DNA of 64,000 bases. Source: Fragilariopsis cylindrus CCMP1102. Its lineage: Eukaryota > Bacillariophyta > Bacillariophyceae > Bacillariales > Bacillariaceae. Shown here piece by piece: positions 1 through 64,000 of the stretch. The stretch's first letter is position 1. Every line of letters starts with the position of its first letter. A program made the position numbers and the translations under genes. The DNA is taken from the NCBI GenBank assembly GCA_900095095.1, contig FMBT01000474.1:1-64000 (forward strand). The letters are read 5' to 3'. The notes beneath the pieces are model-generated. The model made no database searches. It was not told the origin of the DNA and was given only the letters and a program-made list of their open reading frames with translations.

Positions 1-146
1 CTTTCGTTTATTGTATTTTCTGATGATGTCCAGTTTCTCTGCTGACGTTAAACGCGGTAGATTTCCACCAACGTAGGACTGATGATCCAAATGGTAAAGT
101 CAAAGACACGTAGTATATAAGTAGGCAGGAAAGTAGCATATACAGG

Positions 147-1223
147 TTAATTTCCTGATGGAGGTCCTCTACTATTTCTTTCTATTCGTCTTGATGATCG
201 ACGCTGCGAAGGTGGTATTTCTTTACTGTCGCCATCGCTGTCGTCTACTAATAGATTTGGATCACGTTGACGTTGTCTTGATCGTGATCGTTCTTCTCCT
301 CGTCTTCGCGGAGATGGTTCCAAGGATGGTTGCCGTCGACGCTGTCGTTGTGATTCTTCCGGAGGCGATGAGGTGTTTCTTCTTCGTCGTCGCGGTTCTT
401 CTTCTTGTTGTTTTCGCGGCGTTCTATTAGTGCTTTTATTGTTCCTCCTCGCTCGTTCGTATCTACTAGGAGGTACGATTGATTCCCCCACGCCATTATT
501 TAAGGCCCAGAGCCAATTTTTGTACAATTCTGTCCTCCATCTATTTTCCTGTTTGATGGTAGGAACCCAATCCTCTCCCATGAACTGCATTCGAAATTCC
601 GCTTCTTTACGCATCAAGTCTCGGAAGGTTTCTATATCCACCCAGATGGGTGAACCAGGATCCGGTGGATCGTCCCTTACTACCCCTCCTCGATCACTTC
701 GAGGAACACTGTAGATTCGTCGTCCTTTGGAGTTATTTCTTCTAGCTGTTGTTGAAGTATCGAAATCGTCGTCATCGTTGCTTCTCTTTTGTCGTTGGTC
801 TCGTCGTGATCTACGACTTGAAGCGGTCGTCCTCGTCCTCGTCTCAATAGCGACATCGTCATTAGAGGTTCGTCTTTTTCTTCGACCATCGCGTCCCTCA
901 TAGTCGTCATCGTCATCGTAGCTGTTACGTTTTCTCGTTTCTTTCAATGGTCGACCCCGTTTGTTTTTTTCGACAGCCTTATTGACAGTACGACTTTCCC
1001 CCCATTTTTCGTCATTACTGCTTGTTGTACTTCCCGTACCACGTCGTTGTTGTTGCCGTAGGAGACGGACAGCGACAGAATTACGTTCCTTCCATTCTTC
1101 GTCATTCATTTGATGAACAATTTTGGATGCCTCCTCAGTCGAATTAACAATAGTAATTTCGGATGATTTGTTTGGATCATTAATCTTCCATTGGACAGGA
1201 ACACCACCAATTTTTGGATTCAT
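147..1223 (-). CDS. Arg/Asp-rich hypothetical protein, probable 3' part of the upstream gene
   Basis: The 358-residue frame opens with ATG eight bases after the stop of the frame at 1232-3304. Its reading frame stays open upstream of that ATG and overlaps the end of the other frame. This suggests that the two are one gene separated by a one-base frame change or an unrecognised intron. The N-terminal 50 residues look folded (EEASKIVHQM, DEEWKERN). A central block around residues 190-250 (WVDIETFRDLMRKEAEFRMQ) is also folded and rich in Trp. The rest is low-complexity Arg, Asp and Ser, including a KRGRPLKE segment like an AT-hook. The end is RS/RQ-rich. No family is recognised. The basic tail and AT-hook-like piece would fit nucleic-acid binding, which is inference only. 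Confidence 0.55.
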   Translation of the reverse strand: MNPKIGGVPVQWKINDPNKSSEITIVNSTEEASKIVHQMNDEEWKERNSVAVRLLRQQQRRGTGSTTSSNDEKWGESRTVNKAVEKNKRGRPLKETRKRNSYDDDDDYEGRDGRRKRRTSNDDVAIETRTRTTASSRRSRRDQRQKRSNDDDDFDTSTTARRNNSKGRRIYSVPRSDRGGVVRDDPPDPGSPIWVDIETFRDLMRKEAEFRMQFMGEDWVPTIKQENRWRTELYKNWLWALNNGVGESIVPPSRYERARRNNKSTNRTPRKQQEEEPRRRRRNTSSPPEESQRQRRRQPSLEPSPRRRGEERSRSRQRQRDPNLLVDDSDGDSKEIPPSQRRSSRRIERNSRGPPSGN

Positions 1224-1231
1224 TCGTTTAT

Positions 1232-2360
1232 CTAAACAATTATAGATAAAATTTCGGCTTGAATTCGTTTCAATTCTGGGACAGTATATCCCAATTCTGT
1301 TAGATTCGCAAGTGGTACGTACGTCATAGCATTACCTTTCATATTTCGATACACAACAGCTCGAAGATCATTATTATGACTCTCATCGCTACTGCTTGTG
1401 CTTGCTGTTACGTCGACGTTCTCATTTTTCTCACTCTCATTATCACTATCGACGACGATGATAGTTTCCTTCTTCTTTTTATTATCATCAACATTCTTAT
1501 CATTGCTAGTAACACTCTCTGCAGTGTAGTCATTATTATTGTCCTCGTCGTCGTCGTCGTTATTTGTAGCAGTAGAAGGTGAAGTCATTAGTATACCGTC
1601 TTCGTCATCGTTTTCATTATCTCGACTGGAAGAAGCTGTTGCTACTAATGATGGTTCCTCCTCTTCTTTGTTGTCAGTAGCAGGATCAAGTTTTTCCTCT
1701 TTGTCATTTTCATCGTCAATTTCAACGCTTGCACTACTATCATCATTATCATCAACATCGATCTCATCATCTTTGCCATCGTCATTGTTCGTTTCAGTAC
1801 TTTGTTTTACTATTTGTGGTAATTCTTTTAAGCCAATAGTAGTATTAGGAGTTGTTGACAGTACTTTGTCTTTTTTATCTTCATTTCCATTTTCACCATT
1901 GTCATCATCAATATTACTACCATCCTCATCTTCACTCAATGAAAAAGCTTGCTTTAATATATCATCAACAACATCATCAACATCATCATTTTCACCGTCC
2001 TTGTCGTCAACTTCAACGCTTGCACTACTGTCATTGTTCTCAATATCAACATCAACATCAACATCGATCTCATCTTCTGTTCCTTCGTCTTTGTTTGTTT
2101 TAGTACTTTGTTTTATTATTTGTGGTGATTCTTCTACTAAACCGATCATATTCGGGTCTTTTTTATTTTTATTTTGGCTATAGTCATCATCAATATTACC
2201 ACCATCCTCATCTTCACTCAAAGAAAAAGCTTGCTTTAACATGTCATCAACAACATTATCAACACCATTATTAACATCGACATCGACATCATCACTACTC
2301 ATATCGTTGTTGGTGTCATCGTCGTCATTTTCTTTTGCTATCAGCGACGGAGATGATTGG

Positions 2361-2392
<32 letters not shown>

Positions 2393-3034
2393 GCTACTTA
2401 TTGTACTAGTAGTTTTGTCTTTCTTTAAGGAATCAATTGTTATTTCAGACGACGTTGTTGTTATTGAAGGTAGTTGTTGTTGTTGTTGTTGTTGTTGTTG
2501 TGATTCTGATTGTTGTTGAGAAGATGCTGATTCAAGTTCCAATTCCGATTCCAACTGCAATTGCAATTGAGAATTCTCTTTATCAGACGACTGCGACGAC
2601 ATTATTTTTATTTTGGTTTTTGGATTTGTTTTTGGCCATCGTTCATTACAATAGTCATTACCTAAAATTTTTAATACGTATTCTTTATACCATTGTGAAT
2701 CTTCTTGTCGTATTCGTTGATGACTAATAATATTATTATCAATACCAATATCAGTATCAGTATCAATATCGTCGTTTTCGTTTTCATTGCTGTTTGACGA
2801 TAATGAGAATGACAATAATGACCAGGGATCTTCTTCTAATCGAAAGTGACGATGACGATGACGATGACGACGACCACCAATAATATTCCGATTATAATAA
2901 TTTGCCCAAAACGCCGACGACCTATCATGAGATGCTATTCTTGTTGTAGCTGATGTCTTTATTCTTATTACAGCGGGAGAGAAACCATCTACCATTAAAA
3001 ATAATGATGTGGACGACGATTGCGACTGCGAGGG

Positions 3035-3068
<34 letters not shown>

Positions 3069-3304
3069 ATTGAAAATAATGATAACGATAAAATAGTAGT
3101 CATTCCAATGGTGACAGCAGTTACAACAAGAATAATACGTCGTATGACGCGATGTATATTGTTGCTAATTGAATTTGAATTTGAATAATGCGAAATCGTC
3201 GTAGTTTTTGATTTTGATGATGATGATGGTGTCAAGTTCCTCGATATTAGTCGAAACGGCGACATCATCATCATCGTCATCTGTGTCACTTTCGATTTCA
3301 TCAT
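1232..3304 (-). CDS. Acidic, low-complexity hypothetical protein with N-terminal membrane segment
   Basis: The first ATG is at 3304; the longer open frame begins at a TTG and is not used. A hydrophobic stretch near residues 57-80 (IILVVTAVTIGMTTILSLSL) is followed by VDGFSPAV and SSAFW. These could be a signal-anchor plus plastid transit segment, but that is weak. Residues of about 150-620 are Asp, Glu, Ser and Gln rich and contain two copies of a 94-residue unit centred on LKQAFSLSEDEDG. The last 45 residues (VVYRNMKGNAMTYVPLANL, then ELGYTVPELKRIQ) are the only part that looks like a compact domain, and the frame stops right after. The frame at 147-1223 probably continues it. No family is recognised. 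Confidence 0.6.
1700..2263 (-). repeat. Two tandem 282-bp units inside the acidic protein gene
   Basis: Identical landmarks (the codons for QAFSLSEDEDG and NIDDD) recur at about 1909-1960 and 2191-2242, a spacing of 282 bases or exactly 94 codons. Both units carry the order DDxLKQAFSLSEDEDG, NIDDD, PQI(I/V)KQST(K/E)TN, DEIDVD, SSASVE(V/I)DD. The period is a multiple of three, so the frame is kept. Divergence between the units is visible, so the duplication is not very recent. Confidence 0.8.
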
Positions 3305-3882
3305 CAATCGATTTTGTAAATTTTTTGCTGAGCACTTCTATCTGTTGGACTTTCTTAATTACAATGCATATAGACGCCTTTGGTTGGAGCTTTATAGTAG
3401 TACAATGTTAGTAGAAAGTTATACGGTAAGCCAAAGAGTTGAGTCAAGTCTCGTTACGGTATATGGCGCCATTATTGTGAACATTACTAATTAGCTAAAT
3501 TTTGATTGTTTATGTTTAATTTTTCCGTTTCACCTGTCGTCAGCCAATCACGAATTCTGTGGTGGAACATTGATTGATGATTGATTGATTTAGTTGTTAA
3601 TTAATTTATGATGCACAAAAAATAATCAAATAAACGGTCGACGTACGTACAAAATTGCCCTATTTTCGTTTCCGTGTATATTTATTTTTTAAACTGTTTT
3701 AATTTGTTGAAGTTTTGAAAAAGCAAAGTTTAAAAGTTGTGGTGACAAAGCAAACAACAACCATTGATTGATTTGATTGACAATGAATGATATATGTGCA
3801 AAAGCAGGAAGATTAATTCATTCCTCCCTAAAGAAATATCGAGATATAAAAGCGAACAAAAAGTCCAAAAATTAATCTCATA
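3305..3882. promoter_or_regulatory. Divergent intergenic region, probable two-way promoter
   Basis: The 578 bases lie between the start of the minus-strand acidic protein gene and the start of the plus-strand PPR-like gene. A CCAAT box is visible at 3544-3548, and there are short ATTGATTG runs near 3570-3590 and 3764-3785. No TATA box or initiator could be assigned with confidence. No open reading frame of note is present. Confidence 0.4.
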
Positions 3883-4165
3883 ATGATGTCGTCGTCTTCG
3901 ATGATGATGACATCCTTGTTGTACAGTACTACTCGTAGACCATCTACGTTAACGTCGTCGTTGATGTCGCCGTTGTCGTCATTTTTCTCGACTTCGATTT
4001 CGACCAACAAGCACCGAGAAGGACATAATAATAAAAGAAATACAAGACCAAAGAAGGCACTACTACCATCATCTTCATCATCTTCATTTTCAAGGCGTCG
4101 GAGACCAGTATCATCATCCGAATCGCCACGAAAACAACAACGTAATGTCAATAGTAAATACAATG

Positions 4166-4199
<34 letters not shown>

Positions 4200-7100
4200 C
4201 TACGAAAACTTATACAAAAACAGAAACAACAGAGGAAATAGAAACAAAAAGTTTGATACCAAAAACAACAATTCCTACTTCGTTGCGTCTACTTCGTCCA
4301 ATACAGATATAGTGAAATGGGACGACGAACATAATCAAAGAAGTAGAAATAAAAATAGAAGTGCACCCTACAATAATAGATCATCGACGAAATCTTCTTC
4401 TTCTTCTTCTTCCTATTATACCAATAATGATACTAATTTTCAATTGAAACGTTTCCGAGAGAAAGAAAAAGAATTTTGTCACATCCTTCACAAATATCAT
4501 AATTGTTGGTATCCTACTACCACAAAAAGTGTTAACAATAATAATAATAAGAATAACAACGACAATAATACTGCGAAAAAGGTTCTATCAACATTTCAAC
4601 ATCCTGATCTTGCTTCACCCTGGACCACATGGGATACAGTTATGGAATCCGAAGAATTATTTCGGAATGTCTGTACCTCCAATCATGAGTTATTCGTCGC
4701 ATGTGCCTCGTTACTCACAGAACAAAGTGAAAATAATTTAAATTACAATCACAATCAGTATGACAATTACAACAACAATAACAATAATGATAATTATTTG
4801 CGTGAATCAAGAGCATACCTGATTGATACTACTGCTACTACTATTACTGCGGGCAGCGTTGTTGACGACGACAACGATAGTAGTAATAGTAAAGAAAAAG
4901 TATATTGGAATAACAACAATGACAGTAATCCTAACATTCGGTTACGATCAGATTGCGAAGAATTATTAAGAACGATATTACCTTTTTGGGAAACCATCAG
5001 AAGAGAACGATCTATCCTAGTTGATCGATGTCGTCCGAAATCACCATCATCATCAAATAGTAGTATGAACACACACATAATAGAAAATAATAACAAAGAA
5101 GAGGATAGCATGGATACAAAGAATGATTGGATGGGTTGGTTGCGAACTGTAGTAACGGGAAATGAATCATTATCATCATCATCATTATCATCGTCTTCTA
5201 CTTCCGTCGTTGTCGGTAGTGGTGGTGGGGGTGTTGATAGTCACGGCAACATCAATAATAATAATAATAATAGTAATAATATTATCACCAGTGGTGACAT
5301 CGTGACCGCACATCTGGATTCGGAATATGCTCCTAATCAATTTCACTATACAAAACTTGTGGGTCGGTTGTATTTCCATTATCTTCCTCTGGAACTATTC
5401 CATAAACGTTTTCGTCCACCATATAATAATACTCGTACTGCTTTTAATACCGACGGCGACGATAATGATACTTCCGATAGCGACAATGATAATAATAATA
5501 ATAATAATGGTAATGATGACACCGTCGATGATGATGACAATTTTAACTATAAAAATGATTATTTGCCATCGTATTCCGCTTGGGAACAAAAACGGGGAGA
5601 AATCTTACAACAACGTGCTGAACAAATCCAGTACGTCGTTGACCAATCCTCCTACAATAATGACGTTTCTACCGAGAGTAATATTGACAACAACATCAAC
5701 AGCAACAACAACAACATTGTTTTGACAGACAAAATCATTCGATTGTTGGTCCGGTCGTATCGTGATATGTCAACCCTTGAGGCTGCACAGCAAGCTGAAC
5801 GGGTGTATAATCGTCATCCGCACCATCAAAAAGGATTGCTGTGGTACGTGTTGATGTGTTACCTTAAGACAATAACACAGTACACAGCACACGATATGCC
5901 CGGTGAGAATTATAGGGATAGGAAATTGAGATATTACAAAGATGCTGCAATTGCCGCCGAGCGTATCTGCAAATTGTTTTTTTCCAAACACTTGATGTCC
6001 AAACACTGGAAGGATTCGAGAGGAGAGTTGTATAATTGTTCCATTGTAGCATTTGAGGCATTAGCTAGATTACCTGATCGACATCATTTACGTGGCTATT
6101 ACGAACGAGTTCATTCTCTTGGTATTGTGAAGTTTGGTCCTAAGGCATGGGAAGCTCTAATCTCTACGCACAAAGTAGATGGTCCCGATCGTTTTGACTT
6201 ATCGCAAGCCTTGCATGCGAAAGACCACAAAGTACTTAATTTTTTGATTCAAATATATTCCAATGATGGTGAATATCTCGATCGAGCGTTACGATTGCTG
6301 GATGTGTCGTTTGACGTGTACTCTACCCACGACTTACAGGAATCTCTCGAACAATCGACTTTTCAAAAATTAATCAAGAGATTAAGGAATAAAAGTAGAA
6401 AGCGTATAAATAACATGAAAAACAATAAAGAAAAGGATGCGGTGAAGTTGGGAGGAAAGACATCCAGATGCAGCTACGATAGTAACAGTAACAAAAACAT
6501 ATCAGAATTAGAAACCGCTTTCCGTCTTCTCGACAAGATGGTTCTACACGAAAAATGGTTTCCAGACCTTGAAACGTTCAATTATTTGTTCCCTATGGCC
6601 ATATACGGTGATAATCCTGGACCGGATGCGGAGAGTATTAGAGCTAAACTGGAAGCCTGTCGCTTCCTGGCGAGTATGTCATCGTCGTCGATACCGAACA
6701 CCGCTGGAGTCGATTCCGTAACGTTTTCATCAAACACAGTACCTGATCTCTGTAGTCCCATCAGGGCATCCAATCGTACGCTCAACGCTTGGTTGCAAAC
6801 CGTCGATAATAATGAAGGCGTAGTTCCACCACGTGAACCCAATCCTGCTGAACGAGCATGGGAAATCATTCGAGCACTTCGTGTAGGATCTTCACCTTTA
6901 TTTTTACCAATCGAAAAGGGTATTTCTCGTAGTTTATACGATCCCGATCATATACCCGACGAGATTTTATATGCACTCGCATTGAAGGTGTGCTCACGAG
7001 TGAATAATTCATCCAAACCGTTAGATGTTGCCCTCGATATATTCGATGTCGTTCAGAAAGAAGGTATATTATTGGAGGGAAGCATATGTTTGAATTTGAT

Positions 7101-7389
7101 ACGAGTTATATCTAATTCAACCAATCTTATCCGACGAGTTGAGTATACGAAAATTGTTTATCTTGCCATAATGGAAGAAAATCCAAACTTTGATGATACC
7201 AAACCTGAACTCGCACAGCAACTTAAGAAGCAATTCTCGTACTTTCGAACACGCCATCCTGAATTGTACGAATTGCATTTGGCTGAATTGAAATTCGAAA
7301 GTACCTATCCCCAAGATGCTACGACGACCGAATCCGGTGATGATGACGACGATGATGACGACGACGACCTTCATACTACTAAACTATGA
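3883..7389 (+). CDS. PPR/TPR-like helical-repeat protein, probably mitochondrial or plastid
   Basis: This is a single 1168-residue frame from the first ATG of an ATG-rich start. The N-terminus (Ser, Thr and Arg rich, few acids, SFFSTSISTNKHR) resembles a mitochondrial presequence. Residues up to about 600 are mostly Asn, Ser and Asp linkers with short helical pieces (LKRFREKEKEFCHILHKYH). From about residue 605 onward come consecutive amphipathic helix pairs typical of pentatricopeptide-like repeats: IIRLLVRSYRDMSTLEAAQQ, GLLWYVLMCYLK, ALRLLDVSFDVYS, AFRLLDKMVLHEKWFPDLET, ALDIFDVVQKEGI. The FPDLETFNYLFPM segment is especially PPR-like. Proteins of this type bind organelle RNA, so RNA processing or translation is the likely role. 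An Asp run follows near the C-terminus. The assignment to PPR is by pattern, not alignment. Confidence 0.7.
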
Positions 7390-7569
7390 TCGATGAACGA
7401 ACCACCCAAATAGACGTCAGAAAGAGAGTCATAATCAGGCAACCTTTAACAATTATAGACTAAACTAAACGCAGTACTACTAGTTTATGATAATACCATG
7501 ATGATTTAAGAAAACAAAATGCAGTACTTTACATCTCCCCGGTATCATTGGTTATATACTATTTTCTAT

Positions 7570-8265
7570 CTACAACGTGGTACAACCATTTGGAATTGTA
7601 TCAAAGGGACAATATTTGTACTTTGTTCCATCACGTTTAATAACACTACGAATTTCATGTTCTAACTTTATTATAGGACCATCCTCTACATTCAGTGGAT
7701 CAATTATATCTAAACAACGGAACATTCATTGATCGATTGCATCATCGATTGTATATGCCTGACGCGAAAATCGTTTATTGACGTATGTAACTCCTATTTC
7801 ATTTGCACGTTGATAGCATGAAGGTAAATCGGCGACATAAATAGAGATGTAAATACCGTAATTTCCGACAGTAGTAGTGCTGCTAGATTTTTCTCTTTGA
7901 CGATCTTTTTTCTATCTCACGTAAATCGTCAATGTTTGGAAAGGTCCCATACGAATTTGTACCATTTTCATTTTCCTATCTTTTTCCTGATGTGCATCAT
8001 CATTATTCTCATCATCCTCATCACCCCCTTCTACCAATCCAGCTCCTAATATGTTACGATAAGATCTACTGATCCCATCTAGGTTGCAATTTATAGGACC
8101 GTGAATGATTAAATAACTTATTCCTATTCCCTCCAATTGTTCACCTGGTTGATTCCCTCGATTATCTCGTTCGTTTCTCTTGTATTCTTCAACGATACGA
8201 AAGTTTGTACCCCAAGGATCTGTGACCATTAATGCCACTTCATCATTTTCTTCGGTGATTGTCAT
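7570..8265 (-). pseudogene. Decayed VOC (glyoxalase/bleomycin-resistance fold) protein gene
   Basis: The ATG at 8265 opens a frame (MTITEENDEVALMVTDPWG, then GIGISYLIIHGP and SYRNILGA) that looks like one beta-alpha-beta module of a vicinal-oxygen-chelate domain. It meets TAG at 7912-7914. The same frame then continues with convincing protein sequence (YGIYISIYVADLPSCYQRAN, then GVTYVNKRF and AYTIDDAIDQ). A second stop, TGA at 7726-7728, follows, and then more family-like sequence (MFRCLDIIDP, KLEHEIRSVIKRDG, CPFDTIPNGC) up to TAG at 7570-7572. An Asp/Glu-rich linker interrupts the first module. A GTGAGA donor-like site lies just before the first stop, so a short intron could remove that one, but the second stop remains. 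Host pseudogene is the simplest reading. Confidence 0.6.
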
Positions 8266-8405
8266 CTAAAATTTACTTTCTTTTGAACAATTATTTTGAT
8301 TATTCATGATGTTATTACTTCGTATATCGTTCTTTTAATACATCCAATGATGGGTATACTATTGATACAAGCAAGCAAAAAACAATTCTAAAAAATTAAC
8401 CGTGT

Positions 8406-8987
8406 TCAATCGATCTTTTTTGGATCGGCTTGTGGTATGGGAGTTTCTAGACGAATCAGCTCGTCGTTCGACGTCCACGGAAGAGGCCCCAGAAGGCGGT
8501 ATTTTCTCCCCTCATGGGTTCGCGTCAAATGCCACTGCACGGTCCACTCGAGCATAAACGGAATCGTCACAAGGGACGCAATGCCTCCAATGACAAAGCT
8601 GTACTTGTGGCCGGTCAGGACAAAGTTCATTCCCATCAATACCCGGGCCCAAAGAATAAAAAATTCCATCAATAGCCAGGCTCGAAATGCCCACACCCGA
8701 TGGCCGATAATATTCGCCCGCCGGAGGAGGATCTGTTGCTTTGTGTCGACATCGTCCTTTCGGATAAAAATGGCTGTGCGCAAGAATTGAATGGAAAAAA
8801 CAATGCAAGTCGTCGTGGCAACCCCCAGCAGGGCGACACAGGTGCAAAGAATGGTCCGGTAGTGCGAAAACTTCATGCTGGGCGCCAGAATGGTGCCTTG
8901 GATGGCGGTGATCAATCCAAAGACAAAAAAGAGGTAGCCCATGTAGCGGTGGGTGGTGGTTGCGGATACACTGCTGGTCGTCCGCAT
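8406..8987 (-). CDS. Multi-pass membrane protein, C-terminal part
   Basis: The 193-residue frame has four clear membrane segments, near residues 15-37, 45-68, 100-124 and 128-150, and a polar tail ending near PIPQADPKKID. The frame is open upstream of its ATG (ELLAPTLFGKEFPRED, then LLSVPIFTGTANLLDFM), which is continuous with the protein coded in another frame at 8993-9454. The real gene therefore probably runs 9454 to 8406 with one frame change. Base composition is clearly richer in G+C than the flanking PPR and AlkB genes. I do not recognise the family. A membrane protein of unknown role is all that can be said. Confidence 0.6.
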   Translation of the reverse strand: MRTTSSVSATTTHRYMGYLFFVFGLITAIQGTILAPSMKFSHYRTILCTCVALLGVATTTCIVFSIQFLRTAIFIRKDDVDTKQQILLRRANIIGHRVWAFRAWLLMEFFILWARVLMGMNFVLTGHKYSFVIGGIASLVTIPFMLEWTVQWHLTRTHEGRKYRLLGPLPWTSNDELIRLETPIPQADPKKID

Positions 8988-8992
8988 AAAAT

Positions 8993-9454
8993 CTAGGAGG
9001 TTTGCGGTGCCCGTAAAGATCGGAACGGATAGTAAATCTTCCCGGGGGAATTCTTTTCCGAAAAGGGTTGGTGCAAGTAATTCTCGTAGATATAAGTCGC
9101 GTCGGTATCCTCATCCTTGTTATTGCTGTTGGTGGTGGTGGTGTGGTTCGGTTCTTTGTTGATTGGTTCGAATGTATCGAGTATCGTGTGGTTGAAGCCA
9201 AATTCTTTGGTTTGTTCTTGTCGCCGTATCTGCCCCAAGAGCGTAATTTTTACGTTGGTCAAGTGTTGCGAGGCCAAACTTGCTGGATTCGACATGCGAA
9301 TCGGCGTGGGACGATCCCATACCTTGAAATCCCATCGATCACTGGGTCTTTCGTATCTGTGATACTTGTACACTCCCTTGAGATGCCATGTATTGTGCAT
9401 CGCAACAGCGAGAAGGAGCCAGATTGGGAGAGACCTGTTGGAGGAAAAGAACAT
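8993..9454 (-). CDS. N-terminal part of the split membrane protein gene
   Basis: The ATG at 9454 gives MFFSSNRSLPIWLLLAVAMH, a good signal anchor; the longer frame starts at a TTG and is not used. The following 110 residues (VYKYHRYERPSDRWDFKVWD and onward) look like a soluble domain. Around 9080-9095 the meaningful sequence passes from this frame to the frame of the 8406-8987 entry: YIYENYL here joins RELLAPTLFGKEF there. After that point this frame carries unrelated residues to a stop at 8993. A single-base indel in the sequence or in the allele would explain it. No GT-AG pair giving a clean join was seen. Confidence 0.55.
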   Translation of the reverse strand: MFFSSNRSLPIWLLLAVAMHNTWHLKGVYKYHRYERPSDRWDFKVWDRPTPIRMSNPASLASQHLTNVKITLLGQIRRQEQTKEFGFNHTILDTFEPINKEPNHTTTTNSNNKDEDTDATYIYENYLHQPFSEKNSPGKIYYPFRSLRAPQTS

Positions 9455-9917
9455 TGTGTTGTATTTGGTGAAAAATGCAATGGTTTCGTTTTTATTCGTT
9501 TGATGAAAAATGATACTGAGAGTTGTGAGAGTGATGGAACGATGGGATTTCAAAGCTTCGATCAATGGGAAAGTAGACTACGGCAATACAGTGAATGGCT
9601 GCGAGATTTTAAGCTGACAAATTCCAATGACAACTCGTTAAGATTAGGTAGCCTGTATGCAACCTGCACAAACCTAAAAATACGCAAACATAGCTTGTGA
9701 ACGAAATCGATACTCGTTAGTCGTCGTGTCGAGATTCATTTGTGTTCCAAGAGTGATACAAAATAATAATGCAAGAAGGAATGATAAAATTAATTTGAAA
9801 CGGTACTGGAGCAACCGGCCAACATTTTAATCATGGAAAAATGTTGAAACACGCGCGATCATGGATTAATTTATTTCGCCGAAAAGGGAATGATATATGC
9901 CCCGATTATTTCCTTCC

Positions 9918-10160
9918 TAATCTTCTATTTAATATCATTTTTACTGCGACTTTTACTCGTTTCGATCCGTTTCGTTACTATATCTGGATAAGATACCGGT
10001 GGGATACCCATCATCATAGGGTGGAGGAGTCGACTCTCAAAAAGTAGTAGTACAGTGGTAGAGAAATATGAATGTAGAGTATCGGTACGTGCTGCTGCTA
10101 CTGCTGATGACCGTCTTCTCATTTTGCTTTCCCCTTTTTGCTGCTTGTTATAAGTACTCA
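9918..10160 (-). pseudogene. Remnant of an AlkB gene 3' end (partial duplicate)
   Basis: Minus-strand codons at 10160-10056 read STYNKQQKGESK, then SSAVAAARTDTLHSYFSTT. This nearly repeats the last 35 residues of the AlkB gene at 11685-13394. The 3' flank also matches (ATGATATTAAATAGAAGATTAGGAA at 9918-9943 against about 11660-11690). Between the two matching blocks this copy has 110 extra bases, 9944-10053, that begin with GT and end with CAG on the minus strand. No upstream AlkB sequence is present, so this copy cannot make an enzyme. Confidence 0.8.
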
Positions 10161-10255
10161 TACATCATAAAACGTTCAATAATCAATAATAGCACCGTCT
10201 TTATTCACACCAATAATACAACCTATACGCACTTCGATCGACAAGTCCCCCAACA

Positions 10256-11362
10256 ATGAAAGAAGCCAACCGCTCCACTGGTGCTCCTATTCGTCCGTTT
10301 TTGGGAGGGATTGGTATTGGTTGGTGTTTATGTAACGTGGGAAGTTTCCTGAACGGTTCCTTGTCCCTTCAACAGTATGTTGTACAATTATCTCCACAAA
10401 CCGATTACAATAACTCGTCGTCGTACATGTACCAAACACAAACACAAACACAAACGGCCGAGAATGACAGGATGAAACGCTGGATAAATTACTCAAAAAA
10501 ATATCGCTACATTTCTCCTGCGTCGCGAGACGATTACGCACAGCCCGTACCGATCAAGCAATGCGGAACCGGTCCCGACTATGCCCCCTGGTTTCAATTG
10601 GATATAAAGGAGCGATCCCGATTTCACGAAGATAAGATCATCTATGAACTCTTGTTCAAGAACAGCACGACCACATCCGCCACGACGACGACGAGCGGTG
10701 GTGGTGATAGTGGTGGCACCTACCTCGAACTTGGAGCCTTCAATGGTGTCCAAGAAAGCAATACACGTTTTTTTGACGACTGTCTGGGTTGGAAGGGACT
10801 GTTAATCGAAGCCAATCCGGGTATTTATCAAGAAACGATTGAAAACCGTCCATTTGCTCACAAGATGAGTTTTGCTCCCTCCTGCTCGGCCGAGTCGACG
10901 GTGCCATTCCATCGTGTCAAATGGACGAATGGGGGGTTGCAAGGATATGCCGTCGCCTATAATAACAGCAAGGCGAAGCCCACGGTGGACGTTCCCTGCG
11001 GTCCACTTTCGCCGGTGTTGGCAGACATCTTTGCCGACGATCACCGGGACAATAACAATACCACCACGGCACCAGTGCTTCCCACCCTGGATTTTTTCTC
11101 CCTGGACGTGGAGGGTGCGGAAGCATTAGTCTTGTCGACGATCGATTTTCAAGCCATTCGTATCAATGTATTAATGATCGAAATTCAAAACAGTTTTTGC
11201 ACTGACAATAATTGCGAGGTCCGACGACAGGTCCGGGCTAAGATGGCGTTGGAAGGTTACCAACGCTACGAAGGTTTGGTCCGAGCCTCGGACGTTTATG
11301 TGCATCCGGAAAGTCGGTTCCAAATCCCCGACTCGGTGGCCACACCGAAGCCGATAAAATAA
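10256..11362 (+). CDS. FkbM family methyltransferase
   Basis: The 368-residue intronless frame holds a SAM-binding motif near residue 155 (YLELGAFNGVQESNT), then GWKGLLIEANP. A C-terminal block near residue 278 (LDFFSLDVEGAEALVLSTID) is followed by INVLMIEIQNS. The order ELGAFDG, LIEANP, DVEG, EIQ is that of FkbM-type O-methyltransferases, whose members methylate sugars, lipids and secondary metabolites; the substrate here cannot be told. The N-terminus has a mildly hydrophobic stretch (PFLGGIGIGWCLCNVGSFL) that could be a Golgi anchor. G+C content is higher than in the neighbours. The gene sits between a remnant of the AlkB 3' end and the intact AlkB gene. Confidence 0.85.
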   Translation: MKEANRSTGAPIRPFLGGIGIGWCLCNVGSFLNGSLSLQQYVVQLSPQTDYNNSSSYMYQTQTQTQTAENDRMKRWINYSKKYRYISPASRDDYAQPVPIKQCGTGPDYAPWFQLDIKERSRFHEDKIIYELLFKNSTTTSATTTTSGGGDSGGTYLELGAFNGVQESNTRFFDDCLGWKGLLIEANPGIYQETIENRPFAHKMSFAPSCSAESTVPFHRVKWTNGGLQGYAVAYNNSKAKPTVDVPCGPLSPVLADIFADDHRDNNNTTTAPVLPTLDFFSLDVEGAEALVLSTIDFQAIRINVLMIEIQNSFCTDNNCEVRRQVRAKMALEGYQRYEGLVRASDVYVHPESRFQIPDSVATPKPIK

Positions 11363-11684
11363 CTAGCACCACTGCCGGCCACGAAGCGTCCTTCCAGTTC
11401 TCTCGGGAACGGGGTATTCCACCACCCGAGTATTATTTCAAACCACCAGCACGACGAGATACGAGGAGAAGGAAAGAAATGACGAACCAAGTGAGGTGAG
11501 GTGAAGCCATCTTCAAGACGATGGAGAGATCATGATGGATCAAAAAGCAAGCAAAGGAAGCAATTCAGTATGACGAATTCGGTAAGTTCGTAACATCGAA
11601 CAAATCGCAGAATATTAATATTAGGACAAGTAGAAAATGTAATAAGTGAATATTATTACTAGATTCCTAATCTTCTATTTAATA
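11363..11684. other. Convergent intergenic region
   Basis: These 322 bases separate the ends of the FkbM and AlkB genes. The last 25 bases belong to the segment repeated at 9918-9950. Nothing else was recognised. Confidence 0.5.
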
Positions 11685-11795
11685 TCATTTTTTCTTAGTG
11701 GTAGAGAAATATGAATGTAGAGTATCGGTACGTGCTGCTGCTACTGCTGATGACCGTATTTTCTCTTTGCTTTCCCCCTTTTGCTTCTTGTTATA
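11660..11795 (-). repeat. Source copy of the segment duplicated at 9918-10155
   Basis: The end of the AlkB coding sequence plus its 3' flank is repeated in direct orientation about 1.7 kb away, on the other side of the FkbM gene. The match is close to exact over about 100 bases, apart from the 110-base extra piece in the other copy. Confidence 0.8.
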
Positions 11796-12769
11796 TGTAT
11801 TGTCTTGTTGTTGTACCTTTGGTTGATTTGGAACTACTAACTTCGTATTCATATTCGTATTCGTACTCGTACTCGTACTCGTACTCGTGTTAGTATTCGT
11901 TTTAGCGTATCCTTGTCGTTGAGATATATATTTTTTCTTCCACCATTCATTAATAAGCTCCTTGCGAATATCATCAGGTAATGCCATAAATGCAGATTTG
12001 TCAATATTGTTATTTTCTGATGCAGATAAATAATAATATTGCTGAGTAGTAGTACTACTACTACAACTAGTACTAGTTGTTGTTGTTGTTGTTGTAGTAG
12101 CATCATCGGTACTATTCATACTATCATTGATAACATCAACTTCGTCGTTGCCGTTGTTGTATTTTTGTACTATTCCTGCTGTAGGTACATCATAACTGTT
12201 ATTGCCGGTTTTGTGATTGTGATTGTGATTGTGATTGCTGCTGCTGCTGCTGCTGCTAGGTTTGCCATTATTATTATTATTATTATTATTATTATCATTG
12301 TTCTTTCGTTTATCGTCGACCCTTCTCTTTTTGTTGGCACAATCATTGCTATTATTACCATCAACGCCACCAATATTGGTTGCAGCAGTAGCAGTAGCAG
12401 CATCGTTAAATTCTGTTAGTATCTTCTTAATATTATTATTAGCATTAGGCCGTAATGACGATGATGATATAAAATTCATTATTCCACCTCTCATGGCCAG
12501 TATTGATTTGTAGGAATACGATTTCAGACTTTTTTTGTCGTCATCTCCGTGGACCATGTATTTATAGTATGTCTTCTGGCCACGTTCCGCATCTTTTCCT
12601 GGATTTATATATCGAAAATTAATATTTATTCTTGGTCTCCTGCCCTTTTCTTTCGGTACACGATGATGCCAATACTTTTGTGTCTCATCCAGCATAACAA
12701 GCATATCACCATCCCCAACAATGAAATCATGTTGGGGTGTATTATAATCAATACCGCTATTATTATTAT

Positions 12770-12804
<35 letters not shown>

Positions 12805-13394
12805 TTGTTGTTAACGTTGTTGTTAACGTTGTTAACCACATTCCTATTTACTGATGGCCATACATTTGTCATTCGTCTCATTTGAAAATTTGCTTTTGAA
12901 CCAAAACTTAAACTAGCAATTGTTGGTGTATTACCTAAAAATGTTCTTCCATCGGTATGCCATGCAATTTCATCGTTTCCATCAAAGTATAGTCTCACTA
13001 ATATTGCATTGAATGCTTTTGTTGTTGGTACCTTCAAATCAGAACTTACTTGATTGACTAAGGGTTGTAACCAATCGGGTATATCTTGATATGGTGTATA
13101 TTCTTTGCGTCCACCAAAGAATGTAGTCCAACAGGGTGTCTCACAATTCTTTTGGAATCGATCTGATTTGTATTTCACACGATACCAATCTATATTATCA
13201 AGTATTGTATTCCACCAATAATCGGATTGTATTTGATTTTGATATCGACGAAATACCTTCACATGTAATCCTTTTGATTTGTCATTGATCTCTTCAATAT
13301 TGTTTTTATTATTATTATTCATACTACTGCAGCTGCTAGTGCTACTGCTGCTGATAGTACTACTACCACTACAAGCAGCTGGTACCGACATCAT
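11685..13394 (-). CDS. AlkB-like Fe(II)/2-oxoglutarate dioxygenase (ALKBH2/3 type)
   Basis: The 569-residue frame begins with ATG at 13394. The catalytic core lies in residues of about 35-275. It has the substrate-lid-like PCWTTFFGG, an Fe-binding H-x-D in EIAWHTDGRT (near residue 143), SLSFGSKANFQMR, the distal Fe ligand His in KYWHHRVPKEKG (near residue 241), and the 2-oxoglutarate-binding R-x5-R in RPRININFR. This family removes alkyl groups from DNA or RNA bases by oxidation; the spacing fits the ALKBH2/3 DNA-repair group. An Asn/Ser insert splits the core between MRRMTNVWP and DFIVGDGDML. The 290-residue tail is low complexity and ends in AAARTDTLHSYFSTT, which resembles a PCNA-interacting (PIP) box. 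A partial copy of this gene end lies at 9918-10160. Confidence 0.88.
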
Positions 13395-15522
13395 TCTTCG
13401 TCTTTTTTTCCCCGTAATGTTTGTTTGTTTGTTTGTCTTGTTGTGTTTTCTTTTGTCGTTGCTATTATACTTCTTTCATTCTTTCTGTTCTTATCCTTTC
13501 TACAGGAATTTATTTTTGGCGCGAAGCAGCGCAGTTGACCCCTCCGACCCAGAATTTGAGAATAGCCAAGTACAGTAGTGTTTTTAAGCAACTTTACGCT
13601 TAAAACCGAATTGTTAAGCCATCGAAAGAAATAATGATTAAGCGACTGGTACAGTACTAACGTCACGCACCACGTAGTTGAAAGTTACGGCGTCTTCTTT
13701 CATCACTTCATTCACTCATTTCACATTCGCGGAAACAAAATGCGATTATAATCTTTCTCTCTTTCTCTTGCTTTCATAATAACTATCTGATACGGTTTAC
13801 GTCGCTAATCCTACCGATACTATCTCCAAGTTGCACGATTACACCGGATGATTAACGATGATTAGATTTATTCACTCGTCGCAACGAAATGAACTTCAAA
13901 CAGTAAATAATGAATCATATTTCTGTAAGATTTTGTTTTATAAAATTGAATCTCAATATAATATTCTAAAAATCGCAATTATTTCTTCTTTGAATATCTC
14001 ACATCATCATCGACGGCATCTCTCCTACGAATACACAGGAAAGCATACCCGGTTCAAACCAACATCTCAATAGCAGAGCAAATATCATGACTAAAGAAGT
14101 CTTCAATGAAACTGATATTCCCACTGACGTTCATTTGAAAGAACAGCTTGCATCAAATACTACCTGAGAAATATCTTTCTAATGAGCCTAAATTACCGCT
14201 GCTCTTTACGTACATTATCAAAAACAACAGGCGAAAATGATACCCCCAAAAAAATCAATTTCAATTATGCTATTTGACACATATGGTATGGTGTAAATAT
14301 TCATGCTTTAAACATAATTTCTTCCTTGAATATACCATACCAGCCTTCGCGGAGTCCACATTCATTAAGCAACCAGGCAACGACAGTTACAAAGATATCG
14401 AAGTGGCACCCTTCACAATTGGATTCATTTTTCGTCCAGGCAAGTGTAATGAAACCAGTGGGAGTGATTGAACCGTCCATGATTTCATGTTTGTATCCAT
14501 TCTTTCGTCGTTATTTTTGGATACCTCATTGGAAACATCCTGTATCCGGCCTTGGCCAAACACAGTTTATCGCTTGACAACCACACACAGATCTGCTATA
14601 GGAAATATACCCGCATCGTTTTTCTATAGTTGGTTATGGTTGGTTGACCGACTTATAACGTATGCTTATACGAAAACGATGGAAGTCAGATATCTATACT
14701 CTATGAGATTCCCTGCTATGCAGCAATAACTGCTGCGGTGAGGTCTTTGCAATGGCTGCTTCTTTCGAGATAGCTTTTGCCGTGGCCGAAAGAAAAGAAG
14801 GGGATTGCTTCTGGACTGGATTTACCCTTGACTATCGGTATTGCAGCTTTTATTTGTGACGCAATAAGTCAATCATTCGAATTTTTGTTCCCAAAAGAAA
14901 TTACAAGTTTGGATCCAGCAGAAACATATGTAACTAGCAAAATAAGGTCCCCAAAAGAAAGTGATACTAGTTTCGAGAGTAATCGGACAAAAGAATATGC
15001 TAATAGCGAAGTGGCGTTACCTTTCTTAGTACTCATTGATATTCAATTATTTAGTATTATTACCAATGTCATTCCTACTGTATCGAATTGGGGGGGAATG
15101 TGTTCGCCGCGAAGCTTCTTAATAGCCGAAGCCAAAGCCGAAGCATCTGCTGATATGATTGAGCCTGAATCAGCATCCACGATGAAGGCCAATGTGATTG
15201 GATCATCTTCTTTCAACGAAGAATCAGCGGTAGGAGAAGGAGACCATAGCCAAGGTATTGAAGAATCGTTACCACCCAAAGATTATAATTGAAGTGCGGA
15301 AACTATTGATTTCTAAGAAAATGACGCATCACATGTGTACGACGATACGTCGTATCGTATCGCATCGACGATATAACGATACTTTTAACTCTTTAGCTAG
15401 AAATAACGACTGATACAAACAATAAAGTAGAAGAAAAATCTTCCTCGTGAGATATTAACTTTTCCTTTATGTCCGGTCTATTTATTTACAGTGTGAACAA
15501 TTATTATTATTATTATCATTAT
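13395..15522. other. Long gene-poor stretch with possible decayed coding sequence
   Basis: Over 2.1 kb no convincing gene is present. Between about 14270 and 15292 several short plus-strand frames carry protein-like pieces (VAPFTIGFIFRPGKCNETSG; GIASGLDLPLTIGIAAFICD), but these lie in different frames with stops between. The longest, 14777-15292, has no ATG near its start. A decayed transporter-like gene is possible but unproven. An imperfect palindrome of ACGATACG and CGTATCGT lies at 15342-15358. Confidence 0.4.
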
Positions 15523-17082
15523 TTACAGTTTATTAGCATCCGATAATCGACGTTGTTCGATCCATTCTATATGATTAGTCAGAGACATATATCCAGTATC
15601 ATCTACGGGAATAGAATCCGATGATATACCATGTGTCATCAGTACATACTTGCATTCTTGATCGGATCCATGATGGATTCTCATTCGTAATCGAACAAGT
15701 TTACACATGGTAACTAGCACAGTATTTAAGATACCCACCCATTGATGTGAATCGGTACATAAATGATAACCAGCCGGTCGTACGGGGACACTTAATGGAA
15801 TACTAATAATTTCTCTTGCCATTTCACGATCAAATCCACCACTATTATTATCGTCCGCATAGGACATTTCGAATCCTCCCGTACCACTGCTACTAGTAAA
15901 ATCAATATCATCACCATCCCCACTAATACCATCGTTATTGTTATCATCATCATCCTCAATTTCTTCTTCTTCCGAGTCTTCTTCTGTCCCATTCGTATAA
16001 TTAAATTTATCCAGAGGCACCTTTCCGACTTCATACCCAACCGCTACTACACCTTTCATTTGATTAATCGGATCTTCTAATATGGACATCCAGATATACC
16101 ACAAAGCACGTAACATATTATCGATGGTACGATACTTCATCGAGGTATACCGTCCAAATAAAACGGACCGACCCGCGGCATCTCGATCCTTCAAGACTTG
16201 AAAGCCACCCGATAACAATGATTCCATATCATTTTCATTTAAATCATCCAAGACAATATCTCGTACCAACTTATCTTCACCGAACAACTGTAATTTTGTT
16301 TTAAAATGTCGCAAGGTACGTTTGGCAGCCTTCTTGACATTTCCTTCGGTACATCTTAAAAACATTAATCGAAATTGGGATTGATGCACATACGAGGAAG
16401 ATTTCGAGACAGCCAGCCGATAGGCGTAATAGGGTATATCCACATGATCGGTATCGGTATCCGAACTATTATTACCAATCTGATGATCATTAGTCGTCGC
16501 CATCGTTGCTTCTTCTTCTGTTCTTCTTCGTAATGCTTCGGAATTATGTTCCGCATCCGCTTTTTCGATCAGTGCTACTATTGCTTTCTCTAATTCCTCT
16601 AGTAAATGAGTATCCACTGTTGGGATACATTTTTCTGTGAGTCCATATAAATCTTGACCGACATGTTCTTGTGTACTTTTCGGGAATTGTTCTAGTTCTC
16701 TTGTTAAACAATTTGCGGATGTCGAACGATTTAAACAACCCGATCCACTCCCTATACAAAAATAAGAATTGTTGTTATCGACATTATTGTTGTTGTCATC
16801 GTCGTGGAATTTTGTTGCTATTATTGTCTCTTCGTTATTATTATTACCGCTACCGTTCTCGTGTGACAGTATACTTCTGTTGGAGGACGGTGGTGCTTGA
16901 TGGATCTCTTCAACGCGTCGTTTAGAGGTTTGAGGAGGAGGAGGATTAGCAGGACTACTTGTTGATTCGTGGTGATCCGATGTCGTTGTCGTTGTCGTCG
17001 CCATGATCACATCGCCGACGCTACTGGTCGCAGCAGCATCGTCGTCTGCATCGGCATTCATTTGTCTATTCGTATTCATCAT
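15523..17082 (-). CDS. CRAL-TRIO (Sec14-like) domain protein
   Basis: The 519-residue frame starts with ATG at 17082. Residues 1-130 are low complexity (Thr, Asn, Asp). From about residue 145, LLEELEKAIVALIEKAD and then YVHQSQFRLMFLRCTEGNVK form the N-terminal helical CRAL-TRIO region. FLRC..NVKKAAKRTLRHF matches the usual FLRAR..DVEKA pattern. The lipid-binding lobe follows (SGGFQVLKDRDAAGRSVLFG; MLRALWYIWMSILEDP; MKGVVAVGYEVGK), with an acidic loop of about 60 residues inserted before IISIPLSVPVRPAGYHLCTD. These proteins carry phosphoinositides or other lipids between membranes. Diatoms have many of them, and the lipid is unknown here. Confidence 0.78.
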   Translation of the reverse strand: MMNTNRQMNADADDDAAATSSVGDVIMATTTTTTSDHHESTSSPANPPPPQTSKRRVEEIHQAPPSSNRSILSHENGSGNNNNEETIIATKFHDDDNNNNVDNNNSYFCIGSGSGCLNRSTSANCLTRELEQFPKSTQEHVGQDLYGLTEKCIPTVDTHLLEELEKAIVALIEKADAEHNSEALRRRTEEEATMATTNDHQIGNNSSDTDTDHVDIPYYAYRLAVSKSSSYVHQSQFRLMFLRCTEGNVKKAAKRTLRHFKTKLQLFGEDKLVRDIVLDDLNENDMESLLSGGFQVLKDRDAAGRSVLFGRYTSMKYRTIDNMLRALWYIWMSILEDPINQMKGVVAVGYEVGKVPLDKFNYTNGTEEDSEEEEIEDDDDNNNDGISGDGDDIDFTSSSGTGGFEMSYADDNNSGGFDREMAREIISIPLSVPVRPAGYHLCTDSHQWVGILNTVLVTMCKLVRLRMRIHHGSDQECKYVLMTHGISSDSIPVDDTGYMSLTNHIEWIEQRRLSDANKL

Positions 17083-18655
17083 CGTTGTTTGTCTCTGTTT
17101 TTCTGATAAATGACTGCTCAGTTCCTTGTCTTCTCCACTCTGTTATCTCATATTCGGTCTTGCCTTGTGTTGCTGTTCAGCTTCCTTGGTCGACGACCTC
17201 TACTCGACTCACTGATATATACAGTACGGTTAACAACACAATATCACTTCTTCTTATTTGTTTATGCGAATTTTAGTACTTGAAGTCGCAAAGTGTTGGT
17301 GCTACTACTAGTAGTACATTAAATAATAATAATTTATGATGGTGAGACGAGAAGAACGGAATAAAGAGGCATTCTTTTTTTCTATTTTTGTATGCATTTT
17401 TGGACGCTTTTTTTATATGGGTGGTGTGTTCAAAGTTGAAAACCCTAACCCAAATCATACAGAAGCGACTTACTTCGGCACTTCTGACTACAGTAAACTT
17501 TTTTATTAAAATAAAAGTTATTACCTGTACTCAAGTAACTCTGTTGATACTAAGTTACTAGTATTCAAATACTCCATGATATCACACCTGGCTACAGATG
17601 ATGATGGTGCTTTAACAACAGAACTGAGTGTATTTTTTACAGAGGTAAGTAACATAGGAAAATTATTCATCTACTAGCTACTACTTGCTAGAGAATGATA
17701 AATAGCAGCAAAGCTACGTAAAATAATGATATAGTTTCATCTCTGTGCTGTGAACTTGCTCTCAAAGCATTGTATTTGGAGAGTTATAACTTCATAATCT
17801 CAACTTAAGCAATCCTAAAAGACATGTAGAAAATTTCATGTATAATCTCTATCCATAAAGGAAACTAACTTCTTCTTGAACTGCAAATTGAAAAGCACAC
17901 ACACACTTCCCTGCGCTGCGCTGCCTCGATGCATTTCCTCCCTTTGCTTTTAGAACACAATAAAACTTCCCTTATTTGCAAATAATTATTTAACATTCAA
18001 AATTGATTGTTGATCTGCCAATTATCTATTTTATTTTACCCCTAGAATAGCATAAATACAGGAAATCATAAAGCATACAATGAATTGTATAGTACATATT
18101 AATCATGGGGGCCGGGTGCAGACATTCAGTTGGTTTGTGAAACTAAGATTGAGACGGCGCCTAGGAATTGGACAAAAGCTAGATTCCAGAAAAGTACTGG
18201 ATGATGAGTTGCTTTTTATCTACTGTAAATGTGTCTAGCTTCCTAAGTTCACTAGACTGAAGACTTCTATGCTATTAACGTAGTATGTAAATAGTGTTTA
18301 TTAGAAGTGTGAGCTTAGTTGCTCTCTATGATCGGCTAAATCTACTGGTCTGTATGTGGTCTGTCCTTAGCCGGTCATTCCACTCATATGGTCTATCCTT
18401 AGCCGGTCATTCCATAGTGACATGTGTCTTACGCCTACACTTCCCCACACTTACAGAATCTAGACCATCTAAACTGTGTTTTGATTGATGTAGAATGTAA
18501 TATAGTGAGATCAGTGGGTTAGATATGTAAGTAGAGACAGACACATAGTTAATTATGTGTGCTTTGTCATTAGAATGATCAATATAGGTAAAGACGTCTG
18601 TATGCTCGTAAAATTTTGTTCTCCCTGTTGGTTTGCTCAGAGAATCACTGTAATT
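17083..18655. other. Gene-poor stretch, possibly with LTR remains at its right end
   Basis: No gene was recognised in about 1.6 kb. Two adjacent copies of a unit of about 31 bases (GGTCTGTCCTTAGCCGGTCA and its variant) lie at about 18357-18418. Because the right end abuts a copia RNase H fossil in the orientation where its 3' terminal repeat would fall, part of 18100-18655 may be decayed LTR, but no paired copy was found. Confidence 0.35.
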
Positions 18656-19072
18656 TTAATCTATCAATGAACTGACAAAATCAATGAACTTATCATCAGT
18701 CCACTGTGATATAGTAAAGTGCTTCAATTCTACATGTTGCATTCTTCTTGTTGGTTGTTGTGTTTTAGCTAGGCTAGCTGCACCTTGATTATTAGCTAAA
18801 ATTGGTGTTGGCACGTCCATACTGATACCAATTTCTTCTAAAATCCATCTTAAGTATAAAGCTGCTTTACCGGCATCTGCCATGTTAGTATATTCAGCTT
18901 CCGTTGAGCTCTGTGTTATTGTTGGTTGTAATCTTGTCCTATAATAGACAGCCGCTCCTGCTAATATCATAACAATACCTCCCATTGCCCTTCTTTCAGT
19001 ACGGTCTGATGCCCAGGTGGTATCAAATGATCCTGTCATCTCTAATGCATTCCATTGTTCGTCAAATTTCAA
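18656..19072 (-). mobile_element. Ty1/copia retrotransposon fossil, RNase H end
   Basis: The translated minus strand matches the C-terminal RNase H region of copia polyproteins, recognisable by STEAEYTNMADAGKAALYLR, WILEEIG and ANNQGAASLAKTQQ. Only this 3' end is left; integrase, reverse transcriptase and a matching pair of LTRs are not seen in the window. The element is broken and truncated, so it is a fossil. Its protein sequence is still readable, which suggests moderate rather than great age; no estimate can be made without its LTR pair. Confidence 0.85.
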
Positions 19073-19480
19073 CTATTAAAGACGATGGTAGCACAGATAG
19101 TGGCACGACGAAGCATACTAACGCAACGGGGTACACCGAAGGACCAAAATATTATTCCTCGCGTAACATTGCAAGTACTGATCATACCTACTATGCGTGT
19201 TGAATATATGAACGAAACTATAGTCGTCGTCATCATCACAGAGACAATAATTGAGTTGATCGGAGACAAATCTTGAAATTTCATAGATCACTATGACTAT
19301 ATAACACAAATATAGTTGAAATAAAAAGGAAAACATTACTATCTCGTCATATCTTTATTAAATCAGTACTGGTAGCTTACAAATAGATTTTTTTGAATCG
19401 ATTTTACTATGTTATTTTGCTTCGTTCATTCATAAAGAGAAAGACATATGGTATCGACAAACACAGTATAATCAAATTAT

Positions 19481-20840
19481 TTACTTACGTTCAAACAAAT
19501 AAAGAGAAACGATCCATTCTTCACCGTTGTCGAATCCCCATAGTTCCGCACAAGCGAAGAAGAATAATCTCCAATTGACGTACCATTCACGTTCCTTACC
19601 GATTCCGTACGCTTCTGCTAGAACGGGTTTGAGTTCACCAGAGGCCCAACTTTTATCTAAGTAATCCAACCATCCGTTACTGGTTTTTTCATAATTTTGA
19701 CCATTCACTCTCCAATGATTCACAATAGCAAATTCATTTGCAAAGTATAGTAGTAAATCATCACTGGGCATAGTACCACCGGTAAAGAAATTATCACTCA
19801 TCCATCCTTTTTCAAATTCGTATGTGAAATTTTTATGTGTAAAGATATGAACAAATAATTTACCCTTTGGTTTTAACCATGAATTGATTTTATTTAATAA
19901 AACATCATAATTCTTCATATGTTCAAACATTTCAACAGTCATAACAAGATCATTATCCTTCACTACATCTAATACACCCTTGTCATCCGCAACATTACAC
20001 GTCAGGATGGTAATATTATCCACATTATATCCACGAGACTTGGCAGTAGCAAGAATATATTCTCTTTGAGAGCTACTATTTGATATTCCAGTAATCTTGG
20101 CATTGGGGTAGTGTTCGGCTAGGTGTAAAGTCAAGCTTCCCCATCCACATCCTAAATCCACAATTTTCATTCCGTCCACGACACCGGCATGAACACAATA
20201 TTTATTCAACATGGCAATTTCCGATTCTTCAAATGTTGTATCGGGTGTTAACCATAACCCACTAGAGTACTTCTTACGAGGACCTAAACATAAATCATAA
20301 AATTTAGCTGGTACCTCATAATGTTGTTCATTCGCTTCATCAGTGGCAATGGCAATTGGCATCGTTTTTAATTTGTTCACAATTGTTAATTTTTGTTCCA
20401 ATTCTTGCGTTACACCATCGGCACGTAATATATTCAAATGATCACTGTTTGTTTGTTGTGGGATTAGTGTGTGCGTTATAAGTGTAAGAATCTTTGTGGA
20501 TGTTGGCAAAGGAAGGGAAGGAAGGGAGGGGGGGGGGGGAGATGTCTATAGATTAATTTCGAAATTGTCTATTTTACTTTACTTACCGAAGTTGAAGACG
20601 AATACCCCAACGGATAATACAATCAGGAACTAATCCATGATGAATTAATGGGATACAAGATTCTGTAACATCCGATAATATATTCATAATTTTATCAGTA
20701 ATCTTACGATATATCATGGATGTGGTTACGATACGTATCAAAGCAAATCCTAATACCAGATGATGAGGACGAATATCCTCATATTTCGTTGACGAGGATG
20801 GTACGATCAATAACGATCGAGCAATATCAACGGCCTTCAT
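19481..20840 (-). CDS. Cyclopropane-fatty-acid-synthase-type SAM methyltransferase
   Basis: Two exons, 20840-20587 and 20444-19481, flank a 142-base GTAAGT...ACAG intron; the join gives RLQLR-DHLNILRADG and a 405-residue protein. SAM motif I is VDLGCGWGSLTLHLAEHYP (near residue 180). EANEQHYEVPAKFYDLCLG and KKYSSGLWL are the characteristic upstream signature of the CFA/mycolic acid synthase family. VEMFEHMKNY, YLDKSWASGELKPVL and EWYVNWRLFFFACAELWGFD match the group that includes plant coclaurine-N-methyltransferase-like proteins and the diatom and algal CFAS-like proteins. Activity would be SAM-dependent methyl transfer; the substrate (unsaturated lipid or amine) cannot be decided. The gene is divergent to the sugar-nucleotide transporter. 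A poly-G run lies in the intron near 20530. Confidence 0.85.
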
Positions 20841-21431
20841 AGTTGGTAGCTGTGTTGTTGTCTTGTCACTTCTTATGCTATAGGCAAGTAATCTTATCCA
20901 GACTTAGCTCGTCCGGTGGAATGAAATTGTGTGAAAGGTAGTTGCAATAGAGGCCCTATATATGACCGAACTGTTGCTAACGGCTAATAACGAGAAAGAT
21001 TTTTTGGATTTGCAGAAAAGCATTCTTCTCTAAAAAAGGGCGAGCCCTAGATTTATTTTTTGATGTGGATCAAAAAAGCGCGGTGTTAATGCAGTCTGCT
21101 ATGCTCCGTTTTTTAGTTGTGAATTTTGACATACTTTAGTTCCTTTTAATGATAGGACTAACTAAGAATGCATGCATTGTCGAAATTTCGATAATGTGAA
21201 CGGAAATAAATAATGAGAAACAAAACCGTGGTGGGTCATGCTGTGGATGTTGTGAAAGAATGAGACTTTTTTGGATACCACCAATACTAGAATAGTACAT
21301 CGAATGTCATTGTCTATGATAATCGATGATATGCATCAACGAAGGGGAAGTCCAAAGAAGAAATCATACTATAATAATAGAACCGTCAAGAGTGGCAAGT
21401 CAACATCAAAATCAATATCAATATCAATAAA
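20841..21431. promoter_or_regulatory. Divergent intergenic region between methyltransferase and transporter
   Basis: The 591 bases must hold the promoters of both flanking genes. The sequence is AT-rich with no open frame. No specific box was assigned with confidence. Confidence 0.4.
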
Positions 21432-22780
21432 ATGAGTGACAACGATTCAAGAAAATCGTCCACGGGCATCATCGCCTCGGAATCATCGTCGAGGGCATCG
21501 TCTCCTAATACTAGCCGTGGTGACGTTGATGTAGACGACGAGGACAATAAAAGCATTCACAGTGAAGTGGATTACAAAGACGTCGAACTTGCTCCATTAA
21601 CTCCCAAGAACAAGGACGACAACGCCGATACAGCCGAAGAAGAAGCAGGACTATTAGTAGATCCACACAAAAATAGGAATACATCCGAATGGATCAGTTT
21701 CATTGTAAAGAAAAATGGAAAAGTATTATCTACTTGTTTATCATATAGTTTTTGCAGTGTTAGCATGGTCTTAGTCAATAAAAGTTTAGCATCAAGGTAC
21801 GTTACATAGGATAGAGGATGATTGATTGATTGCATTGCATTGCATTGCACTGCACTGCACTGCATTTATACTGCTCTGCACAAAATTGACTAGTTTGTCT
21901 AACGTTTTTTCCCCCTATTTTTATGTTATTAAGTTATAATCATTTAATTGATGGCGATTTGAATATTCTGTTAGTGGTCATTCAGGCAATTGTCGCCGTC
22001 TTTGCTGTGGAAGGTTGTAAACGACTTGGTTGGGTCGACTATCCTTCCTTTAGTTTCGAAACTGCAAAAGAATGGGCACCCGTGAATATCTTCTTCTGTT
22101 TGATGCTGTTTACGGGTATGTCATCCCTGCAATATAATTCTGTCCCGATGGTCACCATATTTAAAAACGTCTCCAATATCACTACAGCGGTGGGGGACTA
22201 TTATTGTTTCGGAAACAAACCAGAACCATTGGTCGTGGTGGCATTCGGGATTATGTTATCGGGTGCAGTGGCAGCCGCATCGAATGATTTATCTCTGAGT
22301 CCGATGGGAATTTTATGGATGATCGGGAATTGTGTTTCCGCTTCTGGTTATGTATTGTATATGAAACATGCAACAGAAAAAGTGAAATTATCAAAGTTTG
22401 GTATGGTCTTTTATAACAATGTACTTTGTGTCGTATTTCTTCTCCCAGTGGCAATTGCTATGGGACAAACAACAGTTTTCTTTACAACACCTGCTATACA
22501 TACACCCGATTATGCAATGAAGAATTTATTTGCAGGTTTGGTGGGATTTCTATTGAATTTTGCATCATTGTCATGTGTTGCAACATCTGGACCAACCACA
22601 TATGTTACTATTGGTAGTCTTAACAAGATCCCTGTTGCTATTTTGGGATATTATATCTTTGATAGTGTTATCAGTCAAGAAACTTGGTTCTTCATCGCTG
22701 TTAGTATGTGTGGAGGATTTTTATACTCATATGCAAAACTTATATCATCGTCGTCACCTCGGACAAACCGTACCAAGTAA
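21432..22780 (+). CDS. Nucleotide-sugar transporter, GDP-mannose type (DMT superfamily)
   Basis: Exons 21432-21796 and 21934-22780 flank a 137-base GTACGT...TAAG intron. The join gives VNKSLASS-YNHLIDGDLN and a 403-residue protein. After an acidic cytosolic tail of about 95 residues come about ten membrane segments. The motif FKNVSNITTAVGDYY (near residue 197) and GSLNKIPVAILGYYIFD (near residue 348) correspond to the FKNLTNI and GALNKLP motifs that bind GDP-sugar in Vrg4/GONST-type Golgi transporters. It should exchange GDP-mannose (or GDP-fucose) for GMP across the Golgi membrane. The Ser in GSLNK instead of the usual Ala is a small deviation. Confidence 0.88.
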
Positions 22781-23520
22781 GCGATAGACACAAATAATAA
22801 ACTTGTACAGTAGAAACGTAAAACAGACAAAAACAAATTGACGCGGATTATGTTGTTTGATTTACTCTATCTATAGAATAATAATATGGTCGACATGGCA
22901 AACAAATAGCAACTGATTGGATCGAATCGAATCGAATCGAATGAAAGCTCATATATTAAACGAAGAACTACTAATAAGCGACTCCTTTTATCTTGATACA
23001 AAAGACTTCACCTCATAGAATAAACTAAATTAATTTCTATCTTTTACCCTATCATTGTTAGATCTATGTAGACTAAAAGAAAAGGCTTGGTTTTCTTGAT
23101 AGTACTAATTTTAGGAGATCAATCGTCTGATTTTTGTTAGTCATTTACATCGTGGTTATCAACTAGCAAAACTGCAACATTCCGGCAACCTGTATGTATA
23201 CTTAGTTACATCCTTTGAAGGATATGATGCATTTGGTCTATGACGACAAGACAAAACTGGATAGCTAGTATATAATAGTGATGCGTTTCAGTATGATCGA
23301 TATGGCTCAGGCAAAACTATAAATAATAACAAAAGCGAATAAAAAGATGAAAATAGACGTATTGGATAAATATATTGTAAAAAAAATTATATAATTGCTA
23401 TTCATCATCATCTAAAGATAATAATGAATTTATTGTCTTTCCCAGCACTTGAGCCAGCTCTGTTTTATTTTGTAGCATGCGCTTATATAAATGGAATTAA
23501 TTCATGGTTCTCTATTTCTT
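22781..23520. other. Convergent intergenic region with a GAATC microsatellite
   Basis: The 740 AT-rich bases lie between the transporter and Psb27 ends. A short GAATC repeat (five units) lies near 22919-22942. Nothing else was recognised. Confidence 0.5.
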
Positions 23521-24427
23521 TTAACGACTACGCTTGAGAGACTTTTCAATTTCACTGTATTCTTGATACAAACGTTTGCGTCTCTTTTCAGGAAGTGGAT
23601 ATTTGTACCCGTACGAGGTATAATGTCCTGCCAACACATTAATGGACGTATACAAGGTACTGAAGGATGGTTTTCCGGCAATTTTAGGAAAACGACGGTA
23701 ATAGGATACAAAGTCGACCATTTCCTTTTTCATTTCCTTTCCATAATCTTCCATACGATCTGCACCTTTCCCGAGGGTTGTGGCGACGACCATATGTGTC
23801 CGGACTTTGGCAGCATCTTCGTCGTACTTGAAGGTAAGACCCCAATCCGTAGGATAGTCGTATTTAGTAAATTGTTCAGGAACCTCAACCACAGCGGATG
23901 CGATGGTTGGCATAAAAGTGGTACCAGCAACGACAGCAGCAGTGGTTGCTGCAGCTGTTTTTAAGAAATCACGACGGAGTGCCGGTGATGCCTTCATATA
24001 TTTATTTTAGTTGTCGCAGAAGAAGAGACGAAAATAAGGATAAATATAAGTTTGCCAATGATAATAATTCAGTTAAAAGGTATTATCGATGTGATTGTGT
24101 GTGTGTGTGTGTGTGTGTGTGTATCGAAGAAAAATAGGAAAAAAGATGCATGGTGAGTGAAGAATAATTATATAATGATCACATATTTCTGCCTACGTGC
24201 GTACACCCTGCCTATTTCACCCCTCCCTCTCTCAATAAGAGATCTTCAATCACCATAACCACTACAGTCTCGGGTATGTGTAAAAAGTTAAAAACCCTAA
24301 GATGAGATACAACGGCGATTTTCTTCATATAATAATAACAGCTTACCGTTTGAGGACTGCTGTTGGGAGAAAAAGCATTTGCCACGGCTACAGTAGCCAG
24401 TGTGAAAATAAGTTGTGCCTTGACCAT
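23521..24427 (-). CDS. psb27: Photosystem II assembly/repair protein Psb27, thylakoid lumen
   Basis: Exons 24427-24347 and 23991-23521 are joined across a 355-base intron (GTAAGC...GAAG), giving 183 residues. Exon 1 codes only for the signal peptide and the ANAFSP plastid motif. Exon 2 begins ASPALRRDFLKTAAATTAAV, a twin-arginine lumen signal with a predicted cut after PTIASA. The mature protein ends with the family signature DFVSYYRRFPKIAGKPSFST, SINVLAGHYTSYG and YPLPEKRRKRLYQEYSEIEK, which matches cyanobacterial Psb27. Psb27 binds CP43 on the lumen side and keeps the Mn cluster site open during photosystem II assembly and repair. Cyanobacterial Psb27 is a lipoprotein; the Tat-type signal here fits the plastid form. 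The intron holds a (GT)n tract near 24097-24122. Confidence 0.92.
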
Positions 24428-25730
24428 TTTGAATTATTGAATTTAGTTTTAGTTTTTGATCTGAAAGATAGATTTGTGGACAACACGTGAAGTTAGTTGT
24501 TTGGTCTTTTGCTTTAATCTTCTTGTTCTGCCCGTCGTTGATGTTGCTTACGATCAGTTTGCTTGCTGTGTGCGTTGTTATCTATGATGCGCCGCATGAA
24601 CAGGATCGCAGTGACATCATCGTTGGAGCTTGCTCGACAAAGGATACCGATTTGTGTGACTGAGAACGTGCTGACGTGTGTGTATAAAGTGAGGGAGGGG
24701 CCAAATATTGGGGGCTATCTACACATACCATCCCCCTAACCAAGAATGGGCTACTATTACAAGCTACAAATTTCACAAGTAAGTACTGTATTGTTGGTGG
24801 TGAAAGCCAGGTCAAACCGCACCTTCCCCATCATCAATATGATTGAACTTCTCTAAGTAGTGTATGGGGAAAACAAAGTCAGCACAGATAACAACAGCTA
24901 GCTGAGTAGGTATTCTTTTGGAGTGTGGCTCTCTAATAGCTGTAGAGAGTGAAGCTAGGATGATGATGATGATGTGATTTTTGAAATCCATTGCAGCAGG
25001 TACTACAGTAATGCTAGGACCTACAAGTAGCAGCTAACACATATAGCTTCTCACACTGTTTGGACTGCATATAATACAGCTGGCATACAATAGTGATTGT
25101 ACTGGTTGGGCTGCACAACATAGAGTTCATACACAAGAAGATTGCTCGCACATTTCACTTGGTGGATGCAGAACAAATTTTATAATGATATAGTGTTTGG
25201 TTGCTGCACTGGATGGGCTGCATAGAGTCAGCACAGTCTTCATTGTCACCATTCATCCCTGTGTGATATGCTTCAATGAAATTAATCCACTAAAATTCCC
25301 AAGACCTAACATTATGTAAGAGTGCTTACACTTGGGAATCTGCATATTACACATCCCTCAAAACCACAACACCAGATCATAATTATATGCATACGATGAC
25401 ATAGAGACTTTTTAAACATTGTAATGGAAGATACCTAGAGGTTGTACTAGGCCTTGTTTGAATAAACTCTGCTGCTAATTAGTTACTATCTATGCATCAT
25501 GCATCATATTGTGCTTTTATGTTATGCATTTTACATCCACGATATAGTGCTTTGTACTTTATTCCCCATTCTGTATGTTGGAATATTCAGCCAATTTGTT
25601 TTCTCCACTTCTTTTATCATTATTTATAAACAATGCTTTCTATTTTTCTGCTTCATCATCATCATCATCATCATCATTTTTGGTATCATGCCCATCATTA
25701 TGTTTGATACTACTGTATCTTTCTTGTTTT
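24428..25730. other. Gene-poor stretch with degenerate short repeats
   Basis: No gene is supported in 1.3 kb. Three loosely related pieces containing ACTG-TTGG-CTGCA-like words (near 25055, 25098 and 25207) suggest an old degenerate repeat. A run of CATCAT lies near 25650-25675. Confidence 0.4.
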
Positions 25731-27419
25731 TTACACCATAACAACAACTTCTCCCTTATCATTGTGTTCGTCGACGTAAGCTTGGCCGTATTTACTTAGC
25801 ATGTAATCATGTGCATCTAGTATCGCTTTCTTCATGAGAAGATCAGTATCAGTATCAGTATCAGTATCACCAGTAGTCGCTTTATGGGTAGCCTTTTCTT
25901 TTGAAATAGAACCGATATTGCCTGTACTACGATTGGATCGTTGTTGTGGTTGTCGCCTCTGTTGTTTTCCCCCATTCTTCGATACAAGAATGTTGATGTT
26001 GATATTTCTAGGACTAGTGTCGCTATCATTTGGTAATGATAGGATATCCTCCTTCTGCTTCTGCTGCTCCTCTAGCTGGCGATACCAGTACTTCCCTGTA
26101 TGGGTCTGTCGCAATTTCCATCCCGATACACCCACCTCGTGATGTTGAGCGTCTATTGCATCTTCATCGGTATCGCAATAACTTCCTACTGCAGCAGCAG
26201 TAATAGACGACGATGACACTGCTACTGATTGTTTATTCTTCCAAGTTTTCATCATCGAACAATCCCAATGATTGTCGTCATCGTCGAGCAATAATTTGTT
26301 CGTACTAATATCTGATGGAAGCTTCCGCCATTTCGTACACTTATCACATTGTACCCACTCAACATTAGAATTAGTGTCCTCACATTTTACCCACTCAACA
26401 ATACCATTAGTAGAAGTATTAGTAGTAGTAGTATCCTCGTCGTCGTCATCCTTTTTTGAATCACCACCATCATCATTGGATAATAATTCGGAAGTATTAC
26501 TTGTTTGGTTACTCCTTTTTGCCGGAGGACGACCTCGTTGCTGATGACCGGATTTCGTATTGGACTCAGCAGCAGCAGCAGCAGTATCTGCCGTATCATC
26601 ATCTGGATTCTTCTCTGATGCTTGAATTGCTTGTGTTTTGTTGTTGTTGTTGCTGCTGTTGTTTGAAATATTGTGTGGTAACGGTAGAATCCAACGCCAA
26701 TTCCCTTCTATCCATGATTTATAACCATCGTAACCATCATCATCATCATCATCATTATTCTTCTTATTATTATTATAACGCTGCTCGATCGTCATCATCG
26801 TTTTCGCTTTTTTGATTACCTTCTTTTCGATAGGATTATTATCATCACGTTTTTGTTTGCATGTACCTCGTCTCCGACTTTTCACAGAATCATAAAGACT
26901 ACTTTTTGGAGCAATTGATGATGGCTCCGTTTTAGTTCCTTCAGCTGCTACTTTTACTTCTACTTCTTCTTCAGTATCACACAAAAGGTCTGACTTTGTC
27001 ATAATACCTAGAGCTGACTTCGTCATGGCGGCAGTTAGTTGTACTGGTACTTGTTCCTTATCCTGAGAAATTTTGACGGCAGCACTATCCCTGGAATTAT
27101 CTCTTTTATTGATACTGTTTGTAGTATCATTATTGGCCTTCATAATTCGGTGTTCGGCGTTGTAATTATTTTTGTTATTGCTTTTTTTGCGATTGCGATT
27201 GCGATTGTGATTATTATTATCATCACTATTATTATTAGTATTAGTATTATTACTATTACTATCATCATCATCGGTTACAGAAGAAAACCAAATCCTACCG
27301 TCTGATGATGAGGGCGTTACTACCATAGATGATGAATGGACGTCATCTGATTGTCGAAGAATTCTACGTTGAAATTTCTTTCCACATTTGTTCTGCTTGA
27401 AATGAGCAATGTAAGACAT
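25731..27419 (-). CDS. CW-type zinc-finger protein with AT-hook-like motif
   Basis: The first ATG is at 27419 (MSYIAHFKQNKCGKKFQRR); the longer frame starts at GTG. Of the 562 residues, most are charged low-complexity. The CW domain lies near residues 350-415: VEWVQCDKCTKWRKLP supplies the first two Cys and conserved Trp, WDCSMMKTW the third Cys, and YCDTDEDA the fourth. CW domains read unmethylated or methylated Lys4 of histone H3. A QRGRPPAKR segment near residue 292 resembles an AT-hook for minor-groove binding. A second conserved block (GVSGWKLRQTHTGKYWYRQL, near residue 428) is not assigned. A chromatin reader in the nucleus is the likely role. The gene is divergent from the FCP1-like gene. 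Confidence 0.8.
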   Translation of the reverse strand: MSYIAHFKQNKCGKKFQRRILRQSDDVHSSSMVVTPSSSDGRIWFSSVTDDDDSNSNNTNTNNNSDDNNNHNRNRNRKKSNNKNNYNAEHRIMKANNDTTNSINKRDNSRDSAAVKISQDKEQVPVQLTAAMTKSALGIMTKSDLLCDTEEEVEVKVAAEGTKTEPSSIAPKSSLYDSVKSRRRGTCKQKRDDNNPIEKKVIKKAKTMMTIEQRYNNNKKNNDDDDDDGYDGYKSWIEGNWRWILPLPHNISNNSSNNNNKTQAIQASEKNPDDDTADTAAAAAESNTKSGHQQRGRPPAKRSNQTSNTSELLSNDDGGDSKKDDDDEDTTTTNTSTNGIVEWVKCEDTNSNVEWVQCDKCTKWRKLPSDISTNKLLLDDDDNHWDCSMMKTWKNKQSVAVSSSSITAAAVGSYCDTDEDAIDAQHHEVGVSGWKLRQTHTGKYWYRQLEEQQKQKEDILSLPNDSDTSPRNININILVSKNGGKQQRRQPQQRSNRSTGNIGSISKEKATHKATTGDTDTDTDTDLLMKKAILDAHDYMLSKYGQAYVDEHNDKGEVVVMV

Positions 27420-28144
27420 GATTGATATGTCATTAATAATAACCACTACGTGTAGTTATCATAGCGTAGAGTGTAATATAAAAGTTATGGAGTCAAGGAT
27501 TGCTAAACGGCGTTCTTGGCGTCTCTGATGATGCCTTCGCTGTAGAATGTTTGCTCTCTGTCTTAGCTGCTGAGAATGATGTTGCAGGCAAGAATAGCGT
27601 TGATTTTGTCACGACAAAGTCATGAAGAAAAAATATATCATTCCCTAATCTTCCCTCCATTACCGTTTTTCACATTGACATAAATAGGCCCAACGTTCAT
27701 CGGTGCGTAATGGTGGTAGTGCTCAGCGCGGAGGAATTGAAATTTGGATCGACAAATGTTTTAAATTTTGAAGGGCATATGTAAGTTTGATAATGACGTG
27801 CGATAGCCGGGAATGAAATGTTGGGACTCACTCAATTTTGCGTGCTTTCTCCGACTACTAAATTAAGTACTGTAGACTTTGAAAACCAATAAAATTTCTT
27901 GAAATTCTTAAGATGTGAAAAAAATCGAAAGAAAGAAAAAAACCCCACGCTTTAGACCTCACAAGTAGCCTTGTTCTTATCTCGATTGGTAGTGGTATCG
28001 TCGCCCTCGCTTGTCACAGAGAGAGACAGAGAGAGAGAAAAGGAACAAGGAACAGAGGAGAGACACGCAGTCAATAAGCGATCATACTAGAACAAATTAT
28101 CTCGTTTTCAACGCCATCCGCCATCGCAACATTTAAAATAGACT
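27420..28144. promoter_or_regulatory. Divergent intergenic region between CW and FCP1-like genes
   Basis: The 725 bases hold both promoters. A purine-rich GAGAGA tract lies at 28015-28045, about 100 bases before the plus-strand start. No reading frame of note is present. Confidence 0.4.
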
Positions 28145-29809
28145 ATGTCATCTATGGTAACTGAAAATTCGATCATGAGCACGAGTAATAGTAGCAACAG
28201 CAAAAAGAGATCAAGAAGTACAAGAAAAAAGCGAAATAAGAACCCGTCATCCTCAACAACACAATCGTTATTATCCGTAGCAACAAAGATAGTATCAGCA
28301 GAAGTATCAGCAGCAGAAGCAAAAATTATCACAACAACAACAACAACAACAACGGCGTCGTCGACCATCAAGAAGAATAGCAAGAAGAAACCGAGGCTTT
28401 CAAAGTCTGAAAAGAGAATACGGAAACAAGAAGCACATAAATTATTAGACGACGATAATAATGGTCAGAACAATAATCAAAAGCAAAAGCAACAGAAGCA
28501 GAAGCAGAAACAGAAACAGGACGTGATGACGACGAAGATCGATCGAATTCTGAAATGTGCAGATCAATCATTATTTACGGGATCTGTTATCATTGATAAC
28601 GACAACGACAACGACAGCACCAATGGTGATGATGATAAAAGAACAACAAGAACAACAAACAAGACAGAGGCTACCATTCAAATCGTTTCAGGATGTGATT
28701 GGAATAAATCAAAAGAAAGAAGACTTCCTACTATGACACCGACGATGACGTTACTATCAATGGGGGGAAGAATGGCAATGACAAGAAGTAGAATTATGAG
28801 AAGTACTGCTGCTACTACTACTACTACTACAATCCGAGTAAAACCTCTTATTATATTAGATATTAATGGAATACTTTGTCATCGAATACGAAAACGTCAT
28901 CAAACAACTCAACAAAATAAATTGCGTTCACCGATTGGTATGGTTGCTGGAACACCAGTTATACCTCGTACCGATCTAAAAGAATTTTTCAATTATTTAG
29001 GTCAACATTTTTGTTTAGCTATATGGACATCAGCAAAACGTAAAACTGTAAAGAAATTACTTGATTTATTATTAATTCAAAAATTCAATAACAGTAACAG
29101 TAACAGTAACAATGATAATAATAATAATATTCAGAATAAATTTTTATTTGTTTGGTGTCAAAATGAATGCACCAAAAAAGTGATTGCTAAAGATCCTAAT
29201 AATTCAGCAAGAAAGAAGTCGACGAGGGAGGATAATAAAAATAGTAGCGATGACGACGATGACGATAAAAATAATAATGAAGTTGATTGTGATGGTGCTG
29301 CTGGAGATTGTGACAACAACAACAACAACAACAACAAAGACTACGATCCTAGTAGTATCATATATGAAAAGCATTTGTCTAAAGTATTCAAAGCTTTCCC
29401 ATTATGGTCTACCAACAATACTCTGTTAGTTGATGATTCACCTGAGAAATGTCCCGTAGCGATATCTAATTGTATTCATCCACCTCCCATACATGGAGGG
29501 CAACACAATAACAAAGCTTCTCATTCTAACGAAACAAACAACGGGTTACTACATACTACACCAGGGCATTTACTGTCTGACGAAGGAAACGAACAGCGAC
29601 AAAGTCTATTCTTTCAGAAATTGGTCAATTTTTGGAACAATCAACCACATGCTACTACAGTATCATCATCGTCGATGGAAGAAGATGAAATATCAGCAAC
29701 GACAACGACAACGACCAACACTGGATACTATCAGTTTCTACAGGAAAATGCAGATGGATATATGGGATGGCGTCGTCATGGTGATCTAGCAATCAACAAA
29801 AATAGCTAG
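28145..29809 (+). CDS. FCP1/NIF-like HAD-fold protein with changed catalytic motif
   Basis: The 554-residue frame starts at ATG 28145. After about 230 residues of Lys, Ser and Gln rich sequence comes the FCP1-homology (NLI-interacting factor) fold. It comprises PLIILDINGILCHRIRKRHQ (near residue 235), PRTDLKEFFNYLGQHFCLAIW, TSAKRKTVKKLLDLLL, KFLFVWCQNEC, KHLSKVFKAFPLWSTNNTLL and VDDSPEKC (near residue 430). FCP1-type phosphatases dephosphorylate the RNA polymerase II tail using a DxDx(T/V) motif. Here it reads DINGI, so the second Asp, the general acid/base, is Asn. That change is also known to me from a plant subgroup and would lower or abolish phosphatase activity. Asn and Asp inserts interrupt the domain between the core strands. 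Confidence 0.78.
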   Translation: MSSMVTENSIMSTSNSSNSKKRSRSTRKKRNKNPSSSTTQSLLSVATKIVSAEVSAAEAKIITTTTTTTTASSTIKKNSKKKPRLSKSEKRIRKQEAHKLLDDDNNGQNNNQKQKQQKQKQKQKQDVMTTKIDRILKCADQSLFTGSVIIDNDNDNDSTNGDDDKRTTRTTNKTEATIQIVSGCDWNKSKERRLPTMTPTMTLLSMGGRMAMTRSRIMRSTAATTTTTTIRVKPLIILDINGILCHRIRKRHQTTQQNKLRSPIGMVAGTPVIPRTDLKEFFNYLGQHFCLAIWTSAKRKTVKKLLDLLLIQKFNNSNSNSNNDNNNNIQNKFLFVWCQNECTKKVIAKDPNNSARKKSTREDNKNSSDDDDDDKNNNEVDCDGAAGDCDNNNNNNNKDYDPSSIIYEKHLSKVFKAFPLWSTNNTLLVDDSPEKCPVAISNCIHPPPIHGGQHNNKASHSNETNNGLLHTTPGHLLSDEGNEQRQSLFFQKLVNFWNNQPHATTVSSSSMEEDEISATTTTTTNTGYYQFLQENADGYMGWRRHGDLAINKNS

Positions 29810-30016
29810 CTAAGCAATTGTTAACTTTTGGAAACTCATTTATTAATTGATAGAGAATACATGTACAAGTAGTTAAGTTGTTTAAAAGTAGTAAATAAGT
29901 ATTATACAATCTAAAAATGTTATAAAAATGTAATAATAGTACAAGATAAATAGAATAAGTAAATGACAGTATTTGAATAGTCCAGACGACACGACGACAA
30001 CGAGCACAGAATTTCA

Positions 30017-33000
30017 TCAGTTTCCTTTTTCTTCTTCTATTTGATGTCTTTGACCGCGAAGATTTCTGCTACCATCGATATTCGATTGTCCTGCTGGTTC
30101 TGACGACGACGATGTTGATAATGACTCCTCCTTGAAGATAGAACTAGCAGTAAAGAGAGGAAAATCTCGTCCTGTATCTAGAACAGCATTCACTGTATTC
30201 TTTCGATTTGGTAAACAATAATCTAGATCAGTTTCAGTCTTTACACCGATCCATTGAAGAACACCATTCCAAATCGAGTCCCACGACGTAGTTGGAATGA
30301 ACCGTCCACGGTCGTCAACAAGTAAACCAGATGGGGTAAGATCGGATGGATATTCTCCTAAGATCTGACCACCCTTTACATCGCCACCTAAAATCATATA
30401 ATGACCTCCCCAACCGTGATCGGTACCATCATTACTAGAGCAGGTAAATAGAAACAACAACAATATGAACAAGATACGAATGAGATCATAATTTGCATGC
30501 ATGCATGCATGTATGTATGTATGTAGAACTATGTGGTTGCCAGTGCTATAGAGCATATGATTACATTTTTCTTACCTATTTGGTGTGAATGTTCTTCCGA
30601 AATCTGACGCAATGACAACAGTAATATCATCCCAAAATCCATCGGTCTTTGCTTGCTCCACAAATAGGCTGAGTCCATGATTTAGTGCACGAAGCTGTGA
30701 TCGGAGTCCATCTTTCATTTTATTGTGATGATCCCAACTTCCAAGTTCTGTGAAGAAAATATCACGGTTGGTGTTGCGGAGATCCTTTGTTTGGATAGTC
30801 TTAGCAATAGTCGACCATTTTTCCCAATGCTCCTGTTCAAATTTGTCACCGTTGGAATACTTTGGCTTACCATTATCTGTCCAAATGGACTCATCTAAGT
30901 TGGTGTCATTAAACATCGACTGGAATCTTTCCGCCTCGTCAATACCCGTAATGAATTGTTGTGACCAGGTTTCACCGAATATTCCACTAAATTCGTCGGA
31001 TCTACCATTTAAAGATCGAGCATATTGTTCAATATCAAAATCAGATTCAGTGTCCGGTCGCATTGCAAACTTCTGAGATCCACTTCGACCTAAAATGGTA
31101 ACTGGGGGGGATTTCACATGCTCTCCCTCTAGTGATATGGACGGACCGTCGATTGAAATAGTATTGACAACATGACCATTCTTTGATAATACATCTTTCA
31201 CTCTTCCCATGACCCCAGTTCCAGCATTTTTATCATATGGGTCAACCTTCGCGGTCTCATACTGCATAGCGTTATGAGCAAATAGTTGAGTACGTGTAAG
31301 TTCGTGGTAGTTATTTTTCGTCATCTGTTGTTCACGATGAAAAAGGTTATGTGTGAGTCCAAGACCGAACGATAGAACTATTTATTGTGGATAATAATAG
31401 ATTAGAATGACGCATACGGAAGAACTTACGCCTTGATTGTTAATAATACCGGCATTCGCAAAGAATGATAGGTTTTTGGCATCATATAGGTCCTTCACAA
31501 TCGTGAGCTCGTCATGGATCGCAAAATGACTACATGGCTGATTTGATCCTGTTGCATCAATAGTCAGATCAAATTCTCCTTCCGCAGCGTTAAAAGCAAC
31601 AGATCCGCGTTGTTCTACATACTGGTCGCGGACACTCTTGCCCTCAGGATTCGTTACGCTACATGTTTTGGGAACAAGCACATTGAAGGAATCGTATCCT
31701 CCAGGAAGCATGACAAATACCACTGCTTTGTATGGAAGATCAGTCGATACAGGCAATGTCGGCGGATTACGTTTTTGGCCGATTGTATAGCCAAGGCTCG
31801 TTGAATGAAATTCGGGGGAAGTTACGATAAGTTGTTGTGCATTTATCGTTGCTTCTTTTGAGCTTTTGCCTTTAGCAATGGTATCTTCGTACGCATCCTT
31901 GATCATAGCTCGTTTACTATCGCTTAGGCGTCCACTTGTGAGAAGCGTTGCTAGATCATCAATAATTTCGGCTGGTGTTGCCAATCCATAATTTGCTGGA
32001 TCATAGGTGCTCTCACCATTATTTTTTGTATCACCCACAATGCAGCTTGCAGGTGCCACACCTCCAAATCCCCCATAACAAGAGGAAGCACCGTACTTTA
32101 GGTAACTGATAATCGTATTTGTCATTTGAACGCTAGTTGGTCCCGAAAGCACTTGGGATTCTGGAGAGCTCATTCCTGCTCTACCCACCCGTCCTAATGT
32201 AAAAAGTAAGCAGTGATAAGGATTAGAATAAGTACTGCTGCACCCAAACAAAAGATGATATTAAGAAAATCACTCTGGTAACTTACCTGTCGGCTGATAT
32301 TCTGATTTGAAAAACGAAAAAACGCTCGGTAACTTGTGGCTTTGTTGACCGATCAATCCTTGTAGATCTGAACTAACGGTCAAAAGAGGTGAATCTTTCG
32401 TGGCCTCGAAGCCGAGTGCTCTTAAAACTTTCACTACCTTTAGATAAGGCTCCTGGATTGATCCGCTGGAAAGCAAAAGGAAAGAGAATTATGTAAGGAT
32501 CAATGAAGTTTAGATGCCCAAGAGGAGATTATTCACTAGTATGACACATAGTTCATAGTACCGTAACAACTTACTGCATAGGATCTTTGTCAAGAATGGG
32601 ATCAAGGAGCTCTTTATCAAGTAACACAGCTGCAATTGTTGCTTCAAGGCAGCCATATCGACCACTTCCGATTCGTGTATTAGTTGGATCATGTTGATAA
32701 ATACCACTTCGAAAAGCCGTTGAGATGGCTTTGACATATCGTGGTGAAGGGTTGCTTTCTCCAAAACGTTGGGCCAGTCGAAGGGCTAAAAAACTTGCCG
32801 TATTCTGGTGGAAAAAGGTATGTTCCAGAGCGGCGTCTATTTCGTATGCGGCATCTCGAATAGTTGGCTCTGATAATGTATAAAATGAGACAGGGTTACG
32901 AAACTTTGCCGCACCCTTTCCGAGACGCACCTCACTTTTTATGTTCTTCCTGTAATGTGTTCGTCCATTGTTGTCTGTAATTTTGAACACTGTTTTCGCT

Positions 33001-36000
33001 GTGAGGCCGTCAGGAGGATGTTTCGACAAGCCACTTATTCCATTAATCGGTTCAAAGTCTTGAGTGTGAAGGAAGGACCCTATAGTTGCAGTAGACAGGA
33101 CCATATCGATAGAACCTATATCCGTATCATTTTCAAATGCTAAGGTCTCTTCAATCGTAATTGGACACATACATATGTTGTCGTCTCCATTCGTGCAACC
33201 AACGCTTGCGCAATTACCGGTAATGTCGCCGACAAATGGACTGGTATCGTTAGAGAGCCAATCGACACGGAAAAACATTTCAGTGTCACTCGTTACCATT
33301 TTGTACGTTTCCGCATCCTCAATTTGAGGCTCGTGAACAATGGCAACTTTTCCTTCTTGATTTATCTTGGCTGTCTGAACACAATCCATCGACGACCAAA
33401 AGAATGCCCCAAGATTATCGCAAGCTCCGTTCTGTTTGCAATCGATGTCTTCTACTAAGGGATTTTCACAAAGGGATTGGGTAGTTGCCGAGGTAGCGCA
33501 CCTTGTTTTGGCTATATCAAGAGAAACCCTCTCACCAGAAAATAATTCTTTCCGTGAAAGAGTATTATCGCCGCTGCTATTACTACTGTCACAGCAGACG
33601 GTAGATGCTGCCGGTGTTTGAGGATCACCGCACATAGCATGACCAAGCTCACCCCAACGCCTACGAATCGAGCGTGCGTTTTCATAGAATAAATGATTAA
33701 CACATTTGGGCCTAATGTATTCATAGAAAATTCCATCCCCAACTTCAAAGGTACGGATATCATGCAGTGTACACTCTACTCCACTACATTCAATATCAGA
33801 CTCGAGGACTACCTTGATCGCAGGTGTACAGCTCCCATCTTCCCCTTTATTGCAAAGTTTAGATGCCAATGCAGAGGAGTCGTCAAGCGATAATCGTACA
33901 GGATCACTTCCCCACCACTCTGTTTTGGGATCGTTCAAAAGCTCGGGACTTGGGTTTGATCCTAGAACTTGATACGTAGCTCCTTTCCTTAGGAAATGTT
34001 TATCGGGTAAATCCCTACAAAGAGGATAACCATCACCAATGTAACTATTTTCCATTCCACGCTGTGAAACAGATAGTGTATGCTGTTAGAAAAGACACAA
34101 AGTCAACGTAACGAGGAAAATAGTAAAAATACCTTAGGAATCACTTACTTTGGGAAAATGATCCTTAAGATCTGCATTTATGAGCAACGGATCGATTTCG
34201 TTTCGTTCCCATTCCGGAAGCGTAACATCTTCAATGTTTCCTCGCTTGGGTTGACGTTGGAAGCCAACAAATACTCTTGCATACTCGGAAATGTCATGGT
34301 TTGTATACGTTCGAATCTCGTGACCATTAGAGTCTGTTAGGATTGTCCCGTCGTCATTAAGTTTATAGAGTCCCACACTAAATAGCTGTAAAAGTTCCCG
34401 TGCGTAATTCTTCAAGATGGATAGATAAGCACGATAATATGTTAGACGGTTGAGGAGTATACTCTGACGGTGCAAAAGAAGTTCCAAAAAATAGGACGTA
34501 CCTCATCGGCATGGTGAACTTTGTTCGATTTTGTCCAAGTACTTCCCGTTGAAGCGCCATCCACGTATGTCAACATTTCTGCCATCATTGGAGAGTATGT
34601 AACCTCCTTTAGAATATCAAGATAATTTCCAAAAGCGTTTCTCACTGAATGAATCATCAACCAGGTAGAGGAATACATCAAGAACCAGTGTGAGAGCTTT
34701 ATCAATCAGACAAGAAGAAAGTCAAAGGTGTATATTATAACGAACATAGAAATATCTTACCAAAAATGTCGTAGTATGTGAGGAAATTTTCACTTTGTGT
34801 TGTCAAATCCACCGAGTTTGGGGATACTGGGATGATCTGCGATAACGCCCACGCCATTCTTTGCCGTAGCTGATCTTCACCTTTGAGTGCAATTTCTAAC
34901 CATACTGTCTCTCTCTGCCCTGTCAAGCGTTCTTGTGGTAACGTCCTATTGTACTGAGTGAGAAGATCAAAGCCACCACGACCAAGAGTTCCGGAATTAA
35001 TTTTATGTTTATTCGCTACTTCGTATGGACTTCCACAGACAACTACAGATTCAGATTCATTATCTATTCCATCATTATTATTTTTTGTAATAGAGCATGC
35101 ATTTTTTGACAAGACACAATGATCTTCGTTCAGGAAAGATCTTGGAGCATTAGCACATCGAACGTGCATTCGATCATCCGGAGCATTGGTAGTTTCTACC
35201 ATTGCTGCCTTCCCACCATCTACAAGTGGATTGTCAAGTTGGTTTTCTTGTAGTTGAAAGGATGGCGTGTGGATCCAAAGCGTATTTCCAACAGAGGCAA
35301 TCGTAACGATCTCGGGAGTCCCTGTAGGGTTAAGTGAACAACTGTTTTCATCATCATCGACGATATCGTTAATAAGTTCCTTTATTTGTGTGTCTCCCTC
35401 ATCAAAGAACTGTGCCATTGCAGGTACTGTATTTTGGTCATCGATCATTACCAATGCATCAGCTAGGCCAATATGTTGTTCATCTAACTTTATGATTGGG
35501 TTCCCGGGAACTCCGTCAAAATAAACGGCGTGCTCGCACGAACCATCTACCCTCAGGACTACTCGACTACCAACAAACTCATTTGGTATAAAACATATTT
35601 CATAGCTACCATCTGGTACTACTGGCTTATTGTCATTGGAGATGAATCGTTTGACTCGACCTGGAATTACTGATCGGACATGTCCTCCGACCGACAAAAC
35701 CTTATAATTAGAATCGACTGGACTTGTTGATATACTCAATTCTCTACCAACATCTTTGGATACAAAGACGAATTTCCGATATTGAGCACCTCGTTGACAA
35801 GGTCTAAATGCAAGGCCGCCCATCCATGTTGTTTCTCCATGCCAGTTTGTGGCGCGTTCCCTAAAGAATTGACGGTGTGACGTGATCGGTAACTTTAGTT
35901 GATTTTCAACCCAATCAATAGGGGAATTTCCATCGTCGACGAAGGCATTAATTTCTAACGTGGTCGCCCCGAACGTAGTTCGTTCTAGAAACCTAGCAGC

Positions 36001-36987
36001 CTCATCTCGTTTCCCTATAGAGTATTCATATGATTTCAACACGTACTTCCGACCAACCGATAAAGGGGGGAGAACAATTAGACAATCACCTTCTGAGTTA
36101 TTGCTTTGGTCGGAGCAAGAGAGAGGTACGCTATTAGTGCCAAAGTAATGGCTGTGATAGGGTTCCCACCCTTGGCCGTTGTAGGATCTTCCAATGGGTT
36201 TGAGTTGCAAGTCCCTGTCATTATTTATATCTGGATCGATCAAGACTTCCAAAAGAGTGCACAATACGTTGGGAGAAGAATTTGCGAGTAACATCTTATG
36301 GTATGCACCACCTACTCCTCCAACACCGGTTGATAGTGTTTCAAAGGTAAAAGTAGGAAGATCAATCGAAAGAGGACCATCACCTGGATCCGGACAAAAG
36401 TAAAGACTAAAATCGATATCCTTTTTAGCTTTTTCAAATTCGACGGCGTTACTATATGATGTAGTATATTCTTCTTCTTCTTCATTTTGTTCATCGATAG
36501 GTGAATTATCGTCAATCATCTCGTCGTTGTAATCATTTATACTTGCGCTGCCGCCAGAGTTTCCGTTATGAATATCATTCTCTATCTCTCCTACCTTCTC
36601 ATTCTTGTCGGTTGATATTATTTCTTCATAGATGATGCCGTCACTCTTATTATCGTTATTATAGTAAATATTCAGACTTTCAACATCATTGCCAAACTGT
36701 AAGCTTATCTTGTTATCATTTTTTATGATGTTATTGTTATTGTTATTGTTATTCTTACTGTTGTTCTTGCTTCGGACCAATCCGATCGAAACTAAAGCGA
36801 TTGAAGCTATCACGATAATCCCACTCACGATGATACCAACTAAAAGGATGCGGTTTTTGGTTTTGATTTTGTTTCTAGTACCTATGTCATTCCGATTCCC
36901 CCAGCTCTGTTGCTTCGTCATCGTCGAATGGTTCGGCGGTGGATGGTCAGGGTTCTCTATGATGCCGCACAATTCATTTATGTACAT
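30017..36987 (-). CDS. Membrane-anchored DUF1800-DUF1501 fusion protein
   Basis: Eight exons join in frame to 2075 residues: 36987-34761, 34644-34502, 34409-34149, 34061-32575, 32465-32287, 32193-31430, 31324-30576, 30434-30017. All introns are GT-AG, 92-141 bases. Residues 47-71 form one membrane anchor (ILLVGIIVSGIIVIASIALV). DUF1800 runs from about residue 327 (EAARFLERTTFGATTLEINA) through EDQLRQRMAWALSQIIPVSP, YYDIF-VRNAFGNYLDILKEV, YARELLQLFSVGLYKL and GDGYPLCRDLP to about 1373. DUF1501 spans about 1432-1990 (KAVVFVMLPGGYDSFNVLVP; ELTRTQLFAHNAMQ; IASDFGRTFTPNRSND; TDHGWGGHYMILGGDV). In bacteria these families are usually two neighbouring genes for exported proteins of unclear function. 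Here they are one protein, probably facing outside. An exon 4 start 21 bases earlier (SQRGMENS) is also possible. Confidence 0.85.
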
Positions 36988-37033
36988 CTATATTTTTTTT
37001 TGGTTAATCGTTCAGATAAAAATTTGTCCTTGT

Positions 37034-37065
<32 letters not shown>

Positions 37066-38482
37066 AGGGTATGAAGATAATTACTATTCTGAGAGGCACT
37101 TGACGTTGTATTATTGAAATTGTGGAGGGGAATTTTTTACTTCTTTTCTTCTATCGATAATAAGCAATTGTATGAGTATTCATTTGTATACCCAACAACA
37201 AAGTAAGATACGATTTACCTGATACTTGTAACAGGATGGATGCATTGACACGATCAATGTTTTCACAGAATTCGACAATGCCTTTGTCGAACATGATAAA
37301 GTGGGAATGAATATCCGGAAGAAGAAGGCAATTGTTCATACAGTAGGAAACAAATTCGAAATAATAAGACATGTGGACGAATTCGTCAAAAAGATTATAT
37401 CAAGAACTAATTGAGAAGGTCGTATAAACCATCAAATTTCGTCAATTCAATAAAACGGAGAGTTCTTACAAAGCGGGATTCTATTTACTCTTGTGAACGA
37501 GTCAAGTCCCCTGGAATTTTGTCGCACCGCCACGCGCTCGTGGTGCGTTAAAAAAGAACTTTCTATAGATTAGTGAGTCATGGATGTATATAAGTCACTA
37601 ATCGTGCGATCGAACGATCCTTCGATCGAATCAGGGGTAATAATTTATATGAACAACAATAACAACACCGATTGATTAATCACAACAGATCAATCAGTTG
37701 AAGTAAAATAAACCGTGGTAGTTTAATATGAGGAGAATAGTGGAGACTATGGTCCAACCAGTTGGAGTTGATTCTACAGAGACAACATACCTGTCGGAAA
37801 TGGATCTCCTTCTAACACTCTATCAAATAGTAAAACCAACCACCACCCTACTTAATATAATAATAATAGACTATACTCTATTATTCGTTTAACTCTTACT
37901 CTACTATTCAATTCATGTTACTCCTCTCCTATGCACCTCTTCTTGTGACGCTTCGAAATTCGGCTTCATATTCAGTTGCACCTCCACAGCAAATCCCCTC
38001 TTGATCTATTCACCGAACAGATACGTCCTTTCTTGGTGATTTTGGTGTAAAAGAAAGTGATAATTTATCCGGTACCTACCTACCAGGGAGTAGAAGGACA
38101 TGATTATTTGTGATACTGTACCATGAGGTGATATAGTGGGGTGATATAGTTACTGCTTTATCGACTATTTTGCCTTAGCAATTTATACTCTCCTAGTATC
38201 CAACGCAACAATGCGGTGGCGTAGGCCAGCACCATGATCCATATAGTACCGGTATACGTCACAGATATTGGCAAGAAATTATTATGAGGAGCCGAGTCAG
38301 TCACAGTTCTTTGTTTCAATGATCATTCTTCTTCTTGTGATTTATTCGCACTTGTCGCGATAAGTGTCACGTGATGACGTTATCTCATAAAACACATTAG
38401 TAACAACAAAGCTGTTTGCCAACAGTAGCATTGATCTTGACTAAACTCTCTATCATGTTGTTTTTATTGTAGTGGTCGCACT
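36988..38482. other. Gene-poor stretch with an orphan exon-like frame at 37151-37372
   Basis: In 1.5 kb the only protein-like piece is the minus-strand frame starting at ATG 37372: MSYYFEFVSYCMNNCLLLPD and then FDKGIVEFCENIDRVNASIL, ending at a GTAAAT donor-like site near 37218. No partner exon was found on either side, so it may be a gene fragment. A (GGT)n tract lies at 37039-37066. Confidence 0.35.
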
Positions 38483-39613
38483 TTATCGGCATCTACGGCG
38501 GAGCACTGCAACAACGAAACACCAGACTGTCAATACCCCGACTCCAAATTGCAACTGTCGAGTAGCGTTCCTTTGGACCTTATGCACATATGAAACTTCC
38601 ATGGCATAGCCGTATCCCTTTCCGTCACTGTTACAGGTCCCATATCTCGTCACAGTCGGCCAATGAGACTCAAATTCATCCTCCCATGGAGGCAGTTCGG
38701 GGTCATACGTAGTAGTATTCTGTTGCAACAAGGTCAGATCCCAGGCACGTTCTACACATTTCCAGCTAGCATTTCGAGCACTGCTTTCATCCGGGTAGCA
38801 GGAACAAGTGCTGGTGCCATCCTGCCTACAAACAAAGGAGGTACATTTATTCATCTGCGGAATATTGGTATTCCATTGGTCTATGCTGGTTCGGCACCCC
38901 CATTGTTTGCCCCAACCAATTCTGAAAGTGACTTGAACACTGGGTTGCGGAAAGGGATCCCATGGTTGCCTCGAGGTTTCGTCGCCGTGCTCCAACAAGC
39001 ACGGAAAGAGCTCCAGATTGTCCGAATACTCATATATCGTGTCGGAATAATGAAGAGTCGGCAGTTTGGTCAATCGCATGGGACCCAAGTATTCATACTG
39101 GTGACGACGAATAAGTATGTGACCATTGAGAAGACAGCTGCTTCCTAGATAGAGCAGATACCAAGAAAATCTCCAGGTGATCAGGAATGTGTTCGATACT
39201 TTTCCCTTGTGATTGCAATAATCGTTGTTGCTCTGTGTGGAAGATTCCTGGCGCGTCGATTGCTCTGCTCGTTTTTGCCATAAACACAATATCAGCTCAA
39301 TGAAAACACCCATTCCCAGAGCCAAAAACAAACCTTGCAGGGGATCCGCGGATGAATTCTCCACGACAGGTCTACTCACCAATCGCGTAAACGAGAATAT
39401 GATCAGACCAGAAGAGGTCACAGCTCCAAACATATTGCAGAATATTGCTCGACGCCTAGTAAATTTGGCACTAGTAGGTGCGATAGCAACGAGATAGGCC
39501 ATGAGAGCAAACGCGGAAATCAGGCTGAAGCAAGTAAGTCTTGCCTGTTCGAACGCCAGTGATGGTTCAGGTAGGATGTAACCAATATCGTCGTTTGACA
39601 TGTCGGAAAGCAT
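38483..39613 (-). CDS. Multi-pass membrane protein of unknown function
   Basis: The first ATG is at 39613 (MLSDMSNDDIGYILPEPSLA); the longer frame starts at GTG. Of the 376 residues, four membrane segments lie in the first half (LTCFSLISAFALMAYLVAIA; AIFCNMFGAVTSSGLIIFSF; GLFLALGMGVFIELILCLW; FSWYLLYLGSSCLLNGHILI). A 200-residue loop rich in Cys, Trp and Pro follows (WGCRTSIDQW, FVCRQDGTSTCSCYPDESSA, WKCVERAWDL). One last membrane segment (FGVGVLTVWCFVVAVL) and RRRCR end it. The loop with about nine Cys looks disulfide-bonded and extracellular. It is intronless and more G+C-rich than its neighbours. No family is recognised. Confidence 0.65.
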   Translation of the reverse strand: MLSDMSNDDIGYILPEPSLAFEQARLTCFSLISAFALMAYLVAIAPTSAKFTRRRAIFCNMFGAVTSSGLIIFSFTRLVSRPVVENSSADPLQGLFLALGMGVFIELILCLWQKRAEQSTRQESSTQSNNDYCNHKGKVSNTFLITWRFSWYLLYLGSSCLLNGHILIRRHQYEYLGPMRLTKLPTLHYSDTIYEYSDNLELFPCLLEHGDETSRQPWDPFPQPSVQVTFRIGWGKQWGCRTSIDQWNTNIPQMNKCTSFVCRQDGTSTCSCYPDESSARNASWKCVERAWDLTLLQQNTTTYDPELPPWEDEFESHWPTVTRYGTCNSDGKGYGYAMEVSYVHKVQRNATRQLQFGVGVLTVWCFVVAVLRRRCR

Positions 39614-40374
39614 CGTTGATTGCACAAGCGTCTTTGATGTGGACAGTGTTATAGGGTTAATATAGATCGGATGTCGGGTTCACTAGTGTTTGTTGGAATG
39701 ATCCGTTTTACGTACGAGTTCGCTATGACAATCTATAGAATGTATGTTTCCTTTTAACTTTTGTTTCCTTATTTTACCTTTTCATACAGTATGCACTGTT
39801 CTTAGATTATGGACCATGCATAATGTAAATTCCTATATCCATTTATGTTCTTCGCCGTATGTTATTGTTCTTTGCCGAGTGCTACTTACTTGTTCTTACT
39901 CTGAACTGATTTCTCATTCTTGTCGGCACTTCTCATTCTCGTCGCGTACGTTTCATGCGTGCCAACTACCAAGTATCAAACTAATAATAATGAACATAAT
40001 ATATATGATGTCTGTGCCGAATTAAATCGCTCGTGTTTTTAGTCGTGGTGCAGTTGAAGAGGTGCGCGAAAACTTCATCAATACAGTCCGATTTCTACTA
40101 TGATTGATTCTCATTCCTCTCATCATTATAGCTGGCAAATCGACACAAATTTAAGGAAATATATTGGAATTCAGCCGGATTTCGGTGAGAATTCGAATGG
40201 AAATTTCCATGTTCTTCGTTTGCTGTGTCATACCGGTAATAGAGCATTCAGCATCCTCTTTTTATTGTGTATTGTAAAAGTTCATTGTATAAATCCCGCT
40301 ACTAGTAGGCTGTTGACACAGAATCCAGTAGATATTTTTCTGTTTCTGTTACTGTTGTTACTGTTTAATTCTTT
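39614..40374. promoter_or_regulatory. Divergent intergenic region
   Basis: The 761 bases lie between the start of the membrane protein gene and the RING-CH gene. Short frames present (for example 40100-40378) have no coding character. A TTACTGTTG-type pyrimidine run precedes the RING-CH start. Confidence 0.4.
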
Positions 40375-42099
40375 ATGAGTAACTTCTACGGTACGACCAC
40401 TGTAATAAAAGATCCGAAAGTCAATCCATCGGCACCGTCAGCGAACGACGACAGTAACAATAACAATAATAACGATGGTATGAAGAAATTAAATTTACAA
40501 CCACCAGAATTTCAAAAATTCCAACGAGGAAAAGTAGACAAAGTAGAACATCCGTACAATAATAATTCTAATATCAATAACGATAATAATGATGAGGGGG
40601 AAGAAGAAGAAGAACAACAACAAGAAGAAGGAAAGATGTGTCGGATTTGTTTAGAAGAAGAAGAAGAAGGTGATGATGACAACGATACGATGATTGCACC
40701 ATGCCGATGTAAGGGTGGATCCAAGTGGGTACATCGAGAATGTTTAAATGAATGGAGAACCAATGAAAGAGATCGTGCCTTTTCAAAATGTACCGAATGT
40801 TTCTTTGACTACTATCTTCAACCTGTGTACAGTAGTAGTGAAAGTGATGATGACCAACTGCAACATCAGGATCAGGAGGCCCATCGTCATCGACGACGAC
40901 GTCAATGTTATTTCTATTGGAAAGTTTCCAGAGATGTCTGTTTTGGTATTGTCCTTCAACAATTGATTATTATTTTACTGGGAATAATTATTTGGACGTT
41001 GGATGTGAATAAGCAATTGCCAACAGTATTATTACCAGTTTCATTATCAGTATCTACACTTGGAAACAATCATCCATGGATATTATATTATTTATTTGGT
41101 TGGTTTGCATTCTTAATGATATTAGGTATATATGGTTTAATTATTATGTGTCTAAATAATTGTAATCTCAAACGAGCTATACCAAAAGTTGGTCCTCCAT
41201 CGGAAGCTGATGATGCAGCAAGACCATTAGCTACTGCTACTACAAGTACAAGTACAAGTAGTGCATATCAACACTATTATGACGATGGCAACAATAATAA
41301 TAACAATGACAATTATTCTAGTCGTCCACAGACAGATAACACTAGATCGACAGCAGCACCATCGGCAGCTACGGAATATTATCGTCGTGCTCGACATCGA
41401 CGACGACGTCATTATAATTATCGGAACAATCATTATTATGACAATACTTATTATCCTATGTATTATCCAATGTATTATCCAATGTATGTATACCCGACAG
41501 GGAATCATGGTTGTTGCTGCTGCTGCTGTTGTTGCGACTCAAATGGACCAGCCGTAGATGTTAACAATATTGGTAGGCATGTGAATAATAATAACCAAGG
41601 TTGTTGTGACTGTGATTGTGATATTGGTGGATGCTTCAAAGGTTGTATGAACAACAGCAGTAGCAGTAGCAGCAATGACAGTGATGCTAAGCATATTATA
41701 TTAATTATTTTACTGGTCATTGCAATTATTCTTGCTATAATTGGATTCTTTGTGGGTGTTATCATTGTTGTTATTGCATTTCAAAGGATTGTTGGACGGC
41801 ATATTTACCTTTTGCAAAAACGACAACTCGTACAGGAATTTCAAGTAGTAGATCTACAAGAATATGATTTAGATAAACCTATTGTAACAGCAACAGCAAC
41901 AGCACCACCTGCACAATACAACAACAATAACAACAACAACACGGGTGGTGGGGGTGGTAGAACACCAACATCGACACCAACTGCAGCTCTTCATACTGCT
42001 TACAACAACATCAAGCATCCTGCTCCTTCGGCGCCATATATGCCCCCCGGGGATGCTGCGTACCTCAAAAGACTTGGTTTGATGGAGGATTGGCCTTGA
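40375..42099 (+). CDS. RING-CH (MARCH-type) membrane E3 ubiquitin ligase
   Basis: The 574-residue frame carries a RINGv domain at about residues 86-146: MCRICLEEEEEGDDDND, CRCKGGSKWVHRECLNEW, FSKCTECFF. The C-x2-C, C-x-C, H-x2-C, C-x2-C order (C4HC3) with the WVHxxCLxxW block defines membrane-associated RING-CH ligases, which pass ubiquitin from an E2 to membrane cargo. Membrane segments follow: FGIVLQQLIIILLGIIIWTL, WILYYLFGWFAFLMILGIYG and, near the end, IILIILLVIAIILAIIGFFV. Between them lie Tyr/Pro/Met repeats (MYYPMYYPMYVYP), eight consecutive Cys (HGCCCCCCCCDS) and a second Cys cluster (GCCDCDCDIGGCFKGC). The C-terminus is Asn, Pro and Thr rich. Confidence 0.88.
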   Translation: MSNFYGTTTVIKDPKVNPSAPSANDDSNNNNNNDGMKKLNLQPPEFQKFQRGKVDKVEHPYNNNSNINNDNNDEGEEEEEQQQEEGKMCRICLEEEEEGDDDNDTMIAPCRCKGGSKWVHRECLNEWRTNERDRAFSKCTECFFDYYLQPVYSSSESDDDQLQHQDQEAHRHRRRRQCYFYWKVSRDVCFGIVLQQLIIILLGIIIWTLDVNKQLPTVLLPVSLSVSTLGNNHPWILYYLFGWFAFLMILGIYGLIIMCLNNCNLKRAIPKVGPPSEADDAARPLATATTSTSTSSAYQHYYDDGNNNNNNDNYSSRPQTDNTRSTAAPSAATEYYRRARHRRRRHYNYRNNHYYDNTYYPMYYPMYYPMYVYPTGNHGCCCCCCCCDSNGPAVDVNNIGRHVNNNNQGCCDCDCDIGGCFKGCMNNSSSSSSNDSDAKHIILIILLVIAIILAIIGFFVGVIIVVIAFQRIVGRHIYLLQKRQLVQEFQVVDLQEYDLDKPIVTATATAPPAQYNNNNNNNTGGGGGRTPTSTPTAALHTAYNNIKHPAPSAPYMPPGDAAYLKRLGLMEDWP

Positions 42100-42223
42100 T
42101 ATGGCTTTTCTTGGACTAGATCAAGTTATAACAAAACGTACTTCTTTACTACTAAATAATCTTTGTGTTAAAAATAATCTTAAATATCTATATATAGTTT
42201 TCTTTTCTTACTATATTTTCGAA

Positions 42224-43102
42224 TTAAGCACGTTCTTGAATGAAAATTTTCCCCTCACCTGTTCGATGTGCTCGTAATTGATCATCGATGTATAAAATAT
42301 CAAAATAAGCTTGCGGTTCCACACGAAAATCTTTTCCTCGTATTGTTGCTAATATATCTCCAACCACAGCCGGTGGAAATGAAAACGTGAAATCACGTAA
42401 AAAGGAAAATGGTGCATTTGAATTCAATGCTCGTCCACGTAAAAAATCTAATCGTACTCTTGTATCATTCAATGGTGTCATTTTGATGGTTATCTCTATC
42501 CGATCAAATGGTTTTTTGTTGTTGCTTTCCTCTTCATCATCACCACTAGTAGTACCTTCTAATGCAATAAAGTTCACACATTCTCCTTTCATTGCATCGA
42601 TTACCTGTCCAGTCGATACTTCTATTCCACTTTTAACAGTATCACCAAATTTTTCACTACTATCTTTTTCTGTCCGTGCTGGTGCTTCTGCATCCTTAGC
42701 ATTCGTATATAGTAAACGCCACGAACCATCGAGGGGTGACGATTTCCCTCCTCGTCCTACTTCCTCATTATAGCCCGCTAATCCTTGTGTTGGACAATCT
42801 GTTGGATTGAACTTTGATAATTCTTCTACTAAAGAGAAAATTAGTGACTCATCTTTATCTTTTTGTTTTGTAGCTGAAATGAGTTTTCGTTTCAGATCAT
42901 TCCGTTGGAATTGGCTACGTACGTTTACAAAGATATTGTTTGTGGTTGCCGGTGGTTGTAAAGGAAGAGAAGGAGGAGAGGACAAACCAGTGATAGCAGT
43001 CTTTGCCGTTGCCGTAGTCGATAAACTCGATACGAACGGAAGAGTTGTTAATACGATCGCAATCAATAACAAGCATTGGAATATTTTCATCGTCATCGTC
43101 AT
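42224..43102 (-). CDS. PAP/fibrillin family plastid lipid-associated protein
   Basis: The 292-residue frame begins MTMTMKIFQCLLLIAIVLTT, LPFVSSLSTTA, a signal peptide with a likely transit peptide after it. The fibrillin domain spans about residues 75-288: LKRKLISATKQKDKDESLIF, FNPTDCPTQGLAGYNEEVGR, LDGSWRLLYTNAKDAEAPAR, FLRGRALNSNAPFSFLRDF, YFDILYIDDQLRAHRTGEGK. The opening helix, the LdG-W-LLYT strand and the closing D-LR--R---G-IFI strand are the family marks. Fibrillins are lipocalin-like proteins of plastoglobules and thylakoids that bind quinones and other hydrophobic molecules. Presence in the plastid is inferred from the leader and family. Confidence 0.88.
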   Translation of the reverse strand: MTMTMKIFQCLLLIAIVLTTLPFVSSLSTTATAKTAITGLSSPPSLPLQPPATTNNIFVNVRSQFQRNDLKRKLISATKQKDKDESLIFSLVEELSKFNPTDCPTQGLAGYNEEVGRGGKSSPLDGSWRLLYTNAKDAEAPARTEKDSSEKFGDTVKSGIEVSTGQVIDAMKGECVNFIALEGTTSGDDEEESNNKKPFDRIEITIKMTPLNDTRVRLDFLRGRALNSNAPFSFLRDFTFSFPPAVVGDILATIRGKDFRVEPQAYFDILYIDDQLRAHRTGEGKIFIQERA

Positions 43103-43815
43103 ACTAGTAATTTACTATAAGAATCAATTCCGCTTTCGCACTTTTAAGTTTTATGTCGGTGTCGAAGAAAAGTGCATACGATACAGTGTATACAGTACTT
43201 GAAGGTATTCATATTTTCACAGCATACGCTGCAGTGACTGTCAACTCGTCGTGGCTACATTACTATTGACTACTGTATGTACAAGTATGCAGATTGTTAA
43301 TGATTCAGGATGTGAAGTCGTGGTTGTGATCGCGTGCGAATTCGAGAATACGACTCAAATACATATTATTATATGTTCTTTGCTTCCCGCTTCGCATACG
43401 AAGTGCTGTAGTTAGTACCTAACTTGAAACTTAATACTGTACCGTACGTAACTATTTTTCAAAAAACTACACGATTTATATAATCGTATCTTTTGATATG
43501 CCATATTCAATATCCTCAATATCTCCAGATACCATTAGTGGAAAGCATGTAATAGTAGAACAACATCGCAATCTTCAGTCTTCCAAACAGCGTAGTTGTT
43601 ATTGAGACAATAGATATATACTGGTGCATACAGTTAATTGCATTATACGATAAAAGGACAAGACTACTTTCTTAATATTTATAGGAACATACAAGATCTG
43701 ACTAAAATAAGCTATTGAAAATGATAATACGTATCCTAAAATAGTGCTTTTTTATGATGCAGATCATACAATTAGTACTGAGTATTGAATACTTCTGGGG
43801 TCATTATGATTATGA
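43103..43815. other. Intergenic region, no feature recognised
   Basis: The AT-rich 713 bases have no open frame with coding character and no repeat noted. Confidence 0.5.
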
Positions 43816-44391
43816 TTATGGTGCATTCTGTACATTGTAAAAGACCATTTCCATTACACTACCTTCCCTCATTGGACCTTGAATCGAACGACGCCAGTAT
43901 TCATCGTTCCTACCCTTTCCTTTTTTTGATGATAATGGAGATAATGGGGCCTGCCTTCTTGATTTTAACAATAACCATGGGAATAAGCTACGATACGATC
44001 CTTTTTTTACCCCGTCGCACAGTACAATATTTCCATAGTTAGTACCTTTTGCTTTACTCATTAACATCAATATGGAGTTATCAGTTATGCTGCCATCCGC
44101 AGTAGTTTCGTCTTCTGCCTCTTTCTCTTGTTCATCGTAATCGTTGTCATTAACAGTTTCACTGTCATTGTCATTGCCACTATCGTAGTAAGAGTGAGCA
44201 GCAGCAGCAGCAGCATTATCCACACACGTGGAGGATACTGTAATATCGCTATTGTTCTCTCCATCAGAGATTTTGCTACATTTGATCGAATAATTACTAA
44301 TGGTACCATTCGATGGAACTTCGGCTATATCCTTCAATAATGAGTTGCTGGTCGTTATTAGCATCGTCGTCGCCGCCATCATCGTTGTCAT
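43816..44391 (-). CDS. Hypothetical small acidic protein
   Basis: The 191-residue frame from ATG 44391 has a weak hydrophobic start, an Ala run (NAAAAAAHSYY), an acidic middle and a basic C-terminal half (KKGSYRSLFPWLLLKSRRQA, KKGKGRNDEYWRRSIQGPM). The composition is like other genes in the window, but there is no recognised domain. It could be a real lineage-specific gene or a chance frame. No signal settles it. Confidence 0.35.
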   Translation of the reverse strand: MTTMMAATTMLITTSNSLLKDIAEVPSNGTISNYSIKCSKISDGENNSDITVSSTCVDNAAAAAAHSYYDSGNDNDSETVNDNDYDEQEKEAEDETTADGSITDNSILMLMSKAKGTNYGNIVLCDGVKKGSYRSLFPWLLLKSRRQAPLSPLSSKKGKGRNDEYWRRSIQGPMREGSVMEMVFYNVQNAP

Positions 44392-45100
44392 CGTTCTTCT
44401 TTTCGTACGCCTTGGTCATGCATTTGTCTCTTTGAACAAATATGAATATGAAATACGTAGAAGAACGTTCACTTTGTTGGAAAAGGAAAGCACGATCGCT
44501 TTGAAAATCTTTAAATTCAAAGTCTTATAATAACCTACAATAGGAGTCAGTCGTATTCCACAAAATGCGGGATATCTCAATCGTGCATCAAATAAATGCA
44601 ATAGTACACCTGAACCTTCAATAGGAGGACTCGTATTCCACAAAATGCGGGGAATCTCAATCGTGCATTAAATAAATGCACATCACTTTGAAATAAACAA
44701 CCTTGTACCTGGTACTGTAGGGTACAATTTAGAGGATCTGTTCGTCGATCTTTTCTGAATGATGAGGCTGAATGAGGGAGCTCCATGAGGGATGAGCGGC
44801 CAGCGGAGGGGTGATGCGAGAGGGATGTCCTTCGAGAAACGGCAGCGTGGAGTTGCGTTGTTGACACCTAGCTCGATCGCTCCAATTCTGTCATGGGTCG
44901 TTTTTCGATTTCCAAACCCGCGTTTGGCGCTCTGAATACCGGTCTGCTAAAATCAGATCTTTGGTGTGTCAGACGAGATCTTTGGAGCGCAGCAATAATT
45001 TTTGTTGCTGGGCTTGGGTAATAAAGAAGGCGTCCACCGTCCACCAGTGCCCTCCTCTATGGCAGCACTAGTGTAGCTCCCTACTCCAATAACTACAGTT
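44392..45100. other. Intergenic region with an 80-bp tandem repeat
   Basis: Besides the repeat at 44539-44680, the G+C-richer half (44750-45090) holds two AGATCTTTGG words near 44960-44990. No gene was recognised. Confidence 0.45.
44539..44680. repeat. Two tandem units, period 80 bp
   Basis: A block of about 62 bases containing AATAGGAG, TCGTATTCCACAAAATGCGG and ATCTCAATCGTGCAT(C/T)AAA ends at 44600. It recurs with few changes ending at 44680. Eighteen unmatched bases lie between the blocks. Confidence 0.8.
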
Positions 45101-45577
45101 ATGTTTCAATACGTTGCCCTGCTCCGGGGCATCCATGTCAACGGCCATCGGATCGTAAAAATGGCCGAGCTTCGGGCCAGCTTGGAACGAGACGATGGTT
45201 TTACCTCTGTCAAGACGTGGATGCAGAGTGGCAACGTCCTCTTCCAGAGCACCCTCCGCGCGGAAGTCATCGATTCCAAGATTCGAGAAGTTCTTCACGC
45301 GGATTTTGCACTAGACGATGTCCCCATTATGATTCGAACCGCCCGAGAAATCCAAGAGACGGTGGCCAGCAATCCCTTTCTTCCACCCAAGCACGAAGCG
45401 AAACGAATCTTTGTGGCATTTTTGGATCGGGTCCCCTGTCCCAAGCTCTGGAAGAAAATGGGCCAGATCGACTACAGCCCGGAAGAGTACAAACTCGACG
45501 AGGAGTTGAAAATCATCTACTTTTATGTGCCCGATTTTGCCAAGTACAAATTGGACACCACCCTATTCGAGAAGTAG
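45101..45577 (+). CDS. DUF1697 family protein, interrupted by an in-frame TAG
   Basis: The ATG at 45101 opens YVALLRGIHVNGHRIVKMAE, then TWMQSGNVLFQS and NPFLPPKHEAKRIFVAFLD. The LLRGInV, kM-eLr and qSGNVlF motifs define DUF1697 (PF08002), a bacterial family of unknown function. TAG at 45575-45577 stops the frame after FEK. The same frame continues directly with LEVIATSRNWRTVNKLAEMA, which is the family's own C-terminal motif (ATtRNWnTV-KL), and then a basic tail (KKEQASKKKAAKQ; RRSKRAKL) to TGA at 45755-45757. The full protein would have 218 codons plus this stop. Local G+C is about 52-55 percent in sampled lines, against about 40 percent around it. Horizontal transfer and recent inactivation, stop read-through or a sequence error are all possible. 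Confidence 0.8.
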   Translation: MFQYVALLRGIHVNGHRIVKMAELRASLERDDGFTSVKTWMQSGNVLFQSTLRAEVIDSKIREVLHADFALDDVPIMIRTAREIQETVASNPFLPPKHEAKRIFVAFLDRVPCPKLWKKMGQIDYSPEEYKLDEELKIIYFYVPDFAKYKLDTTLFEK

Positions 45578-45757
45578 CTGGAGGTTATCGCCACCAGCCG
45601 AAACTGGCGGACCGTCAACAAGCTGGCCGAAATGGCGAGTAGTAGCAGCAATGCGACAACGGCGGCGGCGGTACCAAAGAAAGAGCAGGCATCCAAAAAG
45701 AAGGCAGCGAAACAGCCCGCGGAACCTCAGCGTCGCAGCAAACGAGCGAAACTTTGA
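45578..45757 (+). pseudogene. Conserved C-terminal part of the DUF1697 gene after the TAG
   Basis: These 60 codons keep the frame of the upstream gene and contain the family motif ATSRNWRTVNKLAEM followed by Ser/Ala and Lys/Arg-rich sequence. RRSKRAKL near the end could act as a nuclear signal. It lies outside any separate start context, so it is a continuation rather than a gene of its own. Confidence 0.7.
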
Positions 45758-46327
45758 AAACTTCGTCAATCGTACTTGAAACCTCAAAATACTACAGTAC
45801 ACTAACCTAATTATGAATACTCCGCATCGCCTTTTCATTACACGAGCACTAACACCTGCACACAGTATAAATTTAGATACAGAGTTATTAATGCATGTCG
45901 CAAGCAATACCGTTATGAAGCGTGATTGTTATCATTTTCAAAGCTTTATTTTGTGCATTTCCTCATACCTTCGATTCAAGAATATTAGTAGTATTACCTA
46001 CTAGCAACTTAGATATTAAGACGCTAATGTGCACACGCTAGCTAAAATATTATTTGAAGAATCAATGAAATGCTTCTATCTATTTGATATTCGTGATTTT
46101 ATGGGATGATCAGTCATACTGATCACATTTATCTAGGAGTTTGGATTGAGATGGAAAACTGCTAAACTCGCCTCAAATGCATCGTGATTTTCTGTTGTAT
46201 CTAGCCACAAAAAGCGACAATTTAGTCTCGCTAAATATTCTCAATTCCAGATCGAAAGATAAATTGATACTTGTAGAAGTACTTCTATTGTTCATGCTGT
46301 TGTGTTATCCGCAATCCGTAATTGATT
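45758..46327. other. Convergent intergenic region, nothing recognised
   Basis: The AT-rich sequence between the DUF1697 and exonuclease gene ends contains no convincing frame, repeat or RNA gene. Confidence 0.5.
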
Positions 46328-48757
46328 TTAGCACTCCAGTTTGTTGTACACACCAACGCACACCCATGCGTCCAACGAAGCGTAGGAGCGTTGTCTCTCT
46401 GATAGTGGACGACCACTCCATAGAGAACATTGTTCCGATTTGTCCAAGGGTTTCGATAAATAATGTTCACACGCTCGTGAAAGGCCGGTTTTTCGGAGCG
46501 AGGGTTCAGCATCGCGAACGAGGGTTTGTAGATCTACTACCGCTCTTGTCCCTGCCATCCAATGCCCAGATACTTCCTGCTGTTGATGTACACATGGACT
46601 AGCTCGTAGCCTCGACAAGTCTTGTTTACACGAGAAGCCTATTGCAGTAAAAGTAGGAGAATCTAGTAGATCTCCCACGGTCTCTTTCAAAGCTTTGACT
46701 CCCCGTTCCGTCGAAGATATGGCTGGAATGTCAATTAATAAGACCATTTTGGAATTGGCTAGTTGCAGTAGTGCTACTCCTTTTGTTTCCTCATCCCATT
46801 CCGCATCGAAACCAAAAACCTTAGCACCACCATTTTCTAGAAGTCGATCAAATCCAAGAAGTAACTCATCCGGTGTACTTATTAGGGATGGGACAGTGCC
46901 CGACAAGACATCTTCGTATTGCAGGTATTTTTGTCGTCGCAAGGCAGCTGCTATATTGGCGGCTTTTTCGTCGTACACGTAATCTACACCATAAAGTGAC
47001 GCTAAACGCTGGGCGCCATCTATTTGTCCCACCTCTTCCATTTTTCCAATAGCATAATTACGAATTTCCGCACAAGGAGAGAAATTTACAGTAGAAGTAG
47101 ATATGGCAGGCAATGTTACGTCGCCCGTTCCATCATATTTACTTTTATCGTCATAATTAGTATCATCGCTATTTCCTTCATCGTCATCTTCTTTTTTAAC
47201 CTTAGCAACTGCCCTGTCGACACGTTCGATTTGACGGTCCACGATCGGTAGTTGACCTTTTGTAATGACCTTAGCAATTGTATCACATGCATGATAATAT
47301 CGTGCTTTGATGTACCGTGATTGACCTCCCATGTCATACAAACTGGTTGCTAAGCTATCGGCAAGACGATAGCTTCGATCTTCCATAGCAGTATCAATGA
47401 GTCGCTCTACGGCATATCGAACGTTGATTCGCTGCTGAGAAGCTGAATAAACATTGCGATTGTCATCGTTCATATCGCAACCATTTTTCGATGCTTCAGA
47501 GACGGTAATAGCTGCCGTACAATTATAAGCCGTTTTACAGATTTCTTCAGCCGCGTGGTAATAATCATAAGCCACTGCTGCATCTATTAATTCCATAGGT
47601 GAAAGATCGGACCACGGTCGTAGTTGATTTGCCAATGCTAAAGCTCCAGAAATAATTTGTTTGGTTTCATCTGCGACTTTCTCGTCGTCGTCGTTGTTGG
47701 TTAGATGTTGCTGCGATTGTATTAAAGCCTTTCGAACTACTGTCGCGGTGTCGGAAGGTTCTACGGACTCTTCCGTCAATCGAAATGACTTGGCGAGATG
47801 ACTGAGAATATTCAAATCAAAATTAATGTAATTGTCTACATTATCAAATGCATTCCTAATGTAAGATTGAAGCAAAAGTGCCGATACGGATCGACCAACG
47901 TCCTGTAGGGGTTCATTTCTAAGAATAGTCGAGGAAAAGGCACTTGCTGCAGCCTTGGCACTTCCACTACTTTGATTCTGTCGTTGCATAATAGAAAGGG
48001 CACCAAAAACTAGACTCACAGCCAACGCGTTGGATTCTAACGACGATGATGTAGCTGTAGTTGTAGATGGAATTTGTTGTTGTAGTATCCCGGCAGCATC
48101 TTGGAGTTCAATCCATGTTCGTTTTTTGTTCTTTTTCGTTGGCTTGTTCTTCGTATTGTCGCTCGTTGAGTGTGCAATTTGACATAACCGTTCGGCTGCA
48201 ATTGAAGCGTATGAACTCAATATTTTACGAACATCATCATCATTACTATTATTATTATTATTATTGTTATTGTTATTGTCTTGGATGATGTTGTCAACTG
48301 TAGCAAATTGTTGAAGCACGTGGCATGCATCCTTCAGAGTTTGTTCTGGTATACTCGTTGTGGTATTGTCGTTGTCATTGTTATCAGTATTGGTAATTTC
48401 TACCAACAATCCATGGAGTGTATCTGAAGGTGTAACGAGCGAACTAGATGAAGTCATCATGTCCACAGAGAGAGAAGCTGTCAAGGTGGTGGTTGATAAC
48501 AGACGTGATACTGGTGGCGGTACTAGTTGTAGTAGCGAAAACGGTTGGTAGTAATTTTTGTCTCGACTGCTACCCTTCCAGCAACGTAACCCGTTGTTGC
48601 TCCTGCTCCTGCTACTATTGATACGTGATCTGATGGTACTGAAAGTTCGACGTTGAACCGAGAAAGACAGAGTTTCACGTCGATAGAAATAGAGAGCCGA
48701 TAGAAGTATGATAGATGATGATGATTTCGAAAAGATTCGAAAATTACGTATTTGCAT
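46328..48757 (-). CDS. DEDDy 3'-5' exonuclease domain protein with long helical N-terminus
   Basis: The first ATG is at 48757 (MQIRNFRIFSKSSSSIILLS); the longer frame starts at TTG. The leader (RRETLSFSVQRRTFSTIRSR) resembles an organelle presequence. Of 809 residues, the last 190 are the exonuclease: FGFDAEWDEETKGVALLQLA (motif I, near residue 645), FSCKQDLSRL (motif II) and RSYASLDAWVCVGVYNKLE (motif III, Tyr and Asp, near residue 790), with VVDLQTLVRD and TGLSRACEHYLSKPLDKSEQ between. This is the RNase D/WRN-type fold that removes nucleotides from 3' ends with two metal ions. The N-terminal 600 residues are helical with Asn and Asp inserts and no recognised domain, reminiscent of the arrangement in EXD2 and Mut-7-type proteins. 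RNA processing in an organelle or the nucleus is likely. Confidence 0.85.
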   Translation of the reverse strand: MQIRNFRIFSKSSSSIILLSALYFYRRETLSFSVQRRTFSTIRSRINSSRSRSNNGLRCWKGSSRDKNYYQPFSLLQLVPPPVSRLLSTTTLTASLSVDMMTSSSSLVTPSDTLHGLLVEITNTDNNDNDNTTTSIPEQTLKDACHVLQQFATVDNIIQDNNNNNNNNNNSNDDDVRKILSSYASIAAERLCQIAHSTSDNTKNKPTKKNKKRTWIELQDAAGILQQQIPSTTTATSSSLESNALAVSLVFGALSIMQRQNQSSGSAKAAASAFSSTILRNEPLQDVGRSVSALLLQSYIRNAFDNVDNYINFDLNILSHLAKSFRLTEESVEPSDTATVVRKALIQSQQHLTNNDDDEKVADETKQIISGALALANQLRPWSDLSPMELIDAAVAYDYYHAAEEICKTAYNCTAAITVSEASKNGCDMNDDNRNVYSASQQRINVRYAVERLIDTAMEDRSYRLADSLATSLYDMGGQSRYIKARYYHACDTIAKVITKGQLPIVDRQIERVDRAVAKVKKEDDDEGNSDDTNYDDKSKYDGTGDVTLPAISTSTVNFSPCAEIRNYAIGKMEEVGQIDGAQRLASLYGVDYVYDEKAANIAAALRRQKYLQYEDVLSGTVPSLISTPDELLLGFDRLLENGGAKVFGFDAEWDEETKGVALLQLANSKMVLLIDIPAISSTERGVKALKETVGDLLDSPTFTAIGFSCKQDLSRLRASPCVHQQQEVSGHWMAGTRAVVDLQTLVRDAEPSLRKTGLSRACEHYLSKPLDKSEQCSLWSGRPLSERQRSYASLDAWVCVGVYNKLEC

Positions 48758-49139
48758 ACTAGTAGTAATACAAAACAACTTCCAAATAACTGCCTAACGA
48801 TAATTTCTCGTGTCTCAGTCTCGTCTCGTCTCCCCCTTCACTAATTAATTTACACAGTTACCGAGAAATGTTGCAGTATTTGTTTGTCCTTTATTAGTGA
48901 AGTAACGCATCAGTCGTGTAGGTAAGAAAGTTTGCAGCAAGTACCTCTACTTCTCCTCGTCGGCATGCCTTCGGATATCATGTGCATGATGATGATGATG
49001 TGTTTGGCTCTTCTACTTTCTACAATTCTAATTGTGTATGGTTTACTTCTTTCACATTTCATTCCATTTAGGGCCGTTCTCTGATAGAATCGCGCATGAT
49101 GCGCACGAATCGTCGCGCCACGATTGAAATATTTCCAAG

Positions 49140-49560
49140 ACTAAGAGTTGTTTGAAGGTTTATTGCCCCCACTTGTTTGAAGAGTCGAGTCGTTGCTATG
49201 CTCTTGTATCACTTGTTTCAAAAGTTTTTTTTTTGTTATTGTGTTGTTCGCATAGGAGTTTATTCTCTTGGATGTGTAGGAGTTTGTTTGCTTTGTTTCT
49301 CTTGTTTCATTTCAAGAGTAGTATGCCTACGGTTTTGTTTGCTTGTTGCTGTTGTATCTCTTGTTTCAAGAGTCTTTTTTCATTATTATGTTGGATGATA
49401 TTGTGTTGGATGTGGAAGAGTTTGTTCTCTTGTTTCAAGAGTACTTTTTCCATGTGGGTGCGCGCGGTAGAGTCTGTGTTTGTTTCATATATTTGTTCTC
49501 TTGTTTCAAGAGATCTTTATCCTTGTGGGTGTGGTAGAGTTTGCGTTTCATGTTTTTGTT
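49140..49560. repeat. Degenerate tandem repeat of about 70 bp carrying a hairpin core
   Basis: The palindromic core CTCTTGTTTCAAGAG (6-bp arms, 3-base loop) is exact at 49358-49372, 49427-49441 and 49498-49512, spaced 69 and 71 bases. A variant with a longer loop lies at 49299-49318, and weaker versions near 49172 and 49201. The spacer also repeats in part (TGTGGGTG, GGTAGAGT, TTTGTTTCAT). The plus strand is T-rich throughout. Confidence 0.8.
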
Positions 49561-49615
49561 TCTATTTCTCATGATGTTGACAATTTCTGGAGATAAAGTC
49601 ATTTCCATATCAACA

Positions 49616-49831
49616 TTAGCAGGGGTTGTCTATATTAGTAGAGAAAGTATATCCCATTCTTCTCCTCCTGTTGTTGTTATCACTTACATCATCATCATCC
49701 AATGACAATGGGAAGGGAGACAAAGAAGAAGACGATGATACTGCAGCTGCTTCAGCAGAAGATGATGGTGATGATGAAGTCATTTCTTTATCTATATCAG
49801 TAAAGGTAGCGTTAGGGAGAGGGAGAGTCAT
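49616..49831 (-). CDS. Possible small Ser/Asp-rich protein
   Basis: The 71-residue frame from ATG 49831 (MTLPLPNATFTDIDKEMTSS) has the Ser, Asp and Asn bias seen in known genes here (LDDDDVSDNNNRRRRMGYTF). There is no recognised domain or intron signal, and its flanks are gene-poor. It may be a chance frame; it is listed only because its composition fits. Confidence 0.25.
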   Translation of the reverse strand: MTLPLPNATFTDIDKEMTSSSPSSSAEAAAVSSSSSLSPFPLSLDDDDVSDNNNRRRRMGYTFSTNIDNPC

Positions 49832-50973
49832 TACTTGTTGCTATTATAATGATCACTATGGCGGCAATGATATTGATATTAGTTGAGTACGACAGTAACA
49901 GTAGTAACAACGTTTGACAGACGACAAAACTTTGCTTTTTGTTTCCACTGTAGCAAGAAGAAGAAAAGAGAAAACAATAATTTACAAAAACGCAGACTCA
50001 TGACTGGAATTGTTAATTTTTCTGAGTCACGTGAGTCGATCAAATCCCTGTCACAGAAAAGATCTTTGGCTGATCAGTGTTTCTTATCGCGCATGATTCT
50101 TTGTACGTGTGAAATTATGCGCGAAAGTGATAGAACCCAAGTACAGTAACGTTAATTAATAAAAACACATCATGTCAAAAGCGTGCTGTGATGTCACAAC
50201 ATAAAAGCGTAGAACGAATACGCCCGTGACGTATGAAAAGAGATATTTCACGTTTTTCCAAGGTTTTGCACTTGTATTCCACGTTGTCTCTTTTGATTTG
50301 ATGTCGTTTTTTTGTTGAGAGTTCAAAAGTGTGATTGATTTATTAGTGGATTATTATTTTTGTGTTCCTGCTCTTCTTTTTTTTGTTTGAGATGGACGAC
50401 GTGTACAACGGGTACTTCCTGTATGTTCTCTCTTGAAACCATCTGCAACTTCTTCTATCCGCACGCTACAGCACAGCGACTAAGTTATTACTACCCTTAG
50501 TGTAAGAAGAAGTAATTGGTTGTTGGTTCAACTAAACTTTACATGTACTAGCTAGTTAGATAGTAGATGGTACAGTAGTAATAATAGGTAGTAGTTTTAA
50601 TAGTAATTCTATGGTATTATATGTTTATGTTATATGTTGTATGAGTGTGTAGTATCATGTCTGTGAAGAAAATTGCACAACATTAGTTAATAGGAGGAGT
50701 AACATGTGTGTGCTTATGTTATATGTACATTTTAGAAAAAATAGCAACACGTCTCCTTTTTGTTGTGAACAAATCCTCAAGTAGTGTACGTTACGTTAGA
50801 TCATATTATGATTGTTATATATGTACAAGTAATGGTAACTTTAACGTAGCATGAAAAACTGTAGTAGTGTCTGTGTGCGTGCCAATCAAACAAGCAAGCA
50901 AAAAATCCTAGCTCGGGTAAAATGGGATTTGCGCAAATATACATGTGTTTGTGTCTTGTGTGTGTGTGTATGC

Positions 50974-51546
50974 TCATTGTATTTGTATATGTATGTACAT
51001 AACTAAAAAGAGCAGAGCACAACAGAGTGTAGAATAGAATAGAATGATCAAATCATGATAATGAACCGTTTGAACACGCCGTTCAGAAGTGATAGCCATC
51101 TCAAATAATGACGAAAGATTACATGATCTATCACATCGTGTTAATCCACGACAAAGACGTTTTCGACTTGGTTGTTGTTGAAAGAAATCATTATTCTCGG
51201 AATCATCATCATCATCATCTTTCGTTATTCTTGAAAAGGAGAAGGAGTCACTATCATCACTACTACTACTATCATCACTATTATCATCGTAATCCAATGA
51301 AGGCCATTCGATAGTTGGGAATGCAATAGTTTCTTCTACTTGCTGTGACGCTTTAATAAAATCTCCCATATCAAAGGCTGATGAAACTGATGATCGTGAT
51401 CGTTTCATTGATGATGTATTAGTAGTAGTTGTAGTGATAGAATTGATCATAGGAAGGCTTGTTCGTGCCTTATGCTCGGACATGGACGATGATTCAAATA
51501 CTTGCAGTGCTTTCGTTGCGCCAAATTCGTTACGTTGGATCATCAT
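50974..51546 (-). CDS. Hypothetical acidic protein with basic conserved-looking patch
   Basis: ATG 51546 (MMIQRNEFGATKALQVFESS) is preferred; the longer frame starts at GTG. The 190 residues have a Thr/Ser-rich start, a DMGDFIKASQQVEETIAFPT block, an Asp/Ser run, and then KRLCRGLTRCDRSCNLSSLF and EMAITSERR, the part most likely to be conserved. The last 40 residues are hydrophobic (ILFYSTLCCALLFLVMYIHI) and could be a tail anchor, or sequence past a missed splice site. The repeat array at 52041-52330 lies 0.5-0.8 kb upstream of its start. The function is unknown. Confidence 0.5.
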   Translation of the reverse strand: MMIQRNEFGATKALQVFESSSMSEHKARTSLPMINSITTTTTNTSSMKRSRSSVSSAFDMGDFIKASQQVEETIAFPTIEWPSLDYDDNSDDSSSSDDSDSFSFSRITKDDDDDDSENNDFFQQQPSRKRLCRGLTRCDRSCNLSSLFEMAITSERRVQTVHYHDLIILFYSTLCCALLFLVMYIHIQIQ

Positions 51547-53025
51547 GATGAATGTGGTAATAGTATTGGAAATTCGTTTGTAATATATTGTTTTATGCGT
51601 TTCTGGATGAGAGGAAAACACAATATATTATAATGTTGATCTGCTACAAGTACTGGTTCGATTGATATAATAACTGTCAAGGATCGAGATGTCTAAGTTG
51701 TTGTCACGACTACAACTCTTGATTTTGTGATACGTACAACAAATCCCGTGCCACATCTACCACTGTAAAGTTCCAATTTGGCATGCAGCATTTAGCTGTT
51801 TACGTGTGATTTTGACATCAAGCTTTTTTTCACCTTCTTCGCTGCAAGCTTTGATGCTGATGTGTTTTTTAACACAGAAAAACCATCAAACACCATTTCA
51901 TGCGCACGTAAAAATACAATAAGTAGGAATGTTTTAGAACATCTTCTTTGGATCTTCTCTGGTACATTTGTCTACACGTAATTCGCGTAAGGTATAACAA
52001 AAATATCCCGCGACATCTGCGACTTTCTGCGTTTTTTATAAGAGATAAGAGTCGCGCTCATATTGCTAGTGACATCACACAATTTGATTGGTCGTATATA
52101 TTCATAAAGAACATAATTAATTGATCATAGCATTTACTTATAACTGTAGAGATAAGAGTGGCGCTAATGCTGCTAGTGACATCACACAATTAAAATTTGA
52201 TTGGTCGTCTAATACACGAAGAACATGATTATAATTCATTTATCTCATAGTATTTACTTATACTACTGTTGTAGAGATATGAGTGGCGCTAAAGCTTAAT
52301 GACATCATTTTTTTTTGGACTCGTTGTTTTTTTTCAGATTTGATTGGTTGTTTAGATTGATTGCTTATTTCTGTATGATGTCACGCGCTGAATAAGGGAT
52401 CATAGATTCGATTCATAGTAGATCTTCAGATTCAGATTGATTCATTCGATGATTCGATTGATTCATTTATTTTATTGGAGATTCGATTCATTCGATTGAT
52501 TCCTTCCTTCCTTCATGATCAATTCAGTTCAAAGTGAAGCCAAAAAGCAAAAAGCACACAACAATACTGATGTGTAAAGATGCATTACAGTAGCAGATTA
52601 CAGTAGCAAATATACGCATGCTACTGGATGCAATCTGAATACTAAAATTAACAGCATAACTACTTTTGTACAGCATGGTCGGTCGAAGCCTGCTACTGAG
52701 ATAAGATAATGGTTGGTTTCGTACAACTGCTCTACTCTGTCACCTATCATATCTGTTGCAGATACTTCATGTCATGTATGCTGGCTCATCTAATCTAAAA
52801 TGTATGGAGGAGGAATTTAGGTGCATGATGATGCTTATGCTTCTAATAATTGCTGTACTACTGGATATAACAGGCGATTACTACTACTTGTATACTGTAT
52901 GGATAACAATATTTCCACATAAAAATCAGGATCATCTTGTTATCCGTGACTCAAACGGGACTCATTATACAGAATTAGTTCCAAATCGAAACTTCTCCTT
53001 CCATCATGGCAACACAAGGAGGGAT
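51547..53025. other. Gene-poor stretch upstream of the hypothetical acidic protein
   Basis: It contains the promoter-like array at 52041-52330 and runs of GATTCGATTGATTCATT near 52430-52505. Short frames such as 52756-53070 run into the terminal repeat of the element at 53026 and have no coding character. Confidence 0.45.
52041..52330. repeat. Three tandem promoter-like units with TGACATCA and inverted CCAAT
   Basis: Units start at 52041, 52148 and 52273 (AGAGATA(A/T)GAGT(C/G)GCGCT). Each continues with TGACATCA, a CRE-like word. The first two also carry TTTGATTGGTCG, an inverted CCAAT box, then GAACAT(A/G)ATTA and TATTTACTTATA. The third has GATTTGATTGGTTG a little further on. The order of the words is kept although spacing changes (107 and 125 bases). 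Confidence 0.75.
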
Positions 53026-54044
53026 GGGAGGCGCACTGTGAAGACGGTTTTTTCGCCAAAAAAAAAGTAGCCACGCGCCAACTCTTTTTTTTGAGGATGC
53101 GATGCAAAACAAAGACTCAGAAATAATTCGCGCATTATTTTTCTTTTTTCCTCTGATCATCAAAAAAACTCTTTCTAAAAAGTGTTTTTTTGCTCTACTG
53201 TACCTTATTCCATACTAACGTTAGTAGAGCAAAAAATAATAATATTATATTCGCGACGCAATGAAATGAAATTAACAGTAGCCCCTAAATAAAAAAATCA
53301 TGCAGTAAATAAAAAAGCACTCATTAAGTAAATAAAATATATTCATCAGTATAAAATCCGAATTTCGAACAAAAAAATAAATTATTGCCTTCAACAATGA
53401 AATGAAATTAACACAGTCCTTTAAGTAAAAAAATATGCTCAAGCAAAAATTCCAAATTTTGAACGAAAAAAAAAATTATTGCCTTACACAATGAAATGAA
53501 TTAATAAGAGCCATTAAGTGAAAACAATATGCATAAGTAAAAAATCTATATTTTGTACCGAAAAAAAAATCCTCGCCGCGACACAATGATATGAAAATAA
53601 CACAAGCCCCTAAGTAAAAAAAAAAACACCTTTTAAAAGAGTTTTTTTCGCTAAGTTAAAATATAATAATAATAATATTAATTGAGGATGGTGTGGTTGA
53701 GGCAAAATTGCGACCTTAGTAGCAGCTTCTGCACCAAAACGGATGGTAGAATCAGACGAAGCGTCGAATTCTGATTTAGAACTGTGTTTCATTATAAAAA
53801 ACATACCATGGGTATTGAGTAACAGTATCAGCAAGTAGGGGGAAGAAGGTGTACAGTAGTACAGTAATGATGATGTTAATAGGAATTTATGATAAGAGGA
53901 AAAAGATAAATAATGCGCGAATTATTTCTGAGTCATATTTTTTGCATCGCATCCTCAAAAAAATTGCATCGCATCCTCAAAAAAAAGAGTTGGCGCGTGG
54001 CTACTTTTTTTTGGCGAAAAAACCGTCTTCACAGTGCGCCTCCC
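53026..54044. mobile_element. Non-autonomous DNA transposon-like element with about 140-bp terminal inverted repeats
   Basis: The left arm (53026 to about 53160) and the right arm (about 53893 to 54044) are near-perfect reverse complements starting GGGAGGCGCACTGTGAAGAC. Shared landmarks are TTTTTTCGCC, GTAGCCACGCGCCAACTC, TTGAGGATGCGATGCAA and AATAATTCGCGCATTATTT. The right arm carries one extra tandem copy of about 24 bases (TTGAGGATGCGATGCAA plus T run). The 730-base inside is A-rich, holds four related units each with CAATGAAATGAAATTAA, an internal 30-bp inverted repeat and a 14-bp-arm hairpin, and no transposase. No target-site duplication could be seen. The size and long TIRs suggest a Mutator-like MITE, which is inference. 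Confidence 0.8.
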
Positions 54045-54314
54045 TTAAGAACTAACTTTTGTTTTAGAATCTCTTCGAAAAGCTGATGTGTCATCGCTCA
54101 AGAATACAGTAAGAATCGAATCATAAAATTCGAATTCCTATTAACTCCCTCCATACTTAGACCATACGCTCTGCAACAGTCGGTATCTGAAGATACTGGC
54201 ATCGAATCCAATCATCATACAATATGCTATAAGCAAAAAATTTCGGATACTGATAAGGACAAAAGGAATCTGAATCAACAGAATAATCAATCAATCAATC
54301 AATCAATCAAAAAA
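54045..54314. promoter_or_regulatory. Upstream region of the acid phosphatase gene
   Basis: The 270 bases between the TIR element and the phosphatase start contain an AATC repeat run (54288-54309) just before the ATG. Any upstream promoter part may have been displaced by the element. Confidence 0.35.
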
Positions 54315-56450
54315 ATGACACGATATTTTTCTTCTTCTTCTTCTTCTCATTCTCCGATTGTCGACATCATGACGGTCATTGTGTTTGGTTGGATGTTCCT
54401 GTTCATTCTTTTCTGTGCAACGTGGACACATAATAACAATATCAATCATCATAACAGCAACGTTGTCGCCATCGATACATCCGCCAATAATGATAATATC
54501 GATTCATTAGTACAATTAAAACATCAAGTGCTGCCATCACCACCATCGTCTACTACATCATTGTCGTATTTGAATTCATCGTTTTCAGTCTTTGATCAAC
54601 GATTATATGAAACACATTTCACTTCACCATACAGTGACTATCCTTGTCAACCAAGAAAAATTCATCTCAGTCCATCCACTGATATCAATCTTGATACTAA
54701 TTTACTGAATATAACCGTCAGTTTTATTCTACCGAACGTTGCGAAACATTGTCACAGCAACAATAACAATAACAATAAGGATAGTAATACCAAGGATAGA
54801 AATAACATACGAACCACGATTACGTATGGTCGAGGAAAGATTACTGAAGGTAGTGTCGTGATTCATTATAGCGACAAAGATGAAAACAAAGATGATGATT
54901 TATATACTATTATTCAATTCAATTATACTAGTCCAAAAACTGGAGAAAAGTATGAAAGTGGTATGATACATCATGTAACATTATCGAATTTACAGGCTGG
55001 TAAACAACGTTACTGGTATCGTATCAGTGTTGTAGAAGAAGAAGAAGAAGAAAGACAACAAAAACGAGGACGACCGCCGCTCACACTACCAGTAATAGTT
55101 CCTTTATTTTACTCACAATATCCACATTTCTTTTTACGTGGAAGTTATAATGATTATTATAATTATGAATTGAAATCGGAACTGGAATCGAATATTAAAC
55201 CATCAACATCATCAACATCATCAACAATGTCAACGTCAACGTCAACGTCAGCAGTACTACTGGGTGAAACACCTCTGTATGAATTCTCTACTCCACCAAT
55301 GTATGGACAACCAACAAGTATTGCATTTATTGGTGATTTAGGACAAACAAAAAATTCGACACGGACTATGGCACGAATTCTTGATGCTGCTACTGCAACA
55401 TCAACATCAACAGTAATGAACGACAATGATCATGATAATAATAGTGATAATAATAATAATAATGATGATCGTGTTGTTACTAATTTATTAATTGCTGGAG
55501 ATTTATCATATGCAGATGGTGATCCTACACGATGGGATTCGTGGTTAGAATTAGCAGAACCATTATTGCGATCAGTACCATTTGCATCGGTACCAGGGAA
55601 TCACGAAATAGAATGTGATCAAGTAACGCATGATGTCTTTGTACCATATGAATCATTTTTTCGGAATCCGAATCGTATTGATACTGCCATTGAATTTCCA
55701 CCATCACAAGATTATATTGATAGCATGACCTATGGCTGTGCCACAAATTCGAATTTTTTAGGACGGTATGACTATGGGAATGCCTATTATTCGTACCGGC
55801 ATGGGTTAGTTCATACAATTATGTTAAATTCCTATACATCAATATTAGATGGTTCGTTACAACGTACATGGTTAACAGAAATTGCATTACCAAATGTAGA
55901 TAAGTCAATAACACCCTGGTTGATTATTGTATTCCATACACCATTATATACAACATTTAAAAGTCATATCAATGAAATCAATCCAACATTAATGAAAGAT
56001 AGTGGTATACGACAATTATTCCAACGATATAAAGTTAATTTAGTTATCTCTGGACATGATCATGCATATATGAGAACTAAACCATTAAATCCGAATGGTA
56101 GTGTCGCGGAAAGTAAAGCAGGACCAATATTTTGGACACTTGGTGCTGGTGGTAATCGTGAAGGGCATTCGGAATACATAAATCCAATTCAGCAAGAAGA
56201 CTGGGTAGATAAACGTGACGATGATGAATTTGGATTTGGTCTTTTCTTTGCACAGAATTATACCCATGCACACATACAATGGATGCGTGATGATGATAAT
56301 AATAATGCTACTACTGATGTCGATAATGAATATGATAACAATAATAGTATCGGTGGTCCTACAAGTACAAGTTCCGTTGTTGTCAGAGATAGTTTATGGA
56401 TCGAGAACTATTACTATGACCGTGACGTCGATGCTACAAATGACGAATAG
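54315..56450 (+). CDS. Purple acid phosphatase (metallophosphoesterase)
   Basis: The 711-residue single frame has a membrane or signal segment at about residues 17-38 (IVDIMTVIVFGWMFLFILFC), then a fibronectin-like N-domain (GSVVIHYSDKDE; YESGMIHHVTLSNLQAGKQR, YWYRISV). The metal-binding motifs follow in order: IAFIGDLGQT (near residue 336), LIAGDLSYADGDPTRWDSWL (near 394), SVPGNHEIECD (near 427), IIVFHTPLY (near 538) and ISGHDHAYMRTKP (near 578), with GAGGNREGH after it. These match the five blocks of high-molecular-weight purple acid phosphatases, secreted or vacuolar Fe-metal enzymes that release phosphate from organic esters. Block five reads GHDHAYMR where plant enzymes usually have GHVHAYER. 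Confidence 0.9.
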   Translation: MTRYFSSSSSSHSPIVDIMTVIVFGWMFLFILFCATWTHNNNINHHNSNVVAIDTSANNDNIDSLVQLKHQVLPSPPSSTTSLSYLNSSFSVFDQRLYETHFTSPYSDYPCQPRKIHLSPSTDINLDTNLLNITVSFILPNVAKHCHSNNNNNNKDSNTKDRNNIRTTITYGRGKITEGSVVIHYSDKDENKDDDLYTIIQFNYTSPKTGEKYESGMIHHVTLSNLQAGKQRYWYRISVVEEEEEERQQKRGRPPLTLPVIVPLFYSQYPHFFLRGSYNDYYNYELKSELESNIKPSTSSTSSTMSTSTSTSAVLLGETPLYEFSTPPMYGQPTSIAFIGDLGQTKNSTRTMARILDAATATSTSTVMNDNDHDNNSDNNNNNDDRVVTNLLIAGDLSYADGDPTRWDSWLELAEPLLRSVPFASVPGNHEIECDQVTHDVFVPYESFFRNPNRIDTAIEFPPSQDYIDSMTYGCATNSNFLGRYDYGNAYYSYRHGLVHTIMLNSYTSILDGSLQRTWLTEIALPNVDKSITPWLIIVFHTPLYTTFKSHINEINPTLMKDSGIRQLFQRYKVNLVISGHDHAYMRTKPLNPNGSVAESKAGPIFWTLGAGGNREGHSEYINPIQQEDWVDKRDDDEFGFGLFFAQNYTHAHIQWMRDDDNNNATTDVDNEYDNNNSIGGPTSTSSVVVRDSLWIENYYYDRDVDATNDE

Positions 56451-56547
56451 ACGGGACGACTCGACTCGCACACGTAGTATTTATTTTCTTTTAAAGACTG
56501 CAATTTAAAAAAATATTTAAGCATAATGCTACGTTTTTGTTCTCTTT

Positions 56548-56611
56548 TTCAGTAGGCAGAATTTGTATATAATAATATTCATATTAATACCAAGATTTCT
56601 ACCTACGTCAT
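56548..56611 (-). promoter_or_regulatory. SECIS-like element in the 3' flank of the CobB/CbiA gene
   Basis: On the minus strand, ATGAC (56611-56607) is followed at once by GTAGGTAGAA (56606-56597). After a 35-base A/T-rich loop comes TTCTGCCTAC (56561-56552) and then TGAA (56551-56548). The two 10-mers pair fully with one G-U pair. ATGAC and TGAA align as the non-Watson-Crick quartet of a eukaryotic SECIS, and AAA comes ten bases after ATGA, where the conserved apical A pair is expected. TAATA and TATTA in the loop can form a small extra hairpin, as in form II elements. GTTC and GAAC outside could form the basal helix. It lies about 75 bases past the last stop of the CobB/CbiA frame. Confidence 0.5.
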
Positions 56612-56684
56612 TAAAGTAGGAACGAATGACGCTGTGATCATGATGTCTCGTGAATATCCTTCTACTAGTAGTTCCAAATAGTTC

Positions 56685-58220
56685 CTAGTAGTAGCATACA
56701 AGATCGTCGCTAAAATCCATTGACAACCTTTTAAAGTGTGTAGATTTTGACGAAGAAAATAGCCTCGCTATTGCCTCAGGATTGGATGGGAAGAACATAT
56801 GTAGATATGTTGCGGTTAATGAGCCGTAACGATATACAGCTTCTCCTGGATAACTAGATTTCTGACGAATACCATGAGAGTAAGGTTCGGGAGTGTTATC
56901 ACTTCGGGACTTATGATGAGCATGGGCACGGACCTTACCCTCAGGAAGAGGTACCGTTTGCATTCCCTGTCATCCACCTTTACTTTTCATAGTTCCTACT
57001 CCTGGTATCAGTCCTGTCATACACCATGTGTTGTCATGTAAGTCAATAAGAGTCTCCATGCAGTAAAGAAAGCCACCACATTCAGCTAGAATAGGATTCC
57101 CTTCCTTATGGAAACTTCGTAATGATAATAACATATTGATATTCCCGGATAGTTCTTTTGCATATACTTCAGGATATCCTCCTGGCAGCCAAAGAGCGTT
57201 TGCTTCTAACGGAATTGAATCATCGTGGATAGGTGAAAAGTAGCATATTGATGCACCCATATCTTTCAGAAGTGTAATATTAGCAGTATATGTAAAGCTG
57301 AAAGCATCATCCTTTGCAATGGCGATTGTTATACCCATTAGTTGCTTAGAACTTATGGTCGTAGTGTCAATGAGCTGCGACGGAGGATGAAAGGTCACAT
57401 GCTTGAGGCGATCAATATGTGTCAATATACCTGATTCCTCTAGTAGATCCGCTCCCGCTATAAGGCATTGTTCAGTAAAATTTTCACCCATTTCAGATGG
57501 TTGTACTAAACCAAGGTGACGTTCCGGAAGTTTCACGGCATCCGTACGTTTTAGTGCAGCTAGAAGTGGTAGATCATCGGGAAGTTCATCTCGAACCAAC
57601 TTTGCATGGTAGTTGCTACCACAATAATTAGCAATAACACCAATCATAGTAAAGTCATCTCGATAATTACGTAATCCAACTGCAATTGCTGCTGCTGTTT
57701 GTGCCATCGCTGAGATGTTCATAATCAGAACTACCGGTATACCAAATTTTGCAGCAAGGTCAGCACTCGATGGTGTGCCATCGAACAATCCCATTGCACC
57801 CTCAATCAATATAATATCTGCCTTGCCTTTGGACACAGCACGAAAAAGTTCTAGTCGACACCATTCTTCTCCAGCCATCCATAAATCAAGCTGGACAACT
57901 GGCGTAGTCGATCCACGTTCTAGAATTTGTGGATCAAGATAATCTGGACCAAATTTGAATATTCGTACAGTTTTACCATTGCGATGAAGTAGACGTGCAA
58001 GTGATGCAGTGATCGTCGTTTTACCCTGTCCCGATGCTGGTGCGGATATGAACAGGGCGGGACAACTCAAAGGAGTAGCAGTAGCAGTAGCAGTAGCAGT
58101 AGCAGTAGTACTGTTGCTAGTACTGTTGCTAGTACTGTTGCTAGTACTGTTGCTACTACTGCCGTCGGGTGCTGATGTCTGCTCGTGATCATCGCTCATC
58201 GTCGTATGTGTTAACAGCAT
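56685..58220 (-). CDS. Cobyrinate a,c-diamide synthase family protein (CobB/CbiA) with in-frame TGA
   Basis: The start is ATG 58220 (MLLTHTTMSDDHE); the longer frame starts at GTG. After an Asn/Ser/Thr then Ala/Thr repeat, the P-loop ATPase domain begins: LFISAPASGQGKTTITASLA, KFGPDYLDP, LIEGAMGLFDGT. The glutaminase half follows: LWLPGGYPE and ILAECGGFLYC with the nucleophile Cys (near residue 378). TGA at 56970-56972 is codon 417. The frame then continues QGMQTVPLPEGKVRAHAHHK, with the expected catalytic His, and EAVYRYGSLTATYLHMFFPS NP as a family-typical end, to TAG at 56685. The full length would be 511 residues. The enzyme amidates cobyrinate side chains in B12 synthesis with glutamine and ATP. 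It is most similar in pattern to bacterial forms, so transfer is likely. Without read-through the glutaminase His is lost. Confidence 0.85.
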
Positions 58221-58727
58221 GTCCACGCCACACCCATAATCATGCACAGCACGACTCGACACCGACACGCCCTAAAAGAATTGTCGAGATTCCCTCTCTT
58301 CTTGTGAAAATTGATGATCACTATGAGGCGGAGCGAGTATCGAATGGTCTTTGATTGCTCTGATGGTTGATCTACTGAAGTATGCTCGAAGATCGAAGAG
58401 CAGAATAGAGCGAAGAGCATCATTAAAAATTCGAAAATTTGAAAATTGCATCGTTGCATAGTCATTCACTATAATTCGCTCAGTCACTAGTTCCTATCTA
58501 TGCAACGGTTGTATGTATGCTAATGAGGTATAAAGGTATGAACGAAAATAGAAAACAAAATGAAGAATCAATCAATCATTTATTGTTCAATCCAGTGACG
58601 ACGTGACGATGTTGCAAAAATCTGCATAAAAGAAGCGACACCAAACCTAGCTGGAGCAGCAGTGAAGAAGGGAGGTATAGTTTGAACACAAATACAATTC
58701 AATCGAATGTGACAAGAAAATTACGCA
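58221..58727. promoter_or_regulatory. Divergent intergenic region between CobB/CbiA and ankyrin-like genes
   Basis: The 507 bases have no frame with coding character. AATC/ATCA runs lie near 58565-58580. No specific promoter element was assigned. Confidence 0.4.
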
Positions 58728-59870
58728 ATGAATAACAAATACAACGTCCGAGCGATTAGAGATGAATTGGATACATATATTCGATGTAATGCTTGGAACA
58801 AGTTTCGTAAGAGATTTGTATCACTACTTTCAGTCGAAGGCAATGATGGACAGCAACAACAGCAACAACAGCGGTCATCACTTTGTCGCGCCGTAATCGA
58901 ATACAGCAATAATAAATGTTCCTTTAATAACTATAATAAAGGAAATACTACTACAACAGGCAGGAATTCTCTATTGCATGTGTTATGCCGTCGTTTTAAT
59001 TCATCACCTGAACATCCTGTTCCAATGGATATGATTGAATTGATCGGTCAAACATGTCCAAAATTGTTCTCAAAAAGTATCATCTCGGACGTCGACACAC
59101 CAGCAAAATCACCATTCATGATATTACTAGATCGAGGTGCGCCACCATTCTTAATTGAACGGATAATTCAAATTCTGTACGATTACGATAAGAATAATCA
59201 CAATCACAATGATCGCGACGGCGACGGCGACGACAATATAATCAAACCAATCTCAAAGATTAGGAATAAGAATAAGAACAAAAATAATGTTCTGCCTCCG
59301 AGTCTTGTTATGCAATGCTTGGTCGGGAAGGACAGTAAAGGTAACACTCCGTTATTACACGCCATCAAATATCAGGATTGTCCCGATATGTTACGAACAC
59401 TCGTAGAATATGATAAATACGGACAATCACTCCTAATAACTAGTAGAAAAGGTCAGATACCATTGTATTACCTTGTTCAACAGGCAATGAGAGAACTAGG
59501 ACAATATTATAATATATCATCAAGAACAACAACGGTATTGTTTGACACAACGCAACTACCTGAGAACTTAGTTTACATGTTACGGAAAACACAACGTGCT
59601 ATCTACGTTGAACAGCATGGGACGAGTCATAATTTTGATTTGGATTTGGATTCTGATTCCAATCGAGTGGGAGGAAGATACGATGATCATGACGTCGACG
59701 ACGACGACAACGAATGTCACGACTACGATTTTAATGACGATGGCAATTTCAATGATGACGACAACGATAACGATGACGATGACAACGGTGTGCTGTTCGA
59801 AAGATCTACGACACACCGCCAATCCGTGGATAGCGTGCTGGTCTTCCAGGCCGCTATATGTTGTGTATAG
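58728..59870 (+). CDS. Ankyrin-like repeat protein, N-terminal part up to an in-frame TAG
   Basis: The 380-residue frame starts MNNKYNVRAIRDELDTYIRC. Ankyrin-type loops and helices are seen in GRNSLLHVLCRRFNSSPEHP, TPAKSPFMILLDRGAPPFLI, DSKGNTPLLHAIKYQDCPDM and RKGQIPLYYLVQQAMRELGQ. Asp/Asn/Lys-rich inserts separate them. TAG at 59868-59870 ends the frame after QAAICCV, but the frame stays open on the other side and continues as more ankyrin sequence (59871-60875). A 33-base or 46-base GT-AG excision would be too short for a usual intron. Such proteins bind other proteins; the partner is unknown. Confidence 0.7.
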   Translation: MNNKYNVRAIRDELDTYIRCNAWNKFRKRFVSLLSVEGNDGQQQQQQQRSSLCRAVIEYSNNKCSFNNYNKGNTTTTGRNSLLHVLCRRFNSSPEHPVPMDMIELIGQTCPKLFSKSIISDVDTPAKSPFMILLDRGAPPFLIERIIQILYDYDKNNHNHNDRDGDGDDNIIKPISKIRNKNKNKNNVLPPSLVMQCLVGKDSKGNTPLLHAIKYQDCPDMLRTLVEYDKYGQSLLITSRKGQIPLYYLVQQAMRELGQYYNISSRTTTVLFDTTQLPENLVYMLRKTQRAIYVEQHGTSHNFDLDLDSDSNRVGGRYDDHDVDDDDNECHDYDFNDDGNFNDDDNDNDDDDNGVLFERSTTHRQSVDSVLVFQAAICCV

Positions 59871-60875
59871 TATCTAAACGAACGTCATCGAGTATCTCTT
59901 TTCAGATGGTTGTTAATGTTACTATTGGAGGAAGACTTTACAGCTGTAGATAATGATGGGAATACATACCAGCATCTTATTTGTTATGCGCACGAAAGCC
60001 AATGCTTCATAGGTGACGATAAAAACGATGGTGATAATAATATGACCTTGAACAGTAACAATAACAGCAACAGCAACAGCAATGACGAAAACAACAATAG
60101 CAGTACAAGCCTACTACAATTTTTGACTAGTAAACATCCAGAGAGTTTATCAATGTATAATAATGATGGGAAGATACCTTTACATGTCGGTATCGAGCAG
60201 AAAAAGGACTGGAAGTATTTGGAATATCTAATCCGTTTAGCCCCAGAATCAGGGCGAATACCGACTACACGTACCGTTACTACTACTACACGCCATATGC
60301 GGTCGTGGTCGCATTCGCCATTGTCGTCCTTCTCTCGGGAAAAACAGTTTCAACAACATCAACAGCAAAATCAACAAATGGGGGGTCAACTTCCACTCCA
60401 CTTGGTGTTATTACAATATAATGGTGGTAGTTGTGATGATCATCGCCGTTATGATAGAAACAAGTCATCATCTACATCGGCGTCCAACAATAGTTGCAAT
60501 GCTAGTATTCATACTACTACTGAGACTACTACAAACACTTATTACAACGCAAAGGAAACAATTATTGGCTTATGGAAGATTTATCCAGAGGCAGCACTGA
60601 TGAAAGATCCGACCACAAACCTTTACCCATTTCAATCTTTGGCGGCGGCGTCGGTATCATCCCCATCAGTAGCATCATCATCATCGCCGTCTTCTAGCAC
60701 CAAGCGAAAGAATAACGGAAGAAAATCGAGACCCAGTACTAACAATATTAGCGGCAGTATAGAACAAACGACGATGATGATGACGGAGATGATAGACAAT
60801 CAATCGAAGGAGCAGCTCTCTTTAGTATACCAATTTCTCAGAGAGGCACCGGAAGTCCTACAATTGTTAATCTAA
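59871..60875 (+). CDS. Ankyrin-like repeat protein, C-terminal part in the same frame
   Basis: Directly after the TAG the frame reads YLNERHRVSLFRWLLMLLLE, EDFTAVDNDGNTYQHLICYA, LTSKHPESLSMYNNDGKIPL, HVGIEQKKDWKYLEYLIRLA, and later GGQLPLHLVLLQYNGGS. The DNxGN and NDGKIPLH elements are ankyrin beta-turns, as in the upstream half. The two halves together give 716 codons including the TAG. The tail is Ser/Thr/Asn-rich and ends LSLVYQFLREAPEVLQLLI. A pseudogene, allelic stop or sequence error is likely. Confidence 0.65.
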   Translation, partial: YLNERHRVSLFRWLLMLLLEEDFTAVDNDGNTYQHLICYAHESQCFIGDDKNDGDNNMTLNSNNNSNSNSNDENNNSSTSLLQFLTSKHPESLSMYNNDGKIPLHVGIEQKKDWKYLEYLIRLAPESGRIPTTRTVTTTTRHMRSWSHSPLSSFSREKQFQQHQQQNQQMGGQLPLHLVLLQYNGGSCDDHRRYDRNKSSSTSASNNSCNASIHTTTETTTNTYYNAKETIIGLWKIYPEAALMKDPTTNLYPFQSLAAASVSSPSVASSSSPSSSTKRKNNGRKSRPSTNNISGSIEQTTMMMTEMIDNQSKEQLSLVYQFLREAPEVLQLLI

Positions 60876-61102
60876 TATTATATCTTGAATATATGAACAC
60901 ATACGTCAACATCCGCGCCTGCACCGAATCATTTCCTTGATATTGTTGTGGTATGAGATCAATAGTAGGAATAATCTTCCATCCAATACCCGGCCTTTTA
61001 AAATCCTTGTAGATTTTTTTCGAAACAAGTGTTAAATTCATAAGTTCTTGATTGTTGTGTATGTCCTAAATAGTTTAAAAAAATACCCACACGAAGAGGG
61101 TA

Positions 61103-61291
61103 CTATTGAAAATCCATATATGTTAATGGTGGCATCTTATCATTCGATGATGATGCCTTTAATTGTGGTATCTCTTCATTCGATGATGATGCCTTTTGTT
61201 TTTTACCTGCATTAGCAGTGAGACGATACGGTGGACGTTTGTATATTTCTCCTAATTTCTCCGATTGTGACGAGGATAACGACGAGGACAT
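61103..61291 (-). CDS. Possible small basic protein or terminal exon
   Basis: The 62-residue frame starts at ATG 61291 (MSSSLSSSQSEKLGEIYKRP) and contains a short internal duplication (KASSSNEEIPQL and KASSSNDKMPPL). The duplication is also visible in DNA as two CATTCGATGATGATGCC words at 61141 and 61177. No upstream exon was identified. Real status is uncertain. Confidence 0.3.
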   Translation of the reverse strand: MSSSLSSSQSEKLGEIYKRPPYRLTANAGKKQKASSSNEEIPQLKASSSNDKMPPLTYMDFQ

Positions 61292-61611
61292 GCTACTATA
61301 TACTTCTCTTTGCTCTGATTCCTACAGTAATCGTCGGCTGCTACTGAGGTAACGACGACACCTTGTAGGACCACAACACCAGGACAATAACAAGATCCAT
61401 CTTCAATCTCTCAAATCGCATTGCTTCACATTTTGAAATCGAACAAAATTGGTGATCTTTGAGCCAGAATTTCGGGGCACGATTTTTGCCCCCTTTTTGG
61501 GAGATTTTTTTAATAACAAATCCAATGTACAAGTTGAATAGGTCCTACGTATACTGTGAGTACTGTACAACAAGCACCTCACACGGGACCCATTGTAATT
61601 TGAATCCCCAA

Positions 61612-61815
61612 GCGGTGGGATTCGATTCTCTGAAGGGAACGCCGCTGTACAGTAGAAAAAAAAAACGATAGTCCGGACGTCCTCGGTCGGACAGTGGGAG
61701 TGAAAAATCATCATAAACTCGATAGCGGTGGGATTCAACTCTATTAAGTGATCGCCGCTTCAGAAAAAAATGACATTCCGGACGTCCTCGGTTTGAGACG
61801 GTGGAAGTAAAATGT
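61612..61815. repeat. Two tandem units, period 113 bp
   Basis: GCGGTGGGATTC starts at 61612 and 61725. Both units continue with AACTCT/GATTCT, an A run, TCCGGACGTCCTCGGT and GTGGAAGTaaaA-type ends. The match is interrupted by small indels. Confidence 0.75.
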
Positions 61816-62160
61816 TATTATTTTGAGACGGCCTCCACGACCAAAATCAACAAAACATAGGAGGAGTGGATCTTGCTTTCTCTTCGATTTATAAAGGTAG
61901 GAATTGGGTACAAGGATCTAGTAGGAATTCAACGTAAGTAACGTAAGCAACAATTAGCTCACGACCCCTCATCGATCGAGTATTGTATACCACTCATAAA
62001 ATCAAAATTGATCTCGATCAAAACACAGCAGCAGCAACAGCAACAACAACAACAACATTGTATTGATTCCTTTCTTTACTTTACTTTACTCTACTCTAAT
62101 TCTATTACACTTTTAACCTATTCTTTCTTCAAACGAACAACGAACAACGAACAACGACAA

Positions 62161-63347
62161 ATGATGATGATCTCTAATAAGAACATGTTTGTATCCTTCC
62201 TTTTCTCTTCTACAATTTTGGTCGGTCTCGGTCCTAATCTTGGCATTACCTCTACATCGTCTCTTTCTTCCTACGTTGTCAATGCTGACTTTACCTGTAA
62301 GACGGAATTGGATTTCCATACATGGGAAAAAGAAAAAGAACAACGTCACATTCCAGGAAAACAAACATTCGAACAGATTGCTACAATTTTAATGGAAACA
62401 TTCAATGAAGCGTACAGTGATTCGAATGGTCCTCGCATGAGTAGTGATACTTTCGCTTCTGTAAGTTTGTCAATGTTCTTCTTCGTCGTCGTCTTTGTCG
62501 AATGTTTTGTTCTGCGTTGCTACTCGATACTTGTTGTTGTTGTTGGTGTTGTTGTTGTTGCCTTACTTCCAAACACTAACATCGACTCACGATACCATCC
62601 GTTCCGTTCCGTTCCTTCTTTTTTCCTAAATTCATTTTTCATTTTTATTTCATTTTGATTCATTGATTCGAACGTACCCAGTATCAACTGGAACACGATG
62701 ATGACCCATTTAATGCTGATGTCGATATCGATATCGATGCTGACGTCGCCGCCGTTATGACTACAGGCCGCCACCGTCATCGTGGCCTTCGTTCTTCTAC
62801 TACTCTTGCTATTGCGACCGACGAAGTCGATGGTGATGGACTTGGACCTGAACTACGCACTACCGGTACTAGTCTCTCTCGATACCAGCCTCGGTGGGCT
62901 CCTAAAAGATGTCCTCCACGCTCTCAAAGATGTCGTCAGGCGCAAGTGATGAAAATGCTGAGTCGCTATCATATGAAACCGACGTACGAAAGTGGTCGGT
63001 GTGATTTTTTTTGTAGAGATGATGATGATAGTGCGGAAATGGAGAGTGAGGCAATCATCAACCTTCCTCTTCTTCTTAGCGATGCATCTACTATTACTTC
63101 TTTAAATTCGCCTGCACTCAAGAAATGGGAAGATCTCGCTTGTCAGAAAGTCAAAGACGAGATCGATGATTATTCTTATGGAAGTATTGAAGATTGTTCA
63201 ATTATTCTTACTGATTGTGAAGACGTCAACGACCACGAAGATCTCGAAGATGCTGCTGATGTTGGTGGTGTTACCTACGTTGTTACCGACAATCGTGATG
63301 TTGTTGAAGATTCTGATATCTTGTATTCTTTCACGATGCTTGATTGA
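62161..63347 (+). CDS. Secreted protein of unknown function
   Basis: Exons 62161-62460 and 62682-63347 flank a 221-base GTAAGT...CCAG intron (phase 0). The join is SDTFAS-YQLEHDDDPFNAD, giving 321 residues. ATG 62161 is the first of a pair after a CAA-rich leader. Residues 1-40 (MFVSFLFSSTILVGLGPNLG) form a signal peptide, with a likely cut near VVNA-DF. The first exon holds KTFEQIATILMETFNEAYSD-like helical sequence. The second has a basic Arg-rich part (RYQPRWAPKRCPPRSQRCRQ) and an acidic C-terminus with several Cys. No family is recognised. Export to the cell surface or frustule is possible but unproven. Confidence 0.65.
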
Positions 63348-64000
63348 GTAAATCGTATCATATCACCATCTACGTCTACGTCGATCTCCACTCTACGTCT
63401 ACGTCTACTCTCTCTATGCATCGATTGGATTGAACCAACTCCCGAACCGAGACGCAATAATGTATGTGTGTCTACAACATTACTTCCCTTTCCTTCGATT
63501 CATTATCACTTTAATCATTATATATATATAACAAAAGAGCGCAAGACGTTCAGCGAGAAGAAAATGAATTCCGCCATACATATTACATGCATAGTTTACA
63601 TATCATAGTTGAAACACATTCATTATTATTAATTACAATATTTCTTGTCCCTATTTGCTATCATATACAGCCATTAGCCATGATACGTTCTCCTATGGCT
63701 CCTCCACAACTATCGATAATCGATTAGAAGATTTCGAACTTTCTCGATTTCTTAAATTAGAAAACTTACTCTCTATTTTAACTACAGTAGTGCCAAATGA
63801 AAACTAACTGAATTGTGTTACCCCCCGAATATACTACCCCCGAAAGTGTAAAACTTAAAAACACGACTTACTACGACTTCGAGGGTAGTGTGTTCAAGTG
63901 TAGTACGTATAATCTCTTCATATAGTAGGTCCTAGATTATGAGTCCAATTTACTCATTCTCTGATCTGACAACTTAACAAAATACACACTTTAAGAACAA
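63348..64000. other. Intergenic end of window, nothing recognised
   Basis: The AT-rich 653 bases include a (TA)n tract near 63517-63530 and short CTACGTCTACG repeats near 63370-63410. No frame with coding character was found. Confidence 0.45.

Follow-up and report, generated by a model that had tools for sequence, protein, structure and literature searches.

The window analysed here, a stretch of 64,000 nucleotides from the diatom Fragilariopsis cylindrus, carries on its minus strand a gene of the CobB/CbiA family whose reading frame is crossed by a TGA codon and followed by a SECIS-like hairpin (Table 1). Enzymes of this family amidate the a and c side chains of cobyrinate. Translation of the frame from 58220 to 56685 gives 511 residues, in which the TGA at 56972-56970 is the sole internal stop. 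The CobB profile NF002204 aligns with residues 53-476 at 379.4 bits (E = 2.1e-113), so that the diatom protein passes the curated family cut-off of 254 for CobB/CbiA; the score against the older model TIGR00379 is 241.1 bits, under its cut-off of 261.4. The match to the GATase_3 profile extends over residues 298-480 and crosses the position of the TGA. Translation and profile matches thus confirm what an earlier sequence-only reading had claimed, namely that a lone TGA interrupts an otherwise intact CobB/CbiA frame.

Both Cys381 and His474 of the glutaminase are present in the diatom protein. Cys381 is the probable glutaminase nucleophile, and the spacing of the two residues is presumably that of the class I glutaminase pair. 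The earlier proposal that the HAHHK block downstream of the TGA is the glutaminase histidine block is probably wrong, as Cys381 and His474 are the residues that are invariant in 33/33 bacterial CobBs. At the other end of the protein, the Ser/Thr/Asn/Ala-rich N-terminus corresponds to a triplet-repeat stretch (58060-58170, minus strand); in the other haplotype this stretch has 30 bases fewer. The convergent neighbor on the plus strand (54315-56450) is a purple acid phosphatase-like gene with PF00149 and PF14008 matches.

Table 1. Features of the CobB locus, in positions of the window.
Feature	Position	Strand	Remarks
CobB/CbiA coding frame	56685..58220	-	511 codons and TAG; one internal TGA; NF002204, PF07685, PF01656
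Cys381 codon, probable glutaminase nucleophile (AECGG)	57078..57080	-	invariant in 33/33 bacterial loci
TGA codon 417, proposed selenocysteine codon	56970..56972	-	aligned with Cys TGC/TGT in 9/9 nearest-clade bacterial loci
94 codons 3' of the TGA	56688..56969	-	conserved; contain H-A-H-H (433-436) as well as the invariant His474
His435 codon	56916..56918	-	in the bacterial loci examined, only together with Cys at 417
SECIS candidate including lower helix I (56623-56618 with 56545-56539)	56539..56623	-
ATGA, 5' side of SECIS quartet	56608..56611	-
Helix II 5' arm, 10 bp	56597..56606	-	end overlaps AAA at 56598-56596
Helix II 3' arm	56552..56561	-
TGA, 3' side of SECIS quartet	56549..56551	-
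Putative poly(A) signal AATAAA, 3' of the hairpin	56480..56485	-	from sequence alone

The TGA column in bacterial homologues and the second haplotype

To place the TGA within the family we compared 33 distinct bacterial loci, made up of three loci (L019-L021), 29 from a larger search and the distant CobB L040. The larger search gave 59 match rows in 57 of 369 genomes at E <= 1e-60, and loci were taken from 30 of these rows, one of them a repeat (L036); L036-L039 were dropped as repeats of L019-L021, and the near-copies L042/L043 and L048/L050 were counted singly. Column 417 is Cys, encoded by TGC or TGT, in all nine distinct loci of the nearest clade and Gly, Ala, Asn or Ser in the 24 others, L040 among them, a distribution that carries a small bias towards Cys because the bacterial loci are the best matches to a query with C at 417. 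Position 435 divides the loci in the same way, with His in 9/9 Cys loci (H-A/S-H-H) and Phe or Tyr in 24/24 of the rest. The motif GGCQGMQ, which the sequence-only reading had named for some bacterial homologues, does exist: it is exact in L045 and takes the form xGCQGMQ in the other Cys loci, and the objection that homologues might lack Cys at this place falls away. A single third-position change leads from TGC or TGT to TGA.

The bacterial proteins of L019 (a Pseudomonadales MAG), L020 (a Thiotrichaceae MAG) and L021 (Hahella), all of the GCQGMQ type, are 49-59% identical to the diatom protein and share its Cys381, His474 and His435. They differ from it in having Cys where the diatom has UGA, and the diatom gene stands alone and has the Ser/Thr/Asn/Ala-rich N-terminus. 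Mainstream CobB of the HTFHYS type belongs to the same family and shares the invariant Cys and His, but its residue 417 is Gly, Ala, Asn or Ser and its residue 435 Phe or Tyr (24/24). The L019 gene sits between CobO and CbiD genes by Pfam matches, and the L021 neighborhood looks alike from ORF translations alone. On this evidence the enzyme in bacteria is probably a genuine CobB of the cobalamin pathway; the neighbors of L020, judged by eye, are unlike cob genes. No relatives were found in IMG/VR, a plasmid search returned 135 records, all below 60% identity, and a sequence search of the PDB listed no CobB structure.

In a tree built with C in place of U at 417, a branch with support of 96/100 sets the diatom protein and the nine Cys loci apart from the others; the diatom lies within an inner group (96/95), where it adjoins L019 (84/89). 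In a quick tree with the trait block removed and L040 left out, the SH-aLRT support was 99. The branch of L060 is long, and both trees flagged the letter composition of the diatom protein as unusual. The simplest history that we infer, in the direction of the transfer and of the replacement alike, would be that a Cys gene was transferred from a gammaproteobacterium and that Sec then replaced Cys in the diatom line.

The diatom genome that was searched comprises 67.9 Mb in 818 contigs. It has 27 silicon-transporter matches, in keeping with a diatom, and several of these are paired on different contigs with equal or nearly equal scores, and the assembly is taken to hold both haplotypes. A second CobB copy at C46:45857-47359 encodes a protein 97% identical to that of the C566 copy, and each copy has the same single TGA; as the surrounding 3 kb aligns at 95%, the C46 copy is most likely the other haplotype. 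Between the two copies there are 3 substitutions in the 282 bases 3' of the TGA (1.06%) and no indel, 20 in the 1,092 bases of codons 53-416, 23 in 445 bases of 5' noncoding sequence and 14 in 234 bases of the 3' region, which puts the flanking noncoding divergence at 5-6%. Only two codons differ after the TGA, too few for dN/dS, and noncoding divergence was therefore used as the yardstick. Identity to the nine Cys-clade bacteria is 55-72% after the TGA against 48-58% before it, and in 9/9 comparisons it is the part past the TGA that is more conserved. Judged by these sequence comparisons, the TGA is genuine, and selection acts on the frame downstream of it. Relaxed selection after the TGA had been named in advance as a finding that would count against a selenoprotein; the low divergence between the haplotypes relative to noncoding DNA and the high identity to the Cys clade speak against it.

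The SECIS-like hairpin

The candidate hairpin begins 73 bases 3' of the CobB stop. Read on the minus strand from 56611 to 56549, it opens with ATGA and C, continues with the ten pairs of helix II and an apical region that contains a small stem, and closes with U and GA; helix I lies beneath the quartet. If the downstream AATAAA is a poly(A) signal, the hairpin would fall in the 3' UTR. When set against the SECIS parameters printed in PMC2375036, the distance from NTGA to AA is 10 bases (range 10-13) and the two energies, at -20.4 and -16.9 kcal/mol, lie below the limits of -12.6 and -3.7, while the distance from AA to GA, at 45 bases, is above the default of 15-39. Long mini-stems are described for Ostreococcus in that paper. 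Folded freely, the sequence has two of its three A in pairs and some of the 3' quartet bound to other bases; when the quartet is kept open the energy is -16.8. The SECIS-like 3' structure of the sequence-only reading is thus upheld in its ATGA, ten-pair helix, TGA and AA distance, and departs from the published default in its AA-to-GA spacing.

A strict SECIS-like descriptor, composed after the candidate had already been seen, gave four matches on both strands of the window (128 kb), of which the CobB hairpin was the best-scoring and the only one with ten pairs and zero mismatch. Its score of 11.3 was not equalled in 40 dinucleotide shuffles of the whole window (5,120 kb; 166 matches, best 10.5). 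When the 235-base 3' region was shuffled 5,000 times, any match arose in 24 cases and none reached this score. The RNAfold z-score of a 111-base stretch is -2.91. The haplotypes differ at three bases of helix II, and 16/16 pairs are intact in both: one pair changes from G-C to A-U, with both sides altered, and another from U-G to C-G by one change. The shuffle control for covariation, powerless with two haplotypes, gave 251/500.

Rfam SECIS_1 had no match over the whole genome, with the control genomes also silent, and a run of all Rfam families gave no SECIS match either in the 251-base region or in eight further loci, GPx and SelT among them; as the GPx and SelT loci given to the models are also unmatched, this silence is little informative. 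A flexible fold-based scan that requires unpaired AA did not return the CobB candidate. On the GPx and SelT positive controls, a relaxed descriptor found a hairpin at L024, L026 and L031 and none at L023 and L025. At L026 the Sec codon is beyond the exon that was matched and was not seen, and among the four controls with a visible TGA the hairpin accompanies it in two (L024 and L031), which makes this a weak control. Equal scores occurred in 14/300 shuffles for L024, 15/300 for L026 and 2/300 for L031, against 0/300 for each CobB copy, and the CobB copies score highest among the loci tried. The AA-to-GA distance in the candidate hairpins of GPx L024, GPx L026 and SelT L031 is 54-84 bases.

Selenocysteine machinery and corrinoid genes of the diatom

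The genome has 13 tRNA-Sec matches over the cut-off, while the control genomes have matches in 14/14 and matches over the cut-off in five; the anticodon is TCA in all eight loci run through ARAGORN. The matches (loci L009-L016, on contigs C69, C547, C56, C138 and C678) are arranged as triplets spaced 163-220 bases on four contigs, plus one single. One or two tRNA-Sec copies are usual, and 13 matches exceed this number even when halved for two haplotypes. SepSecS is present, and SelD is over its cut-off in the genome, with matches in 14/14 control genomes and over the cut-off in two. A second SepSecS match, L018 (C651:13064-13414), was flagged with one TGA; this TGA opens the translated match and is perhaps an exon edge. 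An in-frame TGA stands at the expected place in GPx L023, L024, L025 and L029/L030 and in SelT L031. This gene content indicates that the organism can make selenoproteins.

CbiC, which makes the CobB substrate, gave no match in the genome search, a gene for which 7/14 control genomes have a match. A CobO/BtuR-like gene occurs in two copies, whose identity to the CobO of L019 is 31% and 28%. With a CobO/BtuR-like gene and no CbiC match, the substrate of the diatom CobB would probably be imported corrinoids or another tetrapyrrole. The two copies of this CobO/BtuR-type corrinoid adenosyltransferase, L072 (C778) and L073 (C810), are 90% identical in DNA, and L073 has an apparent frame shift near its start. 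The diatom has further CobB-like genes, L003 (C78), L004/L007 (C196) and L005/L006 (C672), which are 28-30% identical to the Sec CobB over long matches and 36-42% in segments; L003 and L005 exceed the NF002204 cut-off, and the C196 and C672 copies resemble a haplotype pair. The matches to L003, L004 and L005 end short of column 417. CobB-like proteins in eukaryotes are not new as such, one having been reported from a prymnesiophyte transcriptome in PMC4057078.

Alternative explanations, the proposed enzyme and its significance

With one stop in the whole frame, the gene has the look of a fresh nonsense mutation, and a recent pseudogene or a sequencing error would explain the TGA as a chance stop. 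Such an accident is very improbable given that the same TGA stands in both haplotypes despite a noncoding divergence of 5-6%, that the 282 bases past it hold three substitutions and no indel, that the nearest clade has Cys at the column, and that a SECIS-like hairpin lies at the expected place. Splicing would remove the TGA if it were intronic, and GT and AG do flank it, with one in-frame option of 33 bases found by eye; both flanks align gap-free to three bacterial CobBs (alignment columns 401-500), so that removal of an intron would cost conserved residues, and we give this explanation hardly any weight.

Another alternative is a leaky stop, at which ordinary readthrough inserts Trp, Arg or Cys and selenium plays no part. 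A C directly after UGA favors leakiness; the CobB UGA has one, and the extension past it is conserved. Yet readthrough does not predict Cys in 9/9 clade members, and it leaves the hairpin with its paired changes and the Sec machinery without a role here, which makes a leaky stop improbable. The hairpin might instead be a structure at the 3' ends of two convergent genes and not a SECIS, as the purple-acid-phosphatase-like gene ends at 56450, and with 234 bases between the two stops the 3' ends of both genes are crowded around it. A generic hairpin of this kind, however, has no need of ATGA, 10 bp and TGA with AAA nine bases past the ATGA; this arrangement is rare in shuffles, and its pairs are maintained despite base changes, so this origin of the hairpin is as poorly favored as the leaky stop.

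We therefore consider it highly probable that the locus encodes a CobB gained by horizontal transfer, in which selenocysteine took the place of Cys, with UGA decoded via a SECIS. The Cys column, the constraint past the TGA and the presence of the TGA in both haplotypes support the interpretation of codon 417 as Sec put forward from the sequence. The UGA would be decoded by tRNA-Sec, directed by a type II SECIS in the hairpin that starts 73 bases past the stop, and the product would be the full-length 511-residue amidotransferase; a stop at the UGA would mean the loss of 95 residues, among them the invariant His474. Residue 417, Sec or Cys, lies in the glutaminase domain. As Cys at this position occurs only with His435 in the loci examined, residues 417 and 435 probably act as a pair near the amidotransferase active site, which may be a metal ligand or a redox-active site. 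More tentatively, and with rather less than even confidence, we propose a selenium-dependent amidotransferase in which a Sec417-His435 metal or redox pair, with Sec gained after the transfer, would let selenium supply control the amidation or remodelling of imported corrinoids.

Diatom CobB has in common with known algal selenoproteins (PMC7539508 and PMC2375036) a UGA at a Cys column, a downstream SECIS-like hairpin and the Sec machinery, while the algal selenoprotein names examined in these papers include neither CobB nor any other amidotransferase. PMC7539508 counts 42 families of algal selenoproteins, and PMC2375036 lists 16 selenoprotein genes for Thalassiosira pseudonana, with no CobB among them; the terms CobB, cobyrin-, cobalamin, diamide and amidotransferase are absent from the main text of PMC7539508. 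The nearest parallel in origin is AhpC_b, a Sec family for which the authors of PMC7539508 suppose a prokaryotic origin by horizontal transfer, and which has an AhpC/TSA domain, unlike the amidotransferase CobB. The one apparent mention of CobB in PMC7455551 is an author's name, Cobb. The literature search, limited to open-access papers, found no report of a Sec-containing CobB.

In our judgement the gene would represent a new selenoprotein family, founded on an enzyme family already known. Selenoproteins known so far are for the most part thiol-redox enzymes, and it would be new to find Sec in an ATP-dependent glutamine amidotransferase of the corrinoid pathway. The single gene suggests the gain of Sec, within a eukaryote, by a bacterial Cys enzyme that had arrived through horizontal transfer; if true, the change from Cys enzyme to Sec enzyme after the transfer would be a gain of Sec, the opposite of the usual loss and the direction that PMC7539508 describes as theoretically harder. 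The finding also points to an unexplained Cys-His pair in one bacterial CobB clade. If the selenium-dependent enzyme proposed here is real, the selenium nutrition of the diatom would be tied to its vitamin B12 nutrition, linking two scarce nutrients of phytoplankton.
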